Below, one piece after another: positions 1 through 41,424 of a DNA stretch of 41,424 bases; the stretch's first letter is position 1, and each line of letters starts with the position of its first letter. Source of the DNA: Desulfurellales bacterium (GTDB taxonomy: Bacteria; Campylobacterota_A; Desulfurellia; Desulfurellales; Hippeaceae); NCBI GenBank assembly GCA_027035575.1, contig JALVUQ010000048.1:84958-126381 (forward strand). Reading direction: 5' to 3'. The notes beneath the pieces are model-generated. The model was not told the origin of the DNA. It did no database searches and saw only the letters and a list, made by a program, of their open reading frames with translations. The translations under genes and the position numbers were made by a program.

Positions 1-469
1 CGGATTTTACTGCATTTTTCGTTACCAATCCGCTGGGCGGCCACGGCGCTGCATAGAGAAATTTTTGATTCCACTTCAGGGCTGCTTTTTCATAAAGCGG
101 TTTGCACTCTTTGTATAAAGACCAGGCTTCTTTGTAGGAATTTACAAGCCTCGGAAGAGAGCTTACGCCGAACACGTGCTCGCTGCCTGCTACCACGCCC
201 ATCAAAATATCGGACATAGGCACCTGAGCGTCTTTTACAACCCTTAGAAGTTCCGAACCTTTAAAACCTAAGCTGCCGCCGGGATAGACGGTTATGACAA
301 CGCTGCCGTTTGTGTATTTTTTAACCAATTTTGCAAATTTAATCGCTCCCATAGTATGAATGCTTGTAGGTCCGTAAATAGCATTCAAGTTCATCTTGAT
401 AACCTTTGCTTTTGATGTAACGGATACAAGCAGGAAAGCGGCAACCAACAACAAAACAAGTTTTTTCAT
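1..469 (-). CDS. TRAP transporter substrate-binding protein, DctP family (3' part outside window)
   Basis: This is the periplasmic solute receptor of a tripartite ATP-independent periplasmic (TRAP) transporter, cut by the window edge after about 156 residues. The protein opens with a lysine pair and a hydrophobic signal peptide (about residues 1-22, MKKLVLLLVAAFLLVS). The mature part has the DctP-type layout: an early 'H-x-x-G-A-x-K-F-A' helix, then 'GSVVITVYPGGSLG' and 'GSELLRVVKDAQVPMSDI', where DctP proteins carry 'G-x-L-G-x-x-x-E-x-x-x-x-V-x-x-G-x-x-x-M'. The start ATG at 469 follows a good AGGAGGTG Shine-Dalgarno. It lies 22 bp behind hyuB on the same strand, so it probably belongs to the regulator-hyuA-hyuB operon and may bring in that operon's substrate. 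The ligand cannot be read from the sequence, and the membrane subunits would be outside the window. Confidence 0.85.
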   Translation of the reverse strand, partial: MKKLVLLLVAAFLLVSVTSKAKVIKMNLNAIYGPTSIHTMGAIKFAKLVKKYTNGSVVITVYPGGSLGFKGSELLRVVKDAQVPMSDILMGVVAGSEHVFGVSSLPRLVNSYKEAWSLYKECKPLYEKAALKWNQKFLYAAPWPPSGLVTKNAVKS

Positions 470-491
470 AAAAACACCTCCTATATATTTT

Positions 492-2063
492 TTAAGAATT
501 TTCTTTTCCGTATCCTCCGCCACCCGGAGTTTCTATTATCAAAACATCTCCTTTTTTAACCTTTGTGTTAAATTTGTGCGGCATCTCTTCCGTCTTATTG
601 TTTCTTACAATCAGATTTTTGCCTTTTTTGCCGCTTTTTGCACCGTTTAATCCATACGGCGCCAACAAACGTCTTTCCGACAGCACTGTGATTTCCGCAT
701 CAGACATAAGTTTTATTGCTCTTATTAAGCCGTCTCCACCGCAAAATTTACCGATACCCCCTGAGTTTTTTCTTATTGAATACTCCTCAACCATAAACGG
801 ATAGCTGTATTCCAAAGCCTCAATCGGCGTGTTTAAGGTGTTGGTCATATGGGAGTGGATTGCGCTTTCTCCCTTTAGGTTTGATGATGCGCCCATTCCT
901 CCGCCGAGAGTCTCGTAGTATGTAAAAGGCTCACCGGTTCGCTCGTCTATCCCTCCGATTGCAACGTTGTTCATAGTTCCTTGGGATGCCGCAGGTATTT
1001 TACCCCTCAAAGCCTTTGAAAGGGCGCCGAGTATAACATCAACTATTCTTTGAGAGGTTTCCACATTACCCCCGACAACGGAAGCAGGAAATGCCGCATC
1101 AACCAACGAGCCCTTTTTGGTTATAACCTCAATGGGTTTGAGACAGCCGGCATTGGTCGGAATGTCTTCTTTCACCAAAGACCTGAATACGTACAAAACA
1201 GCCGAGAGTGTAATGGAGTAAACGGCATTTATGCTTCCTTCAACCTGCCTGTCCGTTTTTGTAAAGTCCAAAACGGCTTTATCCTTGTCTATCGTTATTT
1301 TCACGGCTATTTTGATTTTCTCTTTTTCTATTCCGTCACCGTCCATAAAGTCTTCGAAGGAGTAGGTGCCGTCGGGTATTTGTTTTATTGTTTTTCTCAT
1401 AATGCTTTCGGAATAGTTTATAAGGTTTTTGGCATAAAACTCGACGGTATCGATTGAATATTTATCTATCAACTCTTTCATACGTTTAACGCCGGTTATG
1501 TTCGCCATTATTTGAGCCAAAAAATCACCCTCTCTTTCATAGGGCGTTCTGACGTTGTTTAAGAAAAACGAAAGCAGTTGCTTGTCTATTTCGCCTTTTT
1601 TTACAAGCTTTAAAGGCGGAATTATAATGCCCTCTTGAAAAATGCTTGTTGCAAGGGGCATTGAACCCGAACTCATTCCGCCTACGTCGGAGTGGTGAGC
1701 TCTGTTTGCAACAAAAAAAACGGGTTTATCGGACTCCTTTATGAATACCGGAGCAACAATGGTTATATCGGGAAGATGAGTTCCGCCCTTAAACGGGTCG
1801 TTTAAGACCACCATATCGCCTTCCTCAAATTGATGGTGTTTTATAGCCTCTTTAACCGACATAGGCATAGAACCGAGATGAACCGGTATGTGAGCGGCTT
1901 GTGCTATCATATCTCCCTTGTCGTCAAACACGGCGCAGGAGAAATCGCGCCTTTCTTTGATATTCGGTGAAAATGCCGTCCTGTTAAGCGATACACCCAT
2001 CTCCTCGGATACGGAGGAGAGTTTATTTTTAAAAACCTCAAGCATTATGGGATTAGGCTTCAT
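492..2063 (-). CDS. hyuB: Hydantoinase B/oxoprolinase family protein (HyuB)
   Basis: This is the B subunit of a hydantoinase/oxoprolinase-type enzyme, about 523 residues, which is normal for HyuB. Family features visible are the N-terminal 'RTAFSPNIKERRDFSCAVFD' block, the 'DPFKGGTHLPDITIVAPVF' block, 'NRAHHSDVGGMSSGSMP' and a glycine-rich C-terminus with 'ETPGGGGYGK'. With HyuA it would hydrolyse a cyclic amide (N-methylhydantoin, 5-oxoproline), or carboxylate a ketone in the related acetone and acetophenone carboxylases, using ATP. I place the start at ATG 2063, preceded by GGGAGG at good spacing; an upstream in-frame start at 2081 lies deeper in hyuA. It overlaps the hyuA end by 11 bp, which implies translational coupling. 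The substrate is undetermined. Confidence 0.9.
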   Translation of the reverse strand: MKPNPIMLEVFKNKLSSVSEEMGVSLNRTAFSPNIKERRDFSCAVFDDKGDMIAQAAHIPVHLGSMPMSVKEAIKHHQFEEGDMVVLNDPFKGGTHLPDITIVAPVFIKESDKPVFFVANRAHHSDVGGMSSGSMPLATSIFQEGIIIPPLKLVKKGEIDKQLLSFFLNNVRTPYEREGDFLAQIMANITGVKRMKELIDKYSIDTVEFYAKNLINYSESIMRKTIKQIPDGTYSFEDFMDGDGIEKEKIKIAVKITIDKDKAVLDFTKTDRQVEGSINAVYSITLSAVLYVFRSLVKEDIPTNAGCLKPIEVITKKGSLVDAAFPASVVGGNVETSQRIVDVILGALSKALRGKIPAASQGTMNNVAIGGIDERTGEPFTYYETLGGGMGASSNLKGESAIHSHMTNTLNTPIEALEYSYPFMVEEYSIRKNSGGIGKFCGGDGLIRAIKLMSDAEITVLSERRLLAPYGLNGAKSGKKGKNLIVRNNKTEEMPHKFNTKVKKGDVLIIETPGGGGYGKENS

Positions 2064-4041
2064 TTGAGCCTCCCTCAACATCTATTATTATATTTCCGAA
2101 TTTATCCACAACACCTGTTGAGCCGGGAGGTAAAACGATGGTTGATGAATATTCCACTACAATGGCAGGGGATTCCACCACGTTGCCGTGTTTCAGTTTT
2201 TCTCTTGCCACTATTGTTGTTTTATGCTCTTTTGAGTCGAAAACAACCTGTTTTGTGCCTAAAATGGCGTCTGCATCCGGGGTTGTCTTATCGTATTCCA
2301 TAACGGCAAATTCGGGTTTTTCAGGCATACCCTTTGCCCTTAAGCGTATGTTTACTATCTCTATTTTTTTATTCTCATCGGAATATCCGTAATTTTGTTT
2401 ATGGAGAGCGTGGAATCTGTTTGTGTAGTCTTCATCGTAAGGAACCATTATTTCGTATGATTGACCCAGATACCTCATATCGAGGTAGTGTTCAAGCACT
2501 ATGTTGCTTTTTGAAATACCCTCTTTTTCCAAATCGGCAATACCTCTTTCATCTAATGGTTTAAACAAAGATTTTATCTGCTTAAAATCGGTTGACTCGT
2601 TTTTCAGCATAACGGTTAAGGAGTAGTCTTTGATGATATCAGCCATCAACATACCGATAGCAGACAGAATGCCGGGATTTTGAGGAACAAAAACCTTTGG
2701 AATGTGCAGCAGCTTGGCTAAAAACGCAGCGTGCATTCCGCCGGCTCCGCCAAAAGAAAAGAGCACGAATTCTCTCGGGTCAAAGCCCCGCTCAACGGAT
2801 ATGACCCTTATGGCTTTTTCCATAGAGGCGTTTGCAACATCCAAAATGCCCTCAGCCAGCTCAATTTCGTCTAAACCTACCTCTTTAGCCATATTTTCAA
2901 AATGCATTTTAAGTTTCTCTTCGTCTAACCTCATATTGCCGCCCAAGAAATACTCAGGCACAAGCCTTTTAAGATACAGGTTTGCGTCTGTGACGGTTAT
3001 TCTGTCACCTTTGCCGTAGCAGATAGGTCCGGGGTCGGCTCCGGCGCTTTCAGGACCTACCCGTAAAGAACCGCCCGCATCAAGATAGGCTATGGAGCCG
3101 CCTCCAGCACCGACGGTGTGTATGTCTATCATAGGGACTTTTACGGGGAAGTCTGCAATTTTCGATTCGAAGGCAAGCGGCAGCTTGTTGTCTATCAGCG
3201 CCACGTCGCTTGAGGTGCCCCCCATATCAAAGGTGATGAGTTTGGTATATCCAGCCATTTTTCCTATTTCATAAGCTCCGACAGCGCCACCGGCAGGACC
3301 TGAAAGTATGGTTCTGACAGGCTCCTGCATCGCAACCTCGGCGGATATGCTCCCGCCGTTTGACTGCATAATTCTCAACTCGTTGCCGCCTATATCGTCT
3401 ATAATATTCTTTATATATCGCTTCATTTTTGGCGATACATAGGCATTGATTATTGTTGTTGAAGCTCGTTCGTACTCCCTGAATTCGGAAAGTATCCTGT
3501 GGGATAAAGATATAGGCAGCTTTAACTGTTCAAGGCTCTGCTCGATAAAAAGTTCGTGCTTGGGGTTAAGGTAGGAAAACAGCAAACAAACGGCTATTGA
3601 TTCGGGTTTTATCTTTTCAAGCACCCTTTTTATCTGTTCAAGCTCCGTTTCGTCTATATCTTTTATTATTTCCCCTTTTGAGTTTATCCTACAGTCAAGC
3701 CCGAAACGTAATTCTTTTGAGACAAGTTGGGGCTGCCTTTTATAGTGGAGGTTGTAAAGCTGCATTCTGTTCTGCCTGCCGATTTCTATTACATCCTCAA
3801 AGCCCTTATTTGTTATAAGTGCCGTATATGCGCCTTTTCTTTCCAAAATGGCATTTGTGGCTACCGTTGAGCCGTGAATAATCTTAAATTCCGAGGTTTT
3901 TAGAGTGTGTTTTAAGCCCTCGAGGAGGGATTGTGCCGGGTTGTGGGGAGAGGATAAAATTTTATAAACGCCCCATTTGTTTTCGTGTTTGTAGATAAAG
4001 TCGGTGAACGTTCCCCCCGTATCCACGCCTACTATTTCCAT
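2053..4041 (-). CDS. hyuA: Hydantoinase A/oxoprolinase family protein (HyuA)
   Basis: This is the ATP-binding A subunit partner of HyuB, 662 residues. The actin/ASKHA-like N-terminus reads 'GVDTGGTFTDFI', the phosphate-binding signature of the family. The central hydantoinase A domain (about residues 180-480) has 'LSGPAGGAVGA', 'TFDMGGTSSDVALI' and 'VGAGGGSIA', followed by 'VGPESAGADPGPICYG'. The C-terminal part corresponds to the acetone carboxylase/hydantoinase C-terminal domain. The start at 4041 is 3 bp from the regulator gene's stop at 4045, so regulator, hyuA, hyuB and the TRAP receptor look like one transcription unit. Length and motifs agree with N-methylhydantoinase A and 5-oxoprolinase A halves, but these subfamilies cannot be told apart here. 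No gene for a third, acetone-carboxylase-type subunit is visible. Confidence 0.92.
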   Translation of the reverse strand: MEIVGVDTGGTFTDFIYKHENKWGVYKILSSPHNPAQSLLEGLKHTLKTSEFKIIHGSTVATNAILERKGAYTALITNKGFEDVIEIGRQNRMQLYNLHYKRQPQLVSKELRFGLDCRINSKGEIIKDIDETELEQIKRVLEKIKPESIAVCLLFSYLNPKHELFIEQSLEQLKLPISLSHRILSEFREYERASTTIINAYVSPKMKRYIKNIIDDIGGNELRIMQSNGGSISAEVAMQEPVRTILSGPAGGAVGAYEIGKMAGYTKLITFDMGGTSSDVALIDNKLPLAFESKIADFPVKVPMIDIHTVGAGGGSIAYLDAGGSLRVGPESAGADPGPICYGKGDRITVTDANLYLKRLVPEYFLGGNMRLDEEKLKMHFENMAKEVGLDEIELAEGILDVANASMEKAIRVISVERGFDPREFVLFSFGGAGGMHAAFLAKLLHIPKVFVPQNPGILSAIGMLMADIIKDYSLTVMLKNESTDFKQIKSLFKPLDERGIADLEKEGISKSNIVLEHYLDMRYLGQSYEIMVPYDEDYTNRFHALHKQNYGYSDENKKIEIVNIRLRAKGMPEKPEFAVMEYDKTTPDADAILGTKQVVFDSKEHKTTIVAREKLKHGNVVESPAIVVEYSSTIVLPPGSTGVVDKFGNIIIDVEGGSNEA

Positions 4042-4044
4042 AGG

Positions 4045-4986
4045 TTATCCTCCGAGTTTGTTAGAGTCAATAAAATGCTTTATAAGCATCAACCCTTCTT
4101 TATCGTCGAACCTGTTGTAGGCTATAATTTTGGGTATGTTTCTAAAGAGATGTTCGTTGTTGTTTATAACCCATTTGTACGTTACAACAAGTTCTATGGA
4201 ATTTAATAAACGGGGGTTTTTAACGATATCCTCTATTTTGTTAATCCTTAAATTAAAAGCCCCCTGAGTTATCTTTTTTTGAAGGTTAAATGCACCCTCT
4301 TTATCCTCTTCCGATACGGCAACATACATAACGTTTGAATTGTAGGCTATGCTTTTTGAGCCGCTTAGAGCATCAAGGGGGTGTGTTGTTTGTATGGGAA
4401 GTATTTTGATGTTTACGGAATGCTCCCTTAAAAAATCAAGACAGTAAAACGGGACAATAATGGCTTTGGGTTTGCTGTGTGAAGCGGACAGCTCTTTTTT
4501 AACGTTCTCAAAATATACGGGTTTGATTTTAACCCCAAGCCTTTCGCTCAGTTCGCTTGCCCCGATAAACACCATACCCGAATCCCTCTCGGTGTATATC
4601 AACTCTGTTTCGTTAAAGGAGTACTCAGCCAAAGCTGCGTATAGGCAAGCCAATATTTCCTGTAGCGTCAAGCCGTTTTCTTCCAAGGTCGATATATGTT
4701 TTTTTATCTCCTCTTTTGTTTGTAAAAACAGGTGTTTTTGCTTTTTTGAGAAGTGCTCAATGGCTTTCGTTCCGGCTTTTTTGTTAGATTTCAAATACCC
4801 TTCGTTAGCCATTTCAGCAACTATCTTTTTAACGGTTATGCTGCTGATACCGTAGGTTTCCGCTATGTCGTTGGATGTCGGAATTTTCTCAAGAGGATGC
4901 TCTATTATGTGGTTTAAAAGCTTTAGCTTCAGCGCTTTGCTTTGCAGAAAAAAACTATCGACAATGTTGGATAAAAATTTTTTCAT
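4045..4986 (-). CDS. Winged-helix (GntR-like) transcriptional regulator of the hyu operon
   Basis: This protein of about 313 residues has a GntR-type winged helix at its N-terminus: 'IPTSNDIAETYGISSITVKKIVAEMANEGYL' is the helix-turn-helix plus wing, where 'S..TVKK....M...GYL' follows the GntR pattern. The remaining 240 residues do not match a domain I can name; they alternate beta strands and helices with segments such as 'KAIIVPFYCLDFLREH' and 'VVTYKWVINNNEHLFRNIP', which suggests a periplasmic-binding-like ligand domain. Similar two-part regulators are known for GntR proteins with sugar-binding-like C-termini. It lies directly upstream of hyuA on the same strand (3 bp gap), so control of the hyu operon is likely. 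The start is uncertain: ATG 4986 and ATG 5004 are both possible and neither has a strong Shine-Dalgarno. Confidence 0.7.
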   Translation of the reverse strand: MKKFLSNIVDSFFLQSKALKLKLLNHIIEHPLEKIPTSNDIAETYGISSITVKKIVAEMANEGYLKSNKKAGTKAIEHFSKKQKHLFLQTKEEIKKHISTLEENGLTLQEILACLYAALAEYSFNETELIYTERDSGMVFIGASELSERLGVKIKPVYFENVKKELSASHSKPKAIIVPFYCLDFLREHSVNIKILPIQTTHPLDALSGSKSIAYNSNVMYVAVSEEDKEGAFNLQKKITQGAFNLRINKIEDIVKNPRLLNSIELVVTYKWVINNNEHLFRNIPKIIAYNRFDDKEGLMLIKHFIDSNKLGG

Positions 4987-5004
4987 ATTGTCCAACCGTA
5001 ACAT

Positions 5005-5274
5005 TTTTAATAATATTTGTCAAGGAAAAAAGTAACAAAAAAGAGGCTTTAACTATTTGTTAATAATTACGATTTGTTTGCGATAATTGCAGAACGTCCA
5101 TTATAAATAAAATTATATACTTTTTATACATAAAAGATTTTTCATTGTTAATGCAGAGAAACATTTTTTGAAACTACCGCCCGTTGAACACTGCCGTCTT
5201 TAAAGTGAGGAATAAAAAATGCGCCTTCGCATAAAGCATAACTTAAAAAAATATCAATATACGATAAAATATAC
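5005..5274. other. Divergent intergenic region, no gene seen
   Basis: This AT-rich spacer separates the hyu-operon regulator (minus) from the fmdE operon (plus). On the minus strand there is a TTGACA at about 5024-5019, but no convincing -10 box follows it. A short stem ATGCG-CCTT-CGCAT lies at 5219-5232, behind GAGG; it overlaps a potential 19-codon reading frame that I do not consider a gene. The plus-strand promoter and operator at its right end are listed separately. Confidence 0.5.
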
Positions 5275-5302
5275 TTGACATATTCCAATATTGGAATATA
5301 AT
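5275..5302 (+). promoter_or_regulatory. Sigma70-type promoter of the fmdE-TSUP-arsR operon
   Basis: There is a perfect -35 box TTGACA at 5275-5280 and a perfect -10 box TATAAT at 5297-5302, with a 16-bp spacer. Transcription should begin near 5309, giving a short leader with TGGAGG about 10 bases before the FmdE start. It is one of the strongest-looking promoters in the window, and its spacer is entirely occupied by an inverted repeat, so it is probably repressed under most conditions. Confidence 0.85.
5280..5299. promoter_or_regulatory. Perfect 20-bp palindromic operator in the fmdE promoter spacer
   Basis: The half-site ATATTCCAAT is followed immediately by its exact reverse complement, filling the space between the -35 and -10 boxes and touching both. 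A dimeric repressor bound here would block RNA polymerase. The third gene of the same operon encodes an ArsR-family repressor, and ArsR-family operators are typically AT-rich palindromes of this kind in promoters, so autoregulation by that protein is the natural inference. I see no second copy of this sequence in the window. Confidence 0.75.
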
Positions 5303-5334
5303 AATATCGAATAAAAAGTTATGGAGGTTTTGCT

Positions 5335-6009
5335 ATGGTAAATCCAAAAGATTATCTGGAGATGGGAATTAAATTTCACGGACACAAATGTCCTGCACAA
5401 CCTATGGGGTTGAGAGCCGGTGCTTTGGCTATGAACAAATTAGGAGTGGAGCATTCCAAGTCATCCGAGTTGATATGTTTAATCGAAATAGGATTCGATC
5501 ACTGCGCCACGTGCTTTGCCGACGGCGTCCAAGTTATAACAGGTTGCACATTCGGTAAAGGCAATATCTACAGATTGAACTATGGTAAATTCGGTATAAC
5601 CTTGATAGATAAGAAAAAGAAAAAAGCGGTGAGGGTTGTTCCGAAGGCTGAGGCTATGGAGGCAAACAAAAAATCCACATTTTTTACGGAATACAGGATG
5701 AAAGGTATTCCAGCAGAAGAGGTTCCGGCAGAGGTTGTTGACCCCTTGATAGAAAAGGTGATGAACGCAAAGGATGAAGATTTGTTTAATGTAAGCGAGA
5801 TATTTGATTATGAGTTTAAAGATGCCCCTCATCCGTTTAATTCAACAAGATGTTCCGTTTGCGGTGAACTGGTTTTGGAGCACTACGCTCACATTTTGGA
5901 CGGAAAACCGGTTTGTGAATATTGCTACAACAAAACTTTGGGATACGAGTCGATACAGACAGTTCAACCTACGGTGTCAAGAAAAATTATAACGGTTCCC
6001 TTAAAGTAG
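5335..6009 (+). CDS. FmdE family protein (formylmethanofuran dehydrogenase subunit E-like)
   Basis: This protein has 224 residues. The FmdE domain (about residues 5-150) shows 'FHGHKCPAQPMGLRAG', the family's F-H-G-H-x-C-P signature with H15, H17 and C19 as likely metal ligands, and 'DGVQVITGCTFGKGNI', the second conserved block with its Cys. The C-terminus (about residues 178-205) is a four-cysteine zinc ribbon, CxxC (CSVC) and CxxC (CEYC), as in two-domain FmdE proteins. The family occurs widely in bacteria without methanofuran, often near molybdenum/tungsten or sulfur genes, and its biochemical role is not settled. Here it leads an operon with a TSUP exporter and an ArsR-type regulator behind an operator-like palindrome, which points to a stress-induced metal or sulfur function. 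The start is set by the TGGAGG upstream. Confidence 0.88.
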   Translation: MVNPKDYLEMGIKFHGHKCPAQPMGLRAGALAMNKLGVEHSKSSELICLIEIGFDHCATCFADGVQVITGCTFGKGNIYRLNYGKFGITLIDKKKKKAVRVVPKAEAMEANKKSTFFTEYRMKGIPAEEVPAEVVDPLIEKVMNAKDEDLFNVSEIFDYEFKDAPHPFNSTRCSVCGELVLEHYAHILDGKPVCEYCYNKTLGYESIQTVQPTVSRKIITVPLK

Positions 6010-6024
6010 TCAAGGAGTTAAACA

Positions 6025-6795
6025 ATGACAGCCTCTCTCTTGGGTTTGACGTTTGCAATCATATGGAGCGCATCCTTCCTGTTTGCTATGCTCGGTCTTG
6101 GCGGAGGAATGGTGTATGTTCCGGTTATGAAATGGCTCGGACTGGACTTTAAGAGCGTTGCCATTCCTCTCGGCTTGCTTCTAAACGGGCTTAATACCGG
6201 TCTTGCTATGATACCCTACCACAAGGCAAAGTTGATTGACTACAAAGGGGCTTTGCCTTTTGCTTTGTCTGCGATTATCTTTGCCCCGATTGGCGCATAT
6301 ACCGTTCAATTTATGCCCACAAAAACCGTTTTGGTTTTGTTTATTATAGCCGTACTTGCTGCTGCCGTTAAGGTCTTTATATCATCAAAAGCTCCCGATG
6401 CGGACAATTTGATAGAGTTTAAAAAGAGGCTTATATACGGCGGTGCCGCAGGGGCTTTGATTGGCTTTGTCGGCGGAATGCTCGGTATAGGCGGCGGATT
6501 TTTGGCTGCACCTATATTGATGAGTATGGGTTATTCGGCAAAGCGGGCAGCGGCAACAACGGCGTATGTTGTAACATTTTCATCGGCAAGCGGATTTTTG
6601 GGGCACGTTGCCGAGGGTCATTTCGACCCGATTCTGACAATTGTGCTGGTCGTAGCTGTCTTGTTAGGCTCTCAGCTTGGAGCCCGCTTTACGGTTAAAA
6701 AGGCAAAACCTAAACTCATCAAACGTATTTATGTTGTCATTCTCCTCATTATAGCCATTAAATTGACATTGGGGCTGTTTGGCATTAAACTGTAA
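6025..6795 (+). CDS. TSUP (TauE/SafE) family sulfite/organosulfur anion exporter
   Basis: This is a 256-residue polytopic membrane protein with about eight hydrophobic segments. It has the two-fold repeat typical of the TauE/SafE (TSUP) family: the glycine-rich 'MLGLGGGMVYVP' near the N-terminus recurs as 'GGMLGIGGGFLAAPIL' around residue 155. The family moves sulfite, sulfoacetate, thiosulfate or related anions across the inner membrane. It starts 15 bp after FmdE with AAGGAG upstream, and 5 bp separate it from the ArsR-type gene, so the three genes form one unit. A sulfur-compound export role induced through the ArsR-type regulator is inference. Some TSUP proteins import thiosulfate, so direction is open. 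Confidence 0.88.
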   Translation: MTASLLGLTFAIIWSASFLFAMLGLGGGMVYVPVMKWLGLDFKSVAIPLGLLLNGLNTGLAMIPYHKAKLIDYKGALPFALSAIIFAPIGAYTVQFMPTKTVLVLFIIAVLAAAVKVFISSKAPDADNLIEFKKRLIYGGAAGALIGFVGGMLGIGGGFLAAPILMSMGYSAKRAAATTAYVVTFSSASGFLGHVAEGHFDPILTIVLVVAVLLGSQLGARFTVKKAKPKLIKRIYVVILLIIAIKLTLGLFGIKL

Positions 6796-6800
6796 ATGCT

Positions 6801-7136
6801 ATGAGTGAACTTACGGTATTTGAGTTTAAGGTGCAGATTGTCAAGGCGCTTGCCAACCCTTTGCGCCTGGCAATCTGCGAATACCTTATGGAAGTAAAAG
6901 AGCCCAGATGCGTTAACCATATTGCCCGTCACTTTAAACAAAACCAATCTACCATATCGAAACACCTCTCCATTTTGCAAAAAGAGGGCGTTATAGCCCT
7001 GAAAAAGGAGGGCAGTTTTATGCGTTACTATATTCAGAACAAGGCAGCTTTGCAGTGTTTTATAGACGCGGTTAACGGACTTCTGAAATATAAAATAGAG
7101 CAACATTCCGAAGCCTTAAAATCCTTAGATATATAA
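6801..7136 (+). CDS. ArsR-family winged-helix repressor
   Basis: This is a compact 111-residue winged-helix protein of the ArsR/SmtB type: 'VKALANPLRLAICEYL' is the first helix block, 'HFKQNQSTISKHLSILQKEGVI' is the DNA-reading helix, and 'KKEGSFMRYYI' is the wing. The canonical metal motif ELCVCDL is absent. Instead there are three cysteines at residues 26, 37 and 86; the last two lie in about the regions used by persulfide-sensing members (SqrR/BigR type), so thiol or persulfide sensing is possible, though not proven. It is the last gene of the fmdE-TSUP operon and the obvious candidate to bind the palindrome at 5280-5299, giving negative autoregulation. Confidence 0.88.
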   Translation: MSELTVFEFKVQIVKALANPLRLAICEYLMEVKEPRCVNHIARHFKQNQSTISKHLSILQKEGVIALKKEGSFMRYYIQNKAALQCFIDAVNGLLKYKIEQHSEALKSLDI

Positions 7137-7142
7137 ACATTT

Positions 7143-7171
7143 TTGACATTTATCCGAAAAATGAGTAACAT
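7143..7171 (+). promoter_or_regulatory. Putative promoter for the NAD-salvage genes
   Basis: TTGACA at 7143-7148 is followed after 17 bp by TAACAT at 7166-7171, a 4-of-6 match to the -10 consensus. The predicted start, near 7178, leaves a short leader carrying the AGAGGTGG Shine-Dalgarno of the nicotinamidase gene. Read-through from the arsR gene upstream is an alternative. Confidence 0.4.
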
Positions 7172-7199
7172 CTTTTTTTTAAAAAGAAAGAGGTGGTTT

Positions 7200-7715
7200 A
7201 TGGGTTGTGCCGTTTTGATTGTTGATATGCTTAACGATTTTACGCTTGACGATGCTCCGCTGAGGGTTGAGGAGAACAGGGTTATCATACCCAATATACG
7301 CAGATTGGCAGAAGACAAGAGAAAAATCGGAGTTCCTATTGTGTATGTCTGCGATGCCCATACACGGAACGATAAAGAGTTTGACATCTGGCCCAAACAC
7401 TGTGTCAAGGGAACAAAGGGTGCTCAAGTGGTGGATGAGTTAAAGCCTCAACAGGGCGATTTTATAGTGGAAAAAACGACATACGACGGATTTTACAACA
7501 CCGTTTTGGACGAGCTTTTACGGGGCTTGGATATTGATAAGCTGATTATAACGGGTTGTGTGTCGGATATATGCATACTCCATACTGCATCAAGCGCCGT
7601 TTTGAGGGGTTATGATGTGGAGATTCCTCTAAACTGCATATCTTCGTTGAATGAAAACTCAAGACAGTGCGCCATCGACCACTTTAAAAATGTGCTCAAT
7701 GTAAAACTTGTTTGA
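7200..7715 (+). CDS. pncA: Nicotinamidase / isochorismatase-family hydrolase
   Basis: This 171-residue protein hydrolyses nicotinamide to nicotinate and ammonia if the assignment is right. The isochorismatase-fold catalytic triad can be read as D9 ('LIVDMLNDF'), K92 ('VEKTTYDGF') and the nucleophile C124 ('DICILHTA'). The nicotinamidase-type metal ligands fit D52 and H54 ('CDAH') plus H67 in 'WPKHCVKGTKGA', a block typical of nicotinamidases rather than isochorismatases. ATG 7200 is chosen because AGAGGTGG precedes it; an upstream in-frame ATT/ATG region (from 7143) encodes only a basic, non-family extension. The next gene, 15 bp downstream, uses nicotinate, which supports the function. Confidence 0.87.
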   Translation: MGCAVLIVDMLNDFTLDDAPLRVEENRVIIPNIRRLAEDKRKIGVPIVYVCDAHTRNDKEFDIWPKHCVKGTKGAQVVDELKPQQGDFIVEKTTYDGFYNTVLDELLRGLDIDKLIITGCVSDICILHTASSAVLRGYDVEIPLNCISSLNENSRQCAIDHFKNVLNVKLV

Positions 7716-7730
7716 TAAGGAGATGTTTTA

Positions 7731-8882
7731 ATGTTTACAGCATCCGAAGAACAGATAAAAAGCGGTAAAGTTACGGACGTTTATTTCAAAAGGGCTTTGG
7801 AAATCATAGAAAACAAGAGCCTGGATAGGGTTGTTAAAGCCGAGGTGTGTGTCAAGGGACTGCCCAAAGGATATGACTGGGCTGTATTTTGCGGTCTTGA
7901 AGAGGTTGTGGAACTTTTAAAAAACAGAGACGTAAGTGTTAGAGCCGTTCAAGAGGGCACGATTTTTAAAGAAAACGACCCGGTGATTGAGATAGAAGGC
8001 AGGTATTCGGAATTTGCCTTGCTGGAAACGGCTATTTTGGGTTTTTTATCTCAAGAGTCGGGTGTGGCAACAAAAGCTGCCAGAATAAAAAAGATAGCCA
8101 ATAATAAACCCGTTTTGTCTTTCGGGGCAAGGAGAATGCACCCTGCCGTTGCCCCGGCTATAGAAAGGGCTGCCTATATCGGGGGGTGTGACGGATTTTC
8201 AACCGTGGCAGCCGGTGAGCTGTTGGGTATTGAACCCTCAGGCACTATGCCTCACTCATTGATATTGTTAGCCGGAGATACGCTTGAGGCTGCCAAGTAT
8301 TTCAACGAAATTATCAATCCCGATGTTCCGAGGGTTGTTCTTATTGACACCTTTGGAGATGAAAAGTTTGAATCCGTCAGGGTTGCCGAAGAACTCGGCA
8401 AGAAGTTGAGCGGGGTCAGACTTGATACCCCCTCATCAAGAAGGGGCAGTATGAGAAAGATATTGCAAGAAATCAGATGGGAGTTGGATTTAAGAGGTTT
8501 TAACGGTGTGCAGTTGTTTGTAAGCGGAGGATTAAACGAAGAGAGCGTCGGTGAAATTGTTGATATTGCAGACGGGTTTGGCGTTGGAACAAGCGTCAGC
8601 AGCGCTACAACCATAGATTTTTCTATGGATATTGTGGAAATAGACTCGAAACCTGTTGCAAAAAAGGGAAAAACCTCCGGCTCAAAGAGTTTGCTCAGAT
8701 GTGAAAAATGTTTTACAAGTGAGGTTGTGCCGTTTACGGTATCATCCAAACAGTGCAGCTGCGGCGGAACAATGGAGGATATTTTGGAGTATGTTATAAA
8801 AGACGGTAAAGTTATTGGTAACACCCCTTCCGTTAAGGATATAAGAAACAGATGCTTAAAAGAGTTAAGGTATGTCGATTAA
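7731..8882 (+). CDS. pncB: Nicotinate phosphoribosyltransferase, zinc-ribbon (archaeal/thermophile) type
   Basis: This enzyme converts nicotinate and PRPP to nicotinate mononucleotide, the committed step of the Preiss-Handler NAD salvage route. The 383-residue protein has the quinolinate/nicotinate PRTase fold: 'FGARRMHPAVAPAIERAAYIGG', 'SGTMPHSLI', 'DTFGDEKFESV', 'VRLDTPSSRRGS' and the phosphate-binding 'VSGGLNEESV'. A C-terminal zinc ribbon (CEKC near residue 322, CSCGG near 343) marks the shorter subtype known from archaea and thermophilic bacteria, as opposed to the E. coli PncB. It is placed 15 bp after the nicotinamidase with AAGGAG before the ATG, so the pair reconverts nicotinamide to NaMN. 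Its stop overlaps the tatD start by 11 bp. Confidence 0.9.
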   Translation: MFTASEEQIKSGKVTDVYFKRALEIIENKSLDRVVKAEVCVKGLPKGYDWAVFCGLEEVVELLKNRDVSVRAVQEGTIFKENDPVIEIEGRYSEFALLETAILGFLSQESGVATKAARIKKIANNKPVLSFGARRMHPAVAPAIERAAYIGGCDGFSTVAAGELLGIEPSGTMPHSLILLAGDTLEAAKYFNEIINPDVPRVVLIDTFGDEKFESVRVAEELGKKLSGVRLDTPSSRRGSMRKILQEIRWELDLRGFNGVQLFVSGGLNEESVGEIVDIADGFGVGTSVSSATTIDFSMDIVEIDSKPVAKKGKTSGSKSLLRCEKCFTSEVVPFTVSSKQCSCGGTMEDILEYVIKDGKVIGNTPSVKDIRNRCLKELRYVD

Positions 8883-9639
8883 AATAATAGACACGCACTG
8901 CCATCTTGATATGGAAGAGTTTGATAGTGACAGAGAAGAGGTTATCGAACGCTCGATTGAAGGCGGTGTGGAAAATATTATAATACCATCGACAAGACAA
9001 GAGGATTTTTCAAAAGAGAGACAGCTTTGCGAAGAGCATAGCTCTATTTTGAGATATCTTGTCGGTGTGCATCCTCATGAGGCAAAAACCTGCAATAACG
9101 ATACATACGACAAAGCCACGGAAGAACTCAAACATCCTTTGTGTGTCGGCATAGGCGAAATAGGGTTGGATTACTACTATGAACACTCTGTCAAGGATAT
9201 TCAAAAAGAGGTTTTTTCAAATTTTTTGGATATAGCCATTGAGAACGGTGTCCCGGTCTCCATTCACTCCAGAGAGGCTGCTGACGATATGGCTGATATA
9301 CTGCTGTCAAAGAAAGGGCTTAATGGTGTTATACACTGCTTTTCCGGGGAAGAGAAGCTGTTGGATGTAGGTTTGAAGTTAGGGCTCTACTTTGGTATCG
9401 GAGGAGTGTTGACCTTTAAGAAATCCCTACTCAGGCAGACTATAGAGCAAGTTCCCATAGAGTTTATTGTTTTTGAAACGGATGCTCCCTATCTTGCTCC
9501 TGTGCCCAAACGCGGCAAAAGAAACGAGCCTTTATACATAAAATATGTTGCCAAAGAGCTTGCAAACCTCACGCAAAAGGAAGAACCGTTTCTTTTTGAG
9601 AGGACATACTACAACGCAAAAAGCATTTTTTTAGACTGA
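8872..9639 (+). CDS. tatD: TatD family metal-dependent deoxyribonuclease
   Basis: This 255-residue TIM-barrel hydrolase has all the TatD metal and catalytic positions: H9 and H11 in 'DTHCHLD', the Glu in 'GIGEIGLDYYY', His in 'SIHSREA', His in 'GVIHCFSG' and the late Asp in 'FETDAPYLAP'. TatD proteins are 3'-5' exonucleases linked to DNA repair and turnover. The ATG lies inside the last codons of the phosphoribosyltransferase gene (11-bp overlap), so translation is probably coupled. The three genes 7200-9639 form one operon, although TatD has no known direct role in NAD salvage. Confidence 0.92.
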   Translation: MSIKIIDTHCHLDMEEFDSDREEVIERSIEGGVENIIIPSTRQEDFSKERQLCEEHSSILRYLVGVHPHEAKTCNNDTYDKATEELKHPLCVGIGEIGLDYYYEHSVKDIQKEVFSNFLDIAIENGVPVSIHSREAADDMADILLSKKGLNGVIHCFSGEEKLLDVGLKLGLYFGIGGVLTFKKSLLRQTIEQVPIEFIVFETDAPYLAPVPKRGKRNEPLYIKYVAKELANLTQKEEPFLFERTYYNAKSIFLD

Positions 9640-9645
9640 TTGTGC

Positions 9646-9673
9646 TTGACAACGTTTGAATAATTTGTATATT
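9646..9673 (+). promoter_or_regulatory. Promoter of the tRNA(CAU)-nif3-like transcription unit
   Basis: A perfect -35 TTGACA at 9646-9651 is followed after 16 bp by TATATT at 9668-9673 (5 of 6). The start would fall near 9680, leaving about 18 bases of leader before the mature tRNA end at 9698. This fits a tRNA promoter that also feeds the genes downstream. Confidence 0.75.
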
Positions 9674-9697
9674 TGTTTTGCTTTTAGTTTTAAAGAT

Positions 9698-9774
9698 GGG
9701 CCCATAGCTCAGTTGGCTAGAGCCACCGGCTCATAACCGGTTGGTCCCAGGTTCGAGTCCTGGTGGGCCCACCA
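9698..9774 (+). tRNA. tRNA with CAU anticodon (elongator Met, or Ile2 read after lysidine modification)
   Basis: This is a complete 77-nt cloverleaf with encoded CCA. The acceptor stem is GGGCCCA/TGGGCCC, the D arm has GCTC-AG..GG..GAGC, the T loop has GTTCGAGTC, and the anticodon stem ACCGG/CCGGT encloses the loop CTCATAA with CAT at positions 34-36. It is not the initiator: the first pair is G-C and the anticodon stem lacks the three G-C pairs. Elongator tRNA-Met and tRNA-Ile2 share this anticodon, and I cannot decide between them from sequence alone. Confidence 0.95.
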
Positions 9775-9785
9775 ACTTTTTATTA

Positions 9786-10553
9786 ATGGATGTTAGCAAA
9801 GTAGTTGAGGTTCTTGAAGCATATTTTCCCTTATCCCTTCAGGAAGGCTGGGATAACTCAGGCCTTCAAATTTCTCCCGACGATAAATCCATAAAAGGTG
9901 TCCTGCTGTCGCTTGATGTCGGTTTGGATACTGTAAAAGAGGCAATCTCTAAGAATTGCAACCTTATAATAGCTCATCACCCGTTGATTTTTTCTGCAAC
10001 CAAAAAACTCAATAAGGAGATTTACCCCTACAACGCCATATTTGAAGCAATAAAAAACGGTATCGGGATTTATGCTTTTCATACTAATCTTGACATTGCA
10101 GAGGGCGGTTTGAACGATTTTTTGTGCGATATATTGGGGCTTAAAAATGTTGAAATTATCGAACATCATCCTCCTTTAAGGGTCGGAGTTCTGCCGAGCA
10201 AGATGAGCCTTGAACAGGCTGTTTTGTATGTAAAAGAAAAACTTGAGGTTGATTGTATAAAATATGTTAAGGGTAGTGACAGTGATGTAAAAAAGGTTGC
10301 TGTTTGCAGCGGAAGTTGCGCCGATATGGTTTATGAAATCGGGGATGTTGATTACGATGTATTTATAACAGGAGATTTAAAGCACCATACGGCGTTTTTT
10401 GCTAAAAATAGCGGTATTAACATAATCGATGCCACCCACTTTCATACGGAGAAGTATGCCAAGAATATACTCAAGAGTGCATTGATAGGTAAATTGGGCG
10501 GATTAAGGGTTATCATTAGCGAAAAAGACCGTGAGGCGTGGTTATACAAATAG
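9786..10553 (+). CDS. Nif3-like dinuclear metal-centre hexameric protein (YbgI/DUF34)
   Basis: This 255-residue member of the NIF3/YbgI family has the family landmarks 'EGWDNSGLQ' at the N-terminus, 'LIIAHHPLIF' with the metal-binding His pair, 'HTNLDIAEGGLND', 'FITGDLKHH' and 'DATHFHTEKYA', which supply His and Glu ligands for a two-metal site. The proteins form hexameric toroids; one proposed role is GTP cyclohydrolase I-like or metal-insertase activity, but function is unsettled. The ATG at 9786 is only 11 bases after the CCA of the tRNA and has no Shine-Dalgarno, which is unusual. It is followed 10 bp later by the coiled-coil zinc ribbon gene, a pairing common in bacteria. Confidence 0.88.
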   Translation: MDVSKVVEVLEAYFPLSLQEGWDNSGLQISPDDKSIKGVLLSLDVGLDTVKEAISKNCNLIIAHHPLIFSATKKLNKEIYPYNAIFEAIKNGIGIYAFHTNLDIAEGGLNDFLCDILGLKNVEIIEHHPPLRVGVLPSKMSLEQAVLYVKEKLEVDCIKYVKGSDSDVKKVAVCSGSCADMVYEIGDVDYDVFITGDLKHHTAFFAKNSGINIIDATHFHTEKYAKNILKSALIGKLGGLRVIISEKDREAWLYK

Positions 10554-10563
10554 GAGGTGAAGT

Positions 10564-11286
10564 TTGAATCGTAATTTGAAGAATCTTTTAAAGGTGCAGA
10601 GCTTGGACAGGGATATTGCAAGGTTGGAAGAGGAGATGGATAGAATTGAGCAGAAAGAACAAAAGATTCTTGAGGTTATAGCAACCAAGCAGGCTCAGTT
10701 GAAAGTGGCTCAGGAAGAGAAAGAAGAGATAGAAAAGGATAAGCTCTTTAAGGAAGGTTTGCTGACCGACACGCTTGAGAACTTGAAAAAGCTTGAGGTG
10801 AAGCTCAATTCGGCAACAACCGAAAAACAGGCAAATGCTGTTAATATAGAGATAGATATAGCAAAGACAAACAAGAATGTGCTTGAAGAGAAGATAATTT
10901 CTCTCGAAGAGGATATAGACGCAAAAGAGAAGGATATAAAGGAGCTGGAGGACAGGTATATACAACTCCAGAAAACGCTTAAAGAACATAAGGCAAAATT
11001 TGACGAGCGCAGAAAAGAGATTACACTTGAAATAGAAAAGATTAAGGGGCATAAAGACGAGCTGCTCGGAGATATAGACAAAGAGCTGCTGAAAAAATAT
11101 GAAAAGCTGAACAGGTGGACAAAAGGAACAAGCATAGTCCCCGTTAGGCAGGATGCCTGCTACGGCTGTTTTATGAAACTGACGCCGCAGATATTAACAT
11201 TGATTGAGGATACGGACGAGTTGGTGTATTGCCCGAACTGCGGAAGAATGCTCTACAAAGAAGAAGAGGTTGATGACGACAGTTGA
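10564..11286 (+). CDS. Coiled-coil zinc ribbon protein (CdsZ/C4-type zinc ribbon family)
   Basis: This 240-residue protein consists of a long charged coiled coil (about residues 5-180, rich in Glu and Lys with heptad leucines) ending in a four-cysteine zinc ribbon: 'CYGCFMKL' and 'CPNCGRML' about 30 residues apart. This is the CdsZ/C4-type zinc ribbon family often found beside Nif3-like and RNase H genes, sometimes described as nucleic-acid binding. The start codon is TTG at 10564, chosen because AGGAGGTGA lies at ideal distance and no other start is near. The stop overlaps the RNase H start by 14 bp. Antisense reading frames over this gene are by-products of its Glu/Lys-rich codons. Confidence 0.87.
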   Translation: MNRNLKNLLKVQSLDRDIARLEEEMDRIEQKEQKILEVIATKQAQLKVAQEEKEEIEKDKLFKEGLLTDTLENLKKLEVKLNSATTEKQANAVNIEIDIAKTNKNVLEEKIISLEEDIDAKEKDIKELEDRYIQLQKTLKEHKAKFDERRKEITLEIEKIKGHKDELLGDIDKELLKKYEKLNRWTKGTSIVPVRQDACYGCFMKLTPQILTLIEDTDELVYCPNCGRMLYKEEEVDDDS

Positions 11287-11821
11287 GTTTTTTAGGCTGC
11301 TTTGGGATGAAATAGACGTTGATTCCTTGACTGCAAAGCACCCTTTTTTAAGCAAAGATGAGATTCAAGCCCATTTTGACTGCGTGTTTGATAAGTGCAA
11401 GGATGATAAAGCAGAAAGCGATTTGTATGAGCTTTATACCGACGGCGCTTCCAAGGGCAACCCCGGACATTCGGGCATAGGGTACGTTATAAAAAAAGAC
11501 GGGTTTTTAATTGAAGAGCAGTCAAAATATATAGGTGTTGCAACAAACAACATTGCAGAATACACTGCATTGATTGAGGGTTTGAAAAGGTTGGACGAGC
11601 TTGGTGTTAAAAATGTAAGAGTTTATAGCGATTCGGAGCTTATGGTTAAACAGATTAAAGGAGAGTACTCTGTCAAAAACGACAAGTTAAAAACGTTGTT
11701 GAAAAAGGTTGAAGCGCTTATAAAACGCTTTAATTATTTCTCAATAGAGCATATACCTCGCAGTAAAAATGCGGAAGCCGACAAACTCTCCAAGCAGGGC
11801 TCGATGAATCACTCTACGTAG
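11273..11821 (+). CDS. rnhA: Ribonuclease HI family protein with short N-terminal extension
   Basis: This protein should cleave RNA in RNA-DNA hybrids. The RNase H domain spans about residues 50-180, and the four acidic catalytic residues are visible: D57 ('YTDGASKGNPG'), E96 ('NIAEYTALIEGL'), D120 ('VYSDSELMVKQI') and the late Asp in 'NAEADKLSKQ'. The 50 residues before it are helical and acidic and replace the hybrid-binding domain of RNase H1; I do not recognise them. ATG 11273 is preferred because GAGGTTG lies just upstream. The gene overlaps the zinc ribbon gene by 14 bp at its start and the convergent TonB-like gene by 13 bp at its end. Confidence 0.87.
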   Translation: MTTVEFFRLLWDEIDVDSLTAKHPFLSKDEIQAHFDCVFDKCKDDKAESDLYELYTDGASKGNPGHSGIGYVIKKDGFLIEEQSKYIGVATNNIAEYTALIEGLKRLDELGVKNVRVYSDSELMVKQIKGEYSVKNDKLKTLLKKVEALIKRFNYFSIEHIPRSKNAEADKLSKQGSMNHST

Positions 11822-12708
11822 TAGAAGTTTAAACTGTATTGAAATGTTGCGTAAATATTCAATCTGTCTATGCCGAACCTTTTCGGTAAGGGGGGGAAAG
11901 GAGAGGCGTCTTTAACGGCTTCAACGGCTGCATTGTCCAATAAAGGATAGCCGCTTGAGCGCAAAAGAGATACTTTTACAACCTTTCCGCTTTTATCTAT
12001 ACTGAATAATATAAGCAACCTCCCCTGCTCTCCTGCCATTTGAGCTTCTTGCGGATAGACCCAGACATTTTGTATGGCATCTTTTATATGCTGCATATAT
12101 GAGGCGTATTTTAAAGATTGTGTTCCGAGGCTAACCGTTGCTTCCTTTTTGGCGTTTTTGTATTGATACTCTTTGGATGTTCCCGAATTAAATCCTTTGT
12201 TGGTTTTGTTGGATAAAACTGCGTTGGGGTTGTAAAATCCCCCTGAAATTTTAATGGTTTTTGTTTTTTTTCTAAACTTTCGCTTTATGGACTTTTTCGT
12301 TTGCTTGGTCACGGCGGAACGTTTTTTATTGTACTGTTTACGGGCAGGTTTATGCTTGGGAGCTTTTGCAATCACCATTGGCTTTTGTTTTTGAATCTCT
12401 TTTAGCCCGGCAATAATTTTGGGTGTGGCTTTGATTGTTTTTTTTGGTATTTTTTCCTGTTTGTTGTATTTTTTTGCTATGCCTTTTTTTTGTATGTTTG
12501 CTGCTATTTTGTGTTTTTCCTTTTTAATCTTTATCTTTTCTTTGTGCGGTTTTGGCAGCGTCACTATGTCAACAAAATAGTGTTTTGGGAAATTGGGCAG
12601 TGCCGGCAGGTATTTTTTAAATATGACATCCTTTAACACAAAAAACAAAATAAGATGGAGCAAAAGAGATATGATAAGAGATAGGGCTATCAATTTTCTG
12701 TTTTTCAT
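11809..12708 (-). CDS. TonB-like energy transducer with Lys-rich linker
   Basis: This 299-residue inner-membrane protein has the TonB layout: one N-terminal transmembrane helix (about residues 7-26, 'LIALSLIISLLLHLILFFV'), a long periplasmic linker and a C-terminal TonB domain (about residues 205-295) with 'VYPQEAQMAGEQGRLLILFSID', 'VVKVSLLRSSGYPLLDNAAVEAVK' and 'FPPLP'. It would pass proton-motive energy from ExbB/ExbD to outer-membrane receptors. The linker (about 55-165) is extremely lysine-rich rather than the usual Pro-Lys repeat. No exbBD or receptor lies nearby. No clear Shine-Dalgarno precedes the ATG. It converges on, and overlaps, the RNase H gene by 13 bp without a terminator between them. 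Confidence 0.85.
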   Translation of the reverse strand: MKNRKLIALSLIISLLLHLILFFVLKDVIFKKYLPALPNFPKHYFVDIVTLPKPHKEKIKIKKEKHKIAANIQKKGIAKKYNKQEKIPKKTIKATPKIIAGLKEIQKQKPMVIAKAPKHKPARKQYNKKRSAVTKQTKKSIKRKFRKKTKTIKISGGFYNPNAVLSNKTNKGFNSGTSKEYQYKNAKKEATVSLGTQSLKYASYMQHIKDAIQNVWVYPQEAQMAGEQGRLLILFSIDKSGKVVKVSLLRSSGYPLLDNAAVEAVKDASPFPPLPKRFGIDRLNIYATFQYSLNFYYVE

Positions 12709-12749
12709 AGGAGTAACTATAAAATTTTATACTGATAAATACAATAGCT

Positions 12750-12778
12750 TTGACCTTTAGAGACAACTTTGATAGACT
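12750..12778 (+). promoter_or_regulatory. Promoter of tRNA-Ser(CGA)
   Basis: TTGACC at 12750-12755, a 17-bp spacer and TAGACT at 12773-12778 place the start a few bases downstream, right at the 5' end of the mature tRNA at 12786. The promoter lies between the divergent TonB-like gene and the tRNA. Confidence 0.6.
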
Positions 12779-12785
12779 TTTAAGC

Positions 12786-12875
12786 GGAGAGGTGGCCGAG
12801 CGGTTGAAGGCGGTTGACTCGAAATCAACTGTGCGCATCTGCGCACCGCAGGTTCGAATCCTGTCCTCTCCGCCA
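12786..12875 (+). tRNA. tRNA-Ser(CGA)
   Basis: This is a 90-nt class II tRNA with encoded CCA. The acceptor stem is GGAGAGG/CCTCTCC with discriminator G, the anticodon stem encloses CTCGAAA with anticodon CGA, the T loop has GTTCGAATC, and the long variable arm (TGCGCA-TC-TGCGCA) forms a clear hairpin as expected for serine. The next gene starts 19 bases after the CCA. Confidence 0.96.
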
Positions 12876-12894
12876 TTTTTTTGGAGTCGTTTTT

Positions 12895-13560
12895 ATGAAT
12901 CTTTTTTTGATAGATGTTGACAATACCGTTTACCCGAAGCAGCTCGGCGTTTTTGATGCCATAGACGTAAGAATTAACCAATATATGAAAAATTTGCTCG
13001 GAATGAGTGATGAACAGATTGATAAACTAAGAAAATTCTATTGGAACAAATACGGAACCACAATGTCCGGTTTGATTAAGCACTACCATATTGACCCGTA
13101 CCATTTCTTGGACTATGTCCACGACATAGATATAGAGTCTTTAATCAAACCCAACCCTCTGCTTTTTAACAAAATAAAGAGCATAAAAGCCGTAAAAATA
13201 GCCTTTACCAACGCCCCGAAAAAGCACGCCGTCAGGGTTTTGGAGGCTTTGGGCATTATAGATTTGTTTGTCGATATTTTTGATATAATCAGTGCCAATT
13301 TTAAGGGAAAGCCCAACAGATATGCCTATGAGAAGATTATCAACAAGACGAAAGCCGACAGATATGCTATGATAGACGATTGGGAGGTTAATCTGAAAAC
13401 AGCCAAGGCATTGGGTTTTTTTACGATTCTTGTAGGTGAAAGTTGTGTCGATGGCGTGGATTTGTGCATAAAGAGGTTTGAAGATATTAAAGAAGAATCT
13501 ATGCAGTTCAGAAAGTTAGATTGTTTAGATAAAAAGGTTATTATAGCCCACCCGAACTAA
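12895..13560 (+). CDS. HAD-superfamily hydrolase, pyrimidine 5'-nucleotidase-like
   Basis: This 221-residue HAD phosphatase has motif I 'FLIDVDNTVYP' with catalytic D7 and D9, motif II 'AFTNAPKKH', the motif III lysine in 'FKGKPNRYAY' and motif IV 'AMIDDWEVNLKTAKALG'. The 'DVDNTLYP'-type motif I and the helical cap at residues 16-75 match the pyrimidine 5'-nucleotidase/SDT1-like branch, so a nucleotide monophosphate is the likely substrate, but this is family-level inference. TTGGAG lies nine bases before ATG 12895. The gene is likely co-transcribed with the tRNA-Ser upstream. Confidence 0.85.
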   Translation: MNLFLIDVDNTVYPKQLGVFDAIDVRINQYMKNLLGMSDEQIDKLRKFYWNKYGTTMSGLIKHYHIDPYHFLDYVHDIDIESLIKPNPLLFNKIKSIKAVKIAFTNAPKKHAVRVLEALGIIDLFVDIFDIISANFKGKPNRYAYEKIINKTKADRYAMIDDWEVNLKTAKALGFFTILVGESCVDGVDLCIKRFEDIKEESMQFRKLDCLDKKVIIAHPN

Positions 13561-13656
13561 AAATTTCTCAGTGCGTTTAAACCTTCGTCAGTTTAGTGGT
13601 TAGATGTTTTTAACTAAAATGAAAAGGCATTCTTTGTTGAAAAATGCCTAAAAAGA

Positions 13657-13684
13657 TTGAATTTTGGAATTTTTTTAGTATACT
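13657..13684 (+). promoter_or_regulatory. Promoter of the rpmH-rnpA-yidD-yidC cluster
   Basis: The -35 box TTGAAT (13657-13662), a 16-bp spacer and the -10 box TATACT (13679-13684) predict a start near 13691, about 33 bases before rpmH. The promoter matters for rnpA: the TTG at 13657, which opens the long rnpA frame, is part of the -35 box and so should not be in the mRNA. Confidence 0.65.
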
Positions 13685-13723
13685 TCTTTGGCTTGAAAAA
13701 GAATTTTGGAGGTAGCAGGAAAA

Positions 13724-13858
13724 ATGAAAAGAACGTATCAGCCGCACAACACAAGAAGAAAGAGGACGCACGGTTTCAGAGCAAGAATGAAAACAAAAGC
13801 CGGCAGAGCCGTTTTGTCAAGAAGAAGACAAAAGGGAAGGAAAAGATTAGCGGTTTAA
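13724..13858 (+). CDS. rpmH: 50S ribosomal protein L34
   Basis: This 44-residue highly basic protein is a textbook L34: it begins [20 protein letters not shown], continues with '[20 protein letters not shown]' and ends 'RLAV'. The gene has GGAGGT about ten bases upstream and lies directly before rnpA, the usual pairing. It is fully open in a second frame, the rnpA frame, over its whole length. L34 is a late-assembling protein of the large ribosomal subunit. Confidence 0.97.
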
Positions 13859-14196
13859 AGCCCCTGTATTGCGCACCGGCATCTAAAGAATTTAGAGATA
13901 TTTATGATAAGGGAGATAAATTTGTAGGGCGTTTTTTTGTTGTATTTGTTTTACTGGGTAAGGACAGATTAAAAATAGGCTTTGTGGCAAGCAAAAAAGT
14001 CGGCAAAGCCCACAGCAGAAACAGGGCAAAAAGGTTAATGAGAGAGATAACGAGAGCAAATCAGCACTTATTGCCGAGCAATATTTATATGGTTTTAGTG
14101 GCAAGAAAAAGTATTTTGGGTGCTGATTTTGTTGAGTTAAACAGAGATTTTGTTAAATTTGCGCAAAAGTTTTTGAAAAAGCAGAATGAGTGTTAA
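13846..14196 (+). CDS. rnpA: Ribonuclease P protein component (start codon non-standard or uncertain)
   Basis: This is the protein subunit of RNase P, which binds the catalytic RNA and pre-tRNA leaders. The core reads '[25 protein letters not shown]', then '[25 protein letters not shown]', which contains the conserved RNR motif, and an ordinary C-terminus. The problem is the start. The frame has no ATG, GTG or TTG between the rpmH Shine-Dalgarno and the core. The nearest possibilities are ATT 13846, which follows a purine-rich GGGAAGGAAAAG and overlaps the rpmH end, and CTG 13864. The only canonical options are TTG 13693 (at the predicted transcript start) and TTG 13657 (in the -35 box), which would make rpmH nested inside rnpA, as described for Thermus. 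I list the ATT start; the end and the identity are certain, the start is not. Confidence 0.85.
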
Positions 14197-14455
14197 AGAT
14201 TTGCTTTCTAATGCCCTTATAAAATCCATTAAGTTTTATCAATACTATATATCGCCTCTGCATAGACCGAGCTGCAGGTTTTATCCGACCTGTTCAAATT
14301 ATTCCATTGAAGCGATAAAGAAGTTCGGACCGTTACAGGGGAGCATTATGTCAATTTATAGGGTTTTAAGATGCGGTCCGTGGTCTGCGGGCGGATATGA
14401 CCCACCTGACAAACCTATATTCCAGCTAAAAAGGAGCAATAAAAATGGAAGGTAA
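14186..14455 (+). CDS. yidD: Membrane protein insertion efficiency factor YidD
   Basis: This 89-residue member of the YidD family has the signature '[16 protein letters not shown]' and '[15 protein letters not shown]', with three conserved cysteines and an amphipathic N-terminal helix ('[13 protein letters not shown]') that binds the inner membrane. YidD assists YidC-dependent insertion. It overlaps rnpA by 11 bp and yidC by 11 bp, the usual tight order. Confidence 0.95.
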
Positions 14456-16004
14456 TGAAAAAAGAGCAATAATTGCCATCGGTATAACAATGCTCTTAAT
14501 TACAGTATATAGCTATTTCTATCTGCCGAGTCACACCAATCAAACGCCTAAAAAGGGGGCTCGGCAAACACAGGTTGTTAAAACAAAAGCACAAACCGTA
14601 CTTCCGGGCTCAGCCAATGCCGTTACAACAACCGCTGCGCCGAAGCAGATAAAAGAGCGTTTGGTTGATGTAGATACGGACTACTACACGATTAGCATAT
14701 CCAACAAAAACGGGGCTATCAAACGATTTGTGCTTAAAAAATATCACCTTGACAAAAAGCCAGTTACGCTTGTTGCGTCAACAGGGGCATACAACACGCT
14801 TGAAACCGTATTTAAGGATAAGCAGGTTGAAAATGTTGAAAAAAGCGCACCTTATACGTTTGATAAAAACAATATCATCTTAAACAAAAAAGGTGAGAAA
14901 AAGACACTTACGCTCACAAAAACGCTTAACGGCATAACAATTGTAAAAAGGTATATTTTTACAAACGGTAACTATGCCATAGATTTTAGCGTAAAGGTAT
15001 TAAAAGACAATAAGCCTTTAAAGGAAGAATTTAGCGTTTATGCCGGACCTAATCTCGGGGATTTGGAAAAGAGCAAATACTCCCATCTCGGTGCTGTTGC
15101 TCTTGTTAAAGAGAAGAAGATAAGAAAAGATGAAAAGATAAAGCCGGACGAAGATATAAACTGGATTGCCCTTGAGAGTAAATATTTCTGCTTTGCCTTT
15201 CTTCCTGCCGAAAGCAACAGGCTTGTTGCGGGATATACAAACCTGAAGGGTAAGCACTATATCTATGCCAATCTCTATGCTCCCGCCGCTCTTGATATTT
15301 ACGGAGGTCCGAAAAGCAAAGAGGATATTGCTGTTGTTGACCACAAATTGAGCAAAATTATCAGATTCGGTATGTTCGGATTTATAGGAAAGCCTCTTTT
15401 GAGTGTTTTAAACTTTTTATATTCAATAGTGGGAAATTACGGTGTAGCGATTATTATTCTGACTTTCTTCATAAGAATACTGTTTTATCCTCTGAGTTTC
15501 AAATCTTATAAATCTATGAAAGAGATGTCAAAACTTCAGCCCAAGCTCAAGGAGCTTCAACTTAAATATAAGGGCAAACCGGATTTGCTCAACAAGGCAA
15601 CAATGGAGCTGTATAAAAAGCATAAGGTAAACCCGTTCGGGGGCTGTCTGCCCGTTATTATTCAAATACCCGTATTTTTGGCTTTGTATAACGTTTTGTT
15701 GAACGCCATAGAGTTGAGAGGTGCACCGTTTGCGTTATGGATTACGGATTTGAGCACAAAAGACCCCTACTACATTTTGCCCATTATAATGGGTCTTACT
15801 ATGTTTGTTCAGCAGAAACTGACACCTTCGACGATGGACCCGAAACAGCAGAAGATTATGATGTTTATGCCGTTAATTTTTACGGTTATGTTTTTGAGCT
15901 TTCCGTCGGGATTGGTTATCTACTGGACAACAAACAATATTTTAACCATACTGCAGCAATTTATAGACTCCAAGATACTTCAGGCAAAAGAGAAGAATGT
16001 ATGA
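14445..16004 (+). CDS. yidC: Membrane protein insertase YidC
   Basis: This 519-residue insertase has an N-terminal membrane anchor (about residues 8-25), a large periplasmic domain (about 45-320) as in Gram-negative YidC, and the conserved C-terminal five-helix insertase domain with '[20 protein letters not shown]', the cytoplasmic hairpin '[17 protein letters not shown]', '[20 protein letters not shown]' and '[20 protein letters not shown]'. The start is set by AAAAGGAG at good distance. The stop overlaps the mnmE start by 8 bp. A jag/khpB gene, often found between yidC and mnmE, is absent here. Confidence 0.97.
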
Positions 16005-17346
16005 CGATGATATAATAGCTGCCATAGCAACCGGATATGCCGTTGCCGCAATAGGCATAGTAAGGGTGTCCGGTCGCGGTTCTTTGGAAATACTCGAAAA
16101 AATCTTCACAAAAAAACCTCCTTATGAGCATAGGAAAATACACTACGGTCATATAACAGATTCAAACGGTGAAGTTATTGATGAGGTTTTGGTTTCCGTT
16201 TTTAAAGCCCCCAATTCATACACCGGAGAAGACTCTTTTGAGATTAGCTGTCACGGTGGCTTGAGTGTTTTAAACTTTGTGCTTGAGAGGGTTTTTGAGG
16301 CGGGAGCGAGAATGGCGCAGCCGGGTGAGTTTACAAAAAGAGCTTTTTTAAACGGGAAGATTGATTTGTCTCAAGCAGAAGCGGTTGAAAAGATTATCTC
16401 ATCAAAGAGCAAAAGAGCGTTGTTTATCGCGCAGAGGCAGCTTGCAGGGAAGTTTTCAAGCAGGATTGAGCAGATTAGAGAAAAGATTTTGTTTCTTATG
16501 GCAGAAAACGAGGTTATTATCGACCACCCCGAAGAGGATTTAAGCTTTGTTGAAACAAAAGAAAAGGTGAATATGCTTGTTGATATAAAAAAACAATTAA
16601 AATCCATTCTTAAATCGTCACAGTACGGAGATATGATTTTTGAAGGTGTTGTGCTTGCTATTATCGGTAAACCAAATGTCGGAAAATCCAGTCTTCTTAA
16701 TATCTTAACGGGTACCTCTAGGTCTATTGTCACAGATATACCCGGCACAACAAGAGATGTTGTCTCAGAAACTTTTAACATAAAAGGGATACCTTGCACA
16801 ATTCTCGATACGGCAGGCATTAGGGAAACGAACGACGTTATAGAAAATATAGGTGTTCAAAGAAGCAAAAAGGCTCTGAAAGAGGCTGACATTGTTATTG
16901 CTATGTTTGATGCCTCAAACGGGCTTGACGAAAGGGACGTGCGCATAATAAACTATGCTGTGAAATATTCAAACAAGGTTGTTGGTGTGGTTAATAAAAC
17001 AGATATCAAAAAAGCAAAATTTAGGCTTCCTTTTGATAAGGTTGTTGAGGTATCTTGCAAAAATGAGGCAGGAATAGATAAGCTTGAGGATACTATTGCC
17101 GATTTGGTTATCAACTTGGAGAACGATTCCGATATTGTGTCATTAAATGCAAATCAAAAAGATAGTTTGAAGAAGGGTATAAATATTTGCGATAAGCTGA
17201 TTGAGGATTTTCAAAGAGGTGTTGATCCGGCACTTATAGGTGTTGATTTTATATCGTTAGCCGATTCGTTAGACGATATTGTAGGTAAAATCAGTAATGA
17301 AGATATGTTGGATACTATGTTCAAAAAATTCTGTATTGGAAAGTAG
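15997..17346 (+). CDS. mnmE: tRNA uridine-5-carboxymethylaminomethyl(34) synthesis GTPase MnmE
   Basis: This 449-residue protein has an N-terminal folate-binding TrmE domain ('DIIAAIATGYAVAAIGIVR', 'TGEDSFEISCHGG', 'PGEFTKRAFLNGKIDLSQAEAV'), a central helical domain and an inserted G domain (about residues 220-370) with P-loop 'GKPNVGKSS', 'TDIPGTTRD', 'DTAGI' and 'NKTD'. It ends in the catalytic 'FCIGK'. With MnmG it modifies the wobble uridine of several tRNAs. The stop TAG is immediately followed by the parS palindrome, and mnmG begins 37 bp later. Confidence 0.97.
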   Translation: MYDDDIIAAIATGYAVAAIGIVRVSGRGSLEILEKIFTKKPPYEHRKIHYGHITDSNGEVIDEVLVSVFKAPNSYTGEDSFEISCHGGLSVLNFVLERVFEAGARMAQPGEFTKRAFLNGKIDLSQAEAVEKIISSKSKRALFIAQRQLAGKFSSRIEQIREKILFLMAENEVIIDHPEEDLSFVETKEKVNMLVDIKKQLKSILKSSQYGDMIFEGVVLAIIGKPNVGKSSLLNILTGTSRSIVTDIPGTTRDVVSETFNIKGIPCTILDTAGIRETNDVIENIGVQRSKKALKEADIVIAMFDASNGLDERDVRIINYAVKYSNKVVGVVNKTDIKKAKFRLPFDKVVEVSCKNEAGIDKLEDTIADLVINLENDSDIVSLNANQKDSLKKGINICDKLIEDFQRGVDPALIGVDFISLADSLDDIVGKISNEDMLDTMFKKFCIGK

Positions 17347-17370
17347 TTGATGTTTCACGTGAAACATCAA
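17347..17370. promoter_or_regulatory. parS centromere site (24-bp perfect palindrome)
   Basis: The core TGTTTCACGTGAAACA at 17351-17366 is identical to the consensus parS sequence bound by chromosomal ParB/Spo0J proteins, and the palindrome extends four bases further on each side. parS sites cluster around the replication origin, and this one lies between mnmE and mnmG, a classic origin-proximal cluster. It implies that the origin is near and that the cell has a ParABS system, although parA and parB are not next to rsmG as in many genomes. Confidence 0.93.
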
Positions 17371-17383
17371 GGCGGTGAAGTGT

Positions 17384-19273
17384 ATGATTTATCCCAAAAG
17401 ATATGACGTCATAGTTATAGGTGGCGGGCACGCAGGCTGCGAAGCGGCGCTGATTTCTGCAAGACTGGGCGTTAAAACATTAATGTTGACCATATTTCTG
17501 GATTCCATAGGTGCTATGAGCTGTAATCCTGCCATCGGGGGTTTGGCTAAAGGACATCTCGTTAAAGAGGTTGACGTTTTCGGCGGCGAAATGGCAAGAA
17601 ACATAGATGAAACCGGGTTGCAGTTTAAGATATTAAACAAAAGCAAGGGACCTGCCGTGTGGTCATCTAGAGCCCAAGCCGATATGACGGCATATAAATT
17701 GAGAATGAAATATGTTCTCGAGCATCAGGAGAATCTCGATATAAAGCAGGAGACGGTGGACGAAATAGTTGCTGAAAACGGTAAAGTCATAGGCGTCAAA
17801 ACGCATTTGGGCAATGAATATCTGTGTGATAGTATTGTGGTAACGACAGGCACATTTATGAAGGGCAAGATATTCATTGGATTAAACGAATACCGTGCGG
17901 GACGAGCCTGGGAACCCCCATCGGAGAAACTTTCAGACAGCTTGAGGGCTCTTGGGTTAAGGGTAAGCAGGTTAAAAACAGGCACAACCCCGAGGCTTGA
18001 TGCGAGGACAATTGACTTTGATGCTTTGATAGTTCAGCCGGGTGATGATGAGCCTGTTCCGTTCTCATTTAAAACCACCAAGTTCAATAGACCTAATATG
18101 CCCTGCTACCTAGCATATACAAACGAGACAACGCATAAGATAATACTGCAAAATTTAGACCAATCACCTCTATATAGCGGTATGGTTGAGTCTGTTGGAC
18201 CGAGATACTGCCCGTCAATAGAAGATAAGGTCGTTAAATTTTTTGAGAAGAAACAGCATCAAATATTTTTGGAGCCTCAAGATGAAAATTCTTCCGAAAT
18301 ATATGCGGACGGTCTGCACACGTCTCTCGGCTACGAGGTACAGTTAAAATTTTTAAGAAGTATGAAGGGGCTTGAAAAGGTTGAGATTATGCGTCCCGGA
18401 TATGCCATCGAGTATGATTTTGTTGACCCTACTCAACTTAAACACACCCTTGAGGTAAAAAACGTAAGAGGTTTGTTTTTAGCCGGACAGATAAACGGCA
18501 CAAGCGGTTACGAGGAGGCTGCCTCTCAGGGAATTATTGCGGGTATTAATGCGGCATTTTATATACAAAAGAAGGAACCTTTTATAGTCAATAGGAATGA
18601 AGCCTATACCGGTGTTTTAATAGACGACCTTGTGACCAAGGGCACAAAAGAACCCTACAGGATGTTTACATCAAGAGCCGAATACAGGCTGATATTGAGG
18701 GAAGACAATACGCATTTGAGGTTGGCTAAAAAGGCTTTTGATGCTGGTTTGATGAGTAAAGAACAGTATTTATTGATAGATGAACAGAAAAAGAAGATAG
18801 AGGAGACAATAAAAAAACTCAAAACAACGTATGTTTTTCCGAATGATAGGGTGAATAAAAAGCTTTTAGAGCTCGGCAGCGAAATCATAAAGACAAAAAC
18901 AGACCTTGCCAAGCTTATGAGAAGAACCGAGTTTAATTACGATAAACTTAGAGAGCTTGCCGTCGGTTTAGAAGATATTGAACCTTTTATAAAGCAAGAG
19001 GTAGAGATAGATTTGAAATACGAGGGCTATCTCAATCTTCAAAAGCAGCAGATAGAAAAGTTTAAAAAATACGAGGATATGAGAATCCCCGAAGGGTTTG
19101 ATTATAATCTTGTTGGTGGACTGTCAAATGAAGTTAAAGGTAAGTTGATGGAGATAAGACCGACATCAATAGGGCAGGCAGGCAGGATACCCGGTGTAAC
19201 ACCTGCTGCTGTTGCAATACTTGTAGTACATTTAAAAAAGGTTAATGACAAAAGAATTAGAAACACAGCTTGA
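17384..19273 (+). CDS. mnmG: tRNA uridine-5-carboxymethylaminomethyl(34) synthesis enzyme MnmG
   Basis: This protein of about 629 residues is the FAD-dependent partner of MnmE. It has the dinucleotide-binding 'VIGGGHAGCEAA', 'AMSCNPAIGGLAKGHLVKEVD', 'SKGPAVWSSRAQAD' and 'PGYAIEYDF', the late FAD motif 'GLFLAGQINGTSGYEEAASQG', and the C-terminal helical domain that contacts MnmE and tRNA. I use ATG 17384, which has AAGGCGGTGA upstream; a GTG at 17375 is a less likely start three codons earlier. The 3' end overlaps rsmG by 29 bp. Confidence 0.96.
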   Translation: MIYPKRYDVIVIGGGHAGCEAALISARLGVKTLMLTIFLDSIGAMSCNPAIGGLAKGHLVKEVDVFGGEMARNIDETGLQFKILNKSKGPAVWSSRAQADMTAYKLRMKYVLEHQENLDIKQETVDEIVAENGKVIGVKTHLGNEYLCDSIVVTTGTFMKGKIFIGLNEYRAGRAWEPPSEKLSDSLRALGLRVSRLKTGTTPRLDARTIDFDALIVQPGDDEPVPFSFKTTKFNRPNMPCYLAYTNETTHKIILQNLDQSPLYSGMVESVGPRYCPSIEDKVVKFFEKKQHQIFLEPQDENSSEIYADGLHTSLGYEVQLKFLRSMKGLEKVEIMRPGYAIEYDFVDPTQLKHTLEVKNVRGLFLAGQINGTSGYEEAASQGIIAGINAAFYIQKKEPFIVNRNEAYTGVLIDDLVTKGTKEPYRMFTSRAEYRLILREDNTHLRLAKKAFDAGLMSKEQYLLIDEQKKKIEETIKKLKTTYVFPNDRVNKKLLELGSEIIKTKTDLAKLMRRTEFNYDKLRELAVGLEDIEPFIKQEVEIDLKYEGYLNLQKQQIEKFKKYEDMRIPEGFDYNLVGGLSNEVKGKLMEIRPTSIGQAGRIPGVTPAAVAILVVHLKKVNDKRIRNTA

Positions 19274-19832
19274 AAATACTTTCCTTAATTTAGAGCTTGA
19301 GCCGCGTAATATTGAATTATTTATAGAATACATAAATACTCTCCGAAAGTGGAACAGAAAAATAAACCTCATTTCAAAAAAAGAGAACGATATTGTAAAC
19401 AGCCTTATTGCTCCGTCCTTGCTTTTTTTTAAGGTTACAGAAGGTCTGAACTGCTCAAGTGTTGTTGATTTGGGTTCGGGAGCCGGCTTCCCGGGCTTTG
19501 TTATAAAAATATATGAGCCTGATATTAAGATGTTTATGATAGAAAAGAACAGCAAGAAGTGCGCCTTTTTAAATTATGTTAATACAATTTTACAGCTTGA
19601 GAGCCAAATAATATCGGAAAGTCTTTTTGATATTACAAGCAGTAAAATTGAAGCAGCAGATATTGTAACAGTTAGAGGAGTGCGGTTGACAAAAAACATA
19701 ATAGAAGAAATAAAAAGAAAAACCAAAAGCAAACGACTGATTTATTTTACATCCCAATCAATACATTTACCTTTGGTTTTAGAAAAACAGATGGAATTCA
19801 ATTATGTTGTTTCAAAAATGTATAAACTATAA
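19245..19832 (+). CDS. rsmG: 16S rRNA (guanine(527)-N7)-methyltransferase RsmG
   Basis: This 195-residue SAM-dependent methyltransferase has motif I 'VVDLGSGAGFPGFVIKI' (about residues 73-89), preceded by the RsmG-type N-terminal helix pair 'YINTLRKWNRKINLIS', which is characteristic. It methylates G527 in the 530 loop of 16S rRNA; loss gives low-level streptomycin resistance in other bacteria. It overlaps mnmG by 29 bp and ends 6 bp inside the convergent regulator gene. In many genomes parA-parB follow here, but the plus-strand run stops at this gene. Confidence 0.93.
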   Translation: MTKELETQLENTFLNLELEPRNIELFIEYINTLRKWNRKINLISKKENDIVNSLIAPSLLFFKVTEGLNCSSVVDLGSGAGFPGFVIKIYEPDIKMFMIEKNSKKCAFLNYVNTILQLESQIISESLFDITSSKIEAADIVTVRGVRLTKNIIEEIKRKTKSKRLIYFTSQSIHLPLVLEKQMEFNYVVSKMYKL

Positions 19833-20369
19833 AACAGGCGGACTAACAACCCAGATTGTTTCTACATCAACGTCGCCTACGTTTCTATAGGAGTGAGGAA
19901 GAGAGCTCGAAAAATAGAAGCTGTCACCCGGCTCCAAAATTCTTTTTTGCCCGCCTATATTGAGTTCGAGTTTACCTTTAAGGACATATCCGAACTCTTC
20001 TCCTATGTGCTTGTGGTCTTTCATAGAACCGCAGCCTACGGGTATCACCTTGTAGAGAGGCTCCATAGATTTATTGGAAATCTTGGATACAAGAAGTTCG
20101 GCAAAAATATGGCTTTCAGGATAGATAATTTGTGTTCTTTCTTCCTTGGACAAAAATATTTTATCTTTTGTCTGCTCATCGCTCAACAGTTCGCCTACCT
20201 GTGCATCCAAAGCAGCTGCAATTTTTTTAAGAACACTGATGGACGGTACGGCTTTTCCTGTTTCTATCTGAGAAATATAGGCATCCGTACAGCCTACTTT
20301 TTCTGCCAAAACTTTAAGAGTTAGCCCCAGTTTTTTTCTGCGTGTTTTTATCTTTTCTGACATCTCCAT
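19827..20369 (-). CDS. XRE-family transcriptional regulator with C-terminal cupin sensor
   Basis: This regulator of about 180 residues has an N-terminal XRE helix-turn-helix ('LTLKVLAEKVGCTDAYISQIETGKAVPSISVLKKIAAAL', split over residues 17-55) and a C-terminal cupin-2 domain (about residues 105-178: 'HIGEEFGYVLKGKLELNIGGQ', 'LEPGDSFYFSSSLPHSYRNVGD'). Proteins of this build sense small molecules; relatives control amino-acid, polyamine or acetate metabolism. The gene lies downstream of the acetate/succinate channel gene on the same strand, separated by a terminator, so control of satP is plausible but unproven. ATG 20369 with GGAGGA upstream is chosen over a TTG at 20378 that would sit right against that Shine-Dalgarno. 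Confidence 0.88.
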   Translation of the reverse strand: MEMSEKIKTRRKKLGLTLKVLAEKVGCTDAYISQIETGKAVPSISVLKKIAAALDAQVGELLSDEQTKDKIFLSKEERTQIIYPESHIFAELLVSKISNKSMEPLYKVIPVGCGSMKDHKHIGEEFGYVLKGKLELNIGGQKRILEPGDSFYFSSSLPHSYRNVGDVDVETIWVVSPPVL

Positions 20370-20412
20370 TTCAATCAATCCTCCATCAACAAAATTGTAA
20401 AAACGTAAGCAT

Positions 20413-20440
20413 AAAAAAACAGGGGATTTAAATCCCCTGT
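20413..20440 (-). terminator. Rho-independent terminator after satP
   Basis: A perfect 22-bp inverted repeat (ACAGGGGATTT joined directly to its complement, 20419-20440) is followed on the minus strand by seven T residues. It starts about 20 bp after the satP stop and separates satP from the XRE-cupin gene, which therefore may need its own promoter or read-through. Confidence 0.9.
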
Positions 20441-20459
20441 TCCTTTATACCTGCTTTGA

Positions 20460-21011
20460 TTACGAAGCCGTGTCAAACTGGGCTTTAATGCCCTCCCACA
20501 TCAGATACCACGCTACAAGAGCCGTTAATATTCCTTCATATCCGGCAAATGTTTTGATAGCAACAGAACCGGAATAGTGTGCTATTACAAGCAAGATAAA
20601 CAATATATCCAACAGTACGAAAAGCACAATCAATGTGGTATGTCCCGTCTTAAAGGTTAACAGGGTCATAATTGTTGTGTAAATTGTCCAGGCAATTAAG
20701 GTTATACCCAGTGCCGGGCCCAAAGAAGCTGCCGGAACCAAACCTAATTTCGTAAAGTAAACTAATGAAGCCAAGGCAATCCAGAATGCTCCGTATGAGC
20801 CGAATGCACACATACCGAATGTGTTCCCGGTCTTCATTTCCATAAAGCCAGCTATCAACTGTGCCAATCCTCCGTAGAACAGACCCAAGGGTAGAGCTGC
20901 ATCAAGAGCAGCCGGAACCAAACCGGCATTGTGAACGTTAAGAACGAAAGTTGTAAGAGCAAATCCGCCAAGACCCAATGGACCTGGATTAGCAAACTGT
21001 CCTTCAGCCAT
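20460..21011 (-). CDS. satP: Acetate/succinate channel, GPR1/FUN34/SatP family
   Basis: This 183-residue membrane protein has six predicted helices and the AceTr family signature near the N-terminus, here '[18 protein letters not shown]' for the usual NPAPLGL. The family forms hexameric channels for acetate and succinate coupled to protons. The gene stands alone with its own promoter (21071-21098), a strong Shine-Dalgarno (TGGAGGTG) and a terminator, suggesting that it is well expressed. It fits an organism that takes up or releases acetate, consistent with the nearby PEP synthase. Confidence 0.92.
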
Positions 21012-21070
21012 AAAACACCTCCACTAAAAATAATAGATAAACATCAACCCACATTTAATTATTTGTAAGT

Positions 21071-21098
21071 ATTTTATTATAATTTTCCTAAAAGTCAA
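21071..21098 (-). promoter_or_regulatory. Promoter of satP
   Basis: On the minus strand TTGACT (21098-21093) is followed after 16 bp by TAAAAT (21076-21071). The start would be near 21064, giving a leader of roughly 50 bases before the satP ATG at 21011. Confidence 0.6.
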
Positions 21099-21116
21099 GA
21101 AAAAATTAACTTTTAC

Positions 21117-21878
21117 TCAAATTCTTGCTCTGCCTCTGGTTATTAACAAGTAAAAATCGGTGTGGTTAGTGCTTTTTCTAACAATCGCTCGTGGTATTTC
21201 ATACTCTGAAAATTTGCCTATTTGGTATATTTTTTGACCTATTATATAGGCTCTCTTCACTTTATTTTGTTTTAAGATATTTACAACTTCTTGGCTGTAG
21301 CTGCCAAACGGATATGCAAAATCTTCCACATTAAAAAATCTCGACAGTATTTTTAAGGATTGCAATATCTCTTTATTTATTTCCTCCGCACTCAAATTCG
21401 GCAATTGTGTGTGATGGTGTGAGTGTGACCCTATAGCCATACCCAGAAAAATAAGTCGTTCAATATCATCTTCATTAAGCATTTTTACACCGTTCATAGT
21501 TTTGCCTATGTATGCGGTTGATATGAAAAAAAGTCCTTTCATTGAATATTTATTTAAAATTTCTGCGGCTTTTACATTATCTTTATATCCGTCATCAAAG
21601 GTTATCAAAACATATCTGTTTTTTTTCCAAGCTCCATCCTTTTTCAACCGCTCTATCTCAGATGGCAGAATAGCCGTATAACCCTTTTTTTTAAGGTATT
21701 TTACCTGTTTTTCAAATGTCGAAGGAGATATGGAAAATTTATCAAGTGAGGTATTTGTGGGGCTGTCGTCAATTCTGTGATACAGAAGAACGCTAATACC
21801 CTTTTTAGGCAGCCTGTAGAAGTTAAACCTCAAAAGCAATGCAACTATGCTTAAAAAAAACAGAGCCAAATAAATCAT
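21117..21878 (-). CDS. Polysaccharide deacetylase family protein
   Basis: This 253-residue protein has an N-terminal membrane anchor (about residues 1-20) and a NodB-type deacetylase domain. The catalytic and metal residues are visible: 'LITFDDGYKDN' supplies the Asp pair and 'SHSHHHTQL' the H-x3-H metal ligands, followed by 'DFAYPFGSYSQEV'. 'SVLLYHRIDD' at the start of the domain is also typical. It removes acetyl groups from N-acetylated sugars in surface polysaccharide or peptidoglycan. The start overlaps the glycosyltransferase stop by 4 bp (ATGA), so both probably act on cell-surface glycans. Confidence 0.88.
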   Translation of the reverse strand: MIYLALFFLSIVALLLRFNFYRLPKKGISVLLYHRIDDSPTNTSLDKFSISPSTFEKQVKYLKKKGYTAILPSEIERLKKDGAWKKNRYVLITFDDGYKDNVKAAEILNKYSMKGLFFISTAYIGKTMNGVKMLNEDDIERLIFLGMAIGSHSHHHTQLPNLSAEEINKEILQSLKILSRFFNVEDFAYPFGSYSQEVVNILKQNKVKRAYIIGQKIYQIGKFSEYEIPRAIVRKSTNHTDFYLLITRGRARI

Positions 21879-22615
21879 TTTCGGTTTAATTCCATAAGTT
21901 TGGCGTATTTTACAAAGACATAAAAAGATGACATAAGAGCATAAACGCTGCCTTCGTAACCGTCAAGAAAAGCGCCCATAAGAACAAACCGCTTGAAAAG
22001 TTCAAAGGACATCCGCAAAAAGGGAAATATTTTTGAAACACGTTTGCCGTTTTTTTTGTGTTTTTGAGCTATGAGTGTGGTGTAGGAGTTAAATTTTTGA
22101 AGGTAATCCTGAAGGCTGTCATAACTGTAGTGCAAAATTACGTTTTTGAGTTTTGCTGCTTTTTTATCGGTCTGTATGCCTTCGTGGATGTCGGATTCAT
22201 CAAAGGCAAAATAGCCCTTTTTGAATAATCTTAAATGATAGTCGGGATATGTACCGCCAAATCTTAATTTTTTACCCATAAAAACAAGTTGTATGTTAAT
22301 CAGGAATGCTGCTTGCTCGGTATTTTCAACGGTTGTTTTTATTTCCGAGGCTAAATTTTTACTGACAACCTCATCGGCATCTATCGAAAGCACCCAGTCC
22401 GTATTTAGCTTTGATATGGCGAAATTTTTCTGTTTTCCATAGCCGAGCCACTCTTGATAATAAACTTTGTCGGTATATTTTTTTGCGATTTGAACGGTAT
22501 TATCGCTGCTGCCAGAATCGACAACAACAATTTCATCGCAGAAGGAGACGCTTTTCAAAGTCCTTTCTATATTTTTTTCTTCGTTGTATGCGATAATGGC
22601 ACAACCAAGGCTCAT
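21875..22615 (-). CDS. Family 2 glycosyltransferase, LPS core (WaaE/KdtX) type
   Basis: This 246-residue GT-A glycosyltransferase begins 'GCAIIAYNEEKNIERTL', carries 'IVVVDSGSSDNTVQIAKKY' and the metal-binding DxD motif in 'WVLSIDADEVVS', and continues with 'FGGTYPDYHLRLFKKG' and 'DIHEG'. This combination is typical of the WaaE/KdtX group that adds a sugar to the lipopolysaccharide inner core. The protein sits at the cytoplasmic face, with a short hydrophobic C-terminal segment. Its ATG overlaps the upstream TAA by one base (TAATG), with AGGAG before it. No other LPS genes lie in the window, so the exact acceptor is not known. Confidence 0.87.
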   Translation of the reverse strand: MSLGCAIIAYNEEKNIERTLKSVSFCDEIVVVDSGSSDNTVQIAKKYTDKVYYQEWLGYGKQKNFAISKLNTDWVLSIDADEVVSKNLASEIKTTVENTEQAAFLINIQLVFMGKKLRFGGTYPDYHLRLFKKGYFAFDESDIHEGIQTDKKAAKLKNVILHYSYDSLQDYLQKFNSYTTLIAQKHKKNGKRVSKIFPFLRMSFELFKRFVLMGAFLDGYEGSVYALMSSFYVFVKYAKLMELNRK

Positions 22616-22920
22616 TATTCTCCTAAAAGCCTTTTTCTGGATTCACTGCTCATCATACTCGGATTCCACGGCGGGTCCCAAACTATATCGATTAGTACGT
22701 CTTTTGCTCCTATCTCTTCAAGCCTTGCCGTTATATCTTCCTGTATGGGAACATTCAAAGGGCATCCCGGTGTTGTGAGGGTCATAACCACCTTTACCCT
22801 GTCTTCGTCATCTATATCTATGGCGTAAATAAAACCGAGATTTACAACATCAAGCCCTATTTCAGGGTCAACAACATTGTAAAGAGCATCAACCACGTCT
22901 TTTTTAGTCAATTTACCCAT
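22615..22920 (-). CDS. MIP18/DUF59 family protein (SufT/PaaD-like iron-sulfur assembly factor)
   Basis: This 101-residue single-domain protein has the MIP18 pattern: 'ALYNVVDPEIGLDVVNLGFIY' and 'MTLTTPGCPLNVPIQEDI', with the conserved Cys in TPGCP. Family members help mature iron-sulfur proteins (SufT, PaaD-like). ATG 22920 is selected because AAGGAG is 10 bases upstream; the ATG at 22929 sits against that motif. It follows the hypothetical gene by one base and overlaps the glycosyltransferase gene by one base, so it is inside a tightly coupled operon. Confidence 0.9.
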   Translation of the reverse strand: MGKLTKKDVVDALYNVVDPEIGLDVVNLGFIYAIDIDDEDRVKVVMTLTTPGCPLNVPIQEDITARLEEIGAKDVLIDIVWDPPWNPSMMSSESRKRLLGE

Positions 22921-22921
22921 A

Positions 22922-23305
22922 TTAAACATACTCCTTTTTTGTAAGCCTGAAGTTTAAAACATTTTTTGCGTTTTTAACACTCACATCCGATTTTTTTATT
23001 TTTGCTTTCAATTTTCTGACTATATCGGAATCTTCTTTTAAGAACTTTACGGTTAATATATTGTCAATGTTCATAATTAACATACTGCTTTTATAGAGAG
23101 AATCTTTGGTGTCCAAGGGAAATACCTCAAGGGATGAGTCTTTCTCCACACATCTTTGAACATTTTCGAGCTTTAAGCCCATATAAGACTGCTCCTCAAG
23201 AAACAGCAGAAATTCCTCTTCGTCCTCATCGTTGTAGAGGCTGTTTATCGAGCCTATATAGCTTTCTCCGTTGACCAGGTCAACCCTAACCCATACATCA
23301 TTCAT
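22922..23305 (-). CDS. Hypothetical protein, conserved position between gatA and MIP18 gene
   Basis: I do not recognise this 127-residue protein. The first 70 residues look beta-rich and acidic ('VWVRVDLVNGESYIGSINSLY', then a run of Asp/Glu), perhaps an Sm-like or PRC-like small barrel. The end is basic ('RKLKAKIKKSDVSVKNAKNVL'). There is no signal peptide or membrane segment. ATG 23305 has GAGGT six bases upstream; a TTG at 23317 overlapping gatA is less likely. The neighbours (GatA, MIP18) give no clear functional hint. Confidence 0.75.
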   Translation of the reverse strand: MNDVWVRVDLVNGESYIGSINSLYNDEDEEEFLLFLEEQSYMGLKLENVQRCVEKDSSLEVFPLDTKDSLYKSSMLIMNIDNILTVKFLKEDSDIVRKLKAKIKKSDVSVKNAKNVLNFRLTKKEYV

Positions 23306-23313
23306 ATCAAACC

Positions 23314-24732
23314 TCAATCCAAAGGCAAATTTTTTATAATATTAAACTCTTTTTCAAAAGCGGATGCGCATTTAAATATATTATCCTCTCTGAACACATT
23401 TGCCATTATCTGCAGCCCCAACGGCAGTGAGTTTTTTGAAATGCCGTTTGGAATGCTGATAGCAGGTATTGCAGCCAAACTTGCCGGGATTGTGAATATA
23501 TCCGACAGGTACATCTGCAGAGGGTTGTTTGCCTTTTCTCCAATGCCAAATGCTTCTGTCGGAGTCGTAGGGGCTATAATAACATCAAACCGCTCAAATG
23601 CTTTGTCAAAATCCTGCTTTATCAGCCCTCTCAACTTCTGTGCTTTAAGGTAGTATGCATCATAGTAGCCGCTTGACAGAACATACGTCCCAAGCATTAT
23701 TCTTCTTTTAACCTCGGTGCCGAAGCCTTGAGAACGGGTTTTTATGTACATATCTTTCAGGTTTTCGTAATTATCGGCTCTGAAGCCGTATTTAACGCCG
23801 TCGTAGCGTTCAAGATTGCTGGAGGCTTCCGCAGGAGCTATTATGTAGTAATCCGAAACAGCATACTTTGAGTTAGGCAAATCAACACTTTCAAGCTCAC
23901 ATCCGAGCCGTTTGAATATATCTACACTCTCCTCCATAGATTTGGCAACATCACTTGAGCAGTCCTGTAAAACCTTATCGTAAACACCTATCTTCATACC
24001 GGATATGTCCGTATTGAGATACTTTGTAAAATCGTCAACGGCAACATCGGCGCTTGTTGAATCTTTCGGGTCTTTCCCCGAAATTATATTCATTAAAATT
24101 GCAGCATCCTCAACATCTTTGGTTATAGGACCAATCTGGTCAAGACTTGAAGCAAAGGCGACAAGCCCGTATCTTGAAACCCTGCCGTATGTGGGTTTTA
24201 AGCCAACCACACCGCACAGAGCCGCAGGCTGTCTTATAGAACCGCCCGTATCGGAACCTAAGGCGCAAATTGCCTCCCCGCTTGCAACGGCTGCCGCCGA
24301 CCCTCCGCTTGAACCGCCGGGAATCTTTGTCAAATCCCACGGATTGTGGGTTGTTCCGAAGTAGGATGTTTCTGTGGAAGAGCCCATTGCAAATTCGTCG
24401 AGATTGGTTTTACCTATAAAAACTCCTCCTTCGCTTTTGAGTTTCTCTATAACGGTAGCGTCAAAAACAGCCGTGTAGTTTTCCAATATCTTTGACGAGC
24501 AGGTGGTTTTTTTGCCCTTTATATGCATATTGTCCTTTATTGTTATGGGAATATTTCTCAAAATGCCTGTTTTGTCGTTTGGTGCAAACTCCTCAAACAC
24601 AGACACGTATGCGTTTATCTTGCCGTCTTTTTGCTTAATTCTTTTTAACAGTGAGTCATATATTTCTTTTGGCGTAACCTCTTTTTTATCCGTAAGCTCT
24701 ATGAGCTTATGAAGCGTTTCTTTATACAACAT
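23314..24732 (-). CDS. gatA: Glutamyl/aspartyl-tRNA amidotransferase subunit A
   Basis: This 472-residue amidase-family subunit of the GatCAB complex releases ammonia from glutamine for transamidation of Glu-tRNA(Gln) and Asp-tRNA(Asn). The Ser-cisSer-Lys triad can be located: Lys in 'ITIKDNMHIKG', Ser in 'GGSSGGSAAAVASG' and the nucleophilic Ser in 'GSDTGGSIRQPA'. Length is normal. It starts 9 bp after gatC with AAGGAG upstream. gatB is not in the window, which is common since it is often separate. Confidence 0.96.
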   Translation of the reverse strand: MLYKETLHKLIELTDKKEVTPKEIYDSLLKRIKQKDGKINAYVSVFEEFAPNDKTGILRNIPITIKDNMHIKGKKTTCSSKILENYTAVFDATVIEKLKSEGGVFIGKTNLDEFAMGSSTETSYFGTTHNPWDLTKIPGGSSGGSAAAVASGEAICALGSDTGGSIRQPAALCGVVGLKPTYGRVSRYGLVAFASSLDQIGPITKDVEDAAILMNIISGKDPKDSTSADVAVDDFTKYLNTDISGMKIGVYDKVLQDCSSDVAKSMEESVDIFKRLGCELESVDLPNSKYAVSDYYIIAPAEASSNLERYDGVKYGFRADNYENLKDMYIKTRSQGFGTEVKRRIMLGTYVLSSGYYDAYYLKAQKLRGLIKQDFDKAFERFDVIIAPTTPTEAFGIGEKANNPLQMYLSDIFTIPASLAAIPAISIPNGISKNSLPLGLQIMANVFREDNIFKCASAFEKEFNIIKNLPLD

Positions 24733-24741
24733 ACGAACTCC

Positions 24742-25023
24742 TTATATGACCCTCGGAACCTTAAATGCACCTTCCATACCCTCAGGAGCATTTAAAAGAG
24801 CTGTTTCGTTATCCAAAGATTTTTCCGTCTTATCTTCTCTGAACACGTTACTCATTTTTGTTATGTGGAATGCAGCCTCCTGGTCGGATAGGTCGAGATT
24901 ATCAATTTCTTTCATATAGTCCAGTATTTCGCCGAATTGCTGCGTGAATTTGCCTATATCGTCTTGCTCTATCTCTAGCATAGCAAGAGCGGCGATTTTT
25001 CTAATATCGTCTTCGTTTATCAT
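24742..25023 (-). CDS. gatC: Glutamyl/aspartyl-tRNA amidotransferase subunit C
   Basis: This 93-residue GatC has the family features 'DIRKIAALAMLEIEQDDIGKF', 'ILDYMKEIDNLDLSD' and, near the end, 'NVFREDKTEKSLD' followed by 'LLNAPEGMEGAFKVPRVI', the wrap-around tail that holds GatA and GatB together. ATG 25023 has AGGGG six bases upstream and overlaps the truA stop by 4 bp; a TTG two codons earlier is less likely. Confidence 0.94.
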   Translation of the reverse strand: MINEDDIRKIAALAMLEIEQDDIGKFTQQFGEILDYMKEIDNLDLSDQEAAFHITKMSNVFREDKTEKSLDNETALLNAPEGMEGAFKVPRVI

Positions 25024-25763
25024 TTGCAACCCCTTAAATAGTTTACTTTTGTCAAAAACAACCCGTTTGGAGGAGCTTTAAGCGATTTTAGCTCCGTTTG
25101 TGAGCGGATTATATTATCGCTAAAATTTATTTTCAAGGTATTTCTTCCAAAAGCGGCAAGTATGCCGACAATATTTCTGACCATACCCCTCAAAAATCCG
25201 TTTGCTCTAATGTTTATGATAACAAAACCCCTTATTCTTTTTATGCGTATGAACTGCACGTTTCTCACGCAATTTTTATTTCCCGGCTCATTTGCCACAA
25301 ATCCGAAATCTTTCTTTCCCTCAAACAAATATTTTATGCTTTTCATAGCCTCAATGTCCAAATCTTCTTTTATGTACCAACTGTATCTGTAAAAAAACGG
25401 ATTTGCCGCAGGGTTATTATAGATAAAATATGTATATTCCCTGTATAGAGCTTTGTATCTTGAATGAAAGTCGTCTTCAACACTATGGACACTTAAAATC
25501 CTTATATCTTTCGGCAAAATAGAGTTTATGGCTCTCAAAAGATTGTCGGGCTCAATATTATCTTTCGGAGGGTTAAAATCTATGTATTGAGCCAAAGCGT
25601 GCACTCCGCTGTCGGTTCTTCCCGCATAATTTATTTTTATCGGCGTTTTGTATATGGTTTTAAGTGAACGTTCAATGTTAAATTGAATGGTATTTACCTT
25701 GGGTTGAGTTTGAAACCCGCAGTAATCTGTTCCGTCGTATGCAACCCTGGCGCAATATTTTAT
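25020..25763 (-). CDS. truA: tRNA pseudouridine(38-40) synthase TruA, apparent ATA start
   Basis: TruA makes pseudouridine at positions 38-40 of the tRNA anticodon arm. The full reading runs KYCARVAYDGTDYCGFQTQP, then 'YAGRTDSGVHALAQ' with the catalytic Asp, 'YREYTYFI', 'FVANEPGNKNCVRNV' and 'IRANGFLRGMVRNIVG', about 247 residues, normal for the family. In this frame the first ATG/GTG/TTG is the GTG at 25604, which would remove the catalytic Asp, while a TGA lies just upstream. The only sensible start is ATA at 25763-25761, nine bases after GGAGG and overlapping the tldD stop (ATAA). The rest of the frame is undisturbed, so this looks like real non-canonical initiation, or a sequencing error of an ATG. 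Confidence 0.88.
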   Translation of the reverse strand: MKYCARVAYDGTDYCGFQTQPKVNTIQFNIERSLKTIYKTPIKINYAGRTDSGVHALAQYIDFNPPKDNIEPDNLLRAINSILPKDIRILSVHSVEDDFHSRYKALYREYTYFIYNNPAANPFFYRYSWYIKEDLDIEAMKSIKYLFEGKKDFGFVANEPGNKNCVRNVQFIRIKRIRGFVIINIRANGFLRGMVRNIVGILAAFGRNTLKINFSDNIIRSQTELKSLKAPPNGLFLTKVNYLRGCK

Positions 25764-27115
25764 AGGTCACTACCTCCAACCATAATCGATGGTATTCTAA
25801 GCGTTGGCTCACCGTCTGTTACGGGTACGCCCTGGGAACCTTTGCCGCAGGTGCCGATTTCAATACCGAAGTCGTTTCCCACCATATCAATCTCCTCAAG
25901 AACCTTCGGTCCGTTACCTATTAGGGTTGCCCCCCTTACCATATGTTTAATTTTTCCTTTTTCTATCAAATATCCCTCGTTTACCTCAAAAACAAAGTCT
26001 CCCGTTATCGGGTTGACCTGTCCTCCTCCCATATGTTTGACAAGCAAGCCGTCTTCAACGGATGCCACAATGTCGTCGGGATTTTCCTTACCCGGCAGAA
26101 TGTATGTATTGGACATTCTGACAATCGGAGCATAGCGGTAGGACTCTCTTCTTGAATTTCCGGTTGTCTCTTTGTCTGCAAGTTTTGCGTAGGTTTTATC
26201 AAACATATAATTTTTTAAAATGCCGTTTTCTATCAATAGTGTGTTTTGAGCCCTGCTGCCTTCATCGTCAAAAAAGTAAGAGCCTCTCATTTTCGGTCTT
26301 GTAGAATCGTCAACAACACTGATTTGTTCGTTTGCAACCTTTTGAGAAAGTTTGTCTTTATAGACGCTCATAGATTCGTAAACCAAGTCAGCCTCAAGCC
26401 CGTGCCCCACAGCTTCGTGAATCATAGTTCCTCCGGCAGAAGACGAAAGCACGACACTCATCTTGCGCGCTTTTAGAGGAGGGGATGCAGTTAGTTCAAG
26501 CAGTTTTTGTGTCATATCCTCTGCTATCTTTTCAAAATCAAACTGCGAGAAAAATTCAAATCCTCCGAGTGCACCCAAAGGTTTTCTGAAGCTCTGTATT
26601 ACATTATCTTTTTTTGCCGTCATCTCAACAAAGAGAACGCTGTATATGCGTTCCTCAGACAGGCAGACACCATTTTCGTTTATAATTTCTATATTTTTTT
26701 GTTTATCCGAGTAAGTTATGTTTACCTGACGAATCTCTTGATGCTTATAGGCAGTGTCATTAAAAATATCAAAAATTTCCTTTATTTTTTCAGTTTGGGG
26801 AGCATATCCTCCGTACTGTTCGACTTTTCTGGTCTGTTCCTTGTTTATATTGAATTTACCCGCTTGAGGGTTAGCCGCATCGGACAAAAATTTTGCAATT
26901 TCAAATACGGATTTTTCCGATGAGTCGTATGTTGAGGAAAAGAGTGTTGATAAGCCTTTAACCAATCTGACGCCCACGCCGTTTTCTTCTCCTATCTTAA
27001 TATTTTCTATTTTTCTGTTGGCGGCTTCAATAAGTCTGGTGTAGGAATTTTCTTTGTAAATATCGAAAAAATCGGAAGAGCTGTTTTTTAAAACATAAAA
27101 AGCGTCTTCATACAT
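25760..27115 (-). CDS. tldD: Metallopeptidase TldD
   Basis: This protein of about 451 residues belongs to the TldD/PmbA family. The zinc-binding HExxxH motif is visible in 'TMIHEAVGHGLEADLVYE'. The later block 'GSRAQNTLLIENGILKNYM' and the C-terminal 'VGNDFGIEIGTCGKGSQGVPV' with 'LRIPSIMVGGSDL' are family landmarks. TldD forms a heterodimer with PmbA/TldE that degrades unfolded peptides; no pmbA is visible here. The ATG at 27115 has GGAG eight bases upstream and lies only 15 bp beyond the ppsA terminator. The stop TAA overlaps the truA ATA start. Confidence 0.92.
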   Translation of the reverse strand: MYEDAFYVLKNSSSDFFDIYKENSYTRLIEAANRKIENIKIGEENGVGVRLVKGLSTLFSSTYDSSEKSVFEIAKFLSDAANPQAGKFNINKEQTRKVEQYGGYAPQTEKIKEIFDIFNDTAYKHQEIRQVNITYSDKQKNIEIINENGVCLSEERIYSVLFVEMTAKKDNVIQSFRKPLGALGGFEFFSQFDFEKIAEDMTQKLLELTASPPLKARKMSVVLSSSAGGTMIHEAVGHGLEADLVYESMSVYKDKLSQKVANEQISVVDDSTRPKMRGSYFFDDEGSRAQNTLLIENGILKNYMFDKTYAKLADKETTGNSRRESYRYAPIVRMSNTYILPGKENPDDIVASVEDGLLVKHMGGGQVNPITGDFVFEVNEGYLIEKGKIKHMVRGATLIGNGPKVLEEIDMVGNDFGIEIGTCGKGSQGVPVTDGEPTLRIPSIMVGGSDL

Positions 27116-27129
27116 CAAGCAAACTCCTC

Positions 27130-27169
27130 AATAAAAAAGAGGAGAATAGAGAAAGCTATTCTCCTCTTT
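27130..27169 (-). terminator. Strong rho-independent terminator between ppsA and tldD
   Basis: A perfect 14-bp stem (27136-27149 pairing with 27156-27169, six-base loop) is followed by a T tract on the minus strand. It ends ppsA transcripts 11 bp after the stop codon. The tldD Shine-Dalgarno follows almost at once, so there is no room for an independent tldD promoter between terminator and gene. Confidence 0.93.
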
Positions 27170-27179
27170 CAAGAAATGT

Positions 27180-29573
27180 TTATCTTCCAAGTTTTTCTTC
27201 AAGTTTTTTTATGTTGAGTATGGTTGACATTATGCTGTCGGGGTTAAGGCTCATAGAGTCTATGCCTTCGCGAACGAGAAATTCCGCAAAATCAGGGAAG
27301 TCACTTGGGCCCTGCCCACAAATACCAACGGGCTTTCCGTGTTTGTGAGCCGTTTTTATGAGCATGGAAATCATTCTTTTAACCGCTATGTGGCGCTCGT
27401 CAAACAGGTGAGCGACAAGACCGGAATCTCTGTCTATTCCAAGCGTTAGTTGTGTCAAGTCGTTTGAGCCTATTGAGAAGCCGTCAAATATTTCGGCATA
27501 CTCGTCGGCGCATATAACGTTGCTTGGGATTTCAGCCATTACGTATATTTCAAGCCCGTGTTCTCCCTGGACGAGCCCGTTTTTCTTCATTTCGTCAATA
27601 ACCTTCTGTCCCTCTTCAGGTGTTCTGCAAAACGGAATCATTAAGGCAACATTCTCCAGTCCGAACTCCTCTCTGACCTTTTTCATAGCCTTACACTCAA
27701 GCGCAAATCCTTCTTTGTAGTGGTCTGAGTAGTATCTCGATGCACCTCTGAAACCTATCATTGGGTTCTCTTCTTCAGGTTCAAACTGGGTTCCGCCTAT
27801 GAGGTTGGCATATTCGTTTGTCTTAAAGTCGCTCATTCTGACAAGTATTTGGTTCGGATAAACGCTTGCAGCAAGCATTGAAACACCCTCTGCAAGTTTA
27901 TCGACGAAGTATTGAGGCTTGTCTTCATATCCTTCCGTTAGTTTTGCTATAATATCTTTTGCCTGTTTATCCTCAAGCTCGTCAAAATGTATTAACGCAA
28001 GCGGGTGAACCTGAATGAACGAGCTTATTATAAATTCCATCCTTGCCAAACCGATTCCGTCATTCGGAATGCTGGCACTTGCAAGTGCTATTGCCGGGTT
28101 GCCGAGATTCATCTTTATCTGAGTTTTAGGTTTTTCAATTTGAGATAGATCGACCGTCTCAAGCTCGTAGTCAAGCGTTCCTTTATAGATATAGCCTATC
28201 TCTCCTTCGGCGCAGGATATTGTTATTTCATCACCTGTTTTAAGTTTATCCGTTGCATCGCCGCAGCCGACGATTGCAGGAACCCCAAGCTCTCTTGAAA
28301 TGATGGCAGCGTGGCAGGTTCTTCCGCCCCTGTTTGTTATTATGGCAGCCGATTTTTTCATAATAGGCTCCCAATCCGGGTCGGTCATATCGGTAACGAG
28401 AATCTCTCCGTTTTTAAATTCGTGCATATTTTCAGGTGTATCTATAACGTGAACTTTTCCAGTTGCTATCTTGCTTCCTACGGCAATTCCTTCGGCAACT
28501 ACATCGCCTTTCTCTTTTAGCTTGTACGTTTCAAGCACGCTTAAATTTTTTCTGGATTGAACAGTTTCAGGTCTTGCCTGAACAACAAAGAGTTGGTTTG
28601 TTTTGCCGCATTTTGCCCACTCTATATCCATAGGAGTGTATGTTCCGTTTTTGTTTGTATAGTGCTTTTCTATCGCCACTGCCCATTTTGCGAGCGTTAA
28701 AATATCATCATCCGTTAATGAGAACCTTAGCTGCTCTTCTTTTGTTGTATCAACATCCTTAATTCCGCCGTTTTCGTCATATACGGCTTTGTTTAGTTTT
28801 GAGCCGAGCCTTTTTTTGATAATGGATTTATAACCCTTCTCAAGTGTGGGTTTGAAAACCATAAACTCATCCGGGTTTACCTTTCCTGAGACAATATTCT
28901 CTCCAAGACCATAGCTTGCATTTATCACAACCGCTTTATCGAAACCGCTTTCGGTATCGATTGAAAACATAACGCCGCTTGCAGCCAAATCGCTCCTTGC
29001 CATCTTTTGGACACAAATCGATAAACCGATTTTAAAATGGTCGAAGTGTTTATCGTGTCTGTAGGATGTGGCTCTGTCGGTAAAGATGGAGGCGTAGCAG
29101 CTTTTAACGTAGTGTATGATATTATCCAAACCTTTGACGTTTAGGTATGTGTCTTGCTGTCCGGCAAAAGAGGCATCGGGCAAGTCTTCTGCGGTTGCAG
29201 AACTCCTTACGGCAACATCGCTTTCGTCTTCGTTGTAGTATTCGCTTAATTTTTTGTATGCCTCTTTGATTTCGTCGTATAAATCATCCGGCATAACGGC
29301 ATTGAAAATGAGGTCTCTTGCTTTTTTGGTTTTTTCCTTCATAGCATTAATATCGTGCGTATCAAGATTGCTTAAAACATCCTGAATCTTATGTCTCAAA
29401 TCGTTTGCATCAAGCAAATACCAATACGAATCAGCCGTTAGAGCAAAACCGTATGGAACATTTACCCCTTCTGATTTTAATTCTTTAATCATCTCGCCCA
29501 AGGATGCGTTTTTCCCCCCAACCAGTTTGACATCTTCGGCACTAACCTCATCTAACCACTTAATATGCTTCAC
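27180..29573 (-). CDS. ppsA: Phosphoenolpyruvate synthase
   Basis: This 797-residue enzyme converts pyruvate, ATP and water to PEP, AMP and phosphate, a gluconeogenic step used on acetate or C3 substrates. The N-terminal ATP-grasp domain (about 10-345) has 'GGKNASLGEM' and 'VRSSATAEDLPDASFAGQQDT'. The swivelling phosphohistidine domain has 'TNRGGRTCHAAIISRELGVPA' minus the first residues, with catalytic His. The C-terminal barrel has 'GFRGASRYYS', 'SIGSNDLTQLTLGIDRDSG' and 'VGICGQGPSD' with the conserved Cys. The start is GTG at 29573, preceded by GGGGGTG. The gene is monocistronic to the terminator at 27130. Length is typical for PpsA and short of PPDK. Confidence 0.96.
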   Translation of the reverse strand: MKHIKWLDEVSAEDVKLVGGKNASLGEMIKELKSEGVNVPYGFALTADSYWYLLDANDLRHKIQDVLSNLDTHDINAMKEKTKKARDLIFNAVMPDDLYDEIKEAYKKLSEYYNEDESDVAVRSSATAEDLPDASFAGQQDTYLNVKGLDNIIHYVKSCYASIFTDRATSYRHDKHFDHFKIGLSICVQKMARSDLAASGVMFSIDTESGFDKAVVINASYGLGENIVSGKVNPDEFMVFKPTLEKGYKSIIKKRLGSKLNKAVYDENGGIKDVDTTKEEQLRFSLTDDDILTLAKWAVAIEKHYTNKNGTYTPMDIEWAKCGKTNQLFVVQARPETVQSRKNLSVLETYKLKEKGDVVAEGIAVGSKIATGKVHVIDTPENMHEFKNGEILVTDMTDPDWEPIMKKSAAIITNRGGRTCHAAIISRELGVPAIVGCGDATDKLKTGDEITISCAEGEIGYIYKGTLDYELETVDLSQIEKPKTQIKMNLGNPAIALASASIPNDGIGLARMEFIISSFIQVHPLALIHFDELEDKQAKDIIAKLTEGYEDKPQYFVDKLAEGVSMLAASVYPNQILVRMSDFKTNEYANLIGGTQFEPEEENPMIGFRGASRYYSDHYKEGFALECKAMKKVREEFGLENVALMIPFCRTPEEGQKVIDEMKKNGLVQGEHGLEIYVMAEIPSNVICADEYAEIFDGFSIGSNDLTQLTLGIDRDSGLVAHLFDERHIAVKRMISMLIKTAHKHGKPVGICGQGPSDFPDFAEFLVREGIDSMSLNPDSIMSTILNIKKLEEKLGR

Positions 29574-30172
29574 TTAAACACCCCCAAAAAATAACTTATA
29601 TAACAGACCTGTCAATACACGGATGCACCTGATATTATCACAACGCCATACCTATTTCAACGTAAAAAACCTTTTTGTTAGTGATTTGATATAAGTAACT
29701 ATTTGTTCTATCATTAGTTTAAAAAACTCAAACTTTCCTGATAATCGTTGAACTAACAGTGTGTTTGTTTTGTTTAAAGTGTGGTGGCGTAAATAAAAAG
29801 TAAAAAGCTCATTTTTCATAATTTCTTTGATTGTTTAACATTTCTGCTTTTGGTGTTGCTTCTACAACGGTTATGAGAAGGGAATTTCTCTACAAAACAA
29901 CAAAACGATTAGCGACTATTTTAAGTTCGGCAGATACCTGATATATATGCTTAATCTCAAGCAGCATTTGGAATTTACTGTAAATTTGTAAAGTTGATTG
30001 TCAGGGAAGGACAGAATACGCAAAAAGTTAAACGATATACACTTAGGTGCTAAAATATCATTTTTGAGTTGTTTGCGTTTTTATTGAGTAAAAAATTGAA
30101 AAGTTAGTATTTCATTGTTATTATGTTATATTATGAGGTATTCTATATTATTCTTGTATATTTCGTAATATT
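29574..30172. other. 600-bp AT-rich intergenic region between ppsA and groES
   Basis: Nothing here can be called a gene. A perfect TTGACA occurs on the minus strand at 29615-29610, but its best -10 (TATTTT, 29593-29588) would start the mRNA within the ppsA Shine-Dalgarno. Near 29866-29991 a plus frame encodes about 40 residues ending 'YFKFGRYLIYMLNLKQHLEF', which reads like protein but has no start; it may be a gene remnant. No tRNA, known riboswitch or clean terminator was seen. Confidence 0.4.
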
Positions 30173-30203
30173 TTGACTTGAAATTTTAAAAAAATGGTAT
30201 ATT
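30173..30203 (+). promoter_or_regulatory. Promoter of groESL
   Basis: TTGACT at 30173-30178 is followed by GGTATATT; the -10 is either GGTATA (17-bp spacing) or TATATT at 30198-30203 (19-bp spacing). Transcription would start within the CIRCE element just downstream, the usual arrangement for HrcA control. Confidence 0.6.
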
Positions 30204-30204
30204 G

Positions 30205-30231
30205 TTAGCACTCGATGAGTATGAGTGCTAA
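30205..30231. promoter_or_regulatory. CIRCE element (HrcA operator)
   Basis: An exact match to the CIRCE consensus: TTAGCACTC, nine bases, GAGTGCTAA. HrcA bound here represses groESL until heat shock titrates GroEL. It implies an hrcA gene elsewhere in the genome. Confidence 0.97.
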
Positions 30232-30256
30232 CAAAAAATTTTAGGAGGTTGAAGAG

Positions 30257-30517
30257 ATGGCATTTAAACCTTTGATGGATAGGGTTTTGGCTGAGCTTAT
30301 GGATGTAGAGGAAAAAACGGAGTCGGGCATTATCATTCCCGATACGGCAAAGGAAAAACCACAGCAAGCTACGGTTATTGAGGTTGGAGATGATGTTGAA
30401 CTTGTAAAGAAGGGTGACGTAGTCGTATTTGAGAAGTATGCGGGCAATGAAATTAAAATTGACGACAAGAAGTATGTAATTTTAAAGGAAGACGAAATTC
30501 TCGGTAAATTCGAGTAG
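30257..30517 (+). CDS. groES: Co-chaperonin GroES (short form)
   Basis: This 86-residue co-chaperonin begins 'FKPLMDRVLAELMDVEEKT' and has the mobile loop 'ESGIIIPDTAKEKPQ' that contacts GroEL. It is about ten residues shorter than the E. coli protein: the segment between 'VIEVGDDVELVKKGDVVVF' and the first half lacks the roof hairpin residues. Short GroES proteins of this kind are familiar from Campylobacterota. TAGGAGG precedes the ATG. CIRCE lies upstream and groEL follows 13 bp later. Confidence 0.96.
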   Translation: MAFKPLMDRVLAELMDVEEKTESGIIIPDTAKEKPQQATVIEVGDDVELVKKGDVVVFEKYAGNEIKIDDKKYVILKEDEILGKFE

Positions 30518-30524
30518 GAGGTAG

Positions 30525-32165
<1,641 letters not shown>

Positions 32166-32191
32166 AACAAACGTCTCTTCTCTCTTTTTTA

Positions 32192-32226
32192 CCCGCCAAA
32201 GGCTTTTGCCTTCCGGCGGGTTTTTT
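32192..32226 (+). terminator. Rho-independent terminator of groESL
   Basis: CCCGCC (32192-32197) pairs with GGCGGG (32215-32220), with further pairing of AAGGC/GCCTT inside, followed by six T residues. It is 26 bp after the groEL stop. Confidence 0.93.
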
Positions 32227-32244
32227 GTTTGATAAACTACTAAT

Positions 32245-32294
32245 ATTATCCTCCAACCACTACTCATACCTTCTTCACACCTCGTAAGTGTGAA
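32245..32294. repeat. Hairpin-bearing direct repeat, copy 1
   Basis: This segment runs from ATTATCCTC to a hairpin with stem TTCACAC/GTGTGAA and loop CTCGTAA. A related copy lies at 32576-32628. The 13 bases TTCACACCTCGTA are identical in both. Confidence 0.55.
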
Positions 32295-32325
32295 AAGGGT
32301 GTAAAAAGAGTGATGATTAAACTCT

Positions 32326-32396
32326 CAAACAACTAATTATAATTATCGCAATGTCATTTACTTTCTTTATTTGCTCGAGTTATAGTTAGTTGTTTG
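32326..32396. repeat. 17-bp inverted repeat with 37-base loop
   Basis: The arm at 32326-32342 (CAAACAACTAATTATAA) pairs with 32380-32396 at 16 of 17 positions. It lies in the non-coding stretch between groEL and the next gene. It could be the ends of a small decayed element or a long RNA hairpin. Confidence 0.55.
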
Positions 32397-32575
32397 GTAA
32401 AACCACGAGTAGTAATGTTGACGAATTGGCTTTTAAAAATTTGTCTTTTCCTAAAACCCCCGTAAAAAGAGAGATTTTCCGCTCTTTTATTTAATCCCGC
32501 CAAGCTGACGCTGAGCGTTAGCTAACCTCTATTGGCTTTGGCTTCTTTGCTCCGGTCTGAAATTAGTAATTTAAA

Positions 32576-32628
32576 ATTATCCTCTCTGCTACTTAACCAT
32601 TAACCTTTTTTCACACCTCGTAGGTGTG
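32576..32628. repeat. Hairpin-bearing direct repeat, copy 2
   Basis: Related to 32245-32294: it begins ATTATCCTC and ends in TTCACACCTCGTA followed by GGTGTG. Here the stem is CACACCT/AGGTGTG with a three-base loop, so the hairpin is kept although the bases differ from copy 1. It is 15 bp downstream of the minus-strand gene's stop and might also act as its transcript end. Confidence 0.55.
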
Positions 32629-32642
32629 CATTTTGGGAGCGG

Positions 32643-33605
32643 TTAATCGTTGTCGGTTATTGTAAGGTCAAAGCTTTTTTCATAAAGATTATCAACAATG
32701 CCGAAACCTTTCTTTTCTGCGGTTTCGGCAACTACTTTATTTTGTGAATAAAACCTGACTCCGACGCCCCGTTTTGTTAAATCATAAGCCAAATCAAAAA
32801 ACAGTTCGAGATTGTCAGGATTTTCAATGACAAACAGCGCCTTTTTTTGTTTTTCATCTAACTTTATCTGATGCACGTCCCTGTTTATATTCATAATATA
32901 CGGTTTTTCAATCAGAAGCTCTACGGCGTTTTTTAGGTTAAACTCTCTTTTTTTGGCTTCCAATTCGCTATAAACAACGTTCATAAATTCCAAATCGGCA
33001 AGCGTATCAACGGAAATTCTATGTTTAAGCTCATAAAAAATTTTATCATCGTATATGCAGTCAACTTTAAACATATCAGGTTTTAGATATACAATCGGAA
33101 ACTGATGTTCCCTTAAATTAGGCTTGTCAGAAATTATATCAGCCAACTCCCAGCACTTCTTTCTATAAACCCCCATACCCTCGTGAACGGCAGGCTTATC
33201 ACTCCTTTTACAAAAATCGACATAGTCGAGTTCTTTATTCTCAAGCATTTTTTCTATTAATTTGTCCAAAGAGGGAGCATATATCAAAGGACAGTCTCCG
33301 CTGATTAAAATCGGTATATCTGCATTGTACTCAAAAGCAGCTTTTGTGAGCCTACCCACAACGTCGTTTATATCACCGTCGTATAAAAAAATGTCAATGT
33401 TGTGTTTTTTTGCCTTACCGACCAACGGTTTATTATCCTCTTCAGTTGTTGTTGCGATAACAATTTTATTAACAAGCTCGCTTTTTTTAACGTTGAGGAT
33501 TGTCCAATCTATTAAATCTTTGTTTCCTATTTTTTTTAAATGCTTTTTGGGTAATCTTGACGAAGACAGCCTTGCGACTACAAAAGCCACGACATTTTCT
33601 TTCAT
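32643..33605 (-). CDS. Cytidylyltransferase-domain protein (SpsF/NeuA-like) with extra C-terminal domain
   Basis: This 320-residue protein begins with a nucleotidyltransferase domain of the CMP-sugar synthetase/SpsF type (about residues 1-225): 'VVAFVVARLSSSRLPKKHLKKI' without its last residues, 'IVIATTTEEDN', 'DVVGRLTKAAFEYNADI' and 'LISGDCPLI', where the Asp binds metal. Such enzymes activate sialic-acid-like or other surface sugars as CMP derivatives. The last 90 residues ('KALFVIENPDNLELFFDLAYDL' and on) form a second small alpha/beta unit resembling the beginning of a UDP-sugar hydrolase or PseG-like domain, but I cannot name it. GGAGG lies before the ATG. No sialic or pseudaminic acid genes are adjacent. 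Confidence 0.75.
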   Translation of the reverse strand: MKENVVAFVVARLSSSRLPKKHLKKIGNKDLIDWTILNVKKSELVNKIVIATTTEEDNKPLVGKAKKHNIDIFLYDGDINDVVGRLTKAAFEYNADIPILISGDCPLIYAPSLDKLIEKMLENKELDYVDFCKRSDKPAVHEGMGVYRKKCWELADIISDKPNLREHQFPIVYLKPDMFKVDCIYDDKIFYELKHRISVDTLADLEFMNVVYSELEAKKREFNLKNAVELLIEKPYIMNINRDVHQIKLDEKQKKALFVIENPDNLELFFDLAYDLTKRGVGVRFYSQNKVVAETAEKKGFGIVDNLYEKSFDLTITDND

Positions 33606-33657
33606 TTTATATCCTCCATAGCCATACTTAGCAAAACCTATGCCTTAACGATTTTAT

Positions 33658-33685
33658 TTGACATTAAATAATATACGTATATTAT
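33658..33685 (+). promoter_or_regulatory. Promoter of the toxin-antitoxin pair with palindromic operator
   Basis: The -35 TTGACA (33658-33663) and -10 TATTAT (33680-33685) are 16 bp apart. A perfect 18-bp palindrome, ATAATATACGTATATTAT at 33668-33685, fills the spacer and includes the -10 box. This is the expected position for autorepression by the antitoxin or the toxin-antitoxin complex. Confidence 0.7.
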
Positions 33686-33711
33686 ATAAAAAATAGACAA
33701 GGAGGTTAAGT

Positions 33712-33999
33712 ATGACACAAAAGGTAGGAATCAGAGATGTTATGAGAAACTTTAAGATATTGGAGCAGTACGACATTGTCGAGATAGAGGATAAAAAAAC
33801 AAAAAAGTTAAAGGGTTTGTTCATATCTGAAAAGTGGGCAAAAGAGTTAAAAGACAACATTGAAAGGATGATTGAACAAAAAAGGCAAGAAGAAGTCAAC
33901 GAGATAATGAAATTCGCCGGAATAGCAGACGGTGACACAAAAAACCTATCGGCTAAAGAAATAAGAAAGATGAGGGCGTTGAGCCGTGTGTCAAAATAG
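33712..33999 (+). CDS. Phd-like antitoxin of a type II toxin-antitoxin pair
   Basis: This 95-residue protein has a Phd/YefM-like N-terminus ('VGIRDVMRNFKIL' followed by 'DIVEIEDKKTKKLKGLFIS'), which would be the DNA-binding beta-alpha part. A charged helical C-terminus ('DNIERMIEQKRQEEVNEIMK' and on) is the likely toxin-wrapping tail. The start has AAGGAGG upstream. It overlaps the PIN-domain gene by 14 bp, the usual antitoxin-first order, and has an operator-like palindrome in its promoter. The family assignment is from pattern, not from a database match. Confidence 0.75.
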   Translation: MTQKVGIRDVMRNFKILEQYDIVEIEDKKTKKLKGLFISEKWAKELKDNIERMIEQKRQEEVNEIMKFAGIADGDTKNLSAKEIRKMRALSRVSK

Positions 34000-34405
34000 G
34001 GTGTTTTTGGATACGAACATAGTGATAGACATATTGGATACAAAAAGACCTTTGCACAATAAAGCCTCAAGACTAATTGAGTTTTTGACGTTAAGAAAGT
34101 TTGAGATTGCAATAAGTGAGGATATGTTAAGCACAATATTCTATATAGTAAAAGACAAAAAAGCTGTATTGAGATTTTTAAAGAATATTATAAACAGGTG
34201 GTTAATCCTCCCATACGGCGCAGATGTTATAAGAAAAGCCATAGATACAGCCTATGACAATGAACTCGATTTGGAGGATGTTTTGCAGTGTGTCTGTGCG
34301 AAAGAGAACAGATGCGGCTATTTTATCACATCGGATAAGAAATTTTTTACCTGCGGCATTGATATAGTAACCTACGACGAATTTTTCGACATAATAAACC
34401 TCTGA
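33986..34405 (+). CDS. PIN-domain ribonuclease toxin (VapC-like)
   Basis: This 139-residue PIN domain should be a metal-dependent RNase. The acidic residues of the active site are visible: the Asp of 'FLDTNIVIDILD' near the N-terminus, the 'EDVLQCVCAKENRCGYFITSDKKFF' region with Asp/Glu near residue 97 and Asp near 115, and an acidic residue in 'ISEDMLS' around 47. VapC toxins cleave tRNA or rRNA. GTG 33986 is the chosen start (GAGGG nine bases upstream); GTG 34001 is an alternative that would leave the first PIN strand just intact. The gene partner upstream is the cognate antitoxin. Confidence 0.85.
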   Translation: MCQNRVFLDTNIVIDILDTKRPLHNKASRLIEFLTLRKFEIAISEDMLSTIFYIVKDKKAVLRFLKNIINRWLILPYGADVIRKAIDTAYDNELDLEDVLQCVCAKENRCGYFITSDKKFFTCGIDIVTYDEFFDIINL

Positions 34406-34475
34406 AATTCCGTCTGTCTTTGTAAAAATTTCACAGCAATCATATAAAGACAAAACAAATCCGTAAGCTGCCCAT

Positions 34476-35246
34476 CTATTTAAATAGGTTGTTGATTATG
34501 CGAATTGCCGAAAAAATGACAATTGAGGTTATAATCATAATAACGGTAACCGGAACGGCATACGACAAACCGAAAGAGTTAAACCTGTCGTAAATCATAA
34601 CCGGTGCTGTCATAGGATGATATGCTATAATTACTACGGCGCCGAACTCTCCAATGCCGCGCCCCCACATCATCAATGCTCCGTTGATTATCTCTTTTCT
34701 TGCATAGGGCAGTGTTATTTTGACAAACGTCCAAAAAGAGTTGGCGCCGAGCGTTTTTGACACATTCTCAAGCCTAACGTCAACTTTTTTAAAGCCTTCT
34801 TTTGCCGAATTTATCAAAAACGGAGCAGAAACAAACATCATAGCTACCAAAATACCGAATTTCGTATCCAAAAACTCCACACCTATTTTTTTAAACGCCA
34901 CCCCCAACTCACCGCTTGCTCCAAACACCATCAACAGGGCTATACCGGCAGCGACATGCGGAACCATAACGGGTATGTCTATTATTCCCTCTACAATAGC
35001 CTTGCAGCAGAAATTGTGGCGCGATAGGAAATAAGCCAAAGGAACCCCTGTTGCAAGCACGATAACGGTTGCATAAAAAGAGACCTCAACGGTAAGTATT
35101 ATGGAGTTTAAAATGGCTCTATCCGACAAAGCCGAAATCAAATTTGAAACGGATGTGCTCGTTATGATTTTGACTACAGGTATGGCAAGAAACAAAAAAA
35201 TACCCAAAGAAAAAATGATTGTTAAAAATTTAAACAACCTTTCCAT
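34476..35246 (-). CDS. Molybdate/tungstate ABC transporter permease
   Basis: This 256-residue inner-membrane protein has about six helices and the BPD_transp_1 (ModB/WtpB/TupB) permease signature including the EAA-type loop 'VSKTLGANSFWTFVKITLP'. 'MMWGRGIGEFGAVVIIAYHP' is the conserved segment around the gate and is typical of molybdate and tungstate permeases. I start at ATG 35246 with AGGAG ten bases upstream, overlapping the ATPase stop region; ATG 35279 lies inside the ATPase gene. It is the last gene of the transporter operon. Confidence 0.9.
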   Translation of the reverse strand: MERLFKFLTIIFSLGIFLFLAIPVVKIITSTSVSNLISALSDRAILNSIILTVEVSFYATVIVLATGVPLAYFLSRHNFCCKAIVEGIIDIPVMVPHVAAGIALLMVFGASGELGVAFKKIGVEFLDTKFGILVAMMFVSAPFLINSAKEGFKKVDVRLENVSKTLGANSFWTFVKITLPYARKEIINGALMMWGRGIGEFGAVVIIAYHPMTAPVMIYDRFNSFGLSYAVPVTVIMIITSIVIFSAIRIINNLFK

Positions 35247-35247
35247 T

Positions 35248-36216
35248 TTAATCAAACTCCTGAATATCTTTTTTATCAAATCCTATATAGAGATTTTTAC
35301 TTTCCAAAAAATCGGTTTTTGCAGAGTTAATCGATACTATGCAGTTGTTGAGCAAAACCTTTATTCTGTAATGATTTTGAATTTTAAAAACGTTGTCAAG
35401 CTCAACTTTAAACGTAAATTCTTTGTTGGGTACTTTGTCGGATATTGCTATATCTTGAGGTTTGACGGAAAAAAATTTGTGCTGTTTTAAATCTATTAAC
35501 TTTGAAGGCAGAATGTTTTTAAACCCTAAGAATTCGGCAACTTTTTTACTGTTCGGATGTTCAAACAGCTCGCACATCGGACTGTCCTGATGTATTTTGC
35601 CCTCAAGCAGCACAATACCTCTGTCTGAAAAAAACATAGCCTCTTTGAAGTTGTGGGTCACATACAGAACGGTTAGCTCGTATCGTTTGTGGAGGTCTTT
35701 TAAAAATTCCATAAACGACAATTTAAATGTTAAATCAACGGCATTTAACGGCTCGTCGAGCAACAGCAGCTTGGGATTGCTCAAAAGAGCCCTTGCAACT
35801 GCAACTTTCTGTTTTTCTCCCCCCGAGAGGTTTTTAACACTCCTTTGCAGAATATTCGATATACCCAAAAACGACACCACCTCATCAAACATCCTTTTGC
35901 TGTTTTCATTTTTATGAAAAAATAGCGAGTAGAGGATATTCTTTTTGACGTTCATATTCTCAAACAGCATATAGTCTTGATAGACCATCCCTATCGCTCG
36001 TTTTTGAGGCGGAAGTTTTGCTATGTCGGTGCCGTCAAGCCAAATCTCACCTTCCGTTTTGTGAAAACCGGCTATTGATTCGAGCAGAACCGTTTTTCCG
36101 CTTCCGCTTCTGCCGATAACGGATAAAAATTCACCTTTTTCAATGTTTATATTTAAGTTTTTAAGTTCAAATACGCCTACTTTTGTTGTGAGGCTCTTAA
36201 TTTCAACAAAGCTCAT
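35248..36216 (-). CDS. Molybdate/tungstate ABC transporter ATP-binding protein
   Basis: This 322-residue ATPase has Walker A 'IGRSGSGKTVLLES', Q-loop 'VYQDYMLFENM', signature 'LSGGEKQKVAVARALL', Walker B 'KLLLLDEPLNAVD' and the H-loop 'YVTHNFKEAMFFSD'. The C-terminal 80 residues form a small TOBE/mop-like regulatory domain as in ModC/WtpC, where oxyanion can inhibit transport. Its ATG overlaps the binding-protein stop by 4 bp (ATGA). The order here is binding protein, ATPase, permease, which differs from the archaeal wtpABC order. Confidence 0.9.
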   Translation of the reverse strand: MSFVEIKSLTTKVGVFELKNLNINIEKGEFLSVIGRSGSGKTVLLESIAGFHKTEGEIWLDGTDIAKLPPQKRAIGMVYQDYMLFENMNVKKNILYSLFFHKNENSKRMFDEVVSFLGISNILQRSVKNLSGGEKQKVAVARALLSNPKLLLLDEPLNAVDLTFKLSFMEFLKDLHKRYELTVLYVTHNFKEAMFFSDRGIVLLEGKIHQDSPMCELFEHPNSKKVAEFLGFKNILPSKLIDLKQHKFFSVKPQDIAISDKVPNKEFTFKVELDNVFKIQNHYRIKVLLNNCIVSINSAKTDFLESKNLYIGFDKKDIQEFD

Positions 36217-37178
36217 TGTAATATTGACGCATCACCTGTGATTACAGGCGGATTTATAACGCCCTGACCGCACTCTTTCATTATTCTTTGTCCCTCTTTT
36301 GATAAAACGAATTTTACGAATAGTTTGGCTCCTGTCTTGTCGATAGGAGAATTTGCATTTTGAGGTATGGTTATGCCGTAAACCATAGGTGCACCTCTTT
36401 TAACAATGAAGCTGCCGGGTGTTTTGCCCGTAACTTTAAAAAATACCGTTTTGTATAGCTTTGAATATTTTTTATCGGCAAGGGAAATTTGCGGAGGTAA
36501 AGATATGTATCTCAAATGGTGTTGAACGGCAACCGATTTGTATAAGAAGATGTAGTCTATGTTATGCGTTTTAAGTAGGGCAAGCAAATCTGTTTCTTTA
36601 GGTCTTACTATAACCTTGCCCTTTTTTTCCATTCCTATCTTATAGTAGTTTGGATAGCCGAACAGTTTTTTAAAAAATCCCTTTAAACGGTAGTATTTTT
36701 CGGCAAGTTTAGCAACAAGCATCGCCCTGTAGCCGCAAGGGTCGTCGTTCGGGTTGGAATGTCCTACAATGACACCCTTTTTAAGCAGTATGTCAAACCA
36801 GTTTTTTGCATTGATTACATCGGCATATTTTGATTGTTTTGTAAACACTACAGCCATTGAGTTTGTTGCAAACAGTGCGTTGAATCTTGCGTTGTTTGTG
36901 TTTATAAGCAGATTATTAATGACAGAGTAATCTGCGGATGCCATAACATCGCAAGGTATGTGCAAATCGGCTATTTTTCTTGCAGCCATTCTTGAGCCGC
37001 TTGCCTCTCGCACAACAGTGTAGTTGGCATATTTTTTCTCAAACGCTTTTGCCATTTTTGCAAAAGGAACCGAAAGGCTGCCGGCGTGAAAAATGACGAT
37101 TTTCTTTTTTGCATACGATGGTGAAATTAAAAAAAGGCTTAAAAAGAACGCATAGATAAACAGCTTAACGTTTTTCAT
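36213..37178 (-). CDS. wtpA: Tungstate/molybdate-binding protein (WtpA-like)
   Basis: This 321-residue periplasmic receptor has a signal peptide (about residues 1-23, basic start then 'LFIYAFFLSLFLISPSYA') and the WtpA-type mature protein: 'VIFHAGSLSVPFAKMAKAF', 'REASGSRMAARKIADLH', 'VMASADYSVI' and 'GHSNPNDDPCGYRA', which is the ligand loop of WtpA rather than of E. coli ModA. WtpA proteins bind tungstate very tightly and molybdate as well. It is preceded by the ModE-like regulator with a 14-bp overlap. Confidence 0.9.
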   Translation of the reverse strand: MKNVKLFIYAFFLSLFLISPSYAKKKIVIFHAGSLSVPFAKMAKAFEKKYANYTVVREASGSRMAARKIADLHIPCDVMASADYSVINNLLINTNNARFNALFATNSMAVVFTKQSKYADVINAKNWFDILLKKGVIVGHSNPNDDPCGYRAMLVAKLAEKYYRLKGFFKKLFGYPNYYKIGMEKKGKVIVRPKETDLLALLKTHNIDYIFLYKSVAVQHHLRYISLPPQISLADKKYSKLYKTVFFKVTGKTPGSFIVKRGAPMVYGITIPQNANSPIDKTGAKLFVKFVLSKEGQRIMKECGQGVINPPVITGDASILQ

Positions 37179-37938
37179 ACTTTTTTATACTCCTTTTAGG
37201 TTTTTCAAATGTTCTGTCGGCATAAAACATCTCCATAAATTTCATATCGGCAAACTCCTCTATCTCCTTTTCAAGCTTTTTAAATTTGCGTATAAACTCT
37301 TTAGCCTCGTCCGTTATGATGCTTCCGCCGCTGTTTCTTCCCTTTGTTGCAATGACGTACTGCTTATTGGTGTTGTTTTCAAGGGTTCTTATGTGGCTCC
37401 ATATCTTCTTGTAGCTAACCCCAAGCTCTCTTGCTGCTGCTGCTATAGAGCCTTTTTTATCTATCAACTCCAGTATCTCGGCTTTACCTTTTCCCATAAC
37501 AATCCCCACATCTTTATTCTCAAACCACAACTTTGTTTTGACCTTTAATCTCAATCTTTTTTTCTCTCTAAAGCAGCCCAAAAGGCAGTAGATAACATCA
37601 ATATCGCTGTTTTTTATTGTTGAGCGCACTTTAAAAATGCCGTACTCTTTTGCAGCATTTAAGGCATCGAAACACTTGATTCTGTTGTTCGGGTCGGTAT
37701 ATTTTTTCAGCGCATCGTAAACCTTTTGATTGAACTGCCCTGTTTTTCTTGCCCCGAACTGCGCCAATTCGCAATTTTCTATTTTATAACCCGAACGCGA
37801 TGCGGTTTTGCCTACTTTTTCAGGGTCTATGTTTAACGCTTTTGCTATGCCGAGAGCTTTTGAACAATTAATTCTTCCGCGCTTATCGCTATACTTTGAT
37901 AGCAGGTTTTTAACCTTGTCATCCGTGACTTTATCCAT
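37165..37938 (-). CDS. ModE-like transcriptional regulator with duplicated N-terminal Cys domain
   Basis: The 257-residue protein carries a LysR/ModE-type winged helix at its C-terminal half (about residues 145-250): 'GKAEILELIDKKGSIAAAAREL', 'VSYKKIWSHIRTLEN', where the pattern matches the ModE DNA-binding domain, and the wing 'TKGRNSGGSIITDEAKEF'. In front lie two related units of about 55 residues (about 8-62 and 75-123). Each has the pattern 'I-x-C-x-x-A-L-x-x-A' and ends in 'C-x-L-x-x-F', giving cysteines near residues 25, 56, 89 and 118. Usual ModE has two C-terminal mop-like domains that bind molybdate; those are missing. It likely controls the operon it leads. No Shine-Dalgarno is apparent before ATG 37938. 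Confidence 0.82.
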   Translation of the reverse strand: MDKVTDDKVKNLLSKYSDKRGRINCSKALGIAKALNIDPEKVGKTASRSGYKIENCELAQFGARKTGQFNQKVYDALKKYTDPNNRIKCFDALNAAKEYGIFKVRSTIKNSDIDVIYCLLGCFREKKRLRLKVKTKLWFENKDVGIVMGKGKAEILELIDKKGSIAAAARELGVSYKKIWSHIRTLENNTNKQYVIATKGRNSGGSIITDEAKEFIRKFKKLEKEIEEFADMKFMEMFYADRTFEKPKRSIKKYEKR

Positions 37939-38054
37939 ACGATAAAATATGATTTTTTTGCATATTTTTCAAGATAAAAATATTTCGACCGTACGTGTAT
38001 GCCCGAAAGGTAAGTTTATGTATGTTTAAAGCGTTTTTTGTATTTTATGCGCTT

Positions 38055-39803
38055 TTATTCTGCTGCTATTTTGTTTTTTCCTGCCTGTTTTGCTTTGTAC
38101 AGTCTCTCGTCACACAAACATACCATATAGTTCATATTTTTAGGTATGTCTTCCGTTGAGGAAATGCCTCCGCTTATGGTGCAGCCAATCTCGTTTTCAT
38201 CGAAATGCACTTTCATTTTATTGACCGCTTGCCTAATTCTTTCTGCAATCATATATGCACTCTCTTTGTTTGTGCTGGGCAGAATAATCAAAAATTCCTC
38301 GCCACCGTATCTAATCGGAATATCAATAGAGCGTATGCTCTGCTTTATGATTTTTGCAATGTTTCTTAGAACGTCGTCTCCCGCGGAATGTCCGTATGTA
38401 TCGTTGACGTTTTTAAAATCGTCTATATCGAGCATTATCAAAGAAAGATTGTGTTTAAAACGCACAGCTCTTGCAAACTCCTGTTCGGAAATAAGCTGCA
38501 AATATCTGCGGTTAAACAAGCCTGTTAATGGGTCTTTTATTGTTTCTTCATACAGTTTTTTGTTCTTGTATTCCAGATTAAACAGATGCTTTTGATTCAA
38601 AACAGCCATAGAAACAGGTATTTCGAACTTGCTCATAACCTCAAGGTAGCTGGTTAAATCGTTGATATTGTTATAGTTGAAGGCTATAAAACAAACACCG
38701 TGATACTTGTCTTTTTTGTCTTTTATCGGAAATGCGTAGGAAGACTCCCTTATATTAAACATATTATGCAAAGAGGAGGAGTTGTAAAAAACTCCGCCGT
38801 TTTTCAGATAATAAGATGCGTTTAACATATTTCTTGTTTTTGTTTTATCTTCGATTAACCTGATATGCTTTTCTTCGGAGTCCATAACTATTACGTTTTC
38901 TTCGTCGTCATCGGCAACGTAAGCCCTTATGTACTCTATTGAGTAGAACTTGCCGAGAATTGTCATTATGGTGTCTATAACCTTAAAAAAGTTTTCATCG
39001 TAGGCAATGATGTTTATTATCTCATTCAAAGCCGTGTTTAGCTCTGAAAGCGTTATAATCTCCCGTGTATCAACATAGTCTCCGAACAGACCGCACTTTA
39101 GCTTTCTTAAATTTTCGATAATTGGTTTAATATGCTCTTTTTTTATGATTGAACCGTGTTGAGGAGCTATTAAATTGATAGGGCTGTGCTGCTCGATTTT
39201 GTCAAGCCCGTAATTCAATATAACGTTGCTTGGCATATAGTGTTCGTGAAACGGTTTGATGCTTTTTAAACAACTTTCCACATCCTTTGAGAAAAGTTCA
39301 AAATCGTCTGTAAATCCTCCGAAAATATCGCTTGAAAACAGTATTTTTGTTTTTTTGTCAAATGTGCAAAAAGCGCCCGGAAAATGCATATAGGGTGTAA
39401 ATATAAAGTTGAGCTTTTTATCGCCTGCTTTCAGTTTCCATCCGTTTTTTTCAACCTCGTACAGCTGTATATCCCAATTGTAGTGTTTAAGCAGCGCCCA
39501 GGCTCTCCAGTGGGTTACGATATATTTGTCTTTTGAGTCTATTTCATCCAGTATATCGTACATACATCCGACAATATCCGGGTCTTGGTGGTGACATATA
39601 AAATATTTTATATCGTTTAAATCAACAAGCTGTGTTATTTTTTTTCTTATATGCTCATATGTAATTCTTGAACCGGGGTCGATAAGTATTGATTCGTCTT
39701 TGTTCTTTATAAGATAAACGTGGCACTGAAACGGGTCGTTCTCTATTTTATGCCCGACCCAATAGGTATCCTCGGCTAATTCAATAGGTTTATCTATTGC
39801 CAT
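38055..39803 (-). CDS. ODP (di-iron metallo-beta-lactamase) domain - GAF-like - GGDEF diguanylate cyclase
   Basis: This 582-residue soluble sensor cyclase has three parts. Residues 1-245 form a flavodiiron-type metallo-beta-lactamase domain with likely iron ligands H72, D74 and D76 ('HHQDPDIVG'), H140 ('YMHFPGAF'), D159 ('SSDIFGGF') and H216 ('APQHGS'), as in the oxygen-sensing ODP family. Residues 265-410 look like a GAF-type sensor domain. Residues 420-582 are a GGDEF domain with 'DPLTGLFNRR', 'DIDDFKNVNDTYGH' and active-site 'YGGEEF' (500-504). R491 and D494, five residues before GGEEF, form an RxxD inhibitory site. It should make c-di-GMP in response to O2 or a related ligand. GAGGAAAAA precedes the ATG; it overlaps the desulfidase gene by 14 bp. 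Confidence 0.88.
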   Translation of the reverse strand: MAIDKPIELAEDTYWVGHKIENDPFQCHVYLIKNKDESILIDPGSRITYEHIRKKITQLVDLNDIKYFICHHQDPDIVGCMYDILDEIDSKDKYIVTHWRAWALLKHYNWDIQLYEVEKNGWKLKAGDKKLNFIFTPYMHFPGAFCTFDKKTKILFSSDIFGGFTDDFELFSKDVESCLKSIKPFHEHYMPSNVILNYGLDKIEQHSPINLIAPQHGSIIKKEHIKPIIENLRKLKCGLFGDYVDTREIITLSELNTALNEIINIIAYDENFFKVIDTIMTILGKFYSIEYIRAYVADDDEENVIVMDSEEKHIRLIEDKTKTRNMLNASYYLKNGGVFYNSSSLHNMFNIRESSYAFPIKDKKDKYHGVCFIAFNYNNINDLTSYLEVMSKFEIPVSMAVLNQKHLFNLEYKNKKLYEETIKDPLTGLFNRRYLQLISEQEFARAVRFKHNLSLIMLDIDDFKNVNDTYGHSAGDDVLRNIAKIIKQSIRSIDIPIRYGGEEFLIILPSTNKESAYMIAERIRQAVNKMKVHFDENEIGCTISGGISSTEDIPKNMNYMVCLCDERLYKAKQAGKNKIAAE

Positions 39804-40977
39804 TTTTTCCTCTCAATATTTCAATAGTCCTCATATCGAACATACCGAACGCCTCTTTGTATCTTTCGAGGTTTTTTATCGTGTCGTAAAATGTTTTTCC
39901 AAGCATACCGTCTTTGTAGTCAACGGTTGCCCCGCGTTTTGCAAACTCTATGCTTAAATAAGCTCCTTCAACCGCATTTGCGGCTTTCATAGCGCAGCTT
40001 CTTTTTGCACCGTCGCAGATAACACCGCCGTTTGCCACGATATAGTTATTAAAAGCGTTTTCAAACAAGGATAAGTTGTCGTCGATATAGAGTATTGCCG
40101 CCAAAACCCCAACCCCGGCAGCATGAATTGCACCGCATACTGAAGATATAAAACCAAGCCGAGATGTTATTAGAGATGTAACAAAGCAGGAGAGCAGAGC
40201 GGCTTTTGTTGTTTTCTCCTTTTCTGCATTTTTAGCCTGAGCATATTCAAGAGGGGCTATTATTGCGGTTAACCCTTTATTGCCGCTTCCGGCGCAGCTT
40301 GCAACTCTAATCTTATCGCCTTTCATTCTTGCATAAACGCTGCTAAAGACAGAATCATCGTCGTAGAGGCTTTTTTCCGCCGCCAAGATATTGGTTTTAA
40401 TGGCTTCTTCCATTTTTTGTCTCAAACTGCTGTCCTGATACATCTTATCGACATACTCAGGCCATTTATCAACATCGTAAAACTCCTTCTCAAAACATAC
40501 GGACTGCTCTTTGGATATCTCTTTATTTACTTTCATATCGTCGTTCAGTGATACGCAGACGATATTTGTATGGGAGTGTTCCGTAACGGCAACCGCCTTA
40601 TCACCGTCTTTATAAGCCGTTGTTTTTATGAACATATCGTTTTTGTCAACAACATTGATTTCAACTGTGTCGTATAGTTTTTTGGCCTTGTCTATAATTT
40701 CATTGTCCAGTTCGTTGAATATCTCAAGCTCATTTTCCGTATTTGCTATTAGATACCCATAAAGCAGGGCAAAAGTAACGCCTAAATTGTCCTGAGAGTT
40801 TGGAATTCCCGCCCTGTATGCGTTTTTAAATGTCATTTTATCAATCTCAAGAGATATTTTTTCTGCATTTTGTAAATATTTGCCGACATATGCGGCATTT
40901 AGGGCGATTGCAGCAGGCTCGGTGCAGCCTTGAGTGAACTGAATCATCTTTTTCATCGTTTTACACAAATAAAACAT
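39790..40977 (-). CDS. L-cysteine desulfidase family protein (CyuA/UPF0597)
   Basis: This 395-residue protein belongs to the serine dehydratase alpha-chain-like/L-cysteine desulfidase family, which uses a [4Fe-4S] cluster to turn cysteine into pyruvate, ammonia and sulfide. Conserved blocks are 'QGCTEPAAIALNAAY', 'RVASCAGSGNKGLTAI', 'SSVCGAIHAAGVGVLAAI' and 'VICDGAKRSCAMKAANAV', whose cysteines are the cluster ligand candidates. The start is uncertain: ATG 40977 is close behind a run of seven G, and ATG 40956 and 40947 are alternatives without a Shine-Dalgarno. Its stop overlaps the ODP-GGDEF start by 14 bp, so the two are probably co-expressed. Confidence 0.87.
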   Translation of the reverse strand: MFYLCKTMKKMIQFTQGCTEPAAIALNAAYVGKYLQNAEKISLEIDKMTFKNAYRAGIPNSQDNLGVTFALLYGYLIANTENELEIFNELDNEIIDKAKKLYDTVEINVVDKNDMFIKTTAYKDGDKAVAVTEHSHTNIVCVSLNDDMKVNKEISKEQSVCFEKEFYDVDKWPEYVDKMYQDSSLRQKMEEAIKTNILAAEKSLYDDDSVFSSVYARMKGDKIRVASCAGSGNKGLTAIIAPLEYAQAKNAEKEKTTKAALLSCFVTSLITSRLGFISSVCGAIHAAGVGVLAAILYIDDNLSLFENAFNNYIVANGGVICDGAKRSCAMKAANAVEGAYLSIEFAKRGATVDYKDGMLGKTFYDTIKNLERYKEAFGMFDMRTIEILRGKNGNR

Positions 40978-41174
40978 AACCCCCCCGTAAAATAAGAATT
41001 TAATTATTAAAACACTATAAAGAAAAAACCGTTTTCTTGCAACATTTTGTTGTCTTGCAAGGGATATTTGTAAAGAAGTCTCATTTAATTGTATATGGCT
41101 GTGATTATCAATATAATTTCACCTCACTTCCACCGAATTCTTGCCAATTCATTGAAAAAATAGTATTTTTTGAT

Positions 41175-41424
41175 ATGGAATTTAAGTTAATCGATCTTTA
41201 TGCGGATACCGTCGAAGCGTCAAGTAAACAAAAAGGTGCTTACATATTGATAATTTTTGTGGAGAAAAATAAAAAAATTTCGATAGGTAAGTTGGGAGAT
41301 ATGGTGTTTAGAAAGGGATGCTATGCCTATGTGGGCTCTGCTATGGGAGGCTTGTCGAAAAGAATTAAAGTTCATATCAATAAAAACAGGAAACCGAGGT
41401 GGCACATAGACTACCTGCTTAAAG
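41175..41424 (+). CDS. GIY-YIG nuclease-superfamily (DUF123) protein, 3' truncated by window
   Basis: The visible 83 residues carry 'KGAYILIIFVEKNKKISIGKLG', split here by 'ISI', and 'KGCYAYVGSAMGGLSKRIK', then 'RWHIDYLL'. This is the DUF123 version of the GIY-YIG nuclease fold, also found fused to endonuclease III-like proteins. The start ATG 41175 has no clear Shine-Dalgarno and the frame is open upstream, so an earlier start is possible. The rest lies outside the window. Confidence 0.78.
   Translation, partial: MEFKLIDLYADTVEASSKQKGAYILIIFVEKNKKISIGKLGDMVFRKGCYAYVGSAMGGLSKRIKVHINKNRKPRWHIDYLLK

Follow-up and report, generated by a model that had tools for sequence, protein, structure and literature searches.

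A predicted soluble ODP-GAF-GGDEF diguanylate cyclase with a di-iron sensor domain and a non-conserved cysteine desulfidase neighbour in a Desulfurellales genome

The window, that is the whole stretch of 41,424 nucleotides analysed here, is the end of a contig in a 1.72-Mb genome whose closest named relatives are Desulfurellaceae/Desulfurellales MAGs (the best at 94% protein identity). On its minus strand it encodes a 582-aa protein with an ODP domain, a GAF-fold domain and a GGDEF domain. We consider it probable that this protein works as a soluble, self-contained diguanylate cyclase with a di-iron sensor, driven by its ODP domain and independent of the overlapping L-cysteine desulfidase gene cyuA. 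From the ODP domain, O2 or the redox state is its most likely signal. The desulfidase is most likely an incidental neighbour, because in relatives the sensor gene stands by itself or at a distance from cyuA.

Results

Domain architecture of the sensor protein

In the 582-aa protein, Pfam placed an ODP domain (PF19583, E=2.8e-61; 207 bits against a curated cut-off of 27.2) and a GGDEF domain (PF00990, E=4.3e-47), at the positions listed in Table 1. No hemerythrin domain was matched in this protein, the sensor domain being ODP. The predicted model matched solved ODPs (TM by target 0.80-0.84) as well as GGDEF cyclases, and the nearest solved structures to its ODP part were the ODPs of T. maritima and T. 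denticola. The region between the two domains gave no Pfam match to GAF; nevertheless, when it was modelled by itself (pLDDT 84, pTM 0.82) and used in Foldseek, 37 matches were obtained at E<=0.001, nearly all of them GAF-bearing proteins, which assigns a GAF fold on the predicted structure. The label "GAF-like" given in an earlier note on this DNA was thus well chosen, and the architecture of ODP, GAF-like region and GGEEF domain with RxxD that it had read is borne out by Pfam, fold and residue alignment.

Table 1. Positions in the window of the sensor gene, the desulfidase gene and their parts
Feature	Position	Strand	Basis
ODP-GAF-GGDEF diguanylate cyclase (predicted), 582 aa	38055..39803	-	ORF reading of the window; Pfam, predicted fold, structure matches
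ODP domain, residues 25-217	39153..39731	-	Pfam; structure match to 6qrq/6qwo/6r9n/6qnm
C27-H28 of ODP domain	39720..39725	-	clade comparison
HQDPD motif, residues 72-76 (ligands H72, D74, D76)	39576..39590	-	alignment with solved ODPs and homologues
Di-iron ligand position H140	39384..39386	-	alignment
Di-iron ligand position D159	39327..39329	-	alignment
Di-iron ligand position H216	39156..39158	-	alignment
GAF-fold domain, about residues 246-391	38631..39068	-	predicted fold and Foldseek
Long linker helix into GGDEF, residues 394-422 (29 residues)	38538..38624	-	predicted model
GGDEF domain, residues 423-578	38070..38537	-	Pfam
RxxD inhibitory site, R491-S-I-D494	38322..38333	-	homologue alignment
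GGEEF active-site motif, residues 500-504	38292..38306	-	sequence and homologue alignment
CyuA-type L-cysteine desulfidase, 395 aa	39790..40977	-	Pfam, structure-sequence match, cysteine alignment
14-bp overlap of cyuA and sensor genes	39790..39803	-	ORF coordinates

Di-iron ligand positions and cyclase motifs are conserved

H72, D74, D76, H140, D159 and H216 line up with the ligands of solved ODPs and are identical in all 23 of 23 ODP-GGDEF homologues, so that the six likely ligand positions noticed earlier are indeed all present. The cyclase part is equally well preserved: GG[ED]EF occurs in 23/23 homologues and RxxD in 22/23, the metal-binding aspartates D459 and D461 are invariant, and the 582-aa protein itself has both the GGEEF motif and the intact RxxD site claimed for it before. 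Comparison of the sensor gene with that of a second genome of the family (G002) gave a dN/dS of about 0.04 overall, low in every domain, showing purifying selection.

GAF domains are common regulators of cyclases, and within the genus the middle region shows strong conservation (dN 0.015), as might be expected if sensing fell mainly to the GAF domain and the ODP domain had a structural role. However, homologues from several phyla keep all six ligand positions unchanged, whereas their middle regions have diverged or become shorter, and we give this possibility very little credence. An ODP-driven sensor remains our preferred reading. The ODP domain would bind iron and react with O2 or another oxidant, the GAF domain and the long helix would relay the resulting change, and the GGDEF dimer would respond with altered c-di-GMP synthesis, with product feedback at the RxxD site limiting the output. 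The overlapping cyuA would then encode an independent cysteine-degrading enzyme that the sensor does not need.

A Cys-His signature distinguishes the cyclase-fused ODPs

When a tree was built from ODP-type domains, those fused to cyclases and one broken spirochaete copy clustered apart from the chemotaxis ODPs, with a support of 93/91 that lies under the starred level of the tree. All members of this clade have F-Q-C-H at residues 25-28, and C27-H28, invariant among them, is missing from the chemotaxis ODPs and flavodiiron proteins that were compared: the same position reads Q[TVA]NQ in 12 chemotaxis-type ODPs and YN[SA]Y in flavodiiron proteins. The second shell also differs between chemotaxis ODPs and the clade. 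Given that both C27-H28 and the second shell differ, the ligand may differ from that of the chemotaxis ODPs.

The ODP domain could sense another small ligand (NO, the iron level, sulfide or persulfide), its site being tuned by C27-H28. ODP is homologous to the NO/O2-reducing flavodiiron proteins and has been described as a sensor of iron as well as of O2, and the Cys-His pair is confined to the clade; on the other hand, the di-iron site is the same as in O2-binding ODPs, and we regard another ligand as a minor possibility beside O2 or redox. It is improbable that the clade as a whole, marked by the invariant Cys-His pair, forms a di-iron sensor class of its own, one that responds to sulfide, persulfide or another thiol-reactive signal and thereby controls c-di-GMP in anaerobes with a sulfur metabolism.

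The overlapping gene encodes a predicted L-cysteine desulfidase

The 395-aa product of the upstream gene is predicted to be a CyuA-type [4Fe-4S] L-cysteine desulfidase, in line with the iron-sulfur enzyme proposed for it from the start. Enzymes of this type break L-cysteine down into pyruvate, ammonia and sulfide. Pfam returned only the general serine-dehydratase alpha family for this protein, and a match to solved L-cysteine desulfidases extends across its full length (9he0, E=4e-32). C281, C321 and C328 align with the cluster ligands Cys287, Cys329 and Cys336 of M. maripaludis CyuA, and the N-terminal CTE motif (C18-T19-E20, the Cys/Glu base region) is invariant in 8/8 sequences. The protein shares these cysteines, the CTE motif and similarity over its whole length with the CyuA proteins of M. 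maripaludis (9he0/9fsl) and E. coli.

Both ORFs lie on the minus strand and their 14-bp overlap was confirmed, with a Shine-Dalgarno-like GAGAGG stretch ahead of the start of the second gene, that of the sensor. Overlaps are frequent here, with 13 of 32 same-strand neighbours in the window overlapping (a base rate computed from the window and two short stretches), and the wtpA and ModE-like genes in the window also share exactly 14 bp. The cyuA-sensor overlap therefore supports co-transcription and not shared function, and this base rate led us to reject it as a sign of a functional link. The two genes are probably co-transcribed in the genus of the window and its nearest relatives. Scans for promoters and terminators matched no more often than in shuffled sequence, and no Rfam elements were found at 37000-41424. 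Directly downstream of the sensor gene (34476-37938) lie a gene for a ModE-like regulator and then a tungstate-type WtpA/WtpC/WtpB transporter operon.

The gene pair is not conserved within the family

The earlier note had coupled the cyclase to the desulfidase, and the gene pair was followed through the family. Of 15 family genomes, just three (G000, G002 and G004) have an intact, adjacent pair, with cyuA directly upstream of the sensor gene. In a further genome (G007) the sensor, 72% identical, sits behind a cyuA remnant of 133 aa (L144:1498-1887) that retains residues 1-79 plus 353-395. This in-frame loss of about 270 codons takes all three cluster cysteines and leaves the 14-bp overlap with the sensor gene in place; no second desulfidase copy was found in this genome, and the remnant might conceivably stem from misassembly of the MAG.

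Both genes are present but unlinked in eight family genomes (G008-G015). In seven of them (G008, G009 and G011-G015) the sensor gene follows rsfS at the end of an operon of ribosomal-protein, proline and NAD genes. In genus g5 the operon ahead of it reads rplU-rpmA-obgE-proB-maoC-proA-nadD-rsfS by Pfam; this content ruled out a hydrogenase maturation operon, guessed from gene sizes. In G010 the sensor is preceded by a gene with a PA14 domain. The single-contig genome G009 has its sensor split into frames of 410 aa and 147 aa by a stop or frameshift (L151:8917-10657); this is probably a decaying copy, and the split suggests that the sensor is dispensable there. As for the remaining genomes, G003 holds only a contig-edge fragment of the sensor, after a PAS-GAF-GGDEF-EAL gene, the single-contig genome G006 has cyuA and no sensor, cyuA of G001 stands at a contig end with its neighbour beyond the edge, and neither gene was found in G005.

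In genus g5, cyuA stands in a string with a VIT-family gene before it and a dCache_2 chemoreceptor gene after it, in 4/4 genomes read (L155:8107-11942, L156:6814-10572, L157 and L158), and one of the VIT-family copies has a weak rubrerythrin match. This string is a better conserved link between desulfidase and signalling than the pair in the window.

The sensor occurs without a desulfidase match in a second phylum

The sensor was also found in 14 of 136 genomes of a second phylum, most copies measuring 543-578 aa, and cyuA was matched in 0/14 of these genomes by a query that does find the Desulfurellaceae copies, a positive control. The neighbours of the sensor mostly vary between genomes in the ten second-phylum loci read. 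In one of these genomes (G191, L223:4703-7154) it follows genes resembling rlmH and rsfS by eye; the nearness to rsfS, as in genus g5, is probably a coincidence. No cyuA lies in the flanks read beside the spirochaete and Deferribacteres homologues, and no plasmid homologue was found at E<=1e-40.

These results bear on a joint module in which released sulfide, or the oxygen sensitivity of both proteins, would set c-di-GMP. The genes are adjacent, overlapping and likely co-transcribed in three genomes, and the family of the host is sulfur-reducing. Nevertheless, the genes are unlinked in eight family genomes, one genome keeps the sensor beside a desulfidase remnant, another has the desulfidase without the sensor, 14 genomes of the second phylum have the sensor without a desulfidase match, and overlaps are common in the window. 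Functional coupling is rejected on this gene-order evidence, and we judge such a module very improbable. The earlier proposal that c-di-GMP is tuned to sulfide made from cysteine finds no support in a pair that is not conserved; its other half, tuning to oxygen or redox, stays the best inference from the ODP domain.

Discussion

ODPs have been reported as iron- and oxygen-binding sensors in chemotaxis, and the solved examples include a peroxy-diiron form (6r9n). The chemotaxis ODPs of T. denticola (TDE2498) and T. maritima (6qnm, 6r9n, 6qrq, 6qwo) have the same fold as the sensor domain described here and the same HQDPD...H...D...H ligands. They differ from it in that they stand alone, paired with a chemoreceptor, whereas the ODP of the present protein is fused to GAF-GGDEF, and in their QTNQ-type sequence, replaced by FQCH in the ODP-cyclase clade. 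The genome of the window (G000, contig C79, L162:7790-9479) also has a stand-alone ODP gene 4 bp upstream of a gene for a sensorless soluble chemoreceptor of 300 aa, a pair that resembles the T. denticola ODP and TDE2496.

According to the summary in PMC7319448, Muok et al. (2019) have already reported ODPs fused to signal-transduction domains as a group, and these likewise join ODP to a signalling output. No characterised ODP cyclase and no biochemistry of one was found in the literature searched, and a 2022 census of c-di-GMP sensors does not mention ODP. The closest functional likeness is to Bhr-DGC, the hemerythrin cyclase of V. cholerae, in which a soluble non-heme di-iron sensor domain also directly controls GGDEF; its sensor is a hemerythrin four-helix bundle with no GAF mentioned, in contrast to the metallo-beta-lactamase fold plus GAF of the protein described here. 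The diferrous form of Bhr-DGC is 10 times more active than the diferric form. By analogy with this cyclase, whose fold is unrelated, it is slightly more likely that the reduced diferrous form of the ODP cyclase would be the active one and that c-di-GMP would drop upon exposure to O2.

The surroundings of the desulfidase gene differ as well: cyuA of E. coli lies with the gene of a cysteine importer (PMC9040844), and cyuA of the window adjoins the cyclase. Unlike E. coli cyuA, that of genus g5 adjoins VIT-type and chemoreceptor genes. The window also offers a caution, since overlapping genes in a compact genome hinted at a link between sulfide and signalling that relatives did not confirm.

If the cyclase proves responsive to O2, it would be the first characterised cyclase of the ODP type within the literature searched, and ODP would be a second, unrelated di-iron fold governing c-di-GMP besides hemerythrin. 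It would also show how anaerobic sulfur bacteria link oxygen exposure to attachment or motility.
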